The position numbers and the translations under genes were made by a program. From an uncultured Paracoccaceae bacterium (GTDB taxonomy: Bacteria > Pseudomonadota > Alphaproteobacteria > Rhodobacterales > Rhodobacteraceae), in NCBI GenBank assembly GCA_947503175.1, contig CANNCO010000003.1, forward strand, positions 193,501 to 257,500: a DNA stretch of 64,000 nucleotides, written 5' to 3'. Positions 1 through 64,000 of the stretch are shown in pieces (position 1 is the first letter of the stretch; every line of letters starts with the position of its first letter). The notes under the pieces were generated by a model. It was given only the letters and a program-made list of their open reading frames with translations. It searched no databases and was not told the origin of the DNA.

Positions 1-235
1 GTCCGATGACGGCGTAAGCGCCAACGGCGAGAAAAAACAGGCCAAAGAATTTGACGAATAGAGCCGTGTTCCCAAAGACCATTGTGGGAGCCGCAATCAA
101 CACTCCCCCCATCCAAAGTAGCGAAAACGGCACCAGAACAATGTCGGCTTTGTGAAGAAGGAACAGTCTTGCACTGGGCGCCCCCTCCCAGAGGACCCTT
201 TCACCGGGATCGAGATAGGCATCCCAGCCGCTCAT
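1..235 (-). CDS. Uncharacterised small membrane protein, 3' end cut by window edge
   Basis: The ATG at 235-233 opens a frame that stays open to base 1, giving 78 visible residues; the C-terminus is outside the window. It begins MSGWDAYLDPGERVLWEGAP, followed by two hydrophobic stretches (about residues 29-48 and 58-77), so it should be an inner-membrane protein. Its start overlaps by one base the stop of a ten-codon reading frame (267-235) that itself overlaps the stop of the next gene upstream, so it is probably translated by coupling in the pyrB transcript. There is no good ribosome-binding site of its own. The GERVLWEG opening recalls bacterial PH-like membrane proteins, but I cannot assign a function. 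Confidence 0.6.
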   Translation of the reverse strand, partial: MSGWDAYLDPGERVLWEGAPSARLFLLHKADIVLVPFSLLWMGGVLIAAPTMVFGNTALFVKFFGLFFLAVGAYAVIG

Positions 236-263
236 CAGGCAATCTCGTGTACTGCAGAACGGG

Positions 264-368
264 TCATTGCGCGGACACCCAGACCACGATGATGACAATC
301 GCCGCCAGAACCAGCAGCGCCACCATGGCAACCATGCCGGATGCCCGAGGGTCTTTCGGTTCTTGCAT
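264..368 (-). CDS. Small single-pass membrane protein (34 aa) downstream of pyrB
   Basis: This short gene starts at an ATG sharing one base with the pyrB stop (TGATG arrangement) and ends at a TGA at 266-264. The product has a polar start ([11 protein letters not shown]) and one hydrophobic helix at about residues 12-31, ending VWVSAQ. An AGGGGG ribosome-binding site lies in the last codons of pyrB. It is a typical tiny membrane protein translated with the gene ahead. No family is recognised; a role next to pyrimidine synthesis would be guesswork. Confidence 0.55.
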   Translation of the reverse strand: MQEPKDPRASGMVAMVALLVLAAIVIIVVWVSAQ

Positions 369-1330
369 CAGACCATCACCCCCTGATCCTGTTCCGCCCT
401 CTCGGCACGCAGATTGCGCGCCAGCAGGTCCATCGCGGCCATGCGGACAGCGACCCCCATCTCGACCTGTTCCTGAATGACCGAGCGATTGATGTCATCG
501 GCCAGTGTGCCATCGATCTCGACGCCGCGATTCATCGGGCCGGGATGCATGACGATGGCGTCGGGGGCCGCGACAGACATCTTTTCGTCGTCAAGCCCGA
601 AACGGTGGTAATATTCGCGCTCGGACGGGATGAACGCCCCGTCCATGCGCTCCTTCTGAAGTCGCAGCATCATGACGACATCTGCGTCTTTCAGGCCCTC
701 GGCCATGTCGCTCGTGACCTCGACGCCCCAATCGGCCACCCCTGCGGGCATCAGGGTGGGTGGGCCGATCAGCGTCACGCGGTTTTCCATCTTGCCCAAC
801 AGGTAAATGTTCGACCGCGCCACGCGGGAATGGGCGATATCCCCGCAGATCGCGATTCGCAGACGGTGCAGGCGTCCCTTGGCCCGCCGGATCGTCAGCG
901 CATCCAGAAGCGCCTGTGTTGGGTGCTCGTGACGCCCGTCGCCGGCGTTCAGGACCGCACAATTCACCTTTTCGGCCAGAAGGTTGACCGCACCCGAATG
1001 CGGGTGCCGGACCACGAGAAGGTCGGGATGCATTGCGTTCAGTGTCAGCGCCGTGTCGATCAGCGTTTCGCCCTTTTTGATCGACGAGGCCTGAAGCGTC
1101 ATGTTCATTACATCGGCCCCCAGACGCTTGCCCGCCAGTTCGAAACTGGCCTGCGTCCGCGTCGATGCCTCGAAGAACATGTTGATCTGCGTCAGCCCCG
1201 CCAGCGCATCGGAATGTTTCACGTCGCGGCGGTTCAGGTCGACATAACTGTCGGCTAGATCAAGAATGGAACGGATGTCGTCGGGACCCAGATACTCGAT
1301 CCCCAGAAGATGTCTGGCGCTGAAACCCAT
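368..1330 (-). CDS. pyrB: Aspartate carbamoyltransferase catalytic subunit
   Basis: PyrB joins carbamoyl phosphate and L-aspartate to make N-carbamoyl-aspartate, the committed step of pyrimidine synthesis, in the cytoplasm. The 320-residue product has the usual catalytic-chain length. The carbamoyl-phosphate loop STRT is at residues 56-59 inside [18 protein letters not shown], the HPTQALLD motif at 136-143, and HPGPMNRG near 262. No regulatory pyrI chain is next to it. In related bacteria pyrC usually follows; here two small membrane proteins come first and the window then ends. Identification is secure. Confidence 0.97.
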
Positions 1331-1423
1331 GCGGCGTGCCTCTCCCGATTTCCCCGCTTATAGGTAGGCTGATTGCGGGCGACAAGGATTTACCTTGGCA
1401 CGGGCGCGCCGTAGGTTCGGCCC

Positions 1424-2182
1424 ATGGATCACGCAACCGCACTGGCCCTTCTGGACTGGCAGATCGAACTTGGCGCGACGGAGGCGATCGGGGACGCGCC
1501 CGTGAACCGGTTCGAAAGTGTCGAACCGATGCGGAAGCCCAAGACGCCGGACCTGACACCAGAGCCGCCGGCGGCAGCCGACCCGGTCGCCGAAGCCCGG
1601 GCGCTGGCGGAAAACGCGACCTCTCTCGAAGCCCTCAAGGCGGCCCTTTCCTCGTACCAGCACTGCGACTTGCGGAAGGGTGCGCGGAACCTTGTTTTTG
1701 CCGATGGCACGGCGGGCGCGCGGGTCATGGTGATCGGCGAAGCGCCCGGTCGCGACGAGGATCAGCAGGGGCGTCCTTTTGTCGGGAGGGCCGGGCAGTT
1801 GCTGGATGCGATGTTTGCCGCCATCGACATGGGACGCGACCGGCCGGAGCCGGACAAAGCGCTATACATCACCAACATCCTGCCATGGCGCCCCCCGCAG
1901 AACCGCGACCCGGAACCGGCAGAGATTGCCATGATGCTTCCCTTCGTCACCCGCCATGTGGAGCTTGCCGCGCCCGATATCCTGATCCTGATGGGAAACC
2001 ACGCCTGTCAGGCGCTTCTGGGTCGGAAAGGAATCACCCGGCTGCGCGGCAACTGGACCGAGGCGCTGGGCCGGCCCACATTACCGATGTTCCACCCGGC
2101 CTACCTGTTGCGCAATCCGGCAGCCAAGCGCGAGGCATGGGCCGATCTTCTCGCGCTGCAACACCGTCTGAGGGAGGGCTGA
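1424..2182 (+). CDS. Uracil-DNA glycosylase, family 4-like
   Basis: It removes uracil from DNA to start base-excision repair. The 252-residue protein carries the family 4 signature GEAPGRDEDQQGRPFVGRAG (residues 105-124), the TNILPWRPPQNRDP segment (about 149-162) and FHPAYLLRNP (about 224). Typical family 4 enzymes hold a 4Fe-4S cluster with a CxxC near the front; here only one cysteine is present at that place (YQHCDL, residue 81), so cluster binding is doubtful. The first 65 residues are a variable, proline/alanine-rich extension. The stop overlaps the start of moaB by one base, so the two genes are co-transcribed. Confidence 0.9.
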   Translation: MDHATALALLDWQIELGATEAIGDAPVNRFESVEPMRKPKTPDLTPEPPAAADPVAEARALAENATSLEALKAALSSYQHCDLRKGARNLVFADGTAGARVMVIGEAPGRDEDQQGRPFVGRAGQLLDAMFAAIDMGRDRPEPDKALYITNILPWRPPQNRDPEPAEIAMMLPFVTRHVELAAPDILILMGNHACQALLGRKGITRLRGNWTEALGRPTLPMFHPAYLLRNPAAKREAWADLLALQHRLREG

Positions 2183-2724
2183 TGTCCCGTATCGACGAAA
2201 ACCGACCGTTCCATCCAGTACGGATTGCCGTTCTGACCGTGTCCGACACGCGAACCCCGGAAGATGACAAATCCGGGGATACTCTGGTCGGCCGGATCGA
2301 GGGGGCGGGCCATACGCTCGCCGATCGCGCGATCCTGCCCGATGACCGGGCGAGGGTTGCAGAGAAGCTGCGAGACTGGTGCGCGGACGCTGAAATCGAC
2401 GCGGTGCTGACCACAGGCGGCACGGGTCTGACGGGCCGTGACGTGACCGTCGAGGCGCATCGGGATGTCTATGAGAAAGAGATCGAGGCGTTCGGTACGG
2501 TTTTCACTGTCGTCTCGATGAAAAAGATCGGCACATCCGCAGTGCAATCGCGCGCCTGTGGCGGGGTATCCAATGGCACCTACCTGTTTGCCCTGCCCGG
2601 AAGCCCCGGCGCCTGCAAGGACGCCTGGGACGAGATTCTGGCCTTTCAGTTCGATGCGCGCCACCGGCCCTGCAACTTCGTCGAGATCATGCCGCGTCTC
2701 GACGAACATCTGCGACGGAAATGA
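2182..2724 (+). CDS. moaB: Molybdenum cofactor biosynthesis protein B (MoaB/MogA family)
   Basis: This family binds molybdopterin and, in its active members, adenylylates it before metal insertion. The 180-residue product shows the MoCF-binding fold motifs AVLTVSDTRT near residue 17, TTGGTGLTGRDVT near 79 and FALPGSPGACKDAW toward the end. The ATG overlaps the TGA of the uracil-DNA glycosylase. It lies 12 kb from the fdhD-mobA-mobB-moeA cluster, so Moco genes are split in this genome. Other cofactor genes (moaA, moaC, moaD, moaE) are not in the window. Confidence 0.93.
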   Translation: MSRIDENRPFHPVRIAVLTVSDTRTPEDDKSGDTLVGRIEGAGHTLADRAILPDDRARVAEKLRDWCADAEIDAVLTTGGTGLTGRDVTVEAHRDVYEKEIEAFGTVFTVVSMKKIGTSAVQSRACGGVSNGTYLFALPGSPGACKDAWDEILAFQFDARHRPCNFVEIMPRLDEHLRRK

Positions 2725-2812
2725 CCGGACCGCACGTATCAGTAAGGTGATTTGGAGTTTTCACGCCAAACGCCTAGATTATTGCAGGTAAAGGTAAAAC
2801 CGGGACCGGTAT

Positions 2813-4270
2813 ATGCACTTTCTCCGTCGCAGCCTGATCGGGTTGTTTCTTTTGTCCGTCACCGTCGCTCTGGTCGCGGTTGCCGGCAACGCGGTCTATT
2901 CCGCGATCGAGGCGCGCCGGTCTGCCGATGGCGTGGACCGTCCTGCGCGCGAGCGGGTCTTTGCGGTGAATGTCACCGCCATCGAGATCGGAGAACTGAC
3001 CCCGGAAATCCGCAGTTTCGGCGAGGTGCAAAGCCGCCGGACCCTAGAAATCCGTGCCTCGGCAGCGGGCGAGATCGTCTGGCTTTCCGAACAGTTCGAA
3101 GAAGGTGCGCGGGTCGCTGCCGGAGATCTTCTGGCGCGGATCGACGACCGGGATGCGCAGGGGCGGCTGGATACGGCACGCGCCGACCTGACCGAGGCAG
3201 AGGGCGATCTCAGGGATGCCCGGCGTTCCCTTGAGCTCGCCGAAAGCGAGCTGCAGTCGGCACAGGACCAGACCGAACTCCAGCGCCGCGCGTTGCTGCG
3301 TCAGCGCGACCTTCTCGACCGGGGCGTGGGAACCGAGGCGGCTGTCGAGACCGCCGAACTCGCCGTCGCCGCCGCAGAACAGGCGGTTCTGTCACGCCGT
3401 CAGGCGCTTGCCCAAGCCGAAACCCGGCTGGATCAGGGAGCGACCACCCTTGAACGCCGCCGCATCGCGCTGGCCGAGGCCCGGCGGCGGCTGGCGGACA
3501 CAAAGATTGCCGCACAATTCGACGGGGTTTTATCCGGGGTCGATGTCGTTCAGGGCGGCCTCGTCAGCGCCAACGAACGCCTTGCCGACCTGATCGACCC
3601 CGACGCGCTTGAGGTATCGTTCCGTGTCTCTGCCGGCCAGTATGCCGATCTTCTGGACGCCGCGGGTCAGTTGATCCCCGCGAACATCACGGTCGCACTG
3701 GAGGTGTCAGGCGCCGATCTGATCACGACCGGACAGATCACCCGCGACAGCCCGGCTGTGGGCGAGGGTCAGACCGGCCGGCTTGTCTTTGCAACACTCG
3801 ATGCGGGCGCGGGCCTTCGTCCCGGTGATTTCGTGACGGTCCGGGTCACCGAACCACCGCTACCGAATGTGGCCCTGCTGCCCGCCGCGGCGGTCGACGC
3901 TGGCGGGCAGGTTCTGGTCTTGGCCGAAGACGACAGGCTGGAGGTCGCCAGCGTAACGGTTCTGCGGCGACAGGGCGACGACGTCATCGTGCGTGCGCCG
4001 GATCTGGGCGGGCGCGAGGCCGTTTCCCAACGCACCCCGTTCCTGGGCGCCGGGATCAAGGTGCGCCCGCTGCGCCCCGAACCGCGGGAAAGCGAAGACG
4101 ATCTTGATCTGGTGGAACTCGATGACACCCGCCGCGCCCGGCTGGTTGCCTTTGTCGAGGCCAGCGAGTCAATGCCGGCCGAGGCAAAGGAAAGGGTGCT
4201 CGCACAGCTTCAGCAGCCCCGCGTTTCGGTCCGGATGGTCGAACGCATCGAATCGCGGATGGGGGGATAG
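2813..4270 (+). CDS. RND efflux periplasmic adaptor (HlyD/MFP family)
   Basis: This is the membrane-fusion part of a tripartite efflux pump, linking the inner-membrane RND transporter to an outer-membrane channel. The 485-residue protein has one N-terminal membrane anchor (about residues 5-28), a lipoyl-like half motif (LEIRASAAGEIVWLSEQFEE), a long alpha-helical hairpin rich in Ala/Glu/Arg (about 125-235), the second lipoyl half (IAAQFDGVLSGVDVVQGGLV) and a beta-barrel domain. A C-terminal tail of about 80 residues, rich in acidic residues, is longer than usual. The permease gene follows after 3 bases. No outer-membrane channel gene is adjacent and the substrate is unknown. Confidence 0.9.
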   Translation: MHFLRRSLIGLFLLSVTVALVAVAGNAVYSAIEARRSADGVDRPARERVFAVNVTAIEIGELTPEIRSFGEVQSRRTLEIRASAAGEIVWLSEQFEEGARVAAGDLLARIDDRDAQGRLDTARADLTEAEGDLRDARRSLELAESELQSAQDQTELQRRALLRQRDLLDRGVGTEAAVETAELAVAAAEQAVLSRRQALAQAETRLDQGATTLERRRIALAEARRRLADTKIAAQFDGVLSGVDVVQGGLVSANERLADLIDPDALEVSFRVSAGQYADLLDAAGQLIPANITVALEVSGADLITTGQITRDSPAVGEGQTGRLVFATLDAGAGLRPGDFVTVRVTEPPLPNVALLPAAAVDAGGQVLVLAEDDRLEVASVTVLRRQGDDVIVRAPDLGGREAVSQRTPFLGAGIKVRPLRPEPRESEDDLDLVELDDTRRARLVAFVEASESMPAEAKERVLAQLQQPRVSVRMVERIESRMGG

Positions 4271-4273
4271 GGC

Positions 4274-7200
4274 ATGGGCCTTTCCCCCGGCCCCACCGGC
4301 ATCCTGTCCTATTTCACACGTCACAGAACGGCTGCAAACCTGCTGCTGGCAGTGCTTCTGATCCTTGGCGTTGCGGCCTTCCCGAACATGCGGGCGCAGT
4401 TCTTTCCGGATGTGGTCGTCGACAGCGTGTCCGTCTCCGTCAACTGGGACGGTGCTGGCGCCGATGACGTGGATACGGCCATCGTCCAGGTGCTGGAGCC
4501 CGTTCTGATCGGCGTCCCGGGTGTCGAAAGCACATCGGCCACCTCGCGCGAAGGGCGGGCGTCCATCCAGCTCGAGTTCGAACCGGGCTGGGACATGGCC
4601 CGCGCCACGGATGACGTACAATCAGCAGTCGATACGACGACGACACTGCCCGAGGACGCAGACGATCCGACGGTACGGCGCGACGAGTGGCGCGACCGGG
4701 TGACCGACGTGGTCATTACCGGACCGGTGGGCGTCGACCAGCTCGGTCGGTTTGCGGACGAGTTCACGTCCCGGCTTTTTGCCGAAGGCGTCACGCGGAC
4801 GACGATCCGCGGTCTGGTCGCGCCCGAAACGATTATCGAAGTGCCCTCCATCGCGCTGATCCGCCATGACATAACGCTGCGCGAGATTGCGGATGCCGTC
4901 GCCGAAGAAGCCGACGCCGATCCGGCGGGCGATGTAACGGGCACCGCGCGGGTTCGGACGGGCATTGCCAAGCGGACCGCCGAAGACATCGAAGCCATCG
5001 CGTTGCGCACCAACCCGGACGGTTCGACCCTGACCATCCGCGATCTGGCCGAGGTTCGGGTCGAGGGAATCGACCGTGAGCGGGCCTATTTCGTTGGCCC
5101 TGATCCGGCGATCTCGATCCGTGTCGACCGGCCCGTGCAGGGCGATGCGATCGACATTCAGAGCGATGTGGAGCGCGTGGCGTCCGAGTTGGAGCTGACA
5201 TTGCCGCAAGGCGTCCGGATCGATCTGATCCGCACCCGTGCCGAGGCCATTACGGGGCGGCTCAATATCCTTCTGGACAACGGAATGATGGGGCTGGGCC
5301 TTGTTCTTGCACTTCTGTTTCTGTTCCTGAATGCCCGCACCGCGTTCTGGGTCGCAGTCGGCATTCCGGTGGCCATGACTGCCGCCATCGCAATGATGTA
5401 TGCTGCGGGACTGACGCTCAACATGATCTCGCTCTTTGCGCTGATCATCACCCTTGGAATTGTCGTGGACGACGCGATTGTCGTGGGCGAACACGCTGAT
5501 TTCCGGGCCAGACGGCTGGGCGAAGATCCGGTGACCGCTGCCGAAACAGCCGCGAAACGGATGTTCACACCGGTGTTTTCGGCAACCATTACGACGATCA
5601 TCGCCTTTTTCGGTCTTGTTGCCATCGGCGGGCGCTTTGGCGATCTGATCTCGGACATCCCGTTTACGGTGATCGTCGTTCTGGCGGCATCGCTGATCGA
5701 ATGCTTCCTGATCCTGCCCAATCACATGGCCCATTCCATCGCCCATTCGGCCCGCGAGCACTGGTATGACTGGCCGTCGCGGCAGGTGAACAAGGGGTTC
5801 CGCTGGGTCCGTGAGACTCTGTTCCGCCCGTTGATGGCAGGTGTCATACGCGCCCGTTATCCGGTGCTTGCGGGGGCTGTTGTTCTTTTGGCCAGCCAGG
5901 CCGCACTTGTGATCTCAGGCGATGTGCAATGGCGCTTCTTCAACGCGCCCGAACGCGGCTCGGTCAGCGGAAATTTCGCCATGCTTCCCGGCGCAACCCG
6001 CGACGATACGATGGAAATGATGCGCGCGCTTCAGACCGCCGTGGACGAGCTGGGCGAACAATACGAGGCTGAACACGGCCGCAACCCGGTGGATTACGTC
6101 ATCGCCGAGATCGGCGGCGGGACCGGACGCGGTCTGGCCGGGGCCGATACGAAACAGCCTGATCAGCTGGGGTCGATCGCCATTGAACTGATCGATCCCG
6201 ACCTGCGCCCCTATTCGTCGTTCCAGTTCGTTGCGGACCTGCAGGATGCCGCGCCGCGTTTGCCGCTGTTGGAGACGATCAGTTTCCGGGGCTGGCGGTC
6301 CGGACCCGGTGGCGATGCGCTAGAGATCCAGATTTACGGCGCCGATGCAGAGACGCTCAAGGCGGCCGCCGAAGACCTCAAGACGCAGTTGGCGCAATTC
6401 CCGGAAGTGTCCGCGCTGGAAGACAGCCTTGCCTATGACAAGGAGGAGCTGATCCTAGAACTGACGCCCCAGGGACAGGCGCTTGGCTTTACAATTGACG
6501 GGCTGGGGCGGGTGCTGCGCGACCGGCTGAATGGGATCGAAGCGGCGACTTTCCCCGATGGTCCCCGCTCGGCAACGATCCGGGTCGAGCTTCCCGAGGG
6601 CGAACTGACCGCCGATTTTCTGGAGCGCACTCAACTTCGCGCGGGGCCAGGCACCTACGTCCCCCTTGCCGATATCGTCGCGGTTGAAAGCCGCACTGGC
6701 TTCTCGACCGTCCGGCGGGAAAACGGCATTCGTCAGGTCACCGTCTCGGGCGATATCTCCGAGGATAATCCCGCCCGCGCGCAGGCGATCACGGCGGCAC
6801 TGCAGGATACGATCCTGCGCGAGGTGGAGGAAAGCTTTGGGGTGGCGACCTTCATGGCTGGTCTGGCCGAGGACGAGTCGAACTTCCTGTCCGATGCCCT
6901 GAATGGGCTGATCCTGTGTCTGGCGGGTATTTACCTGACGCTTGCATGGGTCTTTTCCAGCTGGACGCGGCCCGTGGTGGTGATGGGGATCATCCCCTTC
7001 GGACTTGTTGGCGCGATCTACGGCCATGCGGTCTGGGACGTGCCGCTTTCGATGTTCTCGGTTGTTGGCCTGATCGGCATGGTCGGCATCATCATCAACG
7101 ACTCGATCGTTCTGGTGACAACCATCGACGAGCATGGAGAGACGCGCGGGCTTTTCCCCGCGATCATCGATGGCGCGGCCGACCGGTTGCGCCCGGTGCT

Positions 7201-7645
7201 GCTTACGACACTGACAACGGTTCTCGGGTTGTCGCCGCTTCTGTTTGAAACCTCGACACAGGCGCAGTTCCTGAAACCGACTGTGATCACGCTGGTCTAC
7301 GGGCTCGGGTTCGGGATGCTGCTCGTGTTGCTGCTGGTCCCCGCGCTAATGGCGATCGGGCAGGATCTCGCGGCGAACCGCATCGCGCTTCGGCGCGCCG
7401 TCCGGACGCCGGCTCTCTCGGGGATTGTGCTGGGAGGCGCCGCCGTGATGACCGCGCTCTTTGCCGCGACGCTGGGGACGGTGATCGTTCGGGGCGAACT
7501 GCCGGGCCTGTTCGCAAACCTGCTTCCCACAGACCTCGCAGGTTCCGTCGGGGCCGCATTGGCGCTTTTTGTGACGGGCGCGGCGGTTGTGACGCTGGTC
7601 TTCTGGATCGTTGGCGCGCTGGTTCTGAGACCCAGATCAGGCTAG
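4274..7645 (+). CDS. RND-family efflux transporter permease
   Basis: This is the proton-driven pump of the tripartite system begun by the preceding adaptor. The 1123-residue protein has the classic duplicated layout: TM1 near residue 18, a large periplasmic loop, a block of helices around 330-510 that contains the proton-relay sequence VDDAIVVGEH, a second periplasmic loop, then a second helix block from about 875. An extra C-terminal part (about 1040-1123) adds two hydrophobic helices beyond the usual 12. Its TAG stop shares the CTAG tetramer with the stop of the convergent gene. Sequence alone does not tell drug, metal or lipid export apart. Confidence 0.92.
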   Translation: MGLSPGPTGILSYFTRHRTAANLLLAVLLILGVAAFPNMRAQFFPDVVVDSVSVSVNWDGAGADDVDTAIVQVLEPVLIGVPGVESTSATSREGRASIQLEFEPGWDMARATDDVQSAVDTTTTLPEDADDPTVRRDEWRDRVTDVVITGPVGVDQLGRFADEFTSRLFAEGVTRTTIRGLVAPETIIEVPSIALIRHDITLREIADAVAEEADADPAGDVTGTARVRTGIAKRTAEDIEAIALRTNPDGSTLTIRDLAEVRVEGIDRERAYFVGPDPAISIRVDRPVQGDAIDIQSDVERVASELELTLPQGVRIDLIRTRAEAITGRLNILLDNGMMGLGLVLALLFLFLNARTAFWVAVGIPVAMTAAIAMMYAAGLTLNMISLFALIITLGIVVDDAIVVGEHADFRARRLGEDPVTAAETAAKRMFTPVFSATITTIIAFFGLVAIGGRFGDLISDIPFTVIVVLAASLIECFLILPNHMAHSIAHSAREHWYDWPSRQVNKGFRWVRETLFRPLMAGVIRARYPVLAGAVVLLASQAALVISGDVQWRFFNAPERGSVSGNFAMLPGATRDDTMEMMRALQTAVDELGEQYEAEHGRNPVDYVIAEIGGGTGRGLAGADTKQPDQLGSIAIELIDPDLRPYSSFQFVADLQDAAPRLPLLETISFRGWRSGPGGDALEIQIYGADAETLKAAAEDLKTQLAQFPEVSALEDSLAYDKEELILELTPQGQALGFTIDGLGRVLRDRLNGIEAATFPDGPRSATIRVELPEGELTADFLERTQLRAGPGTYVPLADIVAVESRTGFSTVRRENGIRQVTVSGDISEDNPARAQAITAALQDTILREVEESFGVATFMAGLAEDESNFLSDALNGLILCLAGIYLTLAWVFSSWTRPVVVMGIIPFGLVGAIYGHAVWDVPLSMFSVVGLIGMVGIIINDSIVLVTTIDEHGETRGLFPAIIDGAADRLRPVLLTTLTTVLGLSPLLFETSTQAQFLKPTVITLVYGLGFGMLLVLLLVPALMAIGQDLAANRIALRRAVRTPALSGIVLGGAAVMTALFAATLGTVIVRGELPGLFANLLPTDLAGSVGAALALFVTGAAVVTLVFWIVGALVLRPRSG

Positions 7646-8451
7646 CCGCCTGTGCAGCCTTGGATATCCACCGCCTGCCCGTCGCCAAGGACCGTGACCC
7701 GCACATCCTGACGCGCCATCGAGAAGGGCGCCGCATCCGGCGGCACCATCTCCGTCACAGCCGTCAGAACACCGCCCGCGCGGGTGACGGACGGTTCGGC
7801 GACCCAGACAGACGGATCGGCAAGTTCCACCACCGCATCCTCTTCGCCGGACATCTGTGGCATGTCGATTGTAACGGTGACCTTCAGACCATCGGAAATC
7901 GGCTCGGTCCGGCAAATGACAGCGCCCACGCCAGCCTCGCCCTCGGTCATCGGGCGGTCGGCGAGTGCCGCACGGATCACCTTGTTGTCCGCACCGGGCG
8001 CGGGTGGCAGTTCGGCCGAAAATGCTATGGTCGCAGGGATACAGATATCAAGACAGACCCCGATCTCCATCTCACCCTCGACATGGATTGGTGCGGTCGG
8101 ATCCTGCGGGCGCAACTCGATCGGAATCGTCACCGCCCCGTCGTAACCGACGCTGCGCAAACCGTTCTGCACGAAAACGTCCGGCACCGGCCAGTGCGGC
8201 GCGAAGCCGGCCAGGTTTTCGGATCCCTGCCAGCTAAAACGCGGCGGAATACCGGCATCTCCCGGGGCGCGCCAATAGGTCTTCCACCCAGGCGCAAGCT
8301 CGATCCGGATCGCCGCCATCTGGGTGCCGCCCTCCATCTGCCACCCGGGCAGGATGCTGCCGGAGACCACGTCGTCCACATTCTGGGCGACGGCGGCAAG
8401 CGGCAGGGCTGCCACAAGGGCAAGCGTTGGCAGGAACGACGTTCTGATCAT
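7642..8451 (-). CDS. Periplasmic protein with DsbD N-terminal-like domain
   Basis: The 269-residue product has a clear signal peptide (residues 1-22, ending LAAVAQ) and resembles the periplasmic alpha domain of DsbD, the thiol-disulfide reductase, without the membrane and thioredoxin parts. It contains a GVCLDICIP segment with two cysteines spaced C-x3-C, which could be the redox pair, and a WxxTYWRAPGDAGIPP region typical of this domain. A third cysteine lies near the C-terminus (QGCTGG). It probably exchanges electrons with another membrane protein coded elsewhere. It converges on the RND gene, with the stop codons overlapping. Confidence 0.78.
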   Translation of the reverse strand: MIRTSFLPTLALVAALPLAAVAQNVDDVVSGSILPGWQMEGGTQMAAIRIELAPGWKTYWRAPGDAGIPPRFSWQGSENLAGFAPHWPVPDVFVQNGLRSVGYDGAVTIPIELRPQDPTAPIHVEGEMEIGVCLDICIPATIAFSAELPPAPGADNKVIRAALADRPMTEGEAGVGAVICRTEPISDGLKVTVTIDMPQMSGEEDAVVELADPSVWVAEPSVTRAGGVLTAVTEMVPPDAAPFSMARQDVRVTVLGDGQAVDIQGCTGG

Positions 8452-8565
8452 TCCGGGAACATATTCATCCTGCGGAAATTAGGAAATCACATTCCAGCGA
8501 ACACGGCGTGCCCTTGCATCGACCCCGCCCGCTGGCCCACAGTCCTTTTGGGAGCGGAATCACAC

Positions 8566-9123
8566 ATGCAGGACCTGACGGGCAAACTTCTGATCGCGAT
8601 GCCGGGAATGACCGACCCGCGCTTTGAAAAAAGCGTTGTCTTCCTGTGCGAACACACACCCGAGGGCGCGATGGGCCTGATCGTCAACAAGGTCGCGGCG
8701 GATGTGGATGTCGGGGAGTTGCTGGAACGGCTTGAAATCACGTCCGATCCGGGGGTGACTCTGCCGCGCCTCAACTATGGCGGGCCGGTCGATACGGGGC
8801 GCGGATTTGTTCTGCATTCGCATGAATACCAAACGGAATCGGCGACCCTTGCAGTGACGCCCGAACTGTCGCTGACCGCAACGCTGGATATCCTTCATGA
8901 CATTGCAAAAGGCACGGGGCCGGAACAGGCGATTCTGGCTCTTGGATACGCGGGATGGGGCGAGGGCCAGCTTGAGGCCGAGATACAGGGCAATGGCTGG
9001 CTGACCTGCGATTCGAACGCAGCGCTGGTCTTCGAGGCCGATCCGACCGTGAAATGGGCGGGCGCTCTGGGAACACTCGGGGTCGATCCGCTGACCCTGT
9101 CAGCGACCGCGGGCCGCGCTTAA
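8566..9123 (+). CDS. YqgE/AlgH family protein
   Basis: The 185-residue product matches the YqgE/AlgH family (UPF0301): LLIAMPGMTDPRFEKSVVFL at the start, HTPEGAMGLIVNK, YGGPVDTGRGFVLH, and LGYAGWGEGQLEAEI. The family is widespread; AlgH was named from alginate regulation in Pseudomonas, but its molecular role is still unclear. The ATG at 8566 gives the usual family N-terminus (MQDLTGKLL) and has GGAGCGG upstream. The gene is divergent from the DsbD-like gene and convergent with the Sua5-type gene, sharing a TTAA at the stops. Confidence 0.93.
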   Translation: MQDLTGKLLIAMPGMTDPRFEKSVVFLCEHTPEGAMGLIVNKVAADVDVGELLERLEITSDPGVTLPRLNYGGPVDTGRGFVLHSHEYQTESATLAVTPELSLTATLDILHDIAKGTGPEQAILALGYAGWGEGQLEAEIQGNGWLTCDSNAALVFEADPTVKWAGALGTLGVDPLTLSATAGRA

Positions 9124-10073
9124 TCCCGGGGGGCCGCCGCGCGCCGCAGCCTGTCATTGATCGCACGGCCAAGCCCGTGATCCGGGATCGGCGCGACGGC
9201 AATCCCGTCAAACCCGCCTTCATCGAGCGTCCGCAGATGGGCGAACAAGTTCGCTGCAGCTTCGGTAAGATCTCCGCTGGCTGAAAGCGTCAAATCGCCT
9301 TTGACCGGGCCGAAGCCCAGCAGAGCTTCGCCCGCATCGGCCGTCGTTGCCGCAAGCCGCACGCCAGCTTTTGGTGCGTAATGGGAGGCGAGTTGGCCCG
9401 GCGCCGACACGCCGTCGCGGCTGGGATCGGCGTGGTCCAGCGTCGTGCCCAAACACGCCTCGAGCGCCTCAACCGGCAGGCCACCGGGACGCAACATCAC
9501 TGGCGGCGGACCGGGTGAAACAATCGTGGACTCGAGCCCAACACTGCAGCTTCCGCCGTCCAGCACAGCCGCAATGCGACCGTTCAAACCGGCCAGAACA
9601 TGCTCTGCGCGGGTCGGGCTGATGCGCCCGGACGGATTCGCAGAGGGCGCGGCGACCGGAATACCCGCCTTCCGCAGGAGCGACTGCGCGAGCGGGTTCT
9701 CAGGAACCCGGACCGCAACCGTCGGGAACCCTGCCGTCACCAGATCCGACAGCCCAGCTTCGGGACGGACGGGCAAGACGAGGGTGAGGGGACCGGGCCA
9801 GAACGCCTCTGCAAGCCGCAGGGCATCGCCATTGAACTCGGCAATTGCTCGGGCGGCAGTGAGATCGGCCACGTGAACGATCAGCGGGTTAAACTCCGGG
9901 CGATTCTTGGCGGCAAAGACGGCGGCAACCGCCCGGCCATTGGTCGCATCGGCACCAAGCCCGTAAACCGTCTCGGTCGAGAATGCGACCAGCGCGCCTT
10001 GCCGCAAAAGCTCCGCCGCCTCGTCAAGTCCCGCGTCGTCCGGGGCCAGTACTCTTGTCGTTTTCCCGGTCAT
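9120..10073 (-). CDS. L-threonylcarbamoyladenylate synthase (Sua5/YwlC type)
   Basis: This enzyme makes threonylcarbamoyl-AMP from threonine, bicarbonate and ATP, the first step in t6A modification at tRNA position 37. The 317-residue length indicates the two-domain Sua5 form: a YrdC domain with GALVAFSTETVYGLGADA (residues 28-45) and KNRPEFNPLIVHV, then a C-terminal Sua5 domain (about 215-317) beginning near PGQLASHYAPK. Short TsaC forms lack the second domain. The stop codon overlaps that of the convergent yqgE-type gene. The partner t6A genes (tsaB, tsaD, tsaE) are not in the window. Confidence 0.94.
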   Translation of the reverse strand: MTGKTTRVLAPDDAGLDEAAELLRQGALVAFSTETVYGLGADATNGRAVAAVFAAKNRPEFNPLIVHVADLTAARAIAEFNGDALRLAEAFWPGPLTLVLPVRPEAGLSDLVTAGFPTVAVRVPENPLAQSLLRKAGIPVAAPSANPSGRISPTRAEHVLAGLNGRIAAVLDGGSCSVGLESTIVSPGPPPVMLRPGGLPVEALEACLGTTLDHADPSRDGVSAPGQLASHYAPKAGVRLAATTADAGEALLGFGPVKGDLTLSASGDLTEAAANLFAHLRTLDEGGFDGIAVAPIPDHGLGRAINDRLRRAAAPRD

Positions 10074-10186
10074 ACCCTGACGCCGCGTTCCTCTTGATGA
10101 TCGGACCCAGCAATTGCATCCTTCACCTTCGTGCGACGCCTAGTGCGTCATGCGCGCGTTGCCAAGTCATGACCGGGGGGATTTCG

Positions 10187-11899
10187 ATGAGCTATACCGC
10201 ACCTGTCGACGAGTTTCGGTTTCTGATGGACAACGTGATCGGCTTTCAGAGCCTGCGCGACCGGCGTGCGGATGAAACGACCGAACCCGATACCGTCGCC
10301 GCGATCCTGACCGAAGCAAGTGCGATCTGCAGGGATATCCTTGCCCCTTTGCGGCGCAGCGGCGACACGACGCCCTCGGCCCTCGAGAACGGCCTTGTCA
10401 GAACGCCGCCGGGATATCGTGATGCCTATCGGGCGCTCGCCGATGGCGGCTGGATGGGGATGACCGCCGCGCCCGAATGGGGCGGGCTGGGCCTGCCCGT
10501 GACAGTCTCGGGCGCAGTCCATGAGATGATGTCGGGGGCTTGTCTCGCCATGGAGCTGAACCCGCTTCTGACCCAGGGCCAGATAGCCGCGCTCAGCGCC
10601 CATGCCAGCGACGAGATCAAGGCGCTCTACCTACCAAGGCTGGTTGCGGGGACTTGGGCAGGAACGATGAACCTGACCGAACCGCAGGCCGGTTCCGACG
10701 TAGGCGCATTGCGCACCAAGGCCGTGCCTGCCAGCGATGGAACCTACCGCATCACCGGCCAGAAGATCTATATCACATGGGCCGATAGCGACCTGTCCGA
10801 GAACATCTGTCATCTGGTGCTGGCCCGGCTCGAGGGCGCACCTTCGGGGACGCGCGGGATCAGCCTGTTCCTTGTGCCGAAGTTTCTTCCCGATGCCGAT
10901 GGCACGCTTGGCCACCGCAACGATCTTCGGGTCGTCAGCCTTGAGCACAAGCTGGGCCTTCATGCCAGCCCGACAGCCGTGATGGAGTATTCGGACGCGA
11001 CCGGCTGGCTGATCGGGGCCGAGAATGGCGGGATGGCTGCCATGTTCACGATGATGAACGATGCAAGACTGAACTGTGCCATTCAGGCAGTCGGCGTGGC
11101 CGAGGCCGCCTTTCAGCAGGCGCTGCAGTTTGCGCAGAACCGCAAGCAGGGCGAGACAGACGGTCCAACCGGTGCGATCATCGAACATGCGGATGTGCGC
11201 CGGATGCTTGTCTGGATGCGGGCCCGAACCCAGGCCGCAAGGGCGCTCGCCCTGTCCTGCGCGGTCGCCATCGACATGGAACGTGAAACAGGGGCGGCAA
11301 ACTGGGCCGCGCGGGCCGCATTTCTCACGCCGATCGCCAAGGCCTTCTGCACACAGGTCGGCGTTGATGTGGCGCAGGAGGCCATCCAGGTCCATGGCGG
11401 GATGGGCGTGATCGAGGAGACCGGTGTCGCGCAATTCTTGCGCGATGTCCGCGTTTCGACGATTTACGAAGGCACAAGCGGCATTCAGGCGATGGACCTT
11501 GTCGACCGCAAGATGCGCGACAATGGCGAGGCCGCCTTCGCGCTGCTCGATGAAATCGAAGAACAGGCAGAGGCCGCGCGCGGCACCTTCCCCGAGATTG
11601 CGACCAAGGTCTGGGACGCGACCGAAAACCTGCGCGAAGCGACCGAGTGGATACTGGTGCAACGCAACTTGAACGACCGGTTCGCGGGCAGCCTGCCCTA
11701 TCTCCACGCATGGGGCACGGTTCTGGGCGCCCATTTCCATATCGTCTCGGCAATGGCAGAGGGTCCCGACAGCCCACGCGCCGCGCTTGCCCGCAGTTTC
11801 GTTCTGCGACAGCTTCCGGCGCATCAGGGCCTGTTGGCCGAAGCGACCGTCGGTGCCGATGACCTTTTTGCCCTTACCCCGGAAGCCCTCACTTCATGA
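10187..11899 (+). CDS. Acyl-CoA dehydrogenase, long form with C-terminal domain
   Basis: It oxidises an acyl-CoA to the enoyl-CoA using FAD, passing electrons to ETF and then the ETF-ubiquinone oxidoreductase encoded at 20.8 kb. The 570-residue size, longer than the standard 380, fits the bacterial subgroup with an extra C-terminal domain. Motifs seen: LTEPQAGSDVGALRTKA (FAD/substrate contact), GMGVIEETGVAQFLRDVRVS and IYEGTSGIQAMDLVDRK, whose glutamate is the likely catalytic base. The ATG at 10187 has a GGGGGGA ribosome-binding site. The stop overlaps by 4 nt the next gene, a metallo-hydrolase, suggesting a fatty-acid or thioester degradation pair. Confidence 0.92.
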   Translation: MSYTAPVDEFRFLMDNVIGFQSLRDRRADETTEPDTVAAILTEASAICRDILAPLRRSGDTTPSALENGLVRTPPGYRDAYRALADGGWMGMTAAPEWGGLGLPVTVSGAVHEMMSGACLAMELNPLLTQGQIAALSAHASDEIKALYLPRLVAGTWAGTMNLTEPQAGSDVGALRTKAVPASDGTYRITGQKIYITWADSDLSENICHLVLARLEGAPSGTRGISLFLVPKFLPDADGTLGHRNDLRVVSLEHKLGLHASPTAVMEYSDATGWLIGAENGGMAAMFTMMNDARLNCAIQAVGVAEAAFQQALQFAQNRKQGETDGPTGAIIEHADVRRMLVWMRARTQAARALALSCAVAIDMERETGAANWAARAAFLTPIAKAFCTQVGVDVAQEAIQVHGGMGVIEETGVAQFLRDVRVSTIYEGTSGIQAMDLVDRKMRDNGEAAFALLDEIEEQAEAARGTFPEIATKVWDATENLREATEWILVQRNLNDRFAGSLPYLHAWGTVLGAHFHIVSAMAEGPDSPRAALARSFVLRQLPAHQGLLAEATVGADDLFALTPEALTS

Positions 11900-12945
11900 A
11901 AGATGACGACCCCGGGAAGATTGCGTTTCCGTTTCCCGAGCCTCCCGCCGAAGGGGCCGTCACAGAGGTTGCGGACGGCATTCTCTGGGCCCGCCTGCCC
12001 CTGCCCATGGCGCTTGATCACGTCAACGTCTATGCGCTGGACGACGGGGATGCCTGGACGGTCGTCGATACCGGCATGGCCTCGCGCCGGAGCCGCGCCA
12101 TCTGGAACAGGCTGATCGACGGCCCGCTGTCAGACCGTCCCATCGGGCGGGTGATCGTTACCCATCACCATCCCGACCACGTGGGTCTTGCCGGTTGGAT
12201 GATGGCGGAATTCAGAGCGAAACTGCTGACGACCCGCACATCATGGCTGTTCGCCCGTATGTTGCAACTCGATGCGCAGGACCGGCCGGTGCCCGAAGCC
12301 GTCGCCTTCTGGAAGGCCGCGGGCATGGACCCGGCCATTCTTCAAAGCCGAATGGACGAGCGGCCCTTCAACTACGCCGATTGCACCGCACCCCTGCCCC
12401 TTGGGTTTCAGAAACTGAGCGAGGGAACCGTTCTGACCGCGGGCGGGCGTGACTGGACGGTCCGGCTCGGCAGTGGCCATGCACCCGATCACGCGACGCT
12501 GTGGAGCACCGACGGCACGCTGGTGATCGGCGGCGACCAGCTTCTTCCGGGGATATCGCCCAATCTAGGGGTCTATGCGACCGAGCCCGAGGGCGATCCC
12601 GTGGCGGACTGGATCGAAACCTGCGACCGGCTGGCCGCATTCGCGACGCCCGGTCAGCTTGTGCTGCCCGGCCACAAGCTTCCCTATACCGGCCTTCCGA
12701 CCCGGCTGCGCCAGTTGTCGGAGAATCACCATGGCGCGCTGACGCGCCTGACGCGGCATCTCGAAAGCCCCGCGACGGCGGCACAGTGTTTCCAGCCGCT
12801 CTTCGGACGCGAGATCCGGCCCGGCGAATACGGGCTGGCGCTGGTGGAGGCGATGGCCCATTGCCTGCACCTGTGGCACAAGGGCGAGGTGACGCGTGAG
12901 GTGACGGAGAACGGCATATGGCTGTGGACGACAAAGCAGAACTGA
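11896..12945 (+). CDS. MBL-fold metallo-hydrolase
   Basis: The 349-residue protein belongs to the metallo-beta-lactamase fold, with the metal-binding run THHHPDH at residues 89-95, a second histidine at GSGHAPDH, the GGDQLL aspartate, and LPGHKLPYTG for the final ligand. Members act on thioesters, lactones, phosphodiesters or thiols; the substrate here is unknown. Because its start overlaps the acyl-CoA dehydrogenase stop, a thioester or acyl-related substrate is a reasonable guess. The last 28 bases overlap the next reading frame. Confidence 0.88.
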   Translation: MKDDDPGKIAFPFPEPPAEGAVTEVADGILWARLPLPMALDHVNVYALDDGDAWTVVDTGMASRRSRAIWNRLIDGPLSDRPIGRVIVTHHHPDHVGLAGWMMAEFRAKLLTTRTSWLFARMLQLDAQDRPVPEAVAFWKAAGMDPAILQSRMDERPFNYADCTAPLPLGFQKLSEGTVLTAGGRDWTVRLGSGHAPDHATLWSTDGTLVIGGDQLLPGISPNLGVYATEPEGDPVADWIETCDRLAAFATPGQLVLPGHKLPYTGLPTRLRQLSENHHGALTRLTRHLESPATAAQCFQPLFGREIRPGEYGLALVEAMAHCLHLWHKGEVTREVTENGIWLWTTKQN

Positions 12946-13385
12946 CATCACAGAAAGACGAACCTTGCGGACGTGCCGTCCATGCCGATCCTGATGCCCG
13001 CCCCACGCCGGAACAGGAACCCCTGCCAAAGGGCATCTCCCGGAAACCGCAAGGGGACAAGAGTGCGGCAGAATGGGCATGGGAACGCCTGATCCTCTAT
13101 ATCCGCAACTTCGAAGCCCAGCTTGATCAGGAGCACGAGATTGCCATCGGTGTGACCGACAGCGGCGCCGGCCTTTTGCGGATCGAAGGGATGGGATACT
13201 TCGACCCGGACATCGTGACCTTCTACGGCATCGATCCGTCAGGAGCGCGCAGCCAGTTGATTCAGCATGTCACGCAACTGAATGTCGCCCTGCGCGCCAT
13301 CGCCAAGCCAGGCAGCCAGCCCGAACCCAGAAGGATCGGATTTCGGCTGGCTGAAGAGCTCGAAGACGCCGGCAAGGACGACTGA
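12918..13385 (+). CDS. DUF6173 family protein
   Basis: A 155-residue soluble protein with a charged, proline-rich first 50 residues and a conserved core from about residue 53 (SAAEWAWERLILYIRNFEAQ) through GVTDSGAGLLRIEGMGYFDPDI and SRSQL-type segments. I recognise it as the DUF6173 type seen in alphaproteobacteria; no function is known. The ATG at 12918 lies within the 3' end of the MBL hydrolase gene and has GGAGA upstream, so translation is likely coupled. Confidence 0.78.
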   Translation: MAVDDKAELTSQKDEPCGRAVHADPDARPTPEQEPLPKGISRKPQGDKSAAEWAWERLILYIRNFEAQLDQEHEIAIGVTDSGAGLLRIEGMGYFDPDIVTFYGIDPSGARSQLIQHVTQLNVALRAIAKPGSQPEPRRIGFRLAEELEDAGKDD

Positions 13386-13476
13386 CCTGCGGCCCTTTTT
13401 CACAGCATTGTCCCCCGTGACAGCACCATGTGAATGGGATATCCAACTCACCGAAAGCAAATCCGAAGGAACCGAA

Positions 13477-13611
13477 ATGGCAGAACACAAGCCGGGCTCG
13501 ATGAATATCGAAGAGCAAGAAAAAACCTTTGACGGTTTCATCAAATGGTCCATCCGTGTCGTGATCGCCTCTTTTGCGATCCTGCTGTTGCTCGCGGTAT
13601 TCAACAGTTAA
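13477..13611 (+). CDS. aa3-type cytochrome c oxidase subunit IV
   Basis: The 44-residue protein has a polar N-terminus (MAEHKPGSMNIEEQEKTFDG), then one membrane helix (about residues 22-42) ending in a short AVFNS tail. This is the pattern of the small subunit IV of the alphaproteobacterial aa3 oxidase, a single-helix protein that packs on the side of the complex in the cytoplasmic membrane. The other oxidase subunits are not in this window. It stands alone with its own AAGGA-type ribosome-binding site. Confidence 0.85.
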   Translation: MAEHKPGSMNIEEQEKTFDGFIKWSIRVVIASFAILLLLAVFNS

Positions 13612-13637
13612 TCCGCAGCGCGGCCGGAGGCACCAAA

Positions 13638-14255
13638 ATGCTGGCACGCTTGGCGGGCGTCCTGGGACTGGTCGTTCTGGCCGGATGCGGTGCCGAACCC
13701 ACATGGGCCCCCGAGGTAGAAGTCCATCGTGCCCTCTGGCGCGACGAAGGCCCGGCGACGCTGACGCTTTTCACGGTTATCAACGTACGCAATGGCTCTG
13801 GCGCCCATTCGGCACTGATGGTGAACGGCGATCACCGGGCGATGTTCGACCCTGCGGGCACGTTCTATCATCCGGCGGCACCCGAACGGAACGATGTGCA
13901 TTTCGGGATCACTGAAAACGTGCTCAAGGTCTATATCGACTACCATGCACGCGAGACTTTCGATGTCCGCATTCAGGAGATTGAGGTTTCGCGGGCAGTC
14001 GCGCGCATGGCGATGCGCGAAATCCAGAATTACGGCGCCGTGCCGAAAGCCCACTGCAATATCGCGGTAACCTCGATTCTGGCGCGACTTCCGGGGTTCG
14101 AAAGCGTTCCGCGCGGCTGGTACCCAAAACGCACGACCGCGTGGTTTGCGACCCTTCCCGGCGTATCTGACCGGACAGTCACGGACGATGATGCCGACAG
14201 CAATCACGGTGTTCTCCTGCGCGCCGGGAAGCCCGAAATCCCCGAAGACTTCTAG
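13638..14255 (+). CDS. Conserved lipoprotein of unknown function
   Basis: The 205-residue product begins with a lipoprotein signal peptide whose lipobox is LAGC (cysteine near residue 17), so it should be anchored to a membrane facing the periplasm. The mature part contains HSALMVNGDHRAMFDPAGTF and a cysteine in KAHCNIAVTSIL, and ends in an acidic tail. The pattern is conserved in Rhodobacteraceae as far as I recall, but I know no function. It follows the oxidase subunit IV gene by 26 bases; this may be chance or a shared transcript. Confidence 0.75.
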   Translation: MLARLAGVLGLVVLAGCGAEPTWAPEVEVHRALWRDEGPATLTLFTVINVRNGSGAHSALMVNGDHRAMFDPAGTFYHPAAPERNDVHFGITENVLKVYIDYHARETFDVRIQEIEVSRAVARMAMREIQNYGAVPKAHCNIAVTSILARLPGFESVPRGWYPKRTTAWFATLPGVSDRTVTDDDADSNHGVLLRAGKPEIPEDF

Positions 14256-14377
14256 ACCCCGGACGGCATCGTCACCGCGACGCCCCGTCGATATCGCGTT
14301 TTTGGGTCTGGAGGAAGGCATACGCCGCGCCTAGACTGTGCAGCGATTGCCCAATTTCAAGCTACACGCAGGATCAC

Positions 14378-15262
14378 ATGGCTATTCTGGACGAAAACAG
14401 CGATCTGATCATCGCCCCCGACCCCGCGCATCCGCGTCTTACCCGCGCGGTCACGGGAACCGATCACACAGGCGCGGCAACCGAGATATCGGTGGTCGAG
14501 GAACGTCCACTGACGATCTTTCTGAACGGGCAGGAAATCGTGACAGCCATGACGATCGGCGACTATCCCGAATACCTTGCCATAGGGTTTCTCAAGAATC
14601 AGGGCATGCTTCAACCGGGCGAAAAGATCACCGGCGTCGACTATGACGATGATCTGGAAACCGTGGTGGTGCGCACCGATGGCCAGACCCGCTATGAAGA
14701 GAAGCTCAAGAAAAAGACCCGGACGTCTGGTTGCGCGGTGGGCACGGTGTTCGGCGATATGATGGAGGGCCTTGATGGCCTGACCCTGCCCGCAACCCCG
14801 GTAAAGACGTCTTGGCTTTACACGCTGTCGGCGCGGATCAACCGCACCCCGTCGCTATACCTTGAAGCAGGGGCAATACATGGCACGGTTCTTTGCCGCG
14901 AGGACCGTCCGCTGGTCTATATGGAGGATGTGGGCCGCCATAACGCGGTCGACAAGATCGCGGGATGGATGCTCTCCGAGGGCGAAAGCCCGGATGACAA
15001 GATCCTCTACACCACCGGTCGGCTGACCTCCGAGATGGTAATCAAGACGGCGCTGATGGGCATCCCCGTCCTCGCCTCGCGCTCCGGCTTTACCGCGTGG
15101 GGCGTCGAGATCGCACAACAGGTCGGCCTCACCCTGATCGGCCGGATGCGCGGACAGCGCTTCGTCTGTCTGTCCGGCGAAGAACGTCTTGTGCGCGATG
15201 CGGATCCGGCGGCGGTGGGTGACGAAGAGAGAAAACATCGCCGGAAAGGGGCGCGGGTATGA
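14378..15262 (+). CDS. fdhD: Formate dehydrogenase accessory sulfurtransferase FdhD
   Basis: FdhD passes sulfur from the cysteine desulfurase to the molybdenum cofactor, needed to activate formate dehydrogenase. The 294-residue product has PLTIFLNGQEIVTAMTIG, EYLAIGFL, VYMEDVGRHNAVDKI and the redox loop TSGCAVGTVFG. In E. coli the loop carries CxxC; here the first cysteine (C119) is kept and the second position is glycine (residue 122). No formate dehydrogenase structural genes are in the window. It heads a chain of five genes overlapping by 4 nt each, all but one for Moco. Confidence 0.93.
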   Translation: MAILDENSDLIIAPDPAHPRLTRAVTGTDHTGAATEISVVEERPLTIFLNGQEIVTAMTIGDYPEYLAIGFLKNQGMLQPGEKITGVDYDDDLETVVVRTDGQTRYEEKLKKKTRTSGCAVGTVFGDMMEGLDGLTLPATPVKTSWLYTLSARINRTPSLYLEAGAIHGTVLCREDRPLVYMEDVGRHNAVDKIAGWMLSEGESPDDKILYTTGRLTSEMVIKTALMGIPVLASRSGFTAWGVEIAQQVGLTLIGRMRGQRFVCLSGEERLVRDADPAAVGDEERKHRRKGARV

Positions 15263-15804
15263 TGGGTACGACCCGTACCTATCGCTTCACCGACGATCCG
15301 GAAGCGCGCGACGAGGTTGCGGCGCTCCTGAGTGACAAGCACGGATCGACATTCCAGTTCCGCCATTACCGGTTGCGCACAGCGGTTGCGATGTTCGGGG
15401 CGGGTATGGCTGCGGTGGTGGTGATAGCCGCGCTTTCTCGCGCCCTGTCGGTTCCCCATGACATTGCCGTCTGGCTCGTCTTTGCCGCTGCGCTAGCGGG
15501 TGTGTACCTCTGGCGCCGTTACACAATCTTCGCAAATCGCAGAATGGCCGAAGAGGCACACTCGGACTCTCCACTGACCGAGGGAGAGACGATCTGGGAG
15601 ATGAGTGCCGACGGGTTGAATATCTCGAACGCAGTTTCTGACATCCATCTCAAGTGGGCGGCGTTGGATACGGTGCTGAAGGGCACGAAGGGCCTTGGTC
15701 TTGGGTCAAGCTCGGTCTTCTTCGTCATTCCGACGGCCGCGGTTGGATCAAAGGCCGATGTGGATGCGCTCTGCCGCGAGATCGCGAACTGGAGGGCGGC
15801 ATGA
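15259..15804 (+). CDS. YcxB-like membrane protein within the Moco operon
   Basis: The 181-residue protein has two adjacent transmembrane helices (about residues 40-61 and 66-85) followed by a soluble part containing WEMSADGLNISNAVSDIHLKWAALD, a pattern seen in YcxB-like (PH-like) proteins, ending with SSVFFVIPTAAVG. Its function is unknown. The start overlaps the fdhD stop by 4 nt and its stop overlaps mobA by 4 nt, so it is translated together with the Moco genes. A second ATG one codon downstream is also possible as the start. Confidence 0.7.
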   Translation: MMGTTRTYRFTDDPEARDEVAALLSDKHGSTFQFRHYRLRTAVAMFGAGMAAVVVIAALSRALSVPHDIAVWLVFAAALAGVYLWRRYTIFANRRMAEEAHSDSPLTEGETIWEMSADGLNISNAVSDIHLKWAALDTVLKGTKGLGLGSSSVFFVIPTAAVGSKADVDALCREIANWRAA

Positions 15805-16409
15805 CCGCGGGAGTGATCCTTGCCGGTGGACTCGCCACCCGCATGGGCGGCGGCGATAAGTCCCTTCTGCCTCTGAGCGGCCGTCCGATCCTTTCCCAGG
15901 TGATCGACCGGTTGCGCCCGCAGGTCGGCGCCATGGCCCTGAATGCAAACGGCGACCCGGCGCGGTTCGCCGAGTTCGGACTGCCGGTCCTTGCCGATAG
16001 TGTAACGGGCTATGCGGGGCCGCTGGCCGGGGTCCTCGCGGGCCTCGATTGGGCCGCCGAGACGGGGGCCGAAAGCATCGTGACCGTCGCCGCTGACACG
16101 CCGTTTTTCCCAATGGACCTGACCGACCGGCTGACCACCGCGGCACGCGACGCGGACGTATCGATCGCCCTCGCCGCCACGCCCGACCCCAAACGCGGCA
16201 CTGCACGGCACCCGACATTCGGTCTCTGGCCGGTCGCCCTGCGCGACGACCTGCGCGCAGCCCTGAATGAGGGGGTGCGCAAGGTCGTCCTCTGGACCGA
16301 CCGGCACGGCGCGGCGACAGCCCATTTCGAAGCCGAACCATTCGACCCTTTCTTCAATATCAACACGCCCGAAGACCTGACCCGGGCCCAAGCAATGGGA
16401 GCCGCATGA
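15801..16409 (+). CDS. mobA: Molybdenum cofactor guanylyltransferase
   Basis: MobA transfers GMP from GTP to Mo-molybdopterin to make the guanine dinucleotide form used by DMSO-reductase-family enzymes, including formate dehydrogenases. The 202-residue product has the nucleotide-binding start VILAGGLATRMGGGDKSLL, a TVAADTPFFPMDL segment with the metal-binding aspartate, and FFNINTPEDL near the C-terminus. All are standard for the family. It is flanked by 4-nt overlaps with the YcxB-like gene and mobB. Confidence 0.95.
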   Translation: MTAGVILAGGLATRMGGGDKSLLPLSGRPILSQVIDRLRPQVGAMALNANGDPARFAEFGLPVLADSVTGYAGPLAGVLAGLDWAAETGAESIVTVAADTPFFPMDLTDRLTTAARDADVSIALAATPDPKRGTARHPTFGLWPVALRDDLRAALNEGVRKVVLWTDRHGAATAHFEAEPFDPFFNINTPEDLTRAQAMGAA

Positions 16410-16900
16410 AAGTCTGGGGCGTTGTGGGCTGGAAGAATTCCGGCAAGACGGGACTGATGGAACGACTGGTGGCCGAGTTCACCGGTCGGGGCCTGACCGT
16501 CTCGACCCTGAAACATGCCCACCACGCCTTCGACGTGGATCAGCCGGGCAAAGACAGCCACCGTCACCGCGTTGCCGGTGCGACCGAGGTCTTGCTGTCA
16601 TCGGGTCGGCGATGGGCCCTTATGCATGAGCTTCGGGACGAGGACGAACCCGGGCTGGAAGAGCTTCTGGCGCGGATGGCCCCGGTCGACCTGATCCTTG
16701 TGGAGGGCTTCAAGACGGGACCGCATCCGAAGGTCGAAGCAAACCGTGCCGAGACGCGTCAGTCGCTGCTGGCGCCGGGCAATCCGACGATCCGCATCGT
16801 GGCCTCGGACCAGACAATTGAAACCGGGGGCGCACCACTTCTTGACCTCGACGACACTGTCGGGATCGCCGACCATATCGCGAAAGAGCTGGAGCTGTGA
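16406..16900 (+). CDS. mobB: Molybdopterin-guanine dinucleotide biosynthesis protein B
   Basis: MobB is a GTP-binding partner of MobA in making the guanine dinucleotide cofactor. The 164-residue product has the P-loop GWKNSGKTGL at residues 6-15, a KHAHHAFDVDQPGKDSHRH segment typical of the family, and VDLILVEGFKTGPHPKVE. The next gene starts at a GTG whose last two bases are also part of this gene's TGA stop. Confidence 0.94.
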   Translation: MKVWGVVGWKNSGKTGLMERLVAEFTGRGLTVSTLKHAHHAFDVDQPGKDSHRHRVAGATEVLLSSGRRWALMHELRDEDEPGLEELLARMAPVDLILVEGFKTGPHPKVEANRAETRQSLLAPGNPTIRIVASDQTIETGGAPLLDLDDTVGIADHIAKELEL

Positions 16901-19029
16901 CGCCGTTCGACACGGTTCTGGTGGTCGACTGGTCCGGCGGAAACGATACCGGGCCGCGCGAGACCTCCGATGCGATCTGGACCGCCGTTGTGCGTGGGGC
17001 GGAAGAAGAAGCACCCCTTTATCACCAGAACCGCCTGAAGGCTGAAAGCTGGATCGCGGAGTTTCTTGCTTCAGAGATGGCCGAGGGACACCGCCTGCTC
17101 GCGGGCTTTGATTTCGCTTTCGGGTTTCCCACGGGAATCGCCAAGAAAATCACGGGCAGCGATGATCCCCTAACGCTCTGGGACTGGTTCGCACGGGAAC
17201 TGGACGACGGTCCGAAAGGCAACAATCGCTTTGAACTGGCCGCACGGATCAACGGGCTGTTCCCCGGAACAGGTCCGTTCTGGTTCAACGGGACGAAGAC
17301 AGAGTTTCCGGGCCTTCCACGCCGAAGGGCTGACCGCAGCGCAGAGTACGATACCGATCTGAGGCGCGAGACCGAGGCCCGTGCGTCGGGTACGTTCACC
17401 TGCTGGCAGATGGGCGGTGCGGGCGCGGTCGGGGGACAGGCTTTCACCGGCATGGCCACCTTGGCGCGTCTGCGCGCGGCGTTCGCGGGCCGGCTTTCGG
17501 TCTGGCCCTTCGAGGCCCCGGACACAGAGATCGTGTTCGCCGAGGTCTACCCCTCGCTTCTGCGCGATCAGGTCCGGGCGACGCTTGCGACGGGTCCCGA
17601 CCAGATCAAGGACGCCGTACAGGTAAGGCTTCTCGCCCGCGCACTGGCCCGCCTCGGGGCCGAGGGCAGGCTTGGCGCTGCGTTCAGCGCCGCCCAAGGG
17701 CCATCGGACGAAGGCTGGATTCTGGGGGTCGGCGTCGAAGAGCGGCTTCAGGTCGCAGCGCGCCCCGATATCCGCCCGCCCCGGCTCAAGGACGACTGTT
17801 TTGCACTGCCGCCCGGCGTCGACTGGGTTCCGGTCGACGACGCCCTGGAGCGGCTTCGCGGCGCACTTTCGCCCGTCGTCGACCAGGAAACCATTCCGGT
17901 AGCAGAGGCGTCCGGGCGTATTCTGGCGAAAGATCACATCGCGCAAAGGTCGAACCCACCACTGCCGAACTCGGCCGTCGATGGATACGGGTTCGCTCAT
18001 TCGGCGACCGGCGCAGGGCCGCAGCTTTTGCCTCTTGTCCCGGGGCGTGCGGCTGCGGGCGCGGTATTTCAGGGAACGGTTCCCGAAGGTCGGGCAATCC
18101 GTATCCTGACGGGCGCCAGCCTGCCGGATGGTGTCGATACGGTCGTTCTGGAAGAGGACGTGACCCTGTCGGACGGGCATGTGGCCTTCGACGGGCCGGT
18201 CAAGCCCGGGGCCAACACGCGGCGCGCGGGAGAGGATGTGACGAAGGGCGATGTCGCGCTGGCTTCGGGCCACGCAATCCGACCACCTGATATGGCGCTC
18301 TTGTCTGCCTTGGGTCTCGGTCAAGCCACTGTGTTCGGCCGGTTGCGTGTTGGTGTCCTGTCGACGGGCGACGAGTTGGCGGAACCCGGTACGCCTGACG
18401 ATCCATCGCGCGTCTACGACGCGAACCGCCCGATGCTGTTGTCGCTGGTCCGTGGCTGGGGCTATGCGGAGACAGATCTCGGCATCGCACGCGACACCCG
18501 CGATACCGTGCGAAAGGCGCTCGATGACGCTGCCAGCCGCTGCGATGCGATCCTGACCTCGGGCGGGGCATCGGCAGGGGATGAGGACCATATCTCGGCC
18601 ATCCTGCGCGATGAAGGCAAAGTCCAGACATGGCGAATCGCGCTGAAACCGGGACGGCCGCTGATGCTGGGACAATGGAACGGAGTGCCGGTCTTCGGGA
18701 TGCCGGGAAACCCGGTCGCGGCGCTTGTCTGCGCGTTGATCTTTGCGCGCCCGGCCCTGTCCGTTCTGGCTGGTGGACGGTGGGAGCAACCAGATCTCAT
18801 CACCGTCCCCGCAGCGTTCACGAAGCGCAAGAAAGCAGGTCGCCGCGAGTATCTGCGCGCCCGGTTGGATACGAACGGTCATGCCGAGGTTTTTGCCTCC
18901 GAAGGGTCGGGGCGTATCTCGGGCCTGAGTTGGGCCACGGGTCTGGTCGAACTGGATGACGGCGCGCGCGATATCGAACCGGGCGATCCGGTGCGGTTCA
19001 TCCCATACGCGGCCCTTGGGCTGGTTTAG
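16897..19029 (+). CDS. moeA: DUF429-like / MoeA molybdopterin molybdenumtransferase fusion
   Basis: The 710-residue protein joins two domains. Residues about 1-300 look like an RNase H-fold DUF429-type domain: VLVVDWSGG at the start, FDFAFGFP, and VFAEVYPSLL followed by DQIKDAVQ. Residues about 315-710 are a complete MoeA, which inserts molybdate into adenylylated molybdopterin: PNSAVDGYGF near 360, LTGASLPDGVDTVVLEED, RAGEDVTKGD, LSTGDEL, LTSGGASAGDEDH and FGMPGNPVAAL. It starts with GTG overlapping the mobB stop. Stand-alone MoeA proteins have about 400 residues, so the N-terminal half is the unusual part. It ends in a 4-nt overlap with the convergent gene. Confidence 0.9.
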   Translation: MTPFDTVLVVDWSGGNDTGPRETSDAIWTAVVRGAEEEAPLYHQNRLKAESWIAEFLASEMAEGHRLLAGFDFAFGFPTGIAKKITGSDDPLTLWDWFARELDDGPKGNNRFELAARINGLFPGTGPFWFNGTKTEFPGLPRRRADRSAEYDTDLRRETEARASGTFTCWQMGGAGAVGGQAFTGMATLARLRAAFAGRLSVWPFEAPDTEIVFAEVYPSLLRDQVRATLATGPDQIKDAVQVRLLARALARLGAEGRLGAAFSAAQGPSDEGWILGVGVEERLQVAARPDIRPPRLKDDCFALPPGVDWVPVDDALERLRGALSPVVDQETIPVAEASGRILAKDHIAQRSNPPLPNSAVDGYGFAHSATGAGPQLLPLVPGRAAAGAVFQGTVPEGRAIRILTGASLPDGVDTVVLEEDVTLSDGHVAFDGPVKPGANTRRAGEDVTKGDVALASGHAIRPPDMALLSALGLGQATVFGRLRVGVLSTGDELAEPGTPDDPSRVYDANRPMLLSLVRGWGYAETDLGIARDTRDTVRKALDDAASRCDAILTSGGASAGDEDHISAILRDEGKVQTWRIALKPGRPLMLGQWNGVPVFGMPGNPVAALVCALIFARPALSVLAGGRWEQPDLITVPAAFTKRKKAGRREYLRARLDTNGHAEVFASEGSGRISGLSWATGLVELDDGARDIEPGDPVRFIPYAALGLV

Positions 19030-20066
19030 TCGAAGGTTCCGGCGACACGGCCCAGAAGCATGAACGCCCGCGCCGTCCGCGTGTCCGCGAGTTGAATGAT
19101 CTCGGAATCCGTCGCCTGCTTCTCGAAATCCGCGAATACATGATCGAACTTGCGCAGAAAGTGATGTGCGGCATCGCGGAAAATGTGATCCTGCCGCATC
19201 CGAGCGGCGGTGAGCGCAATGCCGGACCTGTCCCGGATGCCACCGAGCGCCGCGATCGGACGGCCCCGTTCACCTTGTGCAAACCGCCGCCACAGCTCTG
19301 GCCGGGCGCGGTCGGGCGACATATCGTCCATGTAAATGCCCTCCTGGCTCAGAAGGGTCAGTATGTCCTGGCTGGCCTGCACGAGCTGGGCTGACTGCCG
19401 GTCCTGCATCGCACGGCGTAACGCCCGAAAGCCCTCGGTATCCTCGGGCGTTTCAGGGAAGTTCAGGGCCGAGATGAAATCCTCGATCGAAATCGGCTGG
19501 CGCTGCCCGTCGCGCGTGGCAAGGGCCAGACTGCCCTGCTCGTCATCCTCCGCCTCGGCGGGAACGGGGGAAATCGCACGCGCCGGGATCTCGGTCGTTC
19601 CCGGACGAATAGAGGTGAACGTCGCAAGCGCCGCGCCCGTCTGTTTCTGTGCCGCGACGATCTGATCGAGCTTCTTTTCCACCGACGGCTTGATCGAGGT
19701 TCCCGCCGCCTGCTGCTGCGCCACATAGGCCTGCCGCATCGCATCCAGCGCCAATTGCAGACGGCTTGCCTCGTCGCGCACGATCCGCGCGCTCGATGCG
19801 GTCATCGCCGCCACCCAAATCAGGGCGACAGGCATGAACACGGCAAAGATCAACATCAGCCCACGCAGCGGGTCGGCGGGCGCATCGTCGTCTCGCGCCC
19901 CGATCACAAAGAAGAAGATCGTCACGGCCACCAGCCACAGCGCGGACAGGGCAAGGGCAATGATCTCGGCATTGGTCAGCCCGGTAAGCCCCGCGCGGCG
20001 GCCAAAAACGCCCAGCCCCAGTGTTTCTTTCTTCGGTGCTTCGCTCATCTGATTTTGGTCCACCAT
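19026..20066 (-). CDS. Conserved membrane protein with coiled coil, downstream of greA
   Basis: The 346-residue protein has two membrane helices near residues 35-58 and 70-92, then a helical, glutamine/alanine-rich stretch (about 100-150) likely to form a coiled coil, a linker rich in Glu/Asp and Pro, and a helical C-terminal half. I do not recognise a named domain. It lies 11 bases behind greA on the same strand, so the two are probably one transcript. The repeated RRAMQDR, RRFAQGERGR and RTARAF patches give it a basic tail region. The function is unknown. Confidence 0.75.
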   Translation of the reverse strand: MVDQNQMSEAPKKETLGLGVFGRRAGLTGLTNAEIIALALSALWLVAVTIFFFVIGARDDDAPADPLRGLMLIFAVFMPVALIWVAAMTASSARIVRDEASRLQLALDAMRQAYVAQQQAAGTSIKPSVEKKLDQIVAAQKQTGAALATFTSIRPGTTEIPARAISPVPAEAEDDEQGSLALATRDGQRQPISIEDFISALNFPETPEDTEGFRALRRAMQDRQSAQLVQASQDILTLLSQEGIYMDDMSPDRARPELWRRFAQGERGRPIAALGGIRDRSGIALTAARMRQDHIFRDAAHHFLRKFDHVFADFEKQATDSEIIQLADTRTARAFMLLGRVAGTFD

Positions 20067-20077
20067 CCGCCGTGGTT

Positions 20078-20548
20078 TCAGCTATAGACGATACTGAGAA
20101 TCTCGTAGCTCTTTTCGCCGCCCGGCGTGCGGACTTCCACGCTTTCGCCCTCGTCCTTGCCGATCAAGGCCCGCGCCAGCGGAGACTTGATGTTCAGAAG
20201 GCCGCGTTCGATATCCGCCTCGGGCTCCCCGACGATCTGAAACGTCTTTTCTTCGTCGGTATCCTCGTCAACGACAGTGACTTTTGCACCGAACTTCACC
20301 GAACCTGAAAGCTTCGCCGGATCGATCACCTCGGCCAGAGACAGGATACCCTCAAGCTCTTTCACGCGGCCCTCGATGAAGCTCTGCTTTTCGCGCGCCG
20401 CATGGTATTCGGCGTTTTCAGACAGATCGCCATGCTCGCGCGCCTCGGCAATCGCGCGGATCACGGCCGGGCGCTCGATGGATTTGAGCGTCTTCAACTC
20501 TTCGTTCAGCGCAGTATGCCCCGCGCGGGTCAGCGGTATCTTTTCCAT
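20078..20548 (-). CDS. greA: Transcription elongation factor GreA
   Basis: GreA binds in the secondary channel of RNA polymerase and stimulates cleavage of backtracked transcripts. The 156-residue product has the N-terminal coiled-coil domain ([20 protein letters not shown], then [20 protein letters not shown] with the acidic tip residues) and a C-terminal FKBP-like domain from about residue 85 ([16 protein letters not shown], then [13 protein letters not shown]). Length and motifs are standard. The leader upstream of its start contains two hairpins, listed separately. Confidence 0.97.
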
Positions 20549-20561
20549 ATGCCCATCCAGT

Positions 20562-20609
20562 AGTCCCGGAGACCCCGGGTCTGACCTGCCGCAGGAACCG
20601 GCTTCCTGC
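20562..20609 (-). promoter_or_regulatory. Paired hairpins in the greA leader
   Basis: Read on the minus strand, the region just ahead of greA holds a perfect 7-bp inverted repeat, GCAGGAA / TTCCTGC with a 5-nt loop (20609-20591), followed by an 8-bp stem with one mismatch, AGACCCGG / CCGGGACT (20582-20562), ending 13 bases before the ATG. No run of T follows, so neither is a simple terminator. They could shape an mRNA leader. Whether both are transcribed depends on a promoter that I could not place. Confidence 0.45.
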
Positions 20610-20792
20610 AACCAGCGCACATGACCGAAACCGCACGAAAATTGCAAGGGCCTCCGTCCCGGCGCGCGGGGATTTGCCATCGGTTCGGTCGAAAGCATGA
20701 CCGCAGTAATTGACCCGAATGTCCCTTATCTGTAGGCGTCTTGGGACTGTAATTCTGGGCGCCCGGCGCGCCACTTCGACAGGGGAGCGAAT

Positions 20793-22442
20793 ATGGCCGA
20801 GATCGAACGGGAATCGATGGAATACGACGTGGTGATCGTCGGCGCCGGTCCTGCGGGGCTTTCGGCCGCGATCCGTCTGAAGCAACTGGATGCCGAACTG
20901 AACGTCGTGGTCCTTGAAAAAGGGTCCGAGGTCGGCGCGCATATCCTGTCAGGCGCCGTTCTGGACCCGGCCGGCATCGACACGCTGATCCCCGACTGGC
21001 GCGACCGCGATGCGCCCATCACCGTTCCCGTGAAAGACGATAACTTCTATCTCCTCGGCGAAGCAGGCAAGATCCGCCTGCCGAATTTCGCGATGCCGCC
21101 CCTGATGAACAATCACGGCAATTACATCGTGTCGATGGGCAATGTCTGCCGCTGGATGGCCAAACAGGCCGAAGAGCTGGGTGTCGAGATTTTCCCCGGC
21201 ATGTCCTGTTCCGAGATCGTCTATGGCGAGGATGGCCGCGTCGCGGGCGTGGTTGCCGGCGAGTTCGGCAAGAATGCCGATGGAACGCCCGGCGAAGGCT
21301 ATGAGCCGGGGATGGAGCTTCTGGGCAAATACGTTTTCCTGTCCGAAGGTGTCCGCGGCTCGCTGTCAAAGGAAGTCATCGCAAAGTTCGATCTTGCGAA
21401 GGACTCCGAACCGCAGAAATACGGCCTCGGCATGAAGGAAATCTGGGAAATCGACCCCGACAAGCATCGCGAGGGGTCGGTTACGCATACGATGGGCTGG
21501 CCGTTGGGTTCCAACGCAGGCGGCGGCTCTTTCATTTATCACCTTGATAACAATCAGGTTTATGTGGGATTTGTCGTCCATCTGAACTACGAAAACCCGC
21601 ACCTCTTCCCCTATATGGAGTTCCAGCGGTTCAAGCATCACCCGATGGTGGCCGAGCTTCTGAAGGGCGGAAAACGTGTCGCCTATGGCGCGCGCGCGAT
21701 CACCGAAGGCGGGTATCAGTCGATGCCCAAGGCCGTGGCGCCCGGTGTGGCGCTTCTGGGCTGTTCGGTCGGTCTGGTGAACGTCCCACGGATCAAGGGC
21801 AATCACAACGCGATGCTTTCGGGCATCGCGGCAGCCGAGGCGGCGCATTCGGCCCTCAACAACGGCCGTGCGGGCGATACGCTCGACGCCTATGATGCCG
21901 AATTGCGCGAAGGCCCGATCGGCAAAGACCTCAGGCGTGTCCGCAACGTGAAACCTCTCTGGTCGTCAAAGGGGCTGCTGGCCTCGCTCACCATTGGCGG
22001 TTTCGACATGTGGACCAACATGATCGGCCTGTCCGTGCTTGGCACGTTGAAACACGGTAAAAACGATGCCGAGGCCACTGGCCGCGCAGCGGATTTCAAG
22101 CCGATCGACTATCCGAAGCCCGATGGCACCCTGTCCTTCGACCGTCTGACCAATGTCAGCTTCTCGATGACCAATCACGAAGAAAGTCAGCCTGCGCACC
22201 TTCAGCTTCTGGATGCGTCGATCCCGATCGACGTCAACCTGCCGGAATACGCCGAACCCGCCCAGCGCTATTGCCCCGCCGGGGTGTATGAGGTGGTCGA
22301 GGAAGAGGGCAAGGACGCGCGGTTCGTCATCAACTTCCAGAACTGCGTGCATTGCAAGACCTGCGACATCAAAGACCCCAGCCAGAACATCAACTGGACG
22401 GTCCCGCAGGGCGGCGACGGGCCGAACTATCCGAATATGTGA
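20793..22442 (+). CDS. Electron transfer flavoprotein-ubiquinone oxidoreductase
   Basis: This membrane-associated enzyme takes electrons from reduced ETF, filled by acyl-CoA dehydrogenases, and passes them to ubiquinone. The 549-residue product has the FAD motif VGAGPAGLSAA (GAGPAG at residues 17-22), the ubiquinone/membrane-region segment from about 230 to 330, and a C-terminal 4Fe-4S site with ligands C494, C518, C521 and C524 (in RYCPAG and NCVHCKTC). The overall length matches the family. It connects functionally with the acyl-CoA dehydrogenase at 10.2 kb; the ETF subunits are not in the window. Confidence 0.97.
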   Translation: MAEIERESMEYDVVIVGAGPAGLSAAIRLKQLDAELNVVVLEKGSEVGAHILSGAVLDPAGIDTLIPDWRDRDAPITVPVKDDNFYLLGEAGKIRLPNFAMPPLMNNHGNYIVSMGNVCRWMAKQAEELGVEIFPGMSCSEIVYGEDGRVAGVVAGEFGKNADGTPGEGYEPGMELLGKYVFLSEGVRGSLSKEVIAKFDLAKDSEPQKYGLGMKEIWEIDPDKHREGSVTHTMGWPLGSNAGGGSFIYHLDNNQVYVGFVVHLNYENPHLFPYMEFQRFKHHPMVAELLKGGKRVAYGARAITEGGYQSMPKAVAPGVALLGCSVGLVNVPRIKGNHNAMLSGIAAAEAAHSALNNGRAGDTLDAYDAELREGPIGKDLRRVRNVKPLWSSKGLLASLTIGGFDMWTNMIGLSVLGTLKHGKNDAEATGRAADFKPIDYPKPDGTLSFDRLTNVSFSMTNHEESQPAHLQLLDASIPIDVNLPEYAEPAQRYCPAGVYEVVEEEGKDARFVINFQNCVHCKTCDIKDPSQNINWTVPQGGDGPNYPNM

Positions 22443-22560
22443 CGGATCGCGGAATCTGTGCGGTGATGATGACAATCGCGCGTGAATTCACCACGCTCCA
22501 TTGCCGCACTGCCCTCTGCAGGCTAGCTTTTGCGGGAACCACATTTACCGGAGTCCCGTC

Positions 22561-24255
22561 ATGCCGCGTCTGACCGCCCTGACCCTTGCAACCGCCATCG
22601 CCCTGACGGCCCTGCCGGCTTCGGCGGACGTCAATGCAGGAGCCTATCTGGCGGGCCGTCAGGCAGGGTTTGAAAACGACTTCTCCGCCGCCGCGGACAA
22701 CTTCGCCCGCGCGCTGGCCCGGGACGCATCGAACCTTCAACTGGTTGAAGCCGCAATGACCGCTTACCTGTCGCTGGGCGACATGGGCCGGGCGGTGCCG
22801 CTCGCCGAGCGGATGGATGCGGCGGATGCCGGCAACCAGATATCCAACCTTGTCCTGATGGGCGATGCGGCGGCGTCGGGCGACTGGTCCTGGATCATCG
22901 GGGATCTGGACGAAGGGCGGACCGTCGGCCCGCTTTATGACGGCCTTCTGCGAGCCTGGGCAATGGTCGGAGAGGGGCAGATGGGTGAAGCTCTGGCCCA
23001 GTTCGATGCAGTGTCCGAGACGCGCGGAACACAGGCCTTCGGCCTTTATCACAAGGCACTGGCCCTTGCCTCGGTCGGTGATTTCGAAGGCGCGAATGCA
23101 GTCTTTTCCGGCGAAAACGGTCCGGGTCTGCGCCTGACCCGCCGTGGGATCGTCGCCCATGCCCAGGTGCTGAGCCAGCTTGACCGTACCGCCGATGCCG
23201 CATCCCTGATCCTTCAGGTATTCGGCCCCGAGACCGACCCCTATCTGACCGAATTGCGCCAGATACTCGAAAACGGCATTCGGGTGCCTTTCGATGTCGT
23301 AACATCCCCCGTCCACGGCGTCGCCGAACTGCACTACTCCATCGCCAATGCAATCACGGGCGAAGCAGCCGACAGCTATACGCTTCTTTATGCCCGGATG
23401 GCGCAGCATCTGAACCCCGATCATATCGACAGCCTGCTGCTCACCGCCGAACTTCTCGAGGATCTTGAACGTTTCGAACTGGCCACCGCAGTCTACGACA
23501 TGGTGCCGAGGGATCACCCCTACTATCATTCAGCCGAACTTGGCCGTGCGCAGACGCTTCGTGCCTCGGACCGGACGGATGCGGCGATTGAGGTGCTGAC
23601 ACAGCTTGGCAAAAGCCACGGCGAGTTGCCCATCGTGCATATCTCTTTGGGCAATCTCCTGCGCGGACTTGAACGCTTCGACGAAGCGACCGAGGCCTAT
23701 GACCGCGCGGTCGCCCTTGTCGACGAACCGCAGCCCTCGCATTGGTCCCTGTTCTTCTCGCGCGGGATCACGCATGAGCGCAGCGACCGCTGGGAACAGG
23801 CCGAGGCCGATTTCCGGTTCGCGCTGGAGCTTCAGCCGGATCAGCCGCAGGTCCTGAACTACCTTGGCTATTCCTTCGTCGAGATGCAGACGAATATGGA
23901 AGAGGCCCTCGATATGATCGAACGCGCTGTCGAGCGGCAGCCGAACTCGGGATACATCACCGACTCGCTGGGCTGGGCGCTCTACCGGCTTGGCGATTAC
24001 GAGGAAGCCGTGGTGCATATGGAACGCGCCGTCGAGCTTCTGCCCGTCGATCCGATCATCAACGATCATCTGGGCGACGTCTACTGGGCCGTCGGCCGGT
24101 ATCGCGAGGCCGAGTTTCAATGGTACCGCGCCCTGTCCTTCGACCCCGAGCCTGACGAGGCCGAACGCATCCGCCGCAAGCTCGAAGTGGGCCTGGACGT
24201 GGTGCTGGAGGAGGAAGGCGCACCGCCCCTGCAGGTTGCGAATGACGAAGGCTAG
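22561..24255 (+). CDS. Tetratricopeptide-repeat protein with signal peptide
   Basis: The 564-residue product has an N-terminal signal peptide (about residues 1-22, ending LPASA), so it is probably periplasmic or attached to the outer membrane. The rest is helical repeat, with clear TPR units in the second half, such as ERFDEATEAYDRAVALV, DRWEQAEADFRFALELQ, MEEALDMIERAVERQP and GDYEEAVVHMERAVELLP. TPR domains bind protein partners; none is identified here. Its last 14 bases overlap the start of ispE. It is conserved alongside ispE in relatives as far as I recall. Confidence 0.85.
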   Translation: MPRLTALTLATAIALTALPASADVNAGAYLAGRQAGFENDFSAAADNFARALARDASNLQLVEAAMTAYLSLGDMGRAVPLAERMDAADAGNQISNLVLMGDAAASGDWSWIIGDLDEGRTVGPLYDGLLRAWAMVGEGQMGEALAQFDAVSETRGTQAFGLYHKALALASVGDFEGANAVFSGENGPGLRLTRRGIVAHAQVLSQLDRTADAASLILQVFGPETDPYLTELRQILENGIRVPFDVVTSPVHGVAELHYSIANAITGEAADSYTLLYARMAQHLNPDHIDSLLLTAELLEDLERFELATAVYDMVPRDHPYYHSAELGRAQTLRASDRTDAAIEVLTQLGKSHGELPIVHISLGNLLRGLERFDEATEAYDRAVALVDEPQPSHWSLFFSRGITHERSDRWEQAEADFRFALELQPDQPQVLNYLGYSFVEMQTNMEEALDMIERAVERQPNSGYITDSLGWALYRLGDYEEAVVHMERAVELLPVDPIINDHLGDVYWAVGRYREAEFQWYRALSFDPEPDEAERIRRKLEVGLDVVLEEEGAPPLQVANDEG

Positions 24256-25150
24256 CGTCTTCGCTCCGGCCAAGATCAACCTGACATTGCATGTAACCGG
24301 ACGGCGCGACGATGGGTATCATCTACTCGACAGTCTGGTCAGTTTCGCGCCGGTGGGCGACGATCTGCTCATAACTGATGCCAATACCCTTTCGCTGACG
24401 GTCGAAGGGCCGGAAGCGCAAGGTGTGCCCGCCGACATGGAGAACCTTGCCCTTCGCGCGGTCGACCTGATGGGGCTCGGGCGCGGAACGGCGATCACAC
24501 TGACCAAGAACCTTCCTGCAGCCTCTGGCATCGGCGGCGGGTCGTCAGATGCCGCCGCCGCCGTACGCGGGGCGCTCATGTTGCAGGATACGGATGCTGG
24601 AAAGCTGTTGGCATTCGGTCCCGATATCCTCCTGGACACACGGTTTCGCCCGCTTCTTGGCCTCGGCGCTGATATCCCCATGTGCCTGTATCCGGCCCCG
24701 CTGCGCGCTCGGGGGATCGGAGAGAACATCACGTTTCATCCCCTTCCACCCCTGCCCGCGGTGTTCGTGAACCCGCGCCAGATGGTGCCCACCGGCGATG
24801 TCTTCTCGGCCCTCGAAACCCGGCAAAACACGCCGATGCCGGACGCGCTTCCGGATTTTGCCGATGCCGCCGCCCTGATCAACTGGCTGACAACCCAGCG
24901 CAACGACCTTGAGGCCCCGGCACGCCGGGTGGCCCCCGTAATCTCGAAAGTTCTTCAGACGCTGATGGATACACAAGGATGCGGGCTTGCTCGTATGTCA
25001 GGATCGGGCGCGACGTGCTTTGGCCTCTACGCCGATCTGGACGATGCAAAAACCGCTGCCGCGACGCTCGGCGCGGAACACCCCGACTGGTGGGTTGCAG
25101 GTGGTGTCCTCGGCGACATGTCGGACCGGGCAATGCCGCGCCTCAGTTGA
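24242..25150 (+). CDS. ispE: 4-diphosphocytidyl-2-C-methyl-D-erythritol kinase
   Basis: IspE phosphorylates the 2-hydroxyl of CDP-methylerythritol in the MEP pathway to isoprenoid precursors. The 302-residue GHMP kinase has FAPAKINLTLHVTGRRDDGYH at the start, the ATP loop LPAASGIGGGSSDAAAA (about residues 90-105), and RMSGSGATCFGLY near the end. The ATG at 24242 lies inside the end of the TPR gene (14-nt overlap). It converges with the polyprenyl diphosphate synthase gene, overlapping it by 8 nt, so two isoprenoid genes meet tail to tail. Confidence 0.96.
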   Translation: MTKASVFAPAKINLTLHVTGRRDDGYHLLDSLVSFAPVGDDLLITDANTLSLTVEGPEAQGVPADMENLALRAVDLMGLGRGTAITLTKNLPAASGIGGGSSDAAAAVRGALMLQDTDAGKLLAFGPDILLDTRFRPLLGLGADIPMCLYPAPLRARGIGENITFHPLPPLPAVFVNPRQMVPTGDVFSALETRQNTPMPDALPDFADAAALINWLTTQRNDLEAPARRVAPVISKVLQTLMDTQGCGLARMSGSGATCFGLYADLDDAKTAAATLGAEHPDWWVAGGVLGDMSDRAMPRLS

Positions 25151-26144
25151 TCCGGGCAACCACGTAATCAGCCAGATCATTCAGCATCTCTCGGATCGGA
25201 TGGTTCGGCAGCACTCCTAGCGCATCCTTTGCCAGCGCCGCCCAATTCAACGCCTCGATGCGGGTGGCCTCCATCGTTCCATGCTTGGTCAGAAGGGCCA
25301 GCGCATGCTCCAGATCGCCGTCTTCCTGCTTGCCCTTCTCAATCACCCGCGTCCAGAACGCCCGCTCTTCGGCATCGGCAAGGGCGACAGCCTTGATCAC
25401 CGGCAGCGTCAGCTTTCGCTCGCGGAAATCGTCACCGACATTCTTGCCCGTTGCTTCGGCGTCTCCGCCGTAGTCCAGCAGATCGTCCACGATCTGAAAC
25501 GCGATGCCCAACGCATCCCCATAGGTATGCAGGGCGCGCACCTGTTCCTCTGCGACGCCTGCGACAACACCGCCCACTTCGGTTGCCGCCGAAAACAACG
25601 CCGCCGTCTTGCCGCGCACAACCTGAAGATAGATCGCCTCGGTCGTCGTCAGATTCTGCGCCGCCGTCAGTTGCAGCACCTCGCCCTCGGCGATGGTCGC
25701 CGCGGCATTCGAAAGGATGTCAAGCACCCGCAGCGAGCCGGTTTCGACCATCAACTGAAAGGCCCGCGCAAACAGGTAATCGCCCACCAGAACCGATGAC
25801 TTGTTGTCCCACAAAAGGTTCGCCGTGGGCCGCCCGCGCCGTTGCGCGCTTTCATCCACCACATCGTCATGGAGAAGCGTCGCCGTATGGATGAACTCGA
25901 CCGTTGCGGCCAGCCGCACGTGATCATCGCCGCCATAGCCGCACATCCGCGCCGTGGCCAAGGTCAGCATCGGACGCAACCGTTTGCCGCCCGCGCCCAC
26001 AAGATGGGTCGTCACCTCGGGGATGCGCGGTGCATGTTCGGACGCCATGCGTCCTGCGATCAGCGCATTGACCGCCTCCATGTCGTCAGCCAGCACCGCC
26101 GCCAGCTGTTCATGCGGTTTGACGGAAACGTCATCCAACCCCAT
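25143..26144 (-). CDS. ispB: Polyprenyl diphosphate synthase (octa-/decaprenyl type)
   Basis: This trans-prenyltransferase extends a short allylic diphosphate with IPP to make the ubiquinone side chain. The 333-residue product has GGKRLRPML, the first aspartate-rich motif LLHDDVVDES, the KTAALF segment and the second motif QIVDDLLDYGG. Sequence alone cannot settle whether the chain is C40 or C50, so the ispB symbol indicates the class only. It overlaps ispE at the stops. The upstream side is divergent from a DUF2007 gene, with about 58 bases between their starts. Confidence 0.93.
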   Translation of the reverse strand: MGLDDVSVKPHEQLAAVLADDMEAVNALIAGRMASEHAPRIPEVTTHLVGAGGKRLRPMLTLATARMCGYGGDDHVRLAATVEFIHTATLLHDDVVDESAQRRGRPTANLLWDNKSSVLVGDYLFARAFQLMVETGSLRVLDILSNAAATIAEGEVLQLTAAQNLTTTEAIYLQVVRGKTAALFSAATEVGGVVAGVAEEQVRALHTYGDALGIAFQIVDDLLDYGGDAEATGKNVGDDFRERKLTLPVIKAVALADAEERAFWTRVIEKGKQEDGDLEHALALLTKHGTMEATRIEALNWAALAKDALGVLPNHPIREMLNDLADYVVARIN

Positions 26145-26202
26145 GGTAAACCCTTCCTAGATCGCTCGACATTGCCGCGTCCTTGCCCTTAAGTCTGTGA
26201 CT

Positions 26203-26421
26203 ATGAAAGAGCTTGTTCGCACCAACGACCCCACCGTGATCGCCTTTGCCACGGCCCTACTCAGGGGCGAAGATATAGACTTCTTCGAGATGGACGTCCA
26301 CATGAGCGTCCTTGAAGGATCCATTGGCGTTTTGCCGCGCAGGATCATGGTGCATCAGCGCGATCACTTCCGCGCCGCAGCCGTTCTCCGCGACAACGAT
26401 ATCCATGTGAGCGATGGATGA
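26203..26421 (+). CDS. DUF2007 domain-containing protein
   Basis: A 72-residue protein, MKELVRTNDPTVIAFATALL onward, containing the SVLEGSIGVLPRRIMVHQ core. This is the DUF2007 pattern (putative signal-transducing or PII-like small domain); its role is unknown. I take the ATG at 26203; an in-frame GTG two codons upstream would add two residues. The stop codon region overlaps by 8 nt the next gene, a methyltransferase, so they are co-expressed. Confidence 0.82.
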   Translation: MKELVRTNDPTVIAFATALLRGEDIDFFEMDVHMSVLEGSIGVLPRRIMVHQRDHFRAAAVLRDNDIHVSDG

Positions 26422-27166
26422 CCTGACCGATGACGGGTTTCTGGGGGGCCGCTTGCGCATCCTTCAGCCACGTCGGGGATACAGGGCCGGGACAGATCCG
26501 GTTTTCCTCGCGGCAGCGGTTCCGGCGGCGCCGGGACAGGCGGTTCTGGAACTGGGAACCGGCGTTGGAACGGCGGTTCTGTGCCTCGCCAAACGGGTAT
26601 CAGGGCTGACGCTGGCCGCACTGGAACTGCAACAGGATTATGCCGAACTCGCCCGCCGCAACGCCCTTGTGAACCGGATCGCGCTTGACGTCGAAACCGG
26701 CGACCTGACCCGGATGCCGAAGACGCTGAAATCCCGGCACTTCGATCATGTCATGATGAACCCACCGTATTTTCAGAAGGATTCGCGAACGCAGGCTGCG
26801 AACGCGGGGCGAGAGATGGCCTTGTCGGAGGCCACAGAACTGAGCGACTGGTGCAGGGCCGGCCTGCGCCGGCTTGCACCGGACGGGCAACTCACGCTCA
26901 TTCAGGCCGCCGAGCGCCTGCCCGATATCCTGACGATCCTTGCACCGCTGGCCGCGACGCTTGACATCCGCCCGTTGACCCCGCGCGTCGGACGCCCTGC
27001 AAACCGCGTGATCGTGCAGGCATCGCGCAAGGGCAGGAAGTTCGCGCTGCATCCTCCCACCGTCCTGCACATGGGTACGGCGCATCTGCGCGATGCGCCG
27101 GATTACACCCCCGAGGTCGAGGCGGTTTTGCGCGATGGCGCGCCGTGGCCCTGGCTCGAACGTTAA
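26414..27166 (+). CDS. SAM-dependent methyltransferase, TrmN6/tRNA1(Val)-m6A type
   Basis: The 250-residue protein has the class I methyltransferase SAM loop LELGTGVGTAVLCLA, and the NPPY motif (MMNPPYFQ) used by enzymes that methylate the exocyclic amine of adenine. The start GGRLRILQPRRGYRAGTDPV is typical of the TrmN6 group, which modifies A37 of tRNA1(Val). RNA versus protein targets cannot be told for certain, so tRNA is inferred from family resemblance. It overlaps the DUF2007 gene. Confidence 0.88.
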   Translation: MDDLTDDGFLGGRLRILQPRRGYRAGTDPVFLAAAVPAAPGQAVLELGTGVGTAVLCLAKRVSGLTLAALELQQDYAELARRNALVNRIALDVETGDLTRMPKTLKSRHFDHVMMNPPYFQKDSRTQAANAGREMALSEATELSDWCRAGLRRLAPDGQLTLIQAAERLPDILTILAPLAATLDIRPLTPRVGRPANRVIVQASRKGRKFALHPPTVLHMGTAHLRDAPDYTPEVEAVLRDGAPWPWLER

Positions 27167-27285
27167 CATCCCGTTCATTTTTCGGCGACAATCTGTTCCT
27201 GCGATCGCGGACCGAACAACCCGCGTGACACGACTCGTTTTCTGTGGTGCACTTGAAGCACACACATATAATCAGGAGGACGCCG

Positions 27286-27453
27286 ATGAGCTTGAGTTCA
27301 CACCTGCAGGAACTCCGTAAAAAACATCAGACCCTTTCAGAGCATGTTGACGAGGCACAGCGAAGCCCCGGCACAAGCGATCTCCGGATCAGGGAACTGA
27401 AAAAGCAGAAACTGAGACTCAAGGAAGAAATCGAGCGCCTTCAAAGCGCCTGA
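27286..27453 (+). CDS. YdcH family (DUF465) small protein
   Basis: A 55-residue helical, highly charged protein: MSLSSHLQELRKKHQTLSEH at the start and RIRELKKQKLRLKEEIERLQ near the end, the usual DUF465 pattern of a short coiled coil. Function unknown. An excellent AGGAGGA ribosome-binding site lies six bases ahead, indicating high expression. An intrinsic terminator follows 24 bases after the stop, inside the convergent LysR gene. Confidence 0.9.
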   Translation: MSLSSHLQELRKKHQTLSEHVDEAQRSPGTSDLRIRELKKQKLRLKEEIERLQSA

Positions 27454-27459
27454 CACGGA

Positions 27460-28407
27460 TCAGCCAGATCCCACATCGGCCGCCGCAACAAAGCGGCGGC
27501 CTTTTTGAAAGACATCAAATTCTTCCGCTTCGGCCCGTATCCAGTTCAGAAATGCCGCGATATGCGGACGGGTTTCGGCGCCGCTGGGACAGACGAACCG
27601 GTAATGCGCCTCTGTCGTCAGGGCAAGATCGAACGGGGCCACAAGCTGGCCATCGCGCAAAGCACCCGAGGTCAGTGAAATGCGCCCCAGAACAGCCCCG
27701 CCACCGGCCAGTGCTGCATCGATGGCGTGATCGGCCTGCGAGAAACGCGGACCCGTCATGGGCGGCGGTTCAAGTCCGGCTGCACGAAACCATGCGGGCC
27801 ACTCGATCGAAGGCTTGAGAAATGCCGTATCTTCCTGATGCAACAGCGGAATTCTCGCCAGATCTGCGGGGCTTTCCAGCTGTTCGGCAAGCACTGGCGC
27901 CACCATGGGGGTCAGCCACTCACGGGCGATCGGAACCGCGAACATGCCTTCGTCCCGGGCATATCCAAAGCGGATTGCCACATCGATCGCATCCCGGTCG
28001 AAATCCATGATGCGCAAGCTGGCCGAAAACCGCAACTCGATCTCGGGATGCGCCGTCGCAAAACCGAACATCCGGGGTGCCAGCCATTTTGCCGTCAGGG
28101 CAGGCCCTGCCGTAACGGTGATGGTATGCGTATCGCTGGCTCGTTGGGCCGACCGCCAGGCCGCCGTCAGACGGGCGAATCCGTCACTGCATCCCGGAGC
28201 CAGTGCGTGCCCCGCCTCGGTCAGTTCGACGGCCCGGTTCAGACGCCGGAACACCGGCGCACCCAGGTGTTCCTCCAGCGACTTGATCTGAAAGGACAGC
28301 GCGGCAGGCGTGACGTTCAGTTCAGCCGCCGCCTGCGAAAAGGAAAGATGCCGCGCCGCTGCCTCAAAGGCGCGCAAGGCGGTCAAAGGGGGGAGGCGAT
28401 CTGCCAT
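27460..28407 (-). CDS. LysR-family transcriptional regulator (GcvA-like)
   Basis: The 315-residue protein has an N-terminal winged helix-turn-helix (residues about 8-65: LTALRAFEAAARHLSFSQAA, then FQIKSLEEHLG) and the effector-binding domain from about 95. The layout resembles the GcvA subgroup, but the effector is unknown. It is divergent from a small gene at 28.5 kb with 104 bases between them, where its own operator may lie. Its final codons, GRRFVAAA, double as the terminator stem for the convergent ydcH-type gene. Confidence 0.9.
   Translation of the reverse strand: MADRLPPLTALRAFEAAARHLSFSQAAAELNVTPAALSFQIKSLEEHLGAPVFRRLNRAVELTEAGHALAPGCSDGFARLTAAWRSAQRASDTHTITVTAGPALTAKWLAPRMFGFATAHPEIELRFSASLRIMDFDRDAIDVAIRFGYARDEGMFAVPIAREWLTPMVAPVLAEQLESPADLARIPLLHQEDTAFLKPSIEWPAWFRAAGLEPPPMTGPRFSQADHAIDAALAGGGAVLGRISLTSGALRDGQLVAPFDLALTTEAHYRFVCPSGAETRPHIAAFLNWIRAEAEEFDVFQKGRRFVAAADVGSG
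27478..27506 (+). terminator. Intrinsic terminator of the ydcH-type gene
   Basis: A perfect 9-bp stem GGCCGCCGC / GCGGCGGCC with loop AACAAA is followed by TTTTT. It begins 24 bases after the ydcH stop on the plus strand. The same DNA codes for residues near the C-terminus of the LysR regulator on the other strand, so one stretch serves as both terminator and coding sequence. Confidence 0.85.
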
Positions 28408-28511
28408 CGATTAAGTTTTTCTTGTCCGATAGGTCGAAAAGTCTCGTTTGTAAGGAAGATAGCAAGGGCGCATATTAAGTCCAGTTAAACGATAACCGAA
28501 AGGCCGATGCC

Positions 28512-28625
28512 ATGTACGAACCCGCCACCACCCGCCGCACCCGAGATGCCATCCGCGCCGGTCATCAGGCCCGTGCCGACGCGTTCGCAGCGTTCTGGAC
28601 CCACATCCTGCCGCGCCGCAAGTGA
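28512..28625 (+). CDS. Small basic/helical protein (37 aa), unknown
   Basis: The gene starts at ATG 28512 with an upstream ribosome-binding site (AAAGG) and ends TGA at 28623-28625. The product, MYEPATTRRTRDAIRAGHQA then ADAFAAFWTHILPRRK, is arginine-rich and probably one amphipathic helix. A strong terminator follows at 28644-28676, which supports a separate short transcript. It is divergent from the LysR gene, as regulator targets often are. I do not recognise a family with certainty; it resembles the tiny helical proteins common in Rhodobacteraceae. Confidence 0.6.
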   Translation: MYEPATTRRTRDAIRAGHQARADAFAAFWTHILPRRK

Positions 28626-28643
28626 TCCGCGCCTCATGCAAGC

Positions 28644-28676
28644 GAAAAAGGCCGGCCCTTCGGGACCGGCCTTTTC
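28644..28676. terminator. Strong hairpin terminator between a small gene and phaB
   Basis: An 11-bp stem with one mismatch, AAGGCCGGCCC / GGACCGGCCTT, with a TTCG loop, is preceded by AAAAA and followed by TTTT. The A/T runs on both sides make it usable in both directions: for the 37-residue gene on the plus strand and for phaB on the minus strand, whose stop is at 28695. The TTCG loop is typical of very stable RNA hairpins. Confidence 0.88.
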
Positions 28677-28694
28677 TTCCGAGGACGCGATAGT

Positions 28695-29417
28695 TCAGAC
28701 GAAAAACTGCGCCCCGTTGGCCGAGATCGTCGAACCGTTGATGAAGCCCGCATCGTCAGACGCAAGAAACACCACGCAACGGGCGATTTCTTCGGGTTCA
28801 CCCAGACGTCCGGCCGGGATCTGACCGATGATGCTCTCGCGCACCTTTTCGGGTACGGCCATCACCATCTCGGTCGCGATATATCCCGGGCAGATCGCGT
28901 TGGCGGTGATCCCGGCCCGCGCGCCTTCCTGTGCCAGCGACTTGACGATCCCCAGATCCCCCGCCTTGGTGGCGGCATAGTTGACCTGAGCGAACTGGCC
29001 CTTCTGACCATTGATCGACGAGATCACGATGACACGCCCGAACTTGCGCTCGCGCATCCCCGGCCAGATCGGGTGCACCGTATTGAACACACCGGTCAGA
29101 TTCGTATCGATCACATCCTTCCACTGGTCCGGCGTCATCTTGTGAAACGGCGCGTCGCGGGTAATGCCGGCATTGGCCACGACAACGTCAATGGGGCCAA
29201 GATCGGCCTCGACCTGTGCGATGCCCGCCGCGCTGGCCTCGTAATCGGCCACGTTCCATTTATAGGTCTTGATCCCGGTTTCGGCGGTAAAGGCCGCGGC
29301 CTTTTCGTCGTTCCCGGCATAGGTGGCCGCGACATCGTATCCTTCGGCCTTCAACGCCTTCGAGATCGCTTCGCCAATTCCGCGCGATCCGCCAGTGACC
29401 AGTGCAACACGTCCCAT
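28695..29417 (-). CDS. phaB: Acetoacetyl-CoA reductase
   Basis: PhaB reduces acetoacetyl-CoA to (R)-3-hydroxybutyryl-CoA with NADPH, the second step of polyhydroxybutyrate synthesis. The 240-residue SDR enzyme has the cofactor loop TGGSRGIGEA (residues 8-17), NAGITRD, and the active site SSINGQKGQFAQVNYAATKAG with the Ser-Tyr-Lys triad. A GGAGGAG ribosome-binding site is present. It follows phaA on the same strand with 95 bases between the genes; no other gene separates them. PHB synthase (phaC) is elsewhere. Confidence 0.95.
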   Translation of the reverse strand: MGRVALVTGGSRGIGEAISKALKAEGYDVAATYAGNDEKAAAFTAETGIKTYKWNVADYEASAAGIAQVEADLGPIDVVVANAGITRDAPFHKMTPDQWKDVIDTNLTGVFNTVHPIWPGMRERKFGRVIVISSINGQKGQFAQVNYAATKAGDLGIVKSLAQEGARAGITANAICPGYIATEMVMAVPEKVRESIIGQIPAGRLGEPEEIARCVVFLASDDAGFINGSTISANGAQFFV

Positions 29418-29512
29418 TCGTTTCTCCTCCAGAAATGTTGGCCCATCCGGCGGTTTCTCGCTGCGGTTCGGGCATAGGTTAAGCGGCCCCTGATGCGCCG
29501 CCCTTGTTCAGA

Positions 29513-30688
29513 TCACGGACGCTCGACGCACATGGCAACGCCCATGCCGCCGCCGATGCAAAGCGTTGCAAGGCCCTTCTTGGCGTCGCGGCGCTGCATT
29601 TCGAACAGGAGCGTGTTCAGAACCCGGCAGCCGGATGCGCCGATCGGGTGACCGATGGCGATGGCGCCGCCGTTTACGTTCACGATCGCCGGGTCCCAGC
29701 CCATGTCCTTGTTCACGGCGCAGGCCTGAGCCGCGAAGGCTTCGTTCGCTTCGACCAGATCGAGGTCCTCGACCTTCCAACCGGCCTTGTCCAGCGCCTT
29801 GCGGCTGGCATGGATCGGGCCGACCCCCATGATCGACGGGTCCAGACCGGCGGTCGCGTAGGATGCGATACGGGCCATCGGGGCGATGCCACGCTTTTCG
29901 GCTTCGTCCGCGCTCATCAGAAGAACCGCGGCAGCACCGTCGTTCAGGCCCGATGCGTTCGCCGCCGTCACCGAGCCCTCCTTGGTAAAGGCCGGGCGCA
30001 GCTTCTGCATGGCTTCCATGGTTGCGCCGTGGCGGATGTATTCGTCCTTGTCGACGACGATATCGCCTTTGCGCGTCTTGACGGTATAGGCCACGATCTC
30101 GTCGTCGAACTTGCCAGCCTTCTGGGCGGCTTCGGCCTTGTTCTGGCTGGCGACGGCAAACTCGTCTTGCTGATCACGGCTGATCTGCCATTTTTCGGCA
30201 ACGTTTTCAGCGGTCTGACCCATGTGATAGCCGTTGAAGGCATCCCAGAGCCCGTCCTTGATCATCGAGTCGATGTATTTCATGTCGCCCATCTTGTGAC
30301 CGGCGCGCAGGTTCGCGACATGGGGGCTCATGGACATGTTTTCCTGCCCGCCCGCGGCAACGACGGAGGCATCGCCAAGCTGGATGTGCTGGGCACCCAG
30401 CGCCACGGCGCGAAGTCCCGAACCGCAGACCTGATTGATGCCCCAGGCCGCGCTTTCGATGGGCAGGCCCGCGTTGACATGGGCCTGACGCGCCGGGTTC
30501 TGACCCTGACCGGCGGCAAGCACCTGACCGAGGATCGTTTCGGAAACGTCGGATTTTTCAACTCCGGCGCGGGCCACGACGGCCTCGAGTACGGCGGCAC
30601 CAAGGTCATGGGCCGGTACGTTGGCGAAAGATCCTGTAAAGCTTCCCACAGGCGTGCGGGCCGCAGATGCGATTACAACGTTGGTCAT
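29513..30688 (-). CDS. phaA: Acetyl-CoA C-acetyltransferase (beta-ketothiolase)
   Basis: PhaA condenses two acetyl-CoA molecules to acetoacetyl-CoA, the entry to polyhydroxybutyrate, and can run in reverse. The 391-residue thiolase has the nucleophile C88 in [11 protein letters not shown], the NEAFAAQ segment, the [10 protein letters not shown] histidine motif and the second active cysteine in CIGGGMG. It is followed by phaB. Its ribosome-binding site lies inside a hairpin, listed separately, which may control the amount of enzyme made. Confidence 0.96.
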
Positions 30689-30696
30689 TTATGTCT

Positions 30697-30731
30697 CTCC
30701 TCTCCCAAACGGGCATGGTTTGGGAGAGGAG
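30697..30731 (-). promoter_or_regulatory. Hairpin burying the phaA ribosome-binding site
   Basis: On the minus strand the sequence ahead of phaA is CTCCTCTCCCAAAC, loop CATGCCC, then GTTTGGGAGAGGAG. This is a perfect 14-bp stem with a 7-nt loop. The 3' arm ends in GAGAGGAG, the Shine-Dalgarno sequence, followed by AGACATAA and the ATG, a spacing of 8 bases. In the folded mRNA the Shine-Dalgarno would be fully paired with the 5' arm. An RNA or protein factor, temperature, or translation events could open it. Confidence 0.7.
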
Positions 30732-30927
30732 TTGATTGACGTCGGTCCCCGCCCTTTTCCAGCCGACTCCTAGGGTTTGCGGGCGCTGAGGGCAACAGTC
30801 AGGGTGTCTCAGGGTAAGGGAAATGCCGCTCCTGCGGGAGCGCACGCTGGCGAAACCGGTTTTTAAGATTTCGTCTCAAAGGCCTATCGAGGATTGCAAA
30901 TGATGCATTCCCGTCTTGCGCATCGGC

Positions 30928-31767
30928 TTATCCCGCCAGTTTTTGCGGCTTTCCGACCGTCCAGGATGGTTTCAGCGCCGGAGCCCCGAACAAGTACCCC
31001 TGCAGACAGTCGATGCCGATGGCCGTCAGAAAGGCGGCTTCGCGGGTCGTCTCGACCGCTTCGGCCACTGTATACATGTCGAAATGCCGCCCGATATCGA
31101 CGAGGGCCTGCAAGAGCACCTGATTGTCGGCATCGCTCTGGATATCGCGAATGAACTGCCCGTCGATTTTCAGGATGTCGAAATAGAAGCTCTTGAGATA
31201 CCGGAACGAGGTGTATCCCGCGCCGAAATCGTCGAGTGCGAAAAGAACGCCCTTATCCTGAAGGCCGACCATGAACGCCTGCACGATATCTGGCATGATC
31301 ATCGCCGAGGCTTCGGTGATCTCAAGGATCAGCCGTCCGCGAAGGTCGGGGATTTGCGCGATACCCGTCTCGAGCGTCGTCATCCAGCGACGATATCCGA
31401 TGGAGCGTGCCGAAAGGTTAATGGACAGTTTCAGCTTTGGATTGGCCGAAAGCGCGGCGAGTCCCATCTCAAGGGCCAGACAGTCGATGATCCGGCCGAT
31501 CTCGTGGGTTTCGACCACATGGATGAAATCCCGTGCCGGAATGACCCGGCCCGTATCGTCCAGAACCCGCACCAGACCCTCGAAAAACTTCGGGCGTTGC
31601 TGGTGACTTGCTTGCACGACTGGCTGATAGGCAAGGCGGACATTCCTTGATCTGACGGCCTTTTCGACCATCTTCATCGTCATGCGGTCGCGTTGTTCGA
31701 TTGCCATCGCCAGGGGCGTGCTGCGGGTCGGGGGTTCGGCGGTTTCGATCACTGCATCACTAGCCAT
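30928..31767 (-). CDS. EAL-domain cyclic di-GMP phosphodiesterase
   Basis: EAL proteins break down the second messenger cyclic di-GMP, which controls motility and biofilm. The 279-residue protein is mostly a single EAL domain, with the metal and catalytic positions present: E63 in FFEGLVRV (EGL rather than EAL), the asparagine of INLSAR, the glutamate of LEITEA, DDFGAGY, KIDGQF, the EAVE glutamate and QGYLFG. It should be active. No GGDEF or sensor domain is present; the N-terminal 45 residues are helical and may bind partners. It is divergent from tag, and the region between holds repeats. Confidence 0.9.
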   Translation of the reverse strand: MASDAVIETAEPPTRSTPLAMAIEQRDRMTMKMVEKAVRSRNVRLAYQPVVQASHQQRPKFFEGLVRVLDDTGRVIPARDFIHVVETHEIGRIIDCLALEMGLAALSANPKLKLSINLSARSIGYRRWMTTLETGIAQIPDLRGRLILEITEASAMIMPDIVQAFMVGLQDKGVLFALDDFGAGYTSFRYLKSFYFDILKIDGQFIRDIQSDADNQVLLQALVDIGRHFDMYTVAEAVETTREAAFLTAIGIDCLQGYLFGAPALKPSWTVGKPQKLAG

Positions 31768-31803
31768 GACAAGCCCTCCATGAGACCTGCTAAGGCTCGG
31801 AGG

Positions 31804-31854
31804 ATTCAGCTAAAATGCAGTTAACATTCGCATTTTGTTCCAATTCAGCTAAAA
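31804..31854. promoter_or_regulatory. Nested repeats between the EAL gene and tag
   Basis: The AT-rich spacer between the divergent EAL and tag genes contains two exact copies of ATTCAGCTAAAA (31804-31815 and 31843-31854). Between them lies an inverted repeat, AAAATGC / GCATTTT, with 11 bases between arms (31812-31836), whose centre contains TTAACAT. The arrangement looks like an operator cluster for the EAL gene (transcribed leftward) rather than for the housekeeping tag gene. TTAACAT resembles a half-site of the alphaproteobacterial regulator CtrA, which is only an inference. Confidence 0.5.
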
Positions 31855-31886
31855 CCCCGTGAAACAAGGCGTTAGGCGAGGGTGTC

Positions 31887-32459
31887 ATGGGCGAACGGTG
31901 CGGTTGGTGTGGCGATGAACCCCTGTATGTGCGGTATCATGATACCGAATGGGGCGTGCCGGAATACGATTCTCGGGCGCTGTGGGAAAAGCTGATTCTC
32001 GACGGGTTTCAGGCAGGTCTTGCGTGGATCACGATCCTGAAGAAACGCGACAACTTTCGTGCCGCGTTCGAGGGCTTTGACCCCGCGGTGATCGCCGGCT
32101 GGGGAGAGCCGGAGGTGACGCGCCTCCTGGCCGATCCGGGGATCGTGCGGCACCGGGGCAAGATCGAGGCAACCATCGGAAACGCAAGGGCTTATCTGGA
32201 GATCGAGGCGCGCGAGGGCTTTGACAGCTTCCTCTGGAACTACATGGATGGCACGCCGTTGCAGAACAGGTTCAGGACGCTTCACGACGTTCCTGCCGAA
32301 ACGCCCCTGTCGCAGCGGATTTCAAAGGATCTGAAGGCCCATGGCTTTCGCTTTTGCGGGCCGACGATCACCTATGCGTTCATGCAGGCGACGGGGCTGG
32401 TGAACGACCATCTAGTCACCTGTCCGCAGCACGACGCGGTCAAAAAGCTTAAAAGATAG
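31887..32459 (+). CDS. tag: DNA-3-methyladenine glycosylase I
   Basis: Tag removes 3-methyladenine from alkylated DNA. The 190-residue product has RCGWCGDEPLYVRYHDTEWG at the start, with zinc ligands C5 and H18, and the later pair H175 and C179 in NDHLVTCPQHD, matching the E. coli enzyme's zinc snap. The GFQAGLAWITILKKR stretch lines the active site. Identification is secure. A second alkylation-repair gene is not in the window. Confidence 0.96.
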   Translation: MGERCGWCGDEPLYVRYHDTEWGVPEYDSRALWEKLILDGFQAGLAWITILKKRDNFRAAFEGFDPAVIAGWGEPEVTRLLADPGIVRHRGKIEATIGNARAYLEIEAREGFDSFLWNYMDGTPLQNRFRTLHDVPAETPLSQRISKDLKAHGFRFCGPTITYAFMQATGLVNDHLVTCPQHDAVKKLKR

Positions 32460-32478
32460 TGCGCTGGCCGGACGCAGT

Positions 32479-32522
32479 ATGCGCATACCATGCGCATATC
32501 ATGCGGAAACCATGCGCATCGA
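32479..32522. repeat. 11-bp-period tandem repeat with palindromic ATGCGCAT cores
   Basis: Four units follow each other with an exact 11-bp period: ATGCGCATACC, ATGCGCATATC, ATGCGGAAACC and ATGCGCATCGA. Units 1, 2 and 4 contain the palindrome ATGCGCAT. The array fills most of the 72-base gap between convergent tag and the tlpA-type gene. The period equals about one turn of DNA, so bound proteins would sit on one face. No coding frame or T-run accompanies it. Confidence 0.85.
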
Positions 32523-32531
32523 CGATAGGGG

Positions 32532-33089
32532 TTATCCCTGCGGCAGAAGCGCCGCGATGATCGACCGCGCGCTGTCCGAAAACCAGTCGGCGTCACCACG
32601 CATCCGCGCAATCTCGCGGCCTTCGGGATCGAGAATCACGGTGATCGGCAGGCCCAGAACCGCCATGTCGCGCGACACCATCTGTTTTGGGTCAAGAAGG
32701 ATCGGAAGGTCGGTGATCTCTTCTTCCTCGAAGAAGCGCCGGATGCCCGGAAGCGTGTTGCGGCCCGTGGCGAGTGTCACGACCTCGAACGTATCGCCGC
32801 CGAACTCCTGCTGCAGCGCATTGAGCGCGGGCATCTCCTTGCGGCAGGGCGCGCACCACGTGGCCCAGAAGTTCAGAAGCACGTATTTCCCGTTCCAGTC
32901 GGCAAGCCGGTATTCGTTCCCTTGGGGATCGGTGAAGGTCTGGGTGCTGACCGGCTGCGGTTCGGAATGGAAGATCAGCTTTTTCATGTCGCCCACGCGC
33001 AGCTCTTCGAGCGCGCCGTAATCGGCGCTGCCGGCGTTTGCACCAACGGCGAGGGCCGTGTAGAGGACGGCGGACAACAAAAGCTTCAT
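32532..33089 (-). CDS. tlpA: TlpA-family thioredoxin-like protein disulfide reductase
   Basis: The 185-residue product has a cleaved signal peptide (about residues 1-19), then a thioredoxin-like fold with the active site WCAPC at 78-82 ([14 protein letters not shown]) and a cis-proline in GLPITVI. It should work in the periplasm, reducing apocytochrome c or cytochrome oxidase copper-site cysteines, as TlpA/ResA members do. The start at 33089 lies 21 bases from the argH start on the opposite strand. Confidence 0.9.
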
Positions 33090-33110
33090 TTCCCCTCCGG
33101 GACAGATGAC

Positions 33111-34502
33111 ATGACTGACAAGACCCAGAATGCGATGTGGGGCGGGCGTTTTGCCGCCGGGCCGGATGCGATCATGGAGGCGATCAACGCCTCGATCAGC
33201 TTCGACAAGCGGCTTGCAGCCCAGGACATCGCGGGATCCCGCGCCCACGCCGCCATGCTGGCCGCGCAGGGTATCGTTACGGATAACGATGCGGAAGCGA
33301 TCCGGGAAGGGCTGCTCACGGTCTTGTCAGAGATCGAGCGCGGAACGTTTGAGTATTCGGCGGCCCTTGAGGACATTCACATGAATGTCGAGGCGCGGCT
33401 GAAAGAGATCATCGGCGAGCCTGCGGGGCGGCTGCATACGGGGCGGTCAAGGAACGATCAGGTGGCGACCGACTTCCGGCTGTGGGTGCGCGATCAGGCC
33501 GATGCGGCGATCGGGGGGCTTGAAGCCCTGCAACGGGCGCTTCTGGCGCAGGCCGAGGCCGGGGCGGATTGGGTGATGCCCGGGTTCACGCATCTACAGA
33601 CGGCGCAGCCCGTGACGTGGGGCCATCACATGATGGCCTATGTCGAGATGTTCGGGCGCGATATCGGGCGGTTCCGCGATGCGCGGGCACGGATGAATGA
33701 ATGCCCGCTGGGTGCGGCCGCATTGGCCGGGACGGGGTTTCCGATTGACCGGGAGGCGACGGCCGAGGCGCTGGGCTTTGACCGGCCGATGGCGAACTCG
33801 CTGGATGCGGTGAGCGACCGGGATTTCGCGCTGGAGTTTCTGTCGGCCGCGACAATTTCGGCGGTGCATCTGTCGCGGATGGCCGAAGAATTGGTCATCT
33901 GGTCCTCGGCGCAGTTTCGGTTCGTGACCCTGTCGGACCGTTTTTCGACCGGGTCGAGCATCATGCCGCAGAAGAAAAACCCCGATGCCGCTGAACTGAT
34001 CCGCGCCAAGATCGGTCGTATCCTTGGGGCGACGGTGGCACTGTTCACGGTGATGAAGGGCCTGCCCCTGGCCTATTCCAAGGACATGCAGGAGGACAAG
34101 GAACAGGTCTTTGACGCCGCCGACAACTACCTTCTGGCGCTGGCGGCGATGGAGGGAATGGTGCGCGACATGACCGCGAACCGGGATGCGCTTCGGGCCG
34201 CGGCGTCTTCGGGGTTCTCGACCGCGACCGATCTGGCGGACTGGCTGGTGCGCGAGGCGGGATTGCCGTTTCGCGACGCGCATCATGTGACCGGTGCCCT
34301 CGTCGCGCTGGCCGAAGGTAAGGGATGCGACCTGCCCGATCTGAGCCTTGAAGAGATGCAGGACGCGCATGGGGCGATCACATCGTCGGTGTTTGACGTT
34401 CTGGGGGTGGACAATTCGGTGGCAAGCCGCACCTCATACGGCGGAACCGCGCCCGATCAGGTGCGGGCACAGATCGCGCGCTGGAAGGAGCGTCTGGCAT
34501 GA
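33111..34502 (+). CDS. argH: Argininosuccinate lyase
   Basis: ArgH splits argininosuccinate to arginine and fumarate, the last step of arginine synthesis. The 463-residue protein has [11 protein letters not shown] at the start, [13 protein letters not shown], and the fumarase-family signature [12 protein letters not shown] near residues 281-292 carrying the catalytic serine loop. It is divergent from tlpA with only 21 bases between start codons. It heads a run of overlapping genes through two lipoproteins and a DUF2834 protein to lysA. Confidence 0.97.
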
Positions 34503-34657
34503 GACGGGCTTTCATACTGATCCTTGCATTGGGCCTTGCCGCCTGCACGAGCGGGCCGAACCTTGGCCTGGGTATCGGCGTCGGATCGGGCGGCGTGTCG
34601 GTCGGGACGAGCGTTTCGGGGAAAGTCGGCGATGTCGGCGTGACGGTGTCGAATTGA
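34499..34657 (+). CDS. Small lipoprotein (52 aa), unknown
   Basis: The gene overlaps the argH stop by 4 nt. The product has a lipoprotein signal ([16 protein letters not shown], lipobox LAAC, cysteine 16) and then a glycine/valine/serine-rich tail of 36 residues that could form beta strands. It is the first of two neighbouring small lipoproteins with similar tails. The function is unknown. A cell-envelope role is inferred only from the signal. Confidence 0.75.
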
Positions 34658-34794
34658 GGTGGCTTGGTGTGATCGCGCTTCTGGCGCTGGCGGCCTGCGG
34701 AGCCGATGGCGCGCCACAGGAGCAGGGTCCGGCGACCGAGCCGGGCGTGACCGTCTCGGGCACGGCGACGATCGGTGTGAGCGGGAGGTTCTGA
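34654..34794 (+). CDS. Second small lipoprotein, TTG start (46 aa)
   Basis: A TTG at 34654 overlaps the stop of the previous lipoprotein by 4 nt; translated as methionine it gives [20 protein letters not shown] and a tail ending SGTATIGVSGRF. The signal with lipobox LAAC is clear. There is an in-frame GTG downstream, but it would leave a very short signal. The tail's GVTVSG motif echoes the first lipoprotein, suggesting duplication. The rare start codon implies weak translation by coupling. Confidence 0.65.
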   Translation: MRWLGVIALLALAACGADGAPQEQGPATEPGVTVSGTATIGVSGRF

Positions 34795-35111
34795 TGAGCC
34801 CGCTGCGCTGGATATTTCTGGGCCTTGCGGTCTGGGGTGCCATTCATCCGATGTATTACTTCGTAACCTATATGCGCGAAACCGGCACCGGCCTCGGCGG
34901 GCTGATCGATGCGTGGTACGTGAACGCCTCGACCCATGGCCTTGTCTGGGACCTGACGATTGCCGCGATCACGCTGACGGTCTGGATCCTTGCCGAGACA
35001 TGGGTGCGCAAGAACTGGATCGCGCTTCTGGCGATTCCGGCGACGTTCTGTATCGGGGTGTCCTGCGGATTGCCGCTCTACCTGTTCCTGCGTGCGCGCC
35101 CGGTGACCTGA
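34794..35111 (+). CDS. DUF2834 family membrane protein
   Basis: The 105-residue protein has three hydrophobic helices (about residues 4-25, 52-70 and 78-100), in line with the DUF2834 family of unknown function. Its ATG shares a base with the previous stop, and the lysA ATG shares a base with its own TGA. It sits in a chain of tightly coupled genes linking argH to lysA, so it is translated with amino-acid genes, though its role is not known. Confidence 0.8.
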   Translation: MSPLRWIFLGLAVWGAIHPMYYFVTYMRETGTGLGGLIDAWYVNASTHGLVWDLTIAAITLTVWILAETWVRKNWIALLAIPATFCIGVSCGLPLYLFLRARPVT

Positions 35112-36376
35112 TGGACAATTTCCTGTACCGGGACGGCGCGCTTTACGCCGAAGACGTGCCCATAGCCGAGATCGCGGCAGAGGTGGGCACGCCGTTCTAT
35201 GTCTATAGCCAGGCGACGCTGACGCGGCATTTTCAGCTGTTCGAAGAGGCGCTGAGCGGGCTGCCGCATCTGATTTGCTATGCGATGAAGTCGAACTCGA
35301 ACCAGGCTGTGATCAAGGTGATGGGCGATCTTGGCGCAGGCATGGATGTGGTATCGGGCGGGGAATACCGGCGCGCGAAGGCCGCGGGCGTTCCGGGCGA
35401 ACGGATCGTGTTTTCGGGCGTGGGCAAGACGGGTGACGAGATGCGGCTGGCGCTGGAGGGCGGCATCCGGCAGTTCAACGTCGAAAGCGAACCGGAACTG
35501 GATCTGTTGTCCGAGATTGCATCTGGCATGGGCGCGGTGGCACCGATCACCATTCGGGTGAACCCCGATGTGGATGCGAAAACCCACGAGAAGATCGCGA
35601 CCGGCAAGTCCGAGAACAAGTTCGGCATTCCGATCAGCCGGGCGCGTGAGGTCTATGCGCAGGCGGCCAAGCTGCCCGGTATCGACGTGATCGGCATCGA
35701 TGTGCATATCGGGTCGCAACTTGTGGACCTTGAACCGTTCGAGCAGGCCTATCTGAAGGTGGCTGACCTGACCCATGCGCTGCGCGCCGATGGGCATGAC
35801 ATCCGGCGGCTGGATCTGGGGGGCGGTCTGGGCATTCCCTATGAGCGGTCGAATTCGGCTCCGCCCCTGCCCCTTGAATACGGCGCGCTGATCAAGCGGA
35901 CGGTGGGCGATCTTGGCTGCGAGATCGAGATCGAGCCGGGGCGGCTGATCTCGGGTAATGCCGGATTGCTTGTCTCGGGCGTGATCTTTGTGAAGACCGG
36001 CGAGGACCGGGATTTCCTGATCCTCGATGCGGCGATGAACGATCTGATCCGGCCTGCGATGTATGGCGCGTGGCACGATATTGTGCCGGTGCGCGAGCCT
36101 GCGGCGGGGTTCGAGCATGCGACCTATGACGTCGTGGGGCCGGTCTGCGAAAGCGGCGATACGTTCGCGAAGGGCCGCGCGATGGCGCCTCTGGCGCCGG
36201 GCGATCTGGTCGCGTTCCGGTCGGCGGGGGCCTATGGTGCTGTAATGTCATCGGAATATAACACCCGCCCCCTGATCCCCGAGGTCATGGTCAATGGGCA
36301 TCAATTCGCCGTCATTCGGGCCCGACCGGGCTTTGAAGAGATCATAAATCGCGATACCATTCCTAAATGGCTCTGA
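35111..36376 (+). CDS. lysA: Diaminopimelate decarboxylase
   Basis: LysA decarboxylates meso-diaminopimelate to lysine using PLP. The 421-residue protein has the PLP lysine K60 in YAMKSN, the HIGSQL motif and a glycine-rich phosphate loop (LDLGGGLGIPY), followed by CESGD, which supplies residues at the other subunit's active site. All expected features are present. It ends the argH-lipoprotein operon; arginine and lysine synthesis genes therefore share one transcript. Confidence 0.97.
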   Translation: MDNFLYRDGALYAEDVPIAEIAAEVGTPFYVYSQATLTRHFQLFEEALSGLPHLICYAMKSNSNQAVIKVMGDLGAGMDVVSGGEYRRAKAAGVPGERIVFSGVGKTGDEMRLALEGGIRQFNVESEPELDLLSEIASGMGAVAPITIRVNPDVDAKTHEKIATGKSENKFGIPISRAREVYAQAAKLPGIDVIGIDVHIGSQLVDLEPFEQAYLKVADLTHALRADGHDIRRLDLGGGLGIPYERSNSAPPLPLEYGALIKRTVGDLGCEIEIEPGRLISGNAGLLVSGVIFVKTGEDRDFLILDAAMNDLIRPAMYGAWHDIVPVREPAAGFEHATYDVVGPVCESGDTFAKGRAMAPLAPGDLVAFRSAGAYGAVMSSEYNTRPLIPEVMVNGHQFAVIRARPGFEEIINRDTIPKWL

Positions 36377-36411
36377 CGCACTATCTTGTGCCGGAGTAGC
36401 GGCGCGAGTGT

Positions 36412-39045
36412 ATGACAAAGCAAACGCTTACCCCTGACGCGGCGGTTCGCCGCCTGACATGGCCGGTGCGCCTGACCCGTGCCGGATTGTTTGCCGAACG
36501 TGCGCTGCGTGCCTTCTGGCCGCTGATCACTATCCTTCTTGCCGCTCTTTCGGCGCTGATGCTGGGATTGCAGGACAGTCTTTCGCTGGAAGTCGTCTGG
36601 ACGGCGGGCGTCGTCACCATCCTTGGCACTGGCTGGGCTTTGTTGCGGGGGGTCCGCCACTTTCACGCGCCAACCGAAGAAGAGGCACTGGACCGGCTGG
36701 ACCAGACCCTTCCGGGCCGCCCGATTGCGGCGATTACCGACAGTCAGGCAATCGGCGCGGGCGACGTGGCCTCGGAACAGGTCTGGCAGGCGCATATGGC
36801 GCGGATGGCCGAACGCGCAGCGGCGGCCAAGCCCGTGCAGCCCGATCTGCGGCTTGCGGACCGGGACCCTTATGCCCTGCGTTACGTGGCGCTGATGGCC
36901 TTTGTAACGGCTTTGCTGTTCGGTTCGATCTGGCGGGTCGCCAGCGTCAGCGAGATGACCCCGGGCCTTGGCGGCGAAGCACTGGCCGCCGGACCCGCAT
37001 GGGAAGGCTGGGTCGAACCGCCCGCCTATACCGGGCGTCCGAGCCTTTATCTGAACGACATCAACCGCGATGCGCTGATCGTGCCTGCCGGAAGCGAGAT
37101 CAGCCTTCGGCTGTACGGCGAAGTGGGCGCGCTTACGGTGGACGAGACGGTTTCGGCGCGCACGGGCGAGGTGCCGCCCGCGTCGGACCCGGCGCAGAAT
37201 TTCACCGTGGTGCAGGATGGCCGCATCGCGATTGCAGGCCCCGGCGGGCAGGAATGGGATATCCGGGTAATACCCGATGCCGCCCCGTCGATCGAGGTGA
37301 CGGCACCGCTGGAACGCACCGTAGGCGGCGAGTTCCGCCAGCCCTTTGCCGCCCGTGACGACTATGCCGTGGTGGCGGGACGGGCCGAGATCACGCTCGA
37401 TCCCGACCGCGCCGACCGCCGTTACGGGCTGGCCGTCGATCCCGAACCGCGGGAGAGCGTGGTGTTGGACCTGCCGCTGACGATCACCGGGGACCGGGCC
37501 GAGTTCGAGGAAACCCTGATCGACGATCTGGCCGAGCATCCGTTCGCGGGCCTGCCGGTGACGCTGCAACTCTTTGCCGAGGACGCCGCCGGTCAGACCG
37601 GCGTGAGCGATGCGGAAGAGGTTATCCTGCCCGCCCGCCGGTTCTTCGATCCGCTGGCTTCGGCGATCATCGAGCAGCGGCGCGATCTGCTGTGGTCGCG
37701 CGAGAATGCGCCGCGGATTGCGGCGGTTCTGCGGGCGGTGAGCCATGCGCCCGAGGATTTCTTCAGTTCCGAGACGGCTTATCTGAAACTGCGCGTGGCG
37801 ATCCGGCGGCTGGAGGCGGCGTTCACCTATGGCACGGTGACGACCGAGTTGCAGGACGAAACCGCCGAGGCCCTGTGGGACATCGCGCTGCTGATAGAAG
37901 AGGGCGATCTGGCCGATGCGCTGGAACGCTTGCGCCGGGCGCAGGACCGGCTGGCGGATGCCATCGAGAACGGGGCCACGGATCAGGAAATTGCGGAGCT
38001 TATGGATGAGCTGCGCGACGCGATGCAGGACTACATGCGCCAGCTTGCCGAGCAGCAGCAGGGCGACGAGAACCAGCAGGCGATGAACGACAACATGCAG
38101 CAGATGACCGGCAACCAGCTGGAAGAGATGCTGCAGCGGCTGCAGGAACTGATGGAACAGGGGCGCACCGCGGAGGCGCAGCAGCTTTTGGAACAGTTGC
38201 GGCAGATGATGGAGAACATGCAGATCGCCCAGGGCCAGCAGGGTCAGGGCGGCGAGCAGAGCGAAGGCCAGCAGGCGATGGAAGGGCTGGCTGAAACGCT
38301 GCGCGAACAGCAGGAGCTGTCGGACGAGGCGTTCCGCGATCTGCAGGAACAGTTCGGTCAGAACCAGCCGGGCCAGAACCAGCAACCCGGACAGCAGGGT
38401 CAGCAAGGGCAACAGGGCCAGCAGGGTCAGGGACAGCAGCCCGGTCAGCAGCAGGGGCAGCAAGGTCAGGGTCAACCGGGTCAGCCGGGCCAGGGCCAGC
38501 CGGGTCAGGGCCAACCCGGTCAGGGCGATCCGGGCTTCGATCCGCTGAACCCGCAAGGCCTGGCCGATCGTCAGCAGGCGCTCCGCGACGAGCTGGGCCG
38601 CCAGCAACAGAACCTGCCCGGCGCAGGCACGCCCGAGGGCGATGCCGCGCGCGAGGCGCTGGACCGCGCGGGACGTGCGATGGAAGGGGCCGAAGAGGCA
38701 TTGCGCGACGAGGATTATGCGGGCGCGCTGGATGACCAGTCCGAGGCCATCGAGGCCCTGCGCGAAGGGATGCGTGAGCTGGGCGAACAGATGGCCCAAC
38801 AGCAGGGTCAGCCCGGCCAGCAGGGCGAGGCCATGGGCCAGAACGATCAGGCCGGACGCCGCGACCCTCTGGGACGCGAATCCGGCGAAAACGGGCGGCT
38901 TGGCACCGATCAGGACCTTTTGCCGGGCGAGGATGTGTATCGCCGGGCGCGGGAACTGCTGGACGAAATCCGGCGGCGGTCAGCCGATCAGACCCGCCCC
39001 GATGTCGAGCTTGAATACCTGCGCCGTCTTCTGGACCGGTTCTGA
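36412..39045 (+). CDS. TIGR02302 family (DUF4175) membrane protein with Gln/Gly-rich repeat
   Basis: The 877-residue protein matches the TIGR02302 family of alphaproteobacteria. Two helices near residues 30-65 and one near 160-185 anchor it; the rest is probably periplasmic. After a folded region with beta-rich segments, a long helical part begins near 500 (many Glu and Gln). Residues about 646-707 are nearly all Gln, Gly and Pro, listed as a repeat. The last 170 residues are helical and end in RRLLDRF. The function is unknown; its length and envelope features suggest a structural or scaffold role. Confidence 0.85.
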   Translation: MTKQTLTPDAAVRRLTWPVRLTRAGLFAERALRAFWPLITILLAALSALMLGLQDSLSLEVVWTAGVVTILGTGWALLRGVRHFHAPTEEEALDRLDQTLPGRPIAAITDSQAIGAGDVASEQVWQAHMARMAERAAAAKPVQPDLRLADRDPYALRYVALMAFVTALLFGSIWRVASVSEMTPGLGGEALAAGPAWEGWVEPPAYTGRPSLYLNDINRDALIVPAGSEISLRLYGEVGALTVDETVSARTGEVPPASDPAQNFTVVQDGRIAIAGPGGQEWDIRVIPDAAPSIEVTAPLERTVGGEFRQPFAARDDYAVVAGRAEITLDPDRADRRYGLAVDPEPRESVVLDLPLTITGDRAEFEETLIDDLAEHPFAGLPVTLQLFAEDAAGQTGVSDAEEVILPARRFFDPLASAIIEQRRDLLWSRENAPRIAAVLRAVSHAPEDFFSSETAYLKLRVAIRRLEAAFTYGTVTTELQDETAEALWDIALLIEEGDLADALERLRRAQDRLADAIENGATDQEIAELMDELRDAMQDYMRQLAEQQQGDENQQAMNDNMQQMTGNQLEEMLQRLQELMEQGRTAEAQQLLEQLRQMMENMQIAQGQQGQGGEQSEGQQAMEGLAETLREQQELSDEAFRDLQEQFGQNQPGQNQQPGQQGQQGQQGQQGQGQQPGQQQGQQGQGQPGQPGQGQPGQGQPGQGDPGFDPLNPQGLADRQQALRDELGRQQQNLPGAGTPEGDAAREALDRAGRAMEGAEEALRDEDYAGALDDQSEAIEALREGMRELGEQMAQQQGQPGQQGEAMGQNDQAGRRDPLGRESGENGRLGTDQDLLPGEDVYRRARELLDEIRRRSADQTRPDVELEYLRRLLDRF
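38349..38532 (+). repeat. Gln/Gly/Pro-coding low-complexity repeat
   Basis: This stretch codes for units such as GQNQPGQ and QGQQGQ, with short DNA motifs (CAGGGTCAG, GGCCAGCC) repeating in a degenerate pattern. It is the linker of the TIGR02302 protein. Repeats of this kind change length easily by slippage, so length may vary between strains. Confidence 0.85.
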
Positions 39046-39068
39046 ACCGGGCCACCCTTGCGGGATGA

Positions 39069-40235
39069 TCAGGAGGAGATCGAGACGAGAAGTCCGGTCA
39101 GGCTTTCCACCGAACGCTCCAGAAACCCGTCGATCGAGATGCGGACCCCATTGGCCCAGTCCACATAGCCTGCAAGCGCAGGTTCAAGCGCCGGGACAAG
39201 ACTGCCAAGCTGCGGCGCATAGAGATAAAGCAGGATCGCAACCGCCGTGGCCAGCATCAGCACCGCAAAGCCCATCCGGAACCCGGAGCGGCGTTTCTGC
39301 ACCTGCTGGGCCGCCTCGGCGGCGCTGCTATCCGCCGACACGCGGTCGGATGTCGCGGTAAGCGTCGAATTGATTTCGTCGACGTCCGGAAGGATCGTCT
39401 TGCGCGCACCGGCCTGATCGCCTTCGGACCCGGAACCGCGCAGCCGCGCCGTGCGGGCACTGATCGCACCGTCGTCATCCTCGGCCGGTTCGGGATCGCT
39501 GAGTCCCAGATCGGGCTGGGATTCGACACCCGCCGCCTCTTCCGCGCGGCGGGCCGCCATTTCACGGTCGGCCTCGGCTTTCAGGATGCCCAGGACGGCG
39601 GAGTCGATGTCGGGACGTTTCAGATCGGGGCGGGGGCCGTCCTCGTCCCCGTCGCTGTCGTCTTCGTCAGCACTCGCGCGGGTATCTTCGCCTGCGTCAT
39701 CTTCGGTATCGCCCGGCTGTGCTGTTGGCGATGCCCCCGCGGCGGGTGCGTCGGCCTGTTCGGGATCAGCCTGTTCGGGCGCCTTGTCCTCGGGCGCGGC
39801 ATCCCCGGGGTCCGGCTGGTCCGCCACTGGCGCGTCAACCTGTTCGGACGCCGCCCGCGCGGTATCGTCCTCCGGCGCGTCGTCTGCTGTCGTTTCGGCC
39901 ACGACAGCATCGTCAGCCTCGTCTTCAAGGCCGGATTTCCACGGATCCTGCTGGCGGTCATCGGGACCGGGCACATCGGCATCGGGCCCGGGCTCTGACA
40001 CCAGTTCCGAATCCGGTTCCTCGGTGTCATCCTGCGAGAAAAACTGGCGGGCCTCATCGGTCAGCCCGTCGCCAGAGGGGTTTTCCTTGGCCGGAACAGT
40101 CTCTGTTTCGGGGGAATCCCCACCCTGAAACCACGTTTTACCGCAATTCGAACATTGCACGTCACGGCCAGACGCGGGGATCATCGCCGCATCGACTTCA
40201 TATTGCGCATCGCAATTGGGGCAAATCAGACGCAT
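39069..40235 (-). CDS. MJ0042 zinc-ribbon protein with acidic linker and membrane helix
   Basis: The 388-residue product starts MRLICPNCDAQYEVDAAMIP with two CxxC pairs (C5, C8 and C28, C31) forming an MJ0042-type zinc ribbon. A disordered segment of about 200 residues rich in Asp, Glu, Ala and Pro follows. One membrane helix (about residues 318-340) anchors the C-terminus. I take the ATG at 40235 because it opens directly with the zinc ribbon; upstream in-frame ATGs would add residues. It is divergent from ftsE; the ribbon is on the cytoplasmic side if the helix is a single pass. The function is unknown. Confidence 0.82.
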   Translation of the reverse strand: MRLICPNCDAQYEVDAAMIPASGRDVQCSNCGKTWFQGGDSPETETVPAKENPSGDGLTDEARQFFSQDDTEEPDSELVSEPGPDADVPGPDDRQQDPWKSGLEDEADDAVVAETTADDAPEDDTARAASEQVDAPVADQPDPGDAAPEDKAPEQADPEQADAPAAGASPTAQPGDTEDDAGEDTRASADEDDSDGDEDGPRPDLKRPDIDSAVLGILKAEADREMAARRAEEAAGVESQPDLGLSDPEPAEDDDGAISARTARLRGSGSEGDQAGARKTILPDVDEINSTLTATSDRVSADSSAAEAAQQVQKRRSGFRMGFAVLMLATAVAILLYLYAPQLGSLVPALEPALAGYVDWANGVRISIDGFLERSVESLTGLLVSISS

Positions 40236-40406
40236 CAAACCCACCCGGCCCGGCATTTCGCCGCTCATTTCCTGCCTCATTGATGAAAGTCTTAGCAGGC
40301 GTTCGGGAAAACGCAAAGGGATCAGACCAATGCGCGATTGAAAGACCGCGTGCGCTGAGGCAAAGATGTCGCGCGATGCGGCGGGGCGGGCGGCAAGGGG
40401 CGGAAT

Positions 40407-41084
40407 GTGATCGAACTCTCGGAAGTCAGCTACAGTTACGGGGATCGGCCCCTGCTTACCGATCTTTCCCTGAAACTGGCGCCAGGCTCGTTTCACTTTC
40501 TCACCGGCCCTTCGGGAAGCGGCAAGACCACCTTCCTGAAGCTCTGCTATCTGGAGCTTGCAGCGCAACGCGGGCGGATCGAGATTTTTGGGCAGGATGC
40601 CGCCGAGCTGAACCGGGACAGCGTGGCCAAGCTGCGTCAGCGGATAGGGATCGTGCATCAGGATTGTCAGTTCCTTGATCATCTTCCGGTGGCGGAAAAC
40701 ATCGCCCTGCCCACGACGGTTGCCGGTCGCAGTCCTGAATCGGAGCGCGAGAACATAACCGATCTTATAAGCTGGGTCGGTCTGACCGAGCGGGCGACGG
40801 CGCGTCCGCCGGAACTGTCGGGTGGCGAGCGCCAGAGGGCGGCCCTGGCCCGCGCCGTCGTGATGTCGCCTGATCTGATCCTGGCGGACGAGCCCACGGG
40901 TAATGTCGACTGGGAGATGTCGACCCGGCTGCTGCAGCTTCTGATTCAGCTGAACAAATTGGGAAAGACGGTGCTGGTCGCGACCCACGACCTTGCCCTG
41001 ATCCGGCAGGCCAAGGCACAGGTTCAGGCCCGCGTGCTGCGGCTGCGGGGCGGAACGGTGCAACTGGCAGGGACGGATCTGTGA
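40407..41084 (+). CDS. ftsE: Cell division ATP-binding protein FtsE
   Basis: FtsE is the ATPase of the FtsEX complex, which links septum constriction to peptidoglycan hydrolase activation at the division site. The 225-residue ABC protein has Walker A GPSGSGKTT (residues 34-42), the signature LSGGERQRAAL and the Walker B aspartate region LILADEPTG. It uses a GTG start with AAGGGGCGG ahead. FtsX follows with a 4-nt overlap. Confidence 0.95.
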   Translation: MIELSEVSYSYGDRPLLTDLSLKLAPGSFHFLTGPSGSGKTTFLKLCYLELAAQRGRIEIFGQDAAELNRDSVAKLRQRIGIVHQDCQFLDHLPVAENIALPTTVAGRSPESERENITDLISWVGLTERATARPPELSGGERQRAALARAVVMSPDLILADEPTGNVDWEMSTRLLQLLIQLNKLGKTVLVATHDLALIRQAKAQVQARVLRLRGGTVQLAGTDL

Positions 41085-41974
41085 AGGAAAAGGGTCTAAC
41101 CCTGCCCGCAAAGGGGGATCCGAACCGGATCGTGCCGCCCACGGGCATCACCGCGCTGCTGACGGTTTTCGTGGCGGGCGCCATGGCGTATCTCTGCGTC
41201 TTTGCGCTGGCGCTGTTGTTTTCGACCGACCGGCTGGCCGACCGGTGGGCGGATGAGTTGGCCCGAACTGCAACGGTGCGCATTTCGGCACCGCCCGAAC
41301 AGATCCCGGCCCAGACGGCGGCGGCGCTGACCATTCTGGAGCAGACGCCGGGTGTCGCCGATGCCCGCGCCCTGTCGGATGACGAGCAGCGGGTGCTTCT
41401 AACCCCGTGGTTCGGCCCGGATCTTCCGGTGGAGACGCTGCCCCTGCCCCGCCTGATCGAGATCATCGAGACGCCCGACGGTTTCGATGCCGAGGGTCTG
41501 CGGCTGCGGCTCAGGGCCGAGGTTCCGGGCGCGGTGCTGGACGATCACACACGCTGGCGGCGTCCGCTGATCGAGGCGGCGGAACGGCTGCGGTTTCTGG
41601 GCTGGCTGTCGGTGGCGCTGATCGGCGGGTCGCTGGCGGCGATGGTAACGCTCGCGGCTAGCGCCGCGCTCTCGGCCAATGCCCGGGTGATCTCGGTCCT
41701 GCGGCTGATCGGGGCCCGGGACAGCTATGTTGCGCGGGCGTTCACGCGGCGGTTTACGCTGCGTACGCTTGCCGGTGCAGGCGTGGGAACGATTGCGGGT
41801 ATGGTTTCTGTCGCGTTGCTGCCCGCATCGGACACGCCGGGCGCGTTCCTGTCGGGTCTGGGATTTGCCGGGGGCGAATGGCTGGCCCCCCTCCTGATCC
41901 CGCTTGTCGCCGGGGCCGTCGCGTTCGGGGCCACACGGCTGGCCGCCATGCGGCGGCTGAGGGAGACACGCTGA
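41081..41974 (+). CDS. ftsX: Cell division protein FtsX
   Basis: FtsX is the membrane partner of FtsE. The 297-residue protein has one N-terminal helix (about residues 25-47), a periplasmic domain of about 110 residues that would contact the hydrolase activator, and three more helices (about 167-188, 213-235 and 262-285), the usual four-helix layout. GTG start overlapping ftsE. The periplasmic domain is the part that differs most between species. Confidence 0.93.
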   Translation: MKEKGLTLPAKGDPNRIVPPTGITALLTVFVAGAMAYLCVFALALLFSTDRLADRWADELARTATVRISAPPEQIPAQTAAALTILEQTPGVADARALSDDEQRVLLTPWFGPDLPVETLPLPRLIEIIETPDGFDAEGLRLRLRAEVPGAVLDDHTRWRRPLIEAAERLRFLGWLSVALIGGSLAAMVTLAASAALSANARVISVLRLIGARDSYVARAFTRRFTLRTLAGAGVGTIAGMVSVALLPASDTPGAFLSGLGFAGGEWLAPLLIPLVAGAVAFGATRLAAMRRLRETR

Positions 41975-42714
41975 TGGGCCACGCGTTTCAATGGTTGCGG
42001 TCGCTGATCTTCAACATCCAGATCTATGTGATGATGCTGATCCTCGCGATCCTCTATTTCCCCTGGGCACTGTTCAGCCGGGACGGTGCGCTTGCGGCCT
42101 GTCACGCATGGTGCCGTTGGGTGATCTGGACGATGTGGTGGATGGTGGGGCTGAAGGTCGAGGTACGGGGCGAACCACCCGAGGGCCCGGCGCTGGTGGC
42201 TGCGAAACACCAGAGTTTCCTCGACATCATCGTGATTTTCGGAACCGTGCCCATGGGCCGGTTCATCATGAAGCGGGAGCTGCTGTTCGCGCCGCTCCTG
42301 GGCCAGTATGGCTGGCGGATCGGCTGCGTCCCGGTGAACCGGGGAAAGCGCGGCAAGGCCATCGGACAGATGGTAGCGGATGTGACCCGCGGGCTGAGGC
42401 GGCCCGGTCAGTTGATCATCTATCCGCAAGGCACGCGCGTCGCGCCGGGGGTGGAGCGCCCCTACAAGATCGGTGCCGGAATCCTGTACGAGGCGCTGGG
42501 GCAGGATTGCTACCCTGTAGCCACGAATGTGGGTCTATTCTGGCCCAAACGGGGGGTTTTGCGGAAACCCGGCACGGCGGTCGTCGAGTTCCTGCCCAAG
42601 ATACCGGCGGGCTTGCCGAAGGAGGAGTTCATGCAGATCATCGGCGGGCAGGTGGAAGGACGGTCGAATGCCCTGATGGCCGAGGCAGGGTTCAGGACTG
42701 AGGACAGGTCATGA
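41974..42714 (+). CDS. plsC: 1-acyl-sn-glycerol-3-phosphate acyltransferase
   Basis: PlsC transfers an acyl chain to lysophosphatidic acid, giving phosphatidic acid for membrane lipids. The 246-residue protein has a membrane segment near residues 10-30, the acyltransferase HX4D motif (HQSFLD, 79-84) and the YPQGTR motif for substrate binding. It overlaps the ftsX stop by one base and the PPOX gene by 4 nt. The pairing of plsC with ftsEX ties membrane supply to division. Confidence 0.93.
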   Translation: MGHAFQWLRSLIFNIQIYVMMLILAILYFPWALFSRDGALAACHAWCRWVIWTMWWMVGLKVEVRGEPPEGPALVAAKHQSFLDIIVIFGTVPMGRFIMKRELLFAPLLGQYGWRIGCVPVNRGKRGKAIGQMVADVTRGLRRPGQLIIYPQGTRVAPGVERPYKIGAGILYEALGQDCYPVATNVGLFWPKRGVLRKPGTAVVEFLPKIPAGLPKEEFMQIIGGQVEGRSNALMAEAGFRTEDRS

Positions 42715-43316
42715 TACCGATCCGCGACATTGCAGAGCTTGAGGTGCTTTACGGAACGCCCGCCGCGCCATCCCTTCGGAAAGTGGCGGACCGGATGACC
42801 CCCGGCTATGCGCGGTGGATCGAGCGGGCACGGTTCTGCGTTCTGAGCACGGTGGGAGAGGGCGGCACCGATGGCAGCCCGCGCGGGGATGACGGCCCGG
42901 TCGTTCGGGTACTGGACGCGAGCAAGCTGGCCCTGCCCGATTGGCGCGGGAACAACCGGATCGACAGCCTGCGCAACATCGTGGCGGACCCGCGCGTGTC
43001 GCTGATGTTCATGGTGCCCGGCTCGCGCAACGTGGTGCGAGTGAACGGCGCCGCGATCGTGACGGCGGATGCGGCGCTGTGCGCGTCGTTCGCGCGGGAC
43101 GGCAACGCGCCCCGCAGCGTGATCGTCGTGACCATCGGCGAGATATATTTCCAATGCGCGCGGGCGGTGATGCGCGCCGGGCTCTGGAACAGCGAAGATC
43201 AGAGCAGCGGGCTTCCGACGCCCGGAGACCTTTTGGCGGAGATGACCGAAGGCGAGGTGGGCGGCGCCACCTATGACGCCGAATGGGCGCCGCGCGCCGC
43301 CAAGACGATGTGGTAG
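42711..43316 (+). CDS. PPOX-class FMN-binding flavoprotein
   Basis: The 201-residue protein matches the pyridoxamine 5'-phosphate oxidase-like split-barrel family: CVLSTVGE-type and GDDGPVVRVLD segments, the conserved LALPDWRGNNRIDSLRNI phrase of the MSMEG_1061-like subgroup, and GSRNVVRVNG. It should bind FMN or F420-like cofactor as a dimer. Its substrate is unknown. It is the last gene of the ftsE operon. Confidence 0.87.
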   Translation: MIPIRDIAELEVLYGTPAAPSLRKVADRMTPGYARWIERARFCVLSTVGEGGTDGSPRGDDGPVVRVLDASKLALPDWRGNNRIDSLRNIVADPRVSLMFMVPGSRNVVRVNGAAIVTADAALCASFARDGNAPRSVIVVTIGEIYFQCARAVMRAGLWNSEDQSSGLPTPGDLLAEMTEGEVGGATYDAEWAPRAAKTMW

Positions 43317-43346
43317 CGACAGGGGCGCGGGAACGCGGCAGCCGAG

Positions 43347-43367
43347 GTCCCGGATCAAGTCCGGGAC
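43347..43367. repeat. REP-like palindrome, copy 1
   Basis: The arms GTCCCGGA and TCCGGGAC flank TCAAG in the gap between the PPOX gene and accA (convergent). The same palindrome, with one base different in the centre, occurs at 56390-56410. Such repeats, with the CCCGGATCA core, are scattered in alphaproteobacterial genomes. It could form an mRNA 3' hairpin. Confidence 0.75.
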
Positions 43368-43400
43368 TGCGGGACCGGCATTGCGGTCGGATCGCTCCGG

Positions 43401-44363
43401 TCAGGCCGCGAGCCCGTTTGAGCCCATTTCAAGGAACCGTTTGCGGCGGTCCTGCACCAGCTTTTCGGGCGAAAGATCGATGAGTTCGGCAAGCATAGAG
43501 TCTATCTCGCGGCCCACCGACTGGATTGTCGCGTCGCGGTCGCGCTGCGCGCCGCCCAGGGGCTCGGGAATGATCCGGTCGATCACGCCGAGCGTTTTAA
43601 GGTCCTGTGCGGTCAGGCGCAGCGCCTCGGCAGCCTCGCGCATCTTTTCGGCATCTTTCCAGAGGATCGAGGCGCAGCCTTCGGGGCTGATCACCGAATA
43701 GATCGAGTGTTCCAGCATCGCGACACGGTTCGCCGTGGCAAAGGCCACGGCGCCACCCGAGCCGCCCTCGCCCACAATCACGCTGACCAGCGGGACGCGG
43801 ACCTTCAGGCACATCTCGGTCGACCGCGCGATGGCCTCGGACTGACCGCGTTCCTCGGCGCCCTTGCCGGGATAGGCGCCCGGGGTGTCTACAAGCGTGA
43901 TGATCGGCACGTTGAACCGGCTGGCCAGTTCCATCAGGCGGATCGCCTTGCGATAGCCCTCGGGCCTAGCCATGCCGAAGTTATGCTCGATCCGGGTCTT
44001 GGTGTCGGTGCCCTTCTCGTGCCCGATCACCATGACGGGGCGGTCGTTCAGCCGCGCGAGGCCGCCCATGACGGCCATGTCATCGGCAAAGTTGCGGTCA
44101 CCGGCAAGGGGCGTGTAATCGGTGAAAAGCTCTTCGATATAGTCCTGGGTATGGGGCCGGTCGGGGTGACGCGCGACCTGGCATTTCCGCCAGGGCGTCA
44201 GGTCCTTGTAGAGATCCTTGAGCATCTGCGCAGCCTTGGTGTCGAGCGCCTTGGCCTCTTTCGAGACATCCATGCCCTCGCTCGAGCGGGCCATGGCGCG
44301 CAGTTCCTCGGCCTTGCCTTCGATCTCGGCCAGCGGTTTTTCGAATTCCAGGTAGTTGGTCAT
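43401..44363 (-). CDS. accA: Acetyl-CoA carboxylase carboxyltransferase, alpha subunit
   Basis: AccA and AccD form the enzyme that passes CO2 from biotin to acetyl-CoA, giving malonyl-CoA for fatty-acid synthesis. The 320-residue product has EGKAEELR at the start, GHEKGTDTK, the acyl-CoA site [17 protein letters not shown] and the [13 protein letters not shown] phrase. All are standard. accD, accB and accC are not in the window. It is divergent from the glycerate kinase gene. Confidence 0.97.
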
Positions 44364-44408
44364 GGCTTTATGCGTTCCCTTGCGGCCCTGCCTATATGTC
44401 TGCATGAA

Positions 44409-44426
44409 AGGAGCGTTGCAACTCCT
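44409..44426. promoter_or_regulatory. Imperfect palindrome between accA and glycerate kinase
   Basis: AGGAGCGTTGCAACTCCT reads as a palindrome with one extra C. It lies in the 77-base divergent gap and could be an operator for either gene. The left AGGAG is too far (about 28 bases) from the glycerate kinase GTG to be its Shine-Dalgarno sequence. Confidence 0.3.
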
Positions 44427-44440
44427 GCCGGAGACCGGGC

Positions 44441-45559
44441 GTGGGCGAAGCGGATGACATACTGAAGGCGGTCTGGTGGGCCGGCGTCCGGGCGGTGCGC
44501 GGGTATGAGGCCGTTTCGTCAGCGTTAGACACTGATCTCGACGCGGCGCCGGACCGGATCGTTGCGGTTGGCAAGGCGGCCGCCAGCATGGCGAAGGCCG
44601 CGACGGACACGTACGGGCCGGATGTGCCATGCCTTGTGATCACAAAATATCACCATTCCGAAGGGGCCGGGCTGCCCGAGACGGCGGAGGTCATGGAATC
44701 CGCGCATCCCGTGCCGGACGAGGCCAGTCTGTTGGCCGGCGCGCGGCTGTTGGAGGTTGTCGAGGGGATGGCCGCAGACAGTCATCTTCTTTTGCTGGTC
44801 TCGGGCGGGGCGTCATCGCTGGCCGAGGTTCTGGAACAGGGTCTAACGCTGGGCGATCTGGCCAAACTGAACGCCGGGATGCTGGCGCAGGGGTTGGACA
44901 TTCACGCGATGAACGCGCGGCGCAAGACGCTGTCGCGGATCAAGGGCGGCAGGCTTTTGGATGCCTTCCCGGGCCCGCGGGTGACCGTGTTCGCGATCTC
45001 GGATGTCGAGGGCGATGCGATGGGCGTGATCGGGTCGGGAATCGGGTCGGCGCCGGAAGATCACCGGTTTGTCTACGACGGCCGGATCGTCGCGTCGAAC
45101 GCGATTGCGCGCAGGGCGGCGGCGGCGGAAGCGGAACGTCTGGGGCTGACGGTCCTCTCGTCGGAAGAGACGCTTTACTGCGATGTGGCGGAGGCGGCGG
45201 ACCGGATTGCCAAAAAGCTGGATGGCAGACCGGGCCTGCGCATCTGGGGCGGCGAGCCGGTGACGGTTCTGCCGGACAATCCCGGCATGGGCGGGCGCAA
45301 TCAGGCGCTGGCCTTGTCGGTGGCAGAGCGGATCGCGGGCCGGGCGGGGCTATCGGTGCTGGTAGGCGGAACGGATGGCAGTGACGGGCCGACGACGGCG
45401 GCGGGCGGGCTGGTGGATGCGTCGACATGGGGGCCGGGTGCAGCCGAGGCCCTGATCGCCGCCGATAGCGGGACATATCTGGCCCATTCCGGTGCGCTGT
45501 TCGAAACCGGGCCCACAGGGACGAATGTGATGGATCTGGCGCTGGCGCTGCAGACATGA
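44441..45559 (+). CDS. Glycerate kinase type 2 (DUF4147/MOFRL)
   Basis: This family phosphorylates D-glycerate to 2-phosphoglycerate; some members were called hydroxypyruvate reductase. The 372-residue protein has [14 protein letters not shown] near the start, [20 protein letters not shown], and the C-terminal MOFRL part with [16 protein letters not shown]. It starts at a GTG at 44441; there is no in-frame ATG close by. Length is slightly shorter than the usual 420, because the N-terminal region is short. GNAT gene follows with a 4-nt overlap. Confidence 0.92.
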
Positions 45560-46098
45560 GCCAGCGCTATCCCCTTGTCTCCATTGAACATGTTGAGGAC
45601 ATTCCGGATCGTGACGCACTGAGCCGGGTGCTTGAGACCTATATGTCCGGCATGCTCGACCTGTTGCGCAGCGAGGGCGGGCCGGATCTGAGACCTGCCG
45701 ACGCGCTTGGGGATATCTGGGGCACGATGGACGCGTATCTGCCGCCCACGGGGCGGGTGTTTCTGGCGCTGGACGATCAGAAGCGGATCATGGGATGCGG
45801 GTTTCTGCGGCAGGTGCGCCCGGATGCCGGCGAGATGAAGCGGCTTTACGTCGCTCCCGAGGCGCGGGGCAGCGGGCTGGGCGCGCGGCTGATCGAGGCG
45901 CGGATCGCGGCGGCGCGCGCGATGGGGTGGACGACATTGCTGGCCGATACGGTGCGCGGGAACGATCCGATGCTGCGGCTTTACGCGCGCTACGGCTTTC
46001 GCGACATCCCGCGTTATCCCGAGAACGCCAATTCCGAAGACATGGCCCCCTATCTGGTGTTCCTCCAATGCGATCTGGATCGGGCCGGGTCTGGATAG
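45556..46098 (+). CDS. GNAT-family N-acetyltransferase
   Basis: The 180-residue protein has the acetyl-CoA binding signature LYVAPEARGSGLGARLIEA followed by LLADTVRGNDPMLRLYARYG, the usual GNAT arrangement. The acceptor is not identifiable. Its ATG overlaps the glycerate kinase stop by 4 nt, so it is translated together with it. Confidence 0.9.
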   Translation: MSQRYPLVSIEHVEDIPDRDALSRVLETYMSGMLDLLRSEGGPDLRPADALGDIWGTMDAYLPPTGRVFLALDDQKRIMGCGFLRQVRPDAGEMKRLYVAPEARGSGLGARLIEARIAAARAMGWTTLLADTVRGNDPMLRLYARYGFRDIPRYPENANSEDMAPYLVFLQCDLDRAGSG

Positions 46099-46101
46099 AG
46101 A

Positions 46102-46425
46102 TCACATGCGGCGGGTGCTGATGATCGGTCCGCTGTCGTACTTGCCATTGCCGGTTCGTTTTTCGGAACCCCGGTCGGCAGGTTGTTCCGCGCGCGGTAC
46201 GACCTTGGCGGCGTCCCGGCTGTGCTTTCGCGCATTTCGGACCTTCCGCTTGATCCGGCCACCCGATGACTGCCTGCCGAACAAGGCGCGCAAGGCCCGG
46301 CTGGCCACGAGTTGCAGGATCACGACAACGGTCATGAAGATCGCGACCACGGGCAGGATCGACGAGACACCGAGGTCGATACAGGCGCCATCCGCGCCAA
46401 AGACAATCGCGTGAAGAAGCCCCAC
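46102..46425 (-). CDS. Possible small membrane protein, start unresolved
   Basis: The reading frame from a GTG at 46425 gives 107 residues: a hydrophobic helix (about residues 24-48, SILPVVAIFMTVVVILQLVA) and a long basic, Arg/Lys-rich tail. In-frame coding continues upstream of the GTG without a stop for at least 70 bases with plausible codon use (ITAIKTGPDDNRSIAIIEIG), but no ATG is in frame; the nearest ATG, at 46507, is one base out of frame at a CCC run. It may be a gene with a single-base shift, an unusual start, or noise. The opposite strand has no convincing gene. Confidence is low to moderate. Confidence 0.4.
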   Translation of the reverse strand: MGLLHAIVFGADGACIDLGVSSILPVVAIFMTVVVILQLVASRALRALFGRQSSGGRIKRKVRNARKHSRDAAKVVPRAEQPADRGSEKRTGNGKYDSGPIISTRRM

Positions 46426-46570
46426 GGTGTCGGTGCAACTGCCAATCTCGATGATCGCGATACTCCGGTTGTCGTCTGGACCCGTCTTTATCGCGGTAAT
46501 CGGGCATGAAAATGACGCGTTTCGCCAGAGTTCGAGTTCTGTTGGAAAGCGGCGACCGGGGCGATCAGGG

Positions 46571-46613
46571 TTGACATATGGGCGCGACGCATTTCCCTAA
46601 CGGGCAAGGGAAA
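46571..46613 (+). promoter_or_regulatory. Candidate livK promoter and operator
   Basis: A perfect -35 box TTGACA lies at 46571-46576. Beginning 15 bases downstream of it is an inverted repeat, TTTCCCT and AGGGAAA with 8 bases between arms (46592-46613), overlapping where the -10 region should be. A repressor bound there would block polymerase. livK begins at 46681, after a leader of about 70 bases with a good GGAGG site. No clear -10 box is seen; the position is inferred from spacing. The rest of 46508-46680 holds no gene. Confidence 0.45.
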
Positions 46614-46680
46614 ATCGGGGACCCATACGCCTATGGCACCGGGAACTCCGAAAGCAAAAGACCGACATGGAGGATAACGG

Positions 46681-47826
46681 ATGACATTCAAAGCATTTGC
46701 ACTCGCGGCTTCGGTCGCGGCGCTTGCGACGGGCGCGCTGGCCGAAGGGCATGGCGGCGTCAAGGTGGGTATGATCACGACGCTTTCGGGCGGCGGTGCG
46801 GGGCTTGGCATCGACGTGCGCGACGGCTTCATGCTGGCGGTGAAACAATCGGGCAATACGGATATCGAGGTGATTATCAAGGACGACCAGCGCAAGCCCG
46901 AGGTCGCGGTGCGGCTGGCCGATGAGCTGATCCAATCCGACAAGGTCGATGTGATGACCGGGATCATCTGGTCGAACCTTGCAATGGCTGTCGTGCCGGG
47001 TGCGGTGGCGCAGGGCAAGTTCTACCTGTCGCCCAATGCCGGGCCGTCGGCGCTGGCCGGTCAGGGTTGCCACCCGAACTACTTCAACGTCGCGTGGCAG
47101 AACGACAACCTGCACGAGGCCGCGGGCGCCTATGCCAATTCGGCGGGCTTTGTGAACAGCTTCATCCTTGCCCCGAACTATCCGGCGGGTCAGGACGCGC
47201 TGACGGGCTACAAGCGGCAGTATCGGGGTGAACTGGCCGGTGAGTTGTTCACGACGCTGGGGCAGACCGATTATGCCTCCGAGATCGCGCAGATCCGGGC
47301 CTCGGGCGCCGATAGCGTGTTCTTCTTCCTGCCCGGCGGCATGGGGATTTCGTTTCTGAAGCAATATGCCGATAGCGGCGTCGACATTCCGGTGATCGGA
47401 CCCGCGTTCAGTTTCGATCAGGGGATACTGCAAGCGGTGGGCGAAGCGGCCATTGGCGTCGTGAACACGTCCCAGTGGAACAAGGATATCGACAACGCGA
47501 CCAATGCGGCCTTTGTCGAAAGCTTTCAGGCCGAATACGGGCGGTTGCCGTCGCTTTACGCCAGCCAGGGCTTTGATACCGCCAACCTGCTGCTAAGCGC
47601 GATGGAGACTGCCTCTGTGACGGATGCCGATGCGTTCCGGGCCGCGCTGAAGGCAGCGGATTTCGAGAGCACGCGGGGCGATTTCGCCTTTGGTCCGAAC
47701 AACCACCCCATCCAGGACATCTATGTGCGCGAGGTGATCAAAGAGGGCGACGTGTTCACCAACAGGATCATCGGCGTGGCCCTTGAGGATCACGCAGACG
47801 TCTATGCCGCCGAGTGCAAGATGTAA
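46681..47826 (+). CDS. livK: Branched-chain amino-acid-type ABC transporter substrate-binding protein
   Basis: The 381-residue periplasmic protein has a signal peptide (about residues 1-21, ending GALA) and the LivK-like pattern VKVGMITTLSGGGAGLGIDV, FGHD-type ligand-binding residues and NVAWQNDNLHEAAGA. The type I fold binds branched-chain or related amino acids, amides or urea; the true ligand is not known. The transporter genes livH, livM, livG and livF follow, but only after a GNAT gene on the opposite strand. Translation starts with a clear GGAGG site. Confidence 0.92.
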   Translation: MTFKAFALAASVAALATGALAEGHGGVKVGMITTLSGGGAGLGIDVRDGFMLAVKQSGNTDIEVIIKDDQRKPEVAVRLADELIQSDKVDVMTGIIWSNLAMAVVPGAVAQGKFYLSPNAGPSALAGQGCHPNYFNVAWQNDNLHEAAGAYANSAGFVNSFILAPNYPAGQDALTGYKRQYRGELAGELFTTLGQTDYASEIAQIRASGADSVFFFLPGGMGISFLKQYADSGVDIPVIGPAFSFDQGILQAVGEAAIGVVNTSQWNKDIDNATNAAFVESFQAEYGRLPSLYASQGFDTANLLLSAMETASVTDADAFRAALKAADFESTRGDFAFGPNNHPIQDIYVREVIKEGDVFTNRIIGVALEDHADVYAAECKM

Positions 47827-47827
47827 G

Positions 47828-48346
47828 TCAGAGTTGAAACCGTTTGACGATACGGTCGACGGGCGTGCCGTCTTTCAGCGGCACGCCCGGATCAACCGAA
47901 TGATCCCGAAACCCCATCTTCGAATAATAGCCAAGGCCCGAGACGTTATCGCCGCGGATCTTGGCGCTGATCTCGCGCAGGCCAAGCCCGCGGGCGGCGG
48001 TGCAGGTCGCCTGAAACAGCGCGGTGCCGACACCGGGGACGCGTGGCGACTGGCGGGCAAAGGTGGAGATATAGGCGATGCCCTGTGGCACCTCGTCGTG
48101 CTCAAGCACCTGAAATCCGGTAATATCGCCCGCATCGTCGACCGCGACATGGCAGCAATCGACCAGCGGGCCGTCGATGTACCACGCGCGCATGTCCCCG
48201 GCGGTGACCGGGGTTTCAAGCGCCGTGGAGCCGCCGATGGCGATGATCTCGTTCAAAAGCGCCGCCATCTGCGGTGCGTCATCGGGGTCGGCGGGGCGTA
48301 TCCGGGCAAGGTCTGGCATCGGCCGCAGATATTCAGGGCTGTCCAT
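47828..48346 (-). CDS. GNAT acetyltransferase antisense inside the liv operon
   Basis: The 172-residue protein has GNAT features: RIRPADPDDAPQMAALLNEI, VPGVGTALFQATCTAARGLG (acetyl-CoA loop) and YYSKMGFRDHS. Its stop lies one base from the livK stop and its ATG only 2 bases from the livH ATG, so it fits exactly between two plus-strand genes. Any transcript running from livK to livH would be antisense to it. The acceptor substrate is unknown. Confidence 0.88.
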   Translation of the reverse strand: MDSPEYLRPMPDLARIRPADPDDAPQMAALLNEIIAIGGSTALETPVTAGDMRAWYIDGPLVDCCHVAVDDAGDITGFQVLEHDEVPQGIAYISTFARQSPRVPGVGTALFQATCTAARGLGLREISAKIRGDNVSGLGYYSKMGFRDHSVDPGVPLKDGTPVDRIVKRFQL

Positions 48347-48348
48347 TG

Positions 48349-49269
48349 ATGTCCACCCTTCTTCTGGCAGAGCAGGTTCTGAACGGCCTGCAGCTTGGCA
48401 TCATGCTGTTTCTGATGGCCGCCGGGCTGACGCTGGTCTTTGGCGTCATGGGGCTGATCAATCTCGCGCATGGGTCGCTTTACATGATCGGTGCCTTTGC
48501 CGCTGCCGCCGTGGCCGGGGCGACGGGGTCGTTCCTGCTGGCGCTGATGGCCGCACTGGCCGCTGCCGCAGCCGCCGGGGCGCTGGTCGAGATGCTGGTG
48601 ATCCGGCGGTTATACGACCGGGACCATCTGGATCAGGTGCTGGCGACCTTCGCGCTGATCCTGATCTTTTCCGAAGGCACGCGCTGGGTGTTCGGGTCGT
48701 TCCCGCTTTACCTGAACATCCCCGATTATCTGGCGGGGCCGATCACGCTACCGGGTGGCATTCAGTATCCGCTGTATCGGCTGACCCTGATCGGGATCGG
48801 GCTGGTGATCGCGCTGGGCCTGTTCCTGCTGATCAGCCGGACGCGGCTGGGCATCCAGATCCGGGCCGGTGAGAATGATCGCGAGATGATTGCGGCGCTG
48901 GGCGTCGATATCTCGAAGCTTTACACCATCGTGTTTGCGCTTGGGGCCGCATTGGCGGGCTTGGCGGGTGCATTGGTCGGTGCGATCCAGTCGGTGCAGG
49001 TCGGGATGGGCGAACCGGTGCTGATCCTTGCCTTCGTCGTTATCGTGATCGGCGGGATCGGGTCGATCAAGGGTGCGCTTGTGGGCGCCATTCTGGTGGG
49101 GCTGACCGATACGCTGGGCGGGCTTCTGCTGCCCGCTCTCTTCGCGCAGTTCATGGAAGCCTCGGCGGCGCAGGGGATGGGGTCGGCGCTGGCGTCGATG
49201 CTGATCTATATTCTGATGGCCGTGGTGCTGGTCGTGCGGCCCACCGGGCTTTACGGGGCGCGCGCATGA
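48349..49269 (+). CDS. livH: ABC transporter permease LivH type
   Basis: The 306-residue membrane protein has about eight helices and the permease landmark GLINLAHGSLYMIGAF near residue 36 and NDREMIAALGVD, with a FALGAALAGLAGAL helix. It pairs with LivM to form the channel for the substrate delivered by LivK. Its ATG is preceded only by a weak CAGGGC site, and its promoter must lie inside the GNAT gene or further upstream near livK. Confidence 0.93.
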   Translation: MSTLLLAEQVLNGLQLGIMLFLMAAGLTLVFGVMGLINLAHGSLYMIGAFAAAAVAGATGSFLLALMAALAAAAAAGALVEMLVIRRLYDRDHLDQVLATFALILIFSEGTRWVFGSFPLYLNIPDYLAGPITLPGGIQYPLYRLTLIGIGLVIALGLFLLISRTRLGIQIRAGENDREMIAALGVDISKLYTIVFALGAALAGLAGALVGAIQSVQVGMGEPVLILAFVVIVIGGIGSIKGALVGAILVGLTDTLGGLLLPALFAQFMEASAAQGMGSALASMLIYILMAVVLVVRPTGLYGARA

Positions 49270-50249
49270 ACCGCGAGGGGATGCTGAATGCGGCGGTGCT
49301 TCTGGGGCTGATCTCCGTGCCGCTTTGGGCATGGGCGGCGGACGAGCCGTTTATCATCACACTGACGACCAAGGCCGCAGTTCTGGCCCTTGCCGGCGTC
49401 GGGCTGAACATCGCGCTGGGGCTTGGCGGGCTGGTCAGCCTTGGCCATGCGGCATTCTTCGGGATCGGCGGTTATGCCATGGGCATCCTCGCCAGCCATG
49501 CGCAGACATTCGACCCGATCATGGAGGCGCCGTTTCTGATCGAAGGCACCAAGTCGATGCCAGTGATCTGGCTGGTGGCGGTGATCGCGTCGGGGCTGGC
49601 GGCGCTGGCGATCGGGGCGCTGTCGCTGCGCACCTCGGGCGTCTACTTCATCATGATCACGCTGGCCTTCGGTCAGATGCTTTACTTCTTTGCGATAAGC
49701 TGGCCCGCCTATGGCGGCGAGGACGGGCTTTCGATCTATGTCAGGAACGGGTTTCCCGGGCTGAATACGCTGGATCCGATCCAGTTCTACGGGATCGTTT
49801 TCGCGATCCTGCTGGCGGTCCTGTTTCTGACGGCGCGGCTCGCCCGGTCGCCCTTTGGGCTTGCCCTGAACGCCGCGCGGCAATCGGCGGTGCGGGTCGA
49901 AACGGTGGGGCTGTCGCCCTATCGGCTGCGACTGATGGCGTTTGTGATCTCGGGGATGATCACCGGTCTGGCGGGCGCGCTTTTCGCCGATCTGAACCGG
50001 TTCGTCAGCCCCACGATGTTCAGTTGGCAGACCTCGGGCGAGATCATGATCTTCGTGATCCTCGGCGGGGTGGCGCGGCTGTTCGGGCCGGTGGTGGGGG
50101 CAGTTCTGTTCATCCTGCTGGAGCATCTCTTGGGCGGGTTGTCGGATTTCTGGCACATCTATCTGGGACTTTTGTTGCTGCTGATCGTGCTGTTCGCGCG
50201 GGGCGGCGTGATCGGCCTTCTGGCCGGGCGTGGGGTGGCCCATGACTAA
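49266..50249 (+). CDS. livM: ABC transporter permease LivM type
   Basis: The 327-residue permease has about eight helices, GLGGLVSLGHAAFFGIGGYA near residue 60 and the coupling loop region around AARQSAVRVETVGLSPYRLR. It is the second membrane subunit of the liv transporter and starts with a 4-nt overlap with livH. Its last bases overlap livG by 8 nt. Confidence 0.93.
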   Translation: MNREGMLNAAVLLGLISVPLWAWAADEPFIITLTTKAAVLALAGVGLNIALGLGGLVSLGHAAFFGIGGYAMGILASHAQTFDPIMEAPFLIEGTKSMPVIWLVAVIASGLAALAIGALSLRTSGVYFIMITLAFGQMLYFFAISWPAYGGEDGLSIYVRNGFPGLNTLDPIQFYGIVFAILLAVLFLTARLARSPFGLALNAARQSAVRVETVGLSPYRLRLMAFVISGMITGLAGALFADLNRFVSPTMFSWQTSGEIMIFVILGGVARLFGPVVGAVLFILLEHLLGGLSDFWHIYLGLLLLLIVLFARGGVIGLLAGRGVAHD

Positions 50250-50991
50250 CCTCGTGTTGCAGACCGTCGGGATCAGCAAGTCCTTCGGCGCGATAAAGGC
50301 GAGCCGGGATATCACGCTGGATCTGCGGCCCGGAGAGATACATGCGCTGATCGGACCCAACGGAGCCGGGAAATCGACGCTGATCGCGCAAATCGCGGGC
50401 GGGTTGGCGCCTGACAAGGGCAAGGTTCTGCTGGATGGGGAGGACGTGACGGGTCTGTCCACGGCGGCACGGGCACGGCGGGGGCTGGGGCGAACTTTTC
50501 AGATCTCGGCGCTGGCGATGGAGGATACGGTTCTTCAGAACGCGGCCCTTGGGGCACTGGGCGCGCGGGGGGGGCCGTTCGGGATGTTCCGGCCTGCGCT
50601 GTCGGACCCGACCTTGCGCGATGTGGCCGAAAGCGCGCTGGAGCGTGTGGGGCTGGCCGATCATGCGGCGACCCGGACCGCGGAACTGTCGCACGGGCAG
50701 CGGCGGCAGTTGGAGGTCGCGGTTGCGCTGACGCTTTCGCCCAAAGCCTTTGTCATGGACGAACCGATGGCGGGGCTGGGCGGCGAAGGGTCGAAAGCGA
50801 TGACCGGGTTTCTGGACGGGTTGCGCAGTGAGGCGCCGATCCTGCTGGTGGAGCATGACATGGATGCGGTCTTTGCGCTGGCCGACCGGATCAGCGTGCT
50901 GGTTTACGGCGAGGTGATCGCCACTGGCAGCGTGGACGAGGTGCGGGCCAACGCGAAGGTACGCGAAGCCTATCTGGGGGAAGAGGTGTGA
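50242..50991 (+). CDS. livG: ABC transporter ATP-binding protein LivG type
   Basis: The 249-residue ATPase has Walker A GPNGAGKST (residues 38-46), RRGLGRTFQI, the signature LSHGQRRQLE, and a Walker B with VMDEPMAGLGGEG. I start at ATG 50242, which overlaps livM by 8 nt; a GTG upstream is in frame (50230) but less likely. It couples ATP hydrolysis to LivH/LivM. Confidence 0.94.
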   Translation: MTNLVLQTVGISKSFGAIKASRDITLDLRPGEIHALIGPNGAGKSTLIAQIAGGLAPDKGKVLLDGEDVTGLSTAARARRGLGRTFQISALAMEDTVLQNAALGALGARGGPFGMFRPALSDPTLRDVAESALERVGLADHAATRTAELSHGQRRQLEVAVALTLSPKAFVMDEPMAGLGGEGSKAMTGFLDGLRSEAPILLVEHDMDAVFALADRISVLVYGEVIATGSVDEVRANAKVREAYLGEEV

Positions 50992-51677
50992 CGCTTTTGT
51001 CCCTTGAAAACGTCGCGGCGTTTTACGGGCCGTCGCAGGCCCTGTTCGACGTCTCGTTCGAGATCGGCGAAGGCGAGGTCATCGCGCTGATGGGCCGGAA
51101 CGGGATGGGAAAGTCGACGACCGTCAAGACGATCTGCCGGTTGCTTCCCGTTTCGGCGGGGACGGTCCGGTTCGACGGTCAGGATCTGGCGCGGGTGCCG
51201 CCCCATCAGGCGGCCCGGATGGGGCTGGGGCTGGTGCCGGAAGGGCGGCGGTGCTTCACGAACCTGACGGTGACCGAGAACCTGATTGCGGCGGCCCGCC
51301 CCGGCCACTGGGACATGGGAACTGTTTCGAAGCTCTTTCCGCGTCTGGGGGAACGGCGCGGCCAGTCGGCGGGGTCGCTGTCGGGCGGCGAGCAGCAAAT
51401 GCTTTCCATCGGCAGGGCGCTGATGACGAACCCGCGGCTTCTGATCCTAGACGAGGCGACGGAAGGGTTGGCGCCGCTCGTGCGTCGGGAGATCTGGGCG
51501 GCCATCGGCGTGCTGAAACGCGAAACCGGGCTGGCGATCCTCGTGATCGACAAATCGCTGCGGGAGTTGTCGCAGATCGCCGATGGCGCGGTGATCCTGC
51601 AACGGGGTGCGACGGTCTGGTCAGGCCGGATCAACGATCTGACCGAGGATGTGAGCGGGCCTTACCTGGGGGTCTGA
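50988..51677 (+). CDS. livF: ABC transporter ATP-binding protein LivF type
   Basis: The 229-residue ATPase has Walker A GRNGMGKST (residues 36-44), the signature LSGGEQQML and a Walker B LILDEATEGLAP. The GTG start overlaps the livG stop by 4 nt. It is the final liv gene; the SDR gene converges on it after nine bases. Confidence 0.94.
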   Translation: MTLLSLENVAAFYGPSQALFDVSFEIGEGEVIALMGRNGMGKSTTVKTICRLLPVSAGTVRFDGQDLARVPPHQAARMGLGLVPEGRRCFTNLTVTENLIAAARPGHWDMGTVSKLFPRLGERRGQSAGSLSGGEQQMLSIGRALMTNPRLLILDEATEGLAPLVRREIWAAIGVLKRETGLAILVIDKSLRELSQIADGAVILQRGATVWSGRINDLTEDVSGPYLGV

Positions 51678-51686
51678 AACGGGCGG

Positions 51687-52664
51687 TTACACATCGGCCA
51701 ACAGGGCCTCGCTCACCTTCCAGAGCCGTTCGGCGGATGCGTCGCTGCACGCATGCGGGTCGACCCCCGAGAACCGCGCGGCCGGATCATCCGGGTTCGT
51801 GGGCGCGGCAATGTCGCAATCTGCGCAATAGACGCCGGGCTGGCCTTCGAGGCTTGCCGATGTCGCCGCCCAAAGCGTTGTGGAGGCACCCTGTTCGGGC
51901 GTCTTGAACCCCTGTCTTGCGAGTTCCGAGGGTTCGCCGTTTTCATCGATCCAGCCCAGCGCGACCATCTCTTCCTGTGGCAGGTGCCGCTGCAAGGGCG
52001 TGAAGATACCACCGGGATGGACGGAGAAGGCGAGACCGCCGCTGTCCCGAAGACGCCGGGACAAAGCATTTGCAAACAAGGCATTCGCGGTCTTGGCCTG
52101 CCCGTAGGCGCGCCATTTGTCGTAGTCGTTCTTCTTGAACTGGATGTCGTCCCAGATGATGTCGGATATCTTGTGGCCCGCTGACGAGAGCGCGACGACC
52201 CGGGTGCCGGGTGCCTTTTGCAGAAGGGGCATCAGGGCCTCTGTCAGCGCGAAATGGCCCATGTGATTGACGCCGAACTGCGATTCCCAGCCCGGGCCGA
52301 CCCTTGCCTCGGGGCAGGCCATGATCCCCGCGTTGTTGATCAGGAAATCGAGATGCGACAGGGTTTCGCCCATCGTTTTTGCAAAGCTCCGCACCGATGC
52401 GACATCGGCCAGATCCATGGGTGCTGTCGTGACGTCGCCCCCGATCCCGGCGAGAGCTTCAGCGGCCTTCTCGGGCGAGCGAACCGGCACGACGACGGAA
52501 ACGCCCTTCTTCGCCAGCGCGCGGACCGTTTCAAGCCCGAGGCCGCTATAGCCGCCGGTGACAATCGCGGTCTTGCCGGTCAGGTCGATGTCCGACAGGA
52601 CCTCGTCCGCGGTGCTTTTGGCGTGAAACGGGGATTGGGTCGGGACTTGATCGGATACGGCCAT
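51687..52664 (-). CDS. Short-chain dehydrogenase/reductase (retinol-dehydrogenase-like)
   Basis: The 325-residue protein has the cofactor loop TGGYSGLGLET, the NNAGIMA segment, the catalytic serine in ALSSAGHK and the YGQAKTAN tyrosine-lysine pair. It is longer than a minimal SDR and resembles the protochlorophyllide/retinol dehydrogenase-like bacterial members. The substrate is unknown. A GGAGCCGA region sits ahead of ATG 52664. It is divergent from the LacI regulator, with 280 bases between them that hold the lacI-type promoter. Confidence 0.88.
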   Translation of the reverse strand: MAVSDQVPTQSPFHAKSTADEVLSDIDLTGKTAIVTGGYSGLGLETVRALAKKGVSVVVPVRSPEKAAEALAGIGGDVTTAPMDLADVASVRSFAKTMGETLSHLDFLINNAGIMACPEARVGPGWESQFGVNHMGHFALTEALMPLLQKAPGTRVVALSSAGHKISDIIWDDIQFKKNDYDKWRAYGQAKTANALFANALSRRLRDSGGLAFSVHPGGIFTPLQRHLPQEEMVALGWIDENGEPSELARQGFKTPEQGASTTLWAATSASLEGQPGVYCADCDIAAPTNPDDPAARFSGVDPHACSDASAERLWKVSEALLADV

Positions 52665-52819
52665 TTTCGGCTCCTGTCGGCTGGTGTCTCGGGGCAGACT
52701 ACCACAATCGGCTGCGTCGCGCCGTTTCGCGCCGCCGAACAGACGGCAGATGCATTCGATACCGCTCGGAAAGGCCCGGTTGGCATGATCCGGCGGCGGA
52801 TCAAAGGTCGCTCCGATCC

Positions 52820-52849
52820 TTGACCCGATCAAATCTACCGCCCTATTGT
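52820..52849 (+). promoter_or_regulatory. Candidate promoter of the LacI-type regulator
   Basis: TTGACC (52820-52825) and TATTGT (52844-52849) stand 18 bases apart, a fair sigma-70-like pair. The predicted transcript start, near 52856, falls beside the operator at 52858-52871, which fits negative autoregulation. Confidence 0.5.
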
Positions 52850-52857
52850 GAAAAAAA

Positions 52858-52871
52858 TTTACGCGCGGAAA
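52858..52871. promoter_or_regulatory. Operator-like site O0, upstream of the LacI-type gene
   Basis: TTTACGCGCGGAAA differs at one position from the perfect palindrome TTTACGCGCGTAAA that I derive from three sites. It begins two bases after the predicted transcript start of the regulator gene. Confidence 0.6.
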
Positions 52872-52944
52872 GAATACGTCAAATTCTGGTCGCATGTTTC
52901 TGTTGAGACGGGTGTGTCGCCCGGACGGGAGGTTGAGGCTTATC

Positions 52945-53970
52945 GTGAACAAGATCAGGAATATGGAGGAATTCGCCAGTCTCAGCGGTATCTCGCGCCC
53001 GACGGTCTCGAAGTATTTCAACGACCCGTCCAGCGTCCGGCAATCGACACGCGACCGGATCGAAGAGGCGCTGGAGCGTTACGACTATCGTCCGAACATC
53101 TATGCGATGAACCAGAACCGGCGGCTGACAAAGAATATCGGGATCGTCGTTCCGTATCTGGCCGACCCGTTCTTTGCCGAGATCGTCCGGGTGATCGAGC
53201 GACGCTGCATCGATGCCGGATTTTCACCCTCGCTGTTCAGTTCACATGGCGAACAGGCGCTGGAAATTGGCATTCTGGACAACCTTCGGTCCCTCAAACC
53301 GGCTGGCGTGCTGCTTGCGCCGCTTGGCCGCCTGTCCGACAAATCCGCAATCGAGTCGTTCTGCCGCGATGTCCCGACCGTGCTGTTTGACAGCAATATC
53401 GAAGGGATGGGCGAGGCGTTCGTGGGGTCGGACAACTACAGTTTCGTCTCGCAGACCGTGGAGTATCTTCACCGGACCGGCGAACCGCCGTGTTTTTTCG
53501 AGATGCGGAACCCGGCAAACCCGAACGCCAACAAGCGCCGGAAGGCCTATCTGTCGATGATGGAGAAACTGGGACTGGAGCCGCATATCATTCCGGTCGA
53601 GGGCTCCGGCTGGCGATTCGAGGAAATCGGACGGCTGGGCGGCCTGAAGGTGCTCGAAGCCGGGTCGCTGCCCACCAATACAGTGCTTTGCAGCAACGAC
53701 CGTCTGGCCATCGGTTTTCTTTCGGCCTGCTACGAAAAGGGGGTGAAAGTGGGCCGGGACAAGGGGTGCAGCCTCAGGGTGGCGTCCCATGACGATCATC
53801 CGTTTTCGCGGTTCACCTGCCCGTCACTGACAACTGCCGCCCATGATTATACGGCGGTTTCGGACCATGCGGTCGAAACGCTGTTCCGGCTGATCGAAAG
53901 CGGCGGGACCCTTGAAACACGGCAGGAATCGCTGTTTCCGGCACGGCTGATCATGCGGGACTCCGCCTAG
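52945..53970 (+). CDS. LacI-family transcriptional regulator of the polyol operon
   Basis: The 341-residue repressor has an N-terminal helix-turn-helix (residues about 5-25, MEEFASLSGISRPTVSKYF) with a hinge helix near 45-60 (RYDYRPNIYAMNQNR), then a periplasmic-binding-type effector domain from about 65. I take the GTG at 52945 as start; a longer ATG frame at 52894 would add 17 residues ahead of the helix-turn-helix that LacI proteins lack. Given operators ahead of both this gene and smoE, it probably senses a sugar alcohol or product. Confidence 0.93.
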   Translation: MNKIRNMEEFASLSGISRPTVSKYFNDPSSVRQSTRDRIEEALERYDYRPNIYAMNQNRRLTKNIGIVVPYLADPFFAEIVRVIERRCIDAGFSPSLFSSHGEQALEIGILDNLRSLKPAGVLLAPLGRLSDKSAIESFCRDVPTVLFDSNIEGMGEAFVGSDNYSFVSQTVEYLHRTGEPPCFFEMRNPANPNANKRRKAYLSMMEKLGLEPHIIPVEGSGWRFEEIGRLGGLKVLEAGSLPTNTVLCSNDRLAIGFLSACYEKGVKVGRDKGCSLRVASHDDHPFSRFTCPSLTTAAHDYTAVSDHAVETLFRLIESGGTLETRQESLFPARLIMRDSA

Positions 53971-53986
53971 CCGCATGATCTAATTT

Positions 53987-54000
53987 TTAACGCGCGTAAA
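53987..54000. promoter_or_regulatory. Operator-like site O1 ahead of smoE
   Basis: TTAACGCGCGTAAA differs at one position from the consensus TTTACGCGCGTAAA. It lies 16 bases downstream of the regulator gene's stop and 21 bases upstream (start to start) of O2, which is two turns of DNA. Confidence 0.65.
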
Positions 54001-54007
54001 ATTTTTC

Positions 54008-54021
54008 TTGACGCGAGTAAA
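54008..54021. promoter_or_regulatory. Operator-like site O2 overlapping the smoE -35 region
   Basis: TTGACGCGAGTAAA differs from the consensus at two positions. Its first six bases, TTGACG, form a candidate -35 box with TTCACT (54032-54037) as a weak -10, so a bound repressor would cover the promoter. Confidence 0.55.
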
Positions 54022-54072
54022 TCCCATGGTGTTCACTGGAGACAGGTAATCCAACACCAAGGGAGGAATCGG

Positions 54073-55377
54073 ATGCACCTGAGGACCGCACTTTGTGCGG
54101 CGAGTGCGCTTGCGCTCGTCGCCGGCACCGCAGCCGCACAGACCACCGTCACAATCGCCACAGTGAACAACGGCGACATGATCCGGATGCAGGGTCTGAC
54201 GGATGATTTCACGGCGCAGAACCCCGACATCGAACTTGAATGGGTCACCCTTGAAGAGAACGTGCTGCGCCAGCGCGTGACACAGGACATCGCCACCAAG
54301 GGCGGCCAGTTCGACGTGCTGACGATCGGCATGTACGAAACCCCGATCTGGGCGGCGCAGGACTGGCTTGTTCCGCTTGACGATCTGGGCGCCGATTACG
54401 ACGCCGACGACATCCTGCCCGCCATGCGGGCCGGCCTGTCCTACAACGATACGCTCTATGCCGCGCCCTTCTATGGCGAAAGCTCGATGGTCATGTATCG
54501 CACCGATCTGATGGAAGCGGCGGGGCTGGAAATGCCCGATGCGCCGACGTGGGAGTTCATCGGCGAGGCTGCCCGGGCGATGACCGACAAGGATAACGAG
54601 ATCTATGGGATCTGCCTGCGGGGCAAGGCCGGCTGGGGTGAGAACATGGCGTTCATCACCACCGTCGCCAACTCGTTCGGGGCGCGCTGGTTCGACGAGA
54701 ACTGGACGCCGCAACTCGACAGCCCGGAATGGAACGAGGCGGTCAACTTCTACTACAACCTGATGCAGGATGCGGGCCCTCCGGGCGCCTCGACGAACGG
54801 CTTCAACGAAAATCTTGCGCTGTTCCAGCAAGGCAAGTGCGGGATGTGGATCGATGCTACCGTCGCCGCATCCTTCGTGACCAACCCCAGCGATTCGACG
54901 GTGGCCGACAAAGTGGGCTTTGCCCTTGCGCCGGATACCGGCAAGGGCAAGCGGGCGAACTGGCTCTGGGCCTGGGCGCTGGCGGTTCCGGCTGGATCGG
55001 ACGCCACCGACGCGGCGAAAAAGTTCATCGCATGGGCAACGTCAAAGGAATATCTGGCGCTCGTTGCAGAGAACGAAGGTTGGGCCAATGTCCCGCCGGG
55101 CAGCCGGACCTCGCTTTACGAGAACCCGGAATACGCCCAGGTGCCTTTCGCGCAGATGACGCTTGATTCGATCAACGCGGCGGACCCGAACAACCCGACG
55201 GTCGATCCCGTGCCCTATGTCGGCATCCAATATGTCGCCATTCCCGAATGGGCCGGTATCGGCACCCTTGCGGGGCAGGAGTTCTCGGCCATGCTGGCGG
55301 GTCAGCAGACGCCGGACGAGGCGCTGGAAAAAGCGCAGGCGCTGGTGACTGACGAAATGGAAGCCGCAGGTTACTGA
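54073..55377 (+). CDS. smoE: Polyol ABC transporter substrate-binding protein
   Basis: The 434-residue protein has a signal peptide (about residues 1-22, ending TAAAQ) and belongs to the extracellular solute-binding family 1. Conserved segments are FYGESSMVMYRTDLMEAAGL and TWEFIGEAARAMTD. In Rhodobacter sphaeroides the order smoE-F-G-K-S-mtlK encodes sorbitol/mannitol uptake and oxidation, and the same order is here, so a hexitol substrate is likely. A hairpin follows its stop. A good GGGAGGA site stands ahead. Confidence 0.9.
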   Translation: MHLRTALCAASALALVAGTAAAQTTVTIATVNNGDMIRMQGLTDDFTAQNPDIELEWVTLEENVLRQRVTQDIATKGGQFDVLTIGMYETPIWAAQDWLVPLDDLGADYDADDILPAMRAGLSYNDTLYAAPFYGESSMVMYRTDLMEAAGLEMPDAPTWEFIGEAARAMTDKDNEIYGICLRGKAGWGENMAFITTVANSFGARWFDENWTPQLDSPEWNEAVNFYYNLMQDAGPPGASTNGFNENLALFQQGKCGMWIDATVAASFVTNPSDSTVADKVGFALAPDTGKGKRANWLWAWALAVPAGSDATDAAKKFIAWATSKEYLALVAENEGWANVPPGSRTSLYENPEYAQVPFAQMTLDSINAADPNNPTVDPVPYVGIQYVAIPEWAGIGTLAGQEFSAMLAGQQTPDEALEKAQALVTDEMEAAGY

Positions 55378-55387
55378 GGCTCCCTGT

Positions 55388-55415
55388 CCGGGGGGCGGCT
55401 CCGGCTGCCCTCCGG
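55388..55415 (+). promoter_or_regulatory. Intercistronic hairpin between smoE and smoF
   Basis: CCGGGGGGCGGC, loop TCCG, GCTGCCCTCCGG form a 12-bp stem with two G-U wobbles, starting 11 bases after the smoE stop and followed by CTCTTT. Such hairpins after binding-protein genes often protect the upstream mRNA and reduce expression of the membrane genes, which are needed in smaller amounts. It may also act as a weak terminator. Confidence 0.65.
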
Positions 55416-55488
55416 CTCTTTACTCCAATCACATTTCCGAGTTCGGTCGAACGGCCGCGGTTCTCTGGTTTCCGCGAGGAGAGATGTA

Positions 55489-56355
55489 ATGGCCACCCAG
55501 CATTCCCGATCCGCCGCCCGCCTGATGATGGCGCCCGCCGTCATCCTGCTTCTGGGGTGGATGCTCGTCCCGCTGACGATGACGCTTTATTTCTCGTTCA
55601 AGCGCTACCTGCCGCTCAGGGGCGGTGATCAGGGCTGGGTCGGTTTCGAGAACTATGTTCGGTTCGTCACCTCGTCGGCCTTCTGGCCATCGGTGCAGGC
55701 CACGCTGATCATCGTCGGCGGCGTCCTTTTGATCACCGTCATCTTTGGCGTCCTTCTTGCGCTTCTTCTGGATCAGCCGATGTGGGGGCAGGGGATCGTC
55801 CGCATCCTCGTGATCGCCCCGTTCTTTGTGATGCCCACGGTGTCCGCCCTGGTCTGGAAGAACATGTTCATGGATCCGGTGAACGGGCTTTTAGCGCATC
55901 TCCTGGAGTTCGTCGGCCTGACCCCCGTGGAATGGCTGAGCCAGGCGCCCATGACATCGATCATCATGATCGTCTCGTGGCAATGGCTGCCCTTTGCGAC
56001 GTTGATCCTGCTGACCGCGATCCAGTCGCTTGACAGCGAACAGCTGGAAGCGGCCGAGATGGACGGTGCCCCGCCGCTCGCGCGTTTCGGCTTTATCATC
56101 CTGCCGCATCTGGCGCGCGCGATCACCATCGTGGTGCTGATCCAGACGATCTTTCTGCTCGCGATCTTTGCCGAGATTTTCGTCACCACCCAGGGGTCGT
56201 TCGGCACCCGGACGCTGACCTACCTGATCTATCAGCGCGTGCTGGAAAGCCAGAATGTCGGCCTTGGCTCGGCGGGCGGCATCTATGCGGTCATCCTCGC
56301 CAACATCATCGCGCTCTTCCTGATGCGCATCGTCGGCAAGAACCTCGATGCGTAA
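55489..56355 (+). CDS. smoF: Polyol ABC transporter permease SmoF
   Basis: The 288-residue MalF-type permease has six helices and the cytoplasmic EAA loop (EAAEMDGAPPLARFGFIILP) that contacts the ATPase. It starts at ATG 55489 with a GAGGAGAG site. It is the first of two membrane subunits for the hexitol system. Confidence 0.92.
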   Translation: MATQHSRSAARLMMAPAVILLLGWMLVPLTMTLYFSFKRYLPLRGGDQGWVGFENYVRFVTSSAFWPSVQATLIIVGGVLLITVIFGVLLALLLDQPMWGQGIVRILVIAPFFVMPTVSALVWKNMFMDPVNGLLAHLLEFVGLTPVEWLSQAPMTSIIMIVSWQWLPFATLILLTAIQSLDSEQLEAAEMDGAPPLARFGFIILPHLARAITIVVLIQTIFLLAIFAEIFVTTQGSFGTRTLTYLIYQRVLESQNVGLGSAGGIYAVILANIIALFLMRIVGKNLDA

Positions 56356-56389
56356 GGCAGCGACATACCGCGCCCCGGCCGAAACAGAG

Positions 56390-56410
56390 GTCCCGGATCA
56401 GGTCCGGGAC
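56390..56410. repeat. REP-like palindrome, copy 2
   Basis: The arms GTCCCGGA and TCCGGGAC flank TCAGG in the 74-base gap between smoF and smoG. Only the central base differs from the copy at 43347-43367. In the transcript it can form a hairpin that would alter smoG stability or translation. Confidence 0.75.
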
Positions 56411-56429
56411 GGCGGAAGGAGAAACTGAC

Positions 56430-57260
56430 ATGGCACGTTCGGTCACAACCCGCCGCAAAGCGATCAACACCGTCATCGCCTGGGGCATCGGCCTTTTGAT
56501 CTTTTTCCCGATCCTCTGGACGATTCTGACAAGCTTCAAGACCGAGGCCACGGCCATCGCGGACCCGCCGGTTTTCCTGTTCTTCGACTGGACGCTCGAA
56601 AACTACTCGGTCGTGCAGGAACGCTCTGACTACATGCGGTTTCTATGGAATTCGGTTATTATCGCGGGCGGCTCGACCCTGCTTGGCATCATCATCGCCG
56701 TGCCCGCCGCATGGTCCATGGCCTTCGTGCCCTCGCGACGCACAAAGGACATCCTGCTCTGGATGCTGTCGACCAAGATGCTGCCGGCGGTCGGTGTGCT
56801 CTATCCGATCTATCTGATCTTCATCGAACTGGGGCTTCTGGATACCCGGATCGGTCTGACCATCGTCCTAATGCTGATCAACCTGCCGATCATCGTCTGG
56901 ATGCTTTACACCTATTTCCGCGAAATCCCCGGTGAGATCCTCGAGGCGGCCCGGATGGACGGCGCAACGCTGCGCGAGGAAATCCTTTATGTGCTCACGC
57001 CCATGGCGGTGCCCGGCATCGCCTCGACCATCCTTCTGAACTTCATCCTCGCCTGGAACGAGGCGTTCTGGACGCTGAACCTGACCGCCGCCAAGGCCGC
57101 CCCGCTTACCGCCTTCATCGCCAGCTATTCCAGCCCCGAGGGGCTTTTCTACGCCAAGCTTTCCGCCGCCTCGACCATGGCCATCGCCCCGATCCTGATC
57201 CTTGGCTGGTTCAGCCAGAAACAGCTCGTGCGCGGCCTCACCTTCGGCGCGGTCAAATAA
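56430..57260 (+). CDS. smoG: Polyol ABC transporter permease SmoG
   Basis: The 276-residue MalG-type permease has six helices and the EAA loop EAARMDGATLREEILYVLTP. It pairs with SmoF and is followed 12 bases later by smoK. GGAAGGAGAA precedes the ATG. Confidence 0.92.
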   Translation: MARSVTTRRKAINTVIAWGIGLLIFFPILWTILTSFKTEATAIADPPVFLFFDWTLENYSVVQERSDYMRFLWNSVIIAGGSTLLGIIIAVPAAWSMAFVPSRRTKDILLWMLSTKMLPAVGVLYPIYLIFIELGLLDTRIGLTIVLMLINLPIIVWMLYTYFREIPGEILEAARMDGATLREEILYVLTPMAVPGIASTILLNFILAWNEAFWTLNLTAAKAAPLTAFIASYSSPEGLFYAKLSAASTMAIAPILILGWFSQKQLVRGLTFGAVK

Positions 57261-57272
57261 GGGAACCGACAT

Positions 57273-58273
<1,001 letters not shown>

Positions 58274-58277
<4 letters not shown>

Positions 58278-59047
58278 TGCGGCTGGACGGGAAGACGGCG
58301 CTGATCACCGGCGCTGCGCGCGGCATCGGGCTGGCCTTTGCCCGTGCCTATGTGCGCGAGGGCGCCCGTGTCGCACTGGCCGATATCGATATCGGGCGCG
58401 CGCGCGCGTCAGCGGACGAAATCGGCGACGCGGCCATCGCCGTCGAAATGGACGTGACGCAGCAGGACAGCATTGATCGGGCCGTCGGGAAAACGGTCGA
58501 TGCGCTGGGACGGATCGATATTCTTATCAACAATGCCGCTATCTTTACGGCGGCACCGATAGCCGAAATCACGCGCGGCGACTATCAGCGGGTTTTCGAC
58601 ATCAACGTTGCGGGCACGCTCTTCACCCTGCAAGCCGTTGCGCGCCACATGATCGAACGCGGCGAGGGCGGCAAGATCATCAACATGGCCAGTCAGGCCG
58701 GTCGCCGCGGGGAAGCGCTGGTCGCCGTCTATTGCGCCAGCAAGGCCGCCATCATCAGCCTGACGCAGTCGGCGGCTCTGAACCTGATCGAGCATGGCAT
58801 CAACGTGAACGCCATCGCCCCGGGCGTCGTCGACGGCGAACACTGGGACGGGGTCGATGCGTTCTTCGCGAAATACGAGGGCAAGGCGCCGGGCCAGAAG
58901 AAACGGGAGGTCGGCGAAGCCGTGCCTTACGGGCGGATGGGAACCGCAGAGGATCTGACCGGCATGGCGGTCTTTCTGGCCAGCAGCGAGGCCGATTACA
59001 TCGTTGCGCAGACCTATAATGTCGACGGTGGCCAATGGATGAGCTGA
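58274..59047 (+). CDS. smoS: Sorbitol dehydrogenase (SDR), SmoS
   Basis: The 257-residue short-chain dehydrogenase has the NAD loop TGAARGIG (residues 12-19), NNAAIF, the active site with [12 protein letters not shown], and Y153/K157 in YCASKAA. In Rhodobacter the matching enzyme oxidises sorbitol to fructose (and galactitol to tagatose). It stands between smoK and mtlK, with a 13-nt overlap with mtlK. Confidence 0.92.
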
Positions 59048-60513
59048 TCCCGTTGTCGCTTGCCACGCTCGACAGGTTACCGAAAGACATCCGCCGTCCG
59101 GATTACGACCGTTCCGCATTAAACGCCGGCATCGTCCATATCGGATTGGGAAACTTCCACCGCGCCCATCAGGCGTGGTATCTGCACTGCCTGTTTCAGA
59201 AGGGTCTCTGCCGGGACTGGGCCATCATCGGCGCGGGCGTCAGGCTGAACGACGTGGCGCAGCGTGAAAACCTGAAAGCACAGGACTATCTGACGACGCT
59301 GATCGAGCTGGACCCGTCGGGCATATCGGCGGAAGTCATCGGATCCATGATCGGATATGTGCCGATCGAAGACGACAATGCGGCCCTGATCGCCCGGATG
59401 GCCGACCCGGCGATCCGCATCGTTTCGCTGACCGTGACCGAAGGCGGCTATTTCATCGACCCGGCCAGTGGTGGCTTCGATGCCAGACATCCCGATATCC
59501 GCCACGATGCGGCGAACCCAGACAAACCCCGCACCGCCTTTGGCGCAATGGTCGCGGCCCTGCGTCAGCGCCGCGACAACGGTTCGGGACCGTTCACCGG
59601 CCAAAGCTGCGACAATCTTCAGGCGAACGGCCGGATTCTGCGGCAGACGGTCGTCTCACTGGCCCGGATGACCGACCCGGAGCTTGCGGCATGGATCGAC
59701 GGAACCTGCAGTTTCCCCAACTCGATGGTCGATTGCATCGTACCCGCGACAGGACCGGCCGAACTGAATCTCGCGCGCAGTCTCGGTATCGACGACCGCG
59801 CTCCGGTGACCCACGAAGGCTTTCGCCAATGGGTGATCGAAGACGATTTCTGCGCCGGGCGGCCCGACTGGGACCGGGCAGGTGCGGTTTTTTCGGATCG
59901 GGTCCACGATTACGAGGCGATGAAACTGCGCGTTCTGAACGCCGGTCACCAGATCCTTGCGAATGTGGGCGAGGTGCTGTCGCTTGGCACGATTTCGGAA
60001 TGCATGGCCCATCCGCTTATCGCTCCGATGTTCAGCAAGGTGCAACGAGATGAAATCGTGCCGCATATCAAACCGACACCCGGCGTCGCGCCTTTGGACT
60101 ATGTAGATCTTGTATCGCGCCGCTTCGCGAATCCCTGCGTCGTCGACACCACGCGCCGGGTGGCGTTCGACGGCTCGTCCCGACATACGGGTTTCGTCCT
60201 GCCGACGATCCGCGATGCGCTTGTCAGCGGTGCGCCGATTGCCGGGCTTGCATTGGTCGAGGCGCTTTGGGCCCGGATGTGTTACGGCATCCGCGAAGAC
60301 GGCTCGGCCATCGACCCCAACGACCCCCATTGGGACACGTTGAGGATTACCGCCCGAGCGGCGAAGGACCGCCCTGAAACCTGGCTTGAACAGCGCCAGT
60401 TCTATGGTGATCTGGGCGAAAATGCCGACTTTGGCGATGCGTTTTCAAAATCGCTCTCGGAGATCTGGTCGGATGGCTGCGAAGCGGCCCTGAAGACATA
60501 TCTGGCGAACTGA
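59035..60513 (+). CDS. mtlK: Mannitol 2-dehydrogenase
   Basis: The 492-residue polyol-specific long-chain dehydrogenase converts mannitol to fructose with NAD. Motifs: HIGLGNFHRAHQ (residues 35-46) for the cofactor and the catalytic lysine K297 in MKLRVLNAGHQ, followed by ANVGEVLSLG. The length matches the family. Both dehydrogenases feed fructose; a fructokinase is not in the window. Confidence 0.95.
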   Translation: MDELIPLSLATLDRLPKDIRRPDYDRSALNAGIVHIGLGNFHRAHQAWYLHCLFQKGLCRDWAIIGAGVRLNDVAQRENLKAQDYLTTLIELDPSGISAEVIGSMIGYVPIEDDNAALIARMADPAIRIVSLTVTEGGYFIDPASGGFDARHPDIRHDAANPDKPRTAFGAMVAALRQRRDNGSGPFTGQSCDNLQANGRILRQTVVSLARMTDPELAAWIDGTCSFPNSMVDCIVPATGPAELNLARSLGIDDRAPVTHEGFRQWVIEDDFCAGRPDWDRAGAVFSDRVHDYEAMKLRVLNAGHQILANVGEVLSLGTISECMAHPLIAPMFSKVQRDEIVPHIKPTPGVAPLDYVDLVSRRFANPCVVDTTRRVAFDGSSRHTGFVLPTIRDALVSGAPIAGLALVEALWARMCYGIREDGSAIDPNDPHWDTLRITARAAKDRPETWLEQRQFYGDLGENADFGDAFSKSLSEIWSDGCEAALKTYLAN

Positions 60514-60707
60514 TCCGGCCATCCACGGCATTCCGGCAAGTGGATAGCCCGACCCCAATCCCGACCTCTATCGCAGGCTGACCGACAGCGCTTTTTGCGC
60601 GATGCATCCCCATTCAAATCCATAATCAGGGTGCTAAACCTGCCTCGAACGAGCACAGGATCGAAGACAATCATGTGCCGGAATGAGCGTCGGAGCATCA
60701 GCCCACA

Positions 60708-60731
60708 CACCATCACGAACCGGTGATGGTG
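60708..60731. promoter_or_regulatory. Inverted repeat ahead of the orphan binding protein
   Basis: CACCATCAC and GTGATGGTG form a perfect 9-bp stem with a 6-base loop, starting 86 bases ahead of the ATG at 60794. It could be an operator or an mRNA hairpin; no T-run follows. Confidence 0.45.
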
Positions 60732-60793
60732 CTTGCCTCGTCTGCGACCGCCTGCCACACCCGGGACGAATAACCGAGATCAGGGAGACTACG

Positions 60794-62362
60794 ATGATCC
60801 GCGCCGCCGCCACCGCACTTTTCGCGACAACACTTCTCGCATCCGCAGCGCATGCCGCCGAATTCCGCTGGGCCGGCACCACGGACCCGCAAACGCTGGA
60901 CCCGCACGCGGTGAACTCCGCCCCGGTCCTTGGCTTTCTGAACAATGTCTACGAAGGCCTCGTGCGCCGCGGCAAGGACATGACAGTCGAACCCGCGCTT
61001 GCAACTGCATGGGAACCCATCGGCGATGGCGAAGGCTGGCGGTTCACGCTGCGTCAGGGTGTAACGTTTCAGGATGGCAGCGATTTCACCGCCGAAGACG
61101 TGCTGTTCTCCTACGAACGCGCCTCGGCGGAGGAAAGCGACACCCGGTCGTGGTTCGCCCCCGTTTCCGACGTGATAGTTGTCGACGATTTCACGGTCGA
61201 CATCATGACCTCTGCGCCGAACCCGATCTTCCCGGATTCCATCGCGAACTGGATGATCATGGATGCAGGCTGGGCCGCCGCCAACGGCACCGAACGTCCC
61301 GACAAGGAAAACGGCAACTACGCGACGCTGAGCGCGAACGGCACCGGCGCATTCCGGGTCACTGAACGCCAGCCCGGCCTGCAAACGGTGCTGGAGCCTT
61401 TCGAGGGATGGTGGGGCAGGCCAGAACACAACATCACAAGAGCCATCTTCACCCCGATCCAGAATTCGGCCACCGCAGTCGCGGCGCTTCTTTCGGGCGA
61501 TGTGGACATGATCAACCCGGTGCCGATCCAGGACGCCGAGCGCCTGTCGCAATCCGATGGCGTGCAGGTCATTCAGGGGATCGAGGCCCGCGTGATCATG
61601 CTGGGTTTCGCCCATGACCACGAGGTGCTGAAATACGGCGGCAATGCGGGCGACCCGAACCCGTTCGCCGACGCCCGCGTGCGGAACGCCGTGGCCCATG
61701 CGGTCAACGTCCCCGCGATCCTGCAGACGATCATGCGCGGCAATGCCGAGCCGGCCAGCCAACTGGTTTCGCCCGCCATGCGCGGATATTCAGCGGCGAA
61801 TGCGGACCGTCCCGCCTATGATCCTGACCGGGCGCGCGAACTGCTGGCCGAAGCAGGCTATGCCGACGGGTTCTCCTTCGGTCTGAAATGCCCCAATGAC
61901 CGCTATCTGAACGACGAAGCCGTCTGTCAGGCCGTGGTCGGTATGCTGGCGCAGGTCGGTATCGAAGCACAGCTTGATGCGATGCCCGTCTCGAACTACT
62001 GGCCGGAACTGCGCGCCGACAATTTCGACATGTACCTTCTGGGCTGGTCGCCCGGCACGTTTGATGCCGAACATCCCGTCCGCTTCCTCGCCTCGACGCC
62101 GAACGAGGAAAAACGGCTGGGATCATGGAACTTCGGTGGCTACTCGAACGCCCGCGTCGACGAGCTTCTGCCGATGATCCAGTCCGAGATCGACGAGACC
62201 AAGCGTCAGGCGATGCTGAATGAGGTCGCAGGCATCCTGCAGGACGAAGCCGCCTATGTGACGATGTATGTCCAGCCGCTTGTCTGGGGCGCGAAGTCGA
62301 ATATCGCGTTGACCCAGCGTCCCGACAACTTTTTCATCCTGCGCTGGGTGACCGTGAACTAA
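60794..62362 (+). CDS. Peptide/nickel-type ABC substrate-binding protein, orphan
   Basis: The 522-residue protein has a signal peptide (about residues 1-21, ending AHA) and the SBP family 5 pattern: RWAGTTDPQTLDPHAVNSA, TWRF-like RFTLRQGVTFQDGSDFTAEDV and WSPGTFDAEHP near the end. The substrate may be a peptide or other compound. No permease or ATPase gene lies next to it, so it must use transporter parts coded elsewhere. A palindromic hairpin at 60708-60731 (CACCATCAC / GTGATGGTG) stands in its leader; the rest of 60514-60793 holds no gene. Confidence 0.9.
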   Translation: MIRAAATALFATTLLASAAHAAEFRWAGTTDPQTLDPHAVNSAPVLGFLNNVYEGLVRRGKDMTVEPALATAWEPIGDGEGWRFTLRQGVTFQDGSDFTAEDVLFSYERASAEESDTRSWFAPVSDVIVVDDFTVDIMTSAPNPIFPDSIANWMIMDAGWAAANGTERPDKENGNYATLSANGTGAFRVTERQPGLQTVLEPFEGWWGRPEHNITRAIFTPIQNSATAVAALLSGDVDMINPVPIQDAERLSQSDGVQVIQGIEARVIMLGFAHDHEVLKYGGNAGDPNPFADARVRNAVAHAVNVPAILQTIMRGNAEPASQLVSPAMRGYSAANADRPAYDPDRARELLAEAGYADGFSFGLKCPNDRYLNDEAVCQAVVGMLAQVGIEAQLDAMPVSNYWPELRADNFDMYLLGWSPGTFDAEHPVRFLASTPNEEKRLGSWNFGGYSNARVDELLPMIQSEIDETKRQAMLNEVAGILQDEAAYVTMYVQPLVWGAKSNIALTQRPDNFFILRWVTVN

Positions 62363-62390
62363 GGCGTTTTCCGCAGGAATAGACACTGAA

Positions 62391-62415
62391 CGCCGCCTCG
62401 GCCCCTGGGGCGGCG
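62391..62415. terminator. Possible hairpin between convergent genes
   Basis: CGCCGCC and GGCGGCG form a 7-bp GC stem with 11 bases between the arms, starting 28 bases after the binding-protein stop and just before the stop of the next gene on the other strand. It lacks a T-run, so termination would be inefficient or depend on Rho. Confidence 0.4.
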
Positions 62416-63348
62416 CTATGCTTTCAGGCACTGCCCAAGGGTCGGCGGCAGCTCTCCGAACTCCGCCCAGATATGGCCCCGCACGGTTTCGGAGCGATAG
62501 CCCTGATTGAACATCAGGGGCTGCGAGACGTCCCCATAGCGCCCCTGCGGTTCGTGCACCCGGTCACCGAAAAGCCCTGCGAATGCATCCAGATCCGGCG
62601 TGACCTCACCCAGAAGCGTCGCCCCGATCAGCCGGAAATCCTTCCGCGACATCGACGTCCAGCCACCCAGCGGTTCGAAACTCCGCATGTAAAGATTGCA
62701 GGCGATCACAAACGACGCCTCGCGGCAGTCCTCCAGCGTCACCGGCCCATGCTCGTACATCAGCGCCAGCGGGATCACGAAGTACCGCGCCTCCGTGTCG
62801 AAATGCACCCGCGCGGTGTTCAGGCACAAAAACGCGTTCTCGGCATCCGGCTCGAACCGGTACCGCGCCTTCGCGATGGACCCCAAGGGTTCGTACCGCG
62901 CGTTCCCGTCCATCGCCGGGTAGGTATAGATCCCCCCGGCCGTCATGATGAACGGCTCCTGCTTCAGAACCGGTATCTTCTTCACCCGTTTGGGCGGGAC
63001 CGACCATTTCTCTTTCAGCTTCTCCAGAACCTTCGCCCGGGCCCGCAAATCGCCGGGTGACATCTCAAGCTCTTCGAGAAACCGCAGATCCAGCCCGTCA
63101 TCGATCATCCGATGCACCCGTCCGAACACGTCGGGATGCTCAAGCCCGTGGGCGTGCAGCAAATCCGCCAGAACCAGCCAGAACGCCGAACTGTCGGCAT
63201 CGACCGGCTCGGCATCGGCACCGGCCCGGCTGCGCAGCGTCTCGATGGCGGCATCAAGGGTCGGCGATACCGCGACCCAATCCGCGAAATCCGCTTTCAG
63301 ATCCGCGGCAAAATCATTCTGGTACAGTCCGGTTCCCCAAGCGCCCAT
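62416..63348 (-). CDS. Uncharacterised protein with DUF4259-like N-terminus
   Basis: The 310-residue soluble protein begins MGAWGTGLYQNDFAADLKAD, the pattern at the start of DUF4259 proteins, which also have an acidic helical first half. The second half contains GHIWAEFGELPPTLGQ and cysteines in FLCLNTA and DCREASFVIACN. No function is known. The genes on each side are on opposite strands, so it seems transcribed alone. Confidence 0.65.
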   Translation of the reverse strand: MGAWGTGLYQNDFAADLKADFADWVAVSPTLDAAIETLRSRAGADAEPVDADSSAFWLVLADLLHAHGLEHPDVFGRVHRMIDDGLDLRFLEELEMSPGDLRARAKVLEKLKEKWSVPPKRVKKIPVLKQEPFIMTAGGIYTYPAMDGNARYEPLGSIAKARYRFEPDAENAFLCLNTARVHFDTEARYFVIPLALMYEHGPVTLEDCREASFVIACNLYMRSFEPLGGWTSMSRKDFRLIGATLLGEVTPDLDAFAGLFGDRVHEPQGRYGDVSQPLMFNQGYRSETVRGHIWAEFGELPPTLGQCLKA

Positions 63349-63412
63349 GCCAAGCCGCTCCGATTGCCAACGGGATGCAGGATACCGAAAATCAAGTCTC
63401 TCTTATCGCAGC

Positions 63413-63586
63413 TTACCGAAACTCGCGGCCGTTGGGCGGCTGATCGTTGCACCAGCCGATCTCGGTCCGCTCCCAGACCACATCCCCCGCATCGGCGTGG
63501 ACAACCACGCGATCTTCGGCTTCCGACACCTTTTCAGGGGGCAGAAGTGCCAGAAACATGGCCAGGGCAGCAGTGGACAGGCACAT
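63413..63586 (-). CDS. Short possibly exported protein, start uncertain
   Basis: The frame from ATG 63586 codes for 57 residues: a short hydrophobic start (MCLSTAALAMFLALLPP), then an acidic and Trp/Cys-containing part (VVVHADAGDVVWERTEIGWC) ending PPNGREFR. A longer in-frame ATG at 63649 would give 78 residues with an unlikely start. Ribosome-binding sites are weak for both. It may be a small secreted or membrane-associated protein. I do not recognise a family. Confidence 0.45.
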   Translation of the reverse strand: MCLSTAALAMFLALLPPEKVSEAEDRVVVHADAGDVVWERTEIGWCNDQPPNGREFR

Positions 63587-63768
63587 TGGCGGGGCCTCGC
63601 AGGCTTGTTCGGGCCGGAACAGACCCTGTTTCGATCGTAACGTCGTCATGGGTGGAGCCAAGTAACTTCTGCGCGTGGTTAAGGTCGCGTAAACACAAGG
63701 CGCGCGCCTGACCGCGATCAATCCGCGCCCCGCGCGATCCGGTAGGCTGCGACTTGGGAGGGGAAACG

Positions 63769-64000
63769 ATGCATCGGATAGTTCTTGCAATCATCTTCAT
63801 CGGATCTTGGGCAACGACCGGCCATTCAGAGGAGGTCCGGTGCGATGACACCGATGTCATCGTCTTCGCAGGGCCCGAAGATGCGCGGCTGGTCTGCGAC
63901 GTGGCAAAGGCTGGGTCGGATCTGCTACGGGATTGCGGTCTCGAACCGGATTGGCCGGTTCAGATCGTCGTCTCGGAGGTCATCGAAGGCGCCCCGACGC
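63769..64000 (+). CDS. Uncharacterised exported protein, 3' end outside window
   Basis: An ATG at 63769 with GGGAGGGGAA ahead starts a frame of 77 visible residues that is still open at the window edge. It begins with a signal peptide (MHRIVLAIIFIGSW, cut near residue 21) and has cysteines in VRCDDTD, LVCDVAKAG and LLRDCGLEP. The pattern suggests an exported, disulfide-containing protein. The family cannot be named from the fragment. The C-terminal part is not visible here. Confidence 0.7.
   Translation, partial: MHRIVLAIIFIGSWATTGHSEEVRCDDTDVIVFAGPEDARLVCDVAKAGSDLLRDCGLEPDWPVQIVVSEVIEGAPT

Follow-up and report, generated by a model that had tools for sequence, protein, structure and literature searches.

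Why should the gene that starts PHB synthesis carry its Shine-Dalgarno sequence (SD) inside a perfect stem? The question is raised by a locus in an uncultured Paracoccaceae bacterium, which we analysed within a 64,000-nucleotide stretch of its genome (the window). Since a thiolase gene is here followed by a short-chain reductase gene, the two were named phaA and phaB, the second name being a probable one that draws on family and position. A gene encoding an EAL-domain protein lies upstream of phaA on the same strand. The genes and the parts of the hairpin are as follows.

29513..30688, minus strand: phaA, acetyl-CoA acetyltransferase, 391 aa (Thiolase_N, 1.3e-103; Thiolase_C, 2.8e-52).
28695..29417, minus strand: probable phaB, a phaB-like acetoacetyl-CoA reductase of 240 aa, downstream of phaA (adh_short families).
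30731-30718, minus strand: 5' arm of the hairpin, CTCCTCTCCCAAAC, a perfect arm of 14 nt.
30717-30711, minus strand: loop of the hairpin, CATGCCC, 7 nt, holding an out-of-frame ATG.
30710-30697, minus strand: 3' arm of the hairpin, GTTTGGGAGAGGAG, also called segment C, holding the SD (AGGAG, 30701-30697).
Between the 3' arm and the phaA ATG (30688-30686), minus strand: spacer, AGACATAA.

An inverted-repeat search with arms at most 40 nt apart returned two arms that are 100% complementary over 14 nt with 7 nt between them, confirming the exact 14-bp stem and 7-nt loop that an earlier note on this DNA had described (30697-30710/30718-30731, minus strand). As that note had claimed, the SD lies inside the 3' arm, 8 nt ahead of the phaA ATG, and both the sequence and the predicted fold place it within a stable stem that would hide it; folded alone, the hairpin has a predicted energy of -24.6 kcal/mol. 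Judging from these folding models, the SD hairpin is likely to form in the phaA mRNA. The second ATG noticed in the loop is present as well, 28 nt ahead of the phaA ATG, out of frame and with no SD preceding it. A translation start at this loop ATG was rejected, as it is out of frame with phaA. A leader peptide was disfavoured too: the frame whose stop codon overlaps the phaA ATG, inspected by eye, has no ATG, GTG or TTG between the predicted transcription start and the hairpin.

Amongst perfect inverted repeats with arms at most 40 nt apart, none in the window is longer than the phaA hairpin, and the next has 11 bp. Within a 464-kb sample of the genome, made up of 20 stretches of 20 kb together with the window, there are four perfect hairpins of at least 14 bp with loops of 3-20 nt, the phaA hairpin included. 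A stem of this length is thus rare but not unique, and the unusual part is its position on an SD. The predicted cost of opening the SD at phaA, 12.5 kcal/mol, ranks first amongst 124 start sites drawn from the same 464 kb by strict ORF and SD filters, which make these a sample in which some starts may be wrong; ranks two and three follow closely, at 12.1 and 12.0 kcal/mol. These two near-equal sites lie at L159:6497 (+) and L175:14632 (+) of the same genome. A search of the whole 4.0-Mb genome found the arm 14-mer without mismatch at the two arms only, and a dispersed repeat was rejected for want of any further exact copy. Other repeats were noted along the way. Similar inverted repeats, GGAACAATGAA..TTCATTGTTCC, recur at L164:4098-4140 and L170:19859-19897; their flanks are alike too, and they may form a small family of repeats in this genome. 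L177 has perfect hairpins of 16 bp (6206-6241) and 14 bp (5860-5900) with approximately 300 nt between them.

A transcription start past the 5' arm had been named in the earlier note as a finding that would speak against the hairpin. By prediction this does not apply, as a conserved promoter (30795-30767) lies upstream of that arm, with the following elements.

30790..30795, minus strand: predicted -35 element, TTGCCC; relatives have this motif at a similar distance.
30767..30772, minus strand: predicted -10 element, TAGGAG, at a 17-nt spacing from TTGCCC, the motif being found in relatives.

Transcription of phaA would then start near 30761-30758, some 30 nt ahead of the hairpin's 5' arm, and since the promoter is predicted upstream of this arm, both arms of the hairpin should be transcribed. 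A TTGC-N17-TA promoter with a score of at least 11 was found in 240/247 phaA leaders, as compared with 178/247 of the same leaders shuffled once, and in 215 of the 240 the -10 element fell in the bins covering -120 to -70 relative to the ATG, the shuffled ones being spread out. The predicted phaA leader in Rhodobacteraceae measures about 80 nt (median 79 nt across 84 leaders), and a G-rich stretch follows soon after the predicted start in the 86 promoter-anchored leaders (the promoter filter retained 86 of 126 leaders, and later tests used 84, then 82). In six relatives (L009, L014, L027, L084, L210 and L341) the phaA promoter overlaps a TTGCCGC..TGCGGCA-like palindrome, which we take to resemble a PhaR operator; this palindrome is degenerate in the window (30767-30795).

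Compensatory changes that maintain the stem had been expected to support the hairpin, and relatives lacking it to count against it. The hairpin sequence was not kept in 80 named relatives or in the further relatives' genomes compared. A congener (L003) has no such SD stem at phaA, and a relative whose PhaA is 95% identical (L006) has an SD-covering hairpin at the same place, but an imperfect one. We collected 247 distinct phaA leaders, of which five had no recognisable SD, leaving 242 in which perfect SD stems could be sought. The longest have 14 bp in the window, 9 bp in L085 and 8 bp in L369, L355 and L237, with at most 7 bp in the others, so that not one of the 241 leaders other than the window's own exceeds 9 bp. 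The hairpin as such is therefore lacking in relatives, the closest of the compared leaders belonging to phaA genes that are at most about 86% identical to this one at the DNA level. A second genus, represented by Cognatishimia sp. MH4019 and two relatives (L085, L184 and L186), keeps an SD-covering hairpin with 9, 5 and 7 perfect pairs, respectively, written in different letters. Nor were compensatory changes in the hairpin borne out; the covariation that relatives do display belongs to another stem, which joins a segment A with a segment B.

Before turning to this stem, we consider how far the SD of phaA is occluded across the Rhodobacteraceae. Folds were compared with 30-50 shuffles and duplexes with 100, the family sets holding about one species per genus; duplicates were removed from the leader sets, L141 and L340 were left out as having no start, and both the family and the genus statistics ignore kinship. 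When the last 45 nt before the gene were folded, SD opening cost at least 6 kcal/mol in 42/199 phaA leaders, against 20.6 ± 4.0 after dinucleotide shuffling, and in 26/126 against 12.3 ± 3.1 when about one phaA leader was taken per genus. The same fold gave 0/108 against 6.8 in shuffles for phaB (found in 108 of 122 cases), a depletion for argH (1/43 against 5.0; an argH start was obtained in 43 of 70 cases, the window's own being amongst the 27 lost) and a neutral result for the genome's own start sites (15/124 against 13.0), which with a 60 nt + 4 fold rose above shuffles at 8 kcal/mol (10/124 against 4.2 ± 1.9). Within the last 45 nt of phaA leaders an anti-SD segment, B, complements the SD above chance, which is not so in phaB or argH. 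Perfect stems of at least 5 bp over the SD are in weak excess (19/122 against 13.3 ± 3.4). Whole predicted leaders, 84 in number, have no excess of SD occlusion (2.54 against 2.72 ± 0.16), and for 118 leaders, folded over 70 nt together with 20 nt of the gene, its rank histogram was flat. The A:B stem, to which we now turn, suggests a reason for the missing excess in whole leaders.

The stem that does covary, P1, joins segment A, which is rich in G and lies towards the 5' end of the leader, to segment B, a pyrimidine stretch immediately ahead of the SD. It was defined on 50 leaders, nearly all from one Sulfitobacter-type genus (G056; 58 genomes searched, 54 with phaA); the set comprises 50 of the 51 distinct genus leaders, including two named Sulfitobacter (L043 and L084), and a 49-leader set omits L043. 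The genus-set consensus reads AGAAGGCGGGGGAGTCG in the A region and TCCTCTGCCA in the B region, and the 50 leaders have a majority consensus for A and the adjoining flank, for B, and for the SD and start; the stretch joining A to B varies. P1 has a covariation score of 0.391, as against 0.287 ± 0.018, with 0 of 500 shuffles scoring as high. There are 32 doubly changed cells where 14.6 are expected, the score falls in six of six slid versions of the pairing, and a repeat without the SD part on the 49-leader set gave 0.407 against 0.298 ± 0.017. RNAalifold, unaided, recovers the same stem, with double changes at 7/8 pairs. The signal extends across genera, where A:B pairing ranks amongst the lowest 10% of shuffles in 28/84 leaders (8.4 expected), as compared with 9/108 for phaB and 14/124 for own start sites, for which a fixed window from -80 to -62 stands in for A. 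Native A:B pairs are also stronger than swapped partners across genera (-14.69 against -12.20 ± 0.42). We regard it as very likely that the A:B stem is real. One leader of this genus shares all of its last 60 nt with the leader of Sulfitobacter sp. DFL-14 (L063), and one genome of the genus has two phaA copies (L337 and L391).

Does B also pair with the SD? By the counts used for P1 there is no B:SD covariation in the genus leaders, and RNAalifold found no structure in their last 42 nt. Trimmed to the last 45 nt, leaders nonetheless exceed their shuffles in SD occlusion in 18/82 cases across the family (6.4 ± 2.4 expected) and in 17/45 within the genus (2.5 ± 1.6), and the native 5' part lowers this occlusion more than a shuffled 5' part does (P = 2e-4 for the 82 family leaders and 1.4e-7 for the 45 genus leaders). 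When 5' halves were swapped between species, B:SD pairing of at least 8 kcal/mol was found across the family in 14 native leaders against 4.9 ± 1.9, or in 9 against 5.4 ± 2.2, depending on the split point; within the genus the picture was less clear, with mean values of 5.00 against 4.20 ± 0.32 or 4.67 against 4.34 ± 0.28. Leaders in which A:B and B:SD both beat shuffles number 7 where 5.7 are expected, so the two coincide no more than by chance. The relief of occlusion by the 5' part is how a translational switch would look, with B as the anti-SD and A as the anti-anti-SD, the effect of A being a computed one.

The window's own leader can be placed in this family picture by way of the following elements.

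30746..30754, minus strand: segment A, GGGCGGGGA, part of the G-rich stretch with which the leader begins; a possible partner of B.
30722..30730, minus strand: segment B, UCCUCUCCC, able to pair with A at 8/9 positions or, within the 5' arm, with the SD arm.
Within the loop segment 30711..30717, minus strand: CCAUGCCC, a second candidate partner for A, according to the R1 alignment.
30683..30758, minus strand: match to R1, the leader model from the Sulfitobacter-type genus.

The 5' arm of the hairpin carries the family B motif, TCCTCTCCCA, at 9/10 positions. In the 4.0-Mb genome R1 has one match up to an E-value of 5, and this is the phaA leader (25.2 bits, E 0.07, from scoring 150 of the 981 candidates of the first look); in 98 loci, 38/38 matches up to the same E-value end at phaA starts. 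R1 includes the SD and ATGACC, both of which help its matches, and R2 is the model without SD and start codon. R2 is weak: in the 98 loci only 2/21 of its hits lie within a phaA leader (L046 and the window) and 19/21 lie elsewhere. In the 2.3-kb window locus its top score is at the leader (14.2 bits, the next being 6.7), and in 76 further loci, which consist mostly of leader, it has two hits up to an E-value of 1 (L196 and L241), both in the leader. The E-values of both models are rough, owing to a short calibration, and the partner chosen for A in the window differs between them. In folds of the growing transcript, the window leader pairs A with B at lengths of 40-55 nt and adopts the perfect hairpin once it has reached 60 nt; with the 3' arm held open it reaches -13.1 kcal/mol, as against -31.1. 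The window's A:B pairing is no better than that of shuffles (0.74 of which are as good), and A does not free the SD, the cost of opening it being 10.9 for the whole leader, 11.9 for the last 45 nt and 10.2 with the 5' part shuffled. In the window, therefore, the balance appears to be tipped towards the closed state.

The explanation that we favour for the hairpin, and to which we give roughly even weight for and against, is that the phaA leader of Rhodobacteraceae is structured and works as a switch in which A:B and B:SD exclude each other; the hairpin would be its SD-side half, and in the window the switch would be tipped closed. In such a leader, A at the start of the transcript would pair with B ahead of the SD to form P1, as covariation in one genus and the family-wide tests indicate. 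P1 would free the SD; were it lost, B, being SD-complementary, would cover the SD, as the folding tests suggest, and the partner taken by B would set the level of phaA translation. In the window's lineage, B and the SD arm would have become perfectly complementary over 14 bp. The nascent leader is predicted still to be able to make P1 and the complete leader to go over to the closed hairpin. Because the finished leader is predicted to be closed, phaA translation is expected to be low, unless ribosomes load early or P1 is maintained or re-formed by a helicase, a small RNA or a protein. That the leader is switched in a regulatory manner seems to us, on these models, an even prospect at best and perhaps a somewhat poorer one. 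We advance only tentatively, as an idea more doubtful than probable, the wider proposal that an undescribed family of cis-regulatory leader RNAs controls PHB synthesis in Rhodobacteraceae through a signal-driven choice between A:B (open) and B:SD (closed), window-like lineages having been tipped closed by perfecting B:SD. The suggestion of the earlier note that phaA is controlled at translation thus remains plausible, given an SD within a stem and the B:SD excess, but its conserved basis would be the A:B stem and not the hairpin.

Other readings account for parts of this evidence. P1 alone might be functional, for example as a 5' stem that stabilises the mRNA or as a binding site for a protein, with B:SD pairing a by-product of an SD-like A and with no switch; covariation in A:B with none in B:SD fits this, as does the lack of excess SD occlusion in whole leaders. 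Yet native B:SD pairing exceeds swapped pairing across the family by both ways of splitting the leader, phaB and argH avoid an occlusion that phaA does not avoid, and long perfect B:SD stems occur in two lineages (9 bp in L085 and 14 bp in the window), and we consider this reading unlikely. The perfect stem may instead be a recent accident, in which template switching during replication perfected an imperfect repeat and the effect was tolerated rather than selected. Template switching is reported to create RNA hairpins (PMC8794818), and 14/14 Watson-Crick pairs are what copying one arm off the other should give; the stem's absence in the congener and the imperfect SD hairpin at the same place in L006 point the same way. 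Against this, the 5' arm, with its 9/10 fit to the B motif, is probably not new, and the compared relatives are too distant (phaA DNA at most about 86% identical) for the event to be reconstructed. An accident of this kind is rather improbable as a full explanation; it is compatible with the leader switch that we favour, as the origin of the stem.

A role in transcription has a stable, GC-containing stem in its favour, together with a perfect inverted repeat whose arm centres lie 21 bp apart: the hairpin might be a U-less ('I-shaped') terminator or attenuator, or an operator acting at the DNA level. A classical intrinsic terminator was rejected, as no U run follows the stem; termination was kept as a rival because transcripts of another alphaproteobacterium, Methylosinus sporium, are reported to end commonly at strong stems that no U run follows (PMC12403871). 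The hairpin has no T run after it on either side, it sits on the phaA SD, it is not repeated exactly elsewhere in the genome, it falls after the predicted start and not over the promoter, and relatives keep an RNA stem of a different kind (A:B), all of which makes such a role very unlikely. We find it slightly more improbable still that temperature, or a protein of the CsrA/RsmA type, turns phaA translation on and off through the hairpin in the manner of known SD hairpins; temperature and an RNA-binding protein were amongst the triggers that the earlier note had put forward. In favour of such a switch, the SD is in a stem, and a similar hairpin, opened by ArrF, has been proposed for Azotobacter phbR (PMC8401924). 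However, the predicted probability of an open SD is only about 5e-8 at 42 °C and 3e-7 at 50 °C, no CsrA candidate was found in this genome by a search that was positive in 3/14 control genomes, and the window has no Rfam match at gathering score, thermometer families included.

Rfam likewise gave no match at gathering score in four relatives, and none in their phaA leaders. In the open literature searched we recognised no description of the phaA leader element; subscription papers are mostly absent from it, so an earlier description is possible. As phaA starts PHB synthesis, a conserved leader, if true, would add a translational level of control at the entry step of carbon storage in a large family, and it would help to explain why the SD of a core gene is buried by 11-12 kcal/mol. 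The window's variant would be a natural example of a two-state RNA in which one half has been pushed to the extreme.

RNA thermometers of the ROSE and fourU types hold the SD in a stem, as the phaA hairpin does, but its perfect stem is not predicted to open at physiological temperature. Translational riboswitch and attenuator platforms use three segments, the middle one pairing either with the first or with the SD. The phaA leader is like them in having three segments, with B pairing with A or with the SD; it differs in that no conserved ligand-binding core was seen and no Rfam match was obtained. For PHB genes, the control described in the consulted parts of PMC8401924, PMC9049629 and PMC12559287 involves transcription factors, trans-acting small RNAs and the phbR SD hairpin, and a structured phaA leader is described in none of them. 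The nearest case amongst these is that of Azotobacter vinelandii, in which a predicted SD hairpin is proposed to block translation of phbR until it is opened by the small RNA ArrF (PMC8401924). In both leaders a PHB gene has its SD in a predicted hairpin; the phbR case differs in concerning a regulator gene, a gammaproteobacterium and an iron-responsive small RNA, and the text of PMC8401924 used here describes no A:B stem. The small RNAs MmgR and alphaR8 act on PHB in alphaproteobacteria, the target named in the available portions of PMC9049629 and PMC12559287 being phasin. They resemble the phaA leader in exerting RNA control over PHB storage and in having an anti-SD-like motif, but, as described there, they act in trans and on phasin, whereas the anti-SD segment of phaA lies within the mRNA itself.
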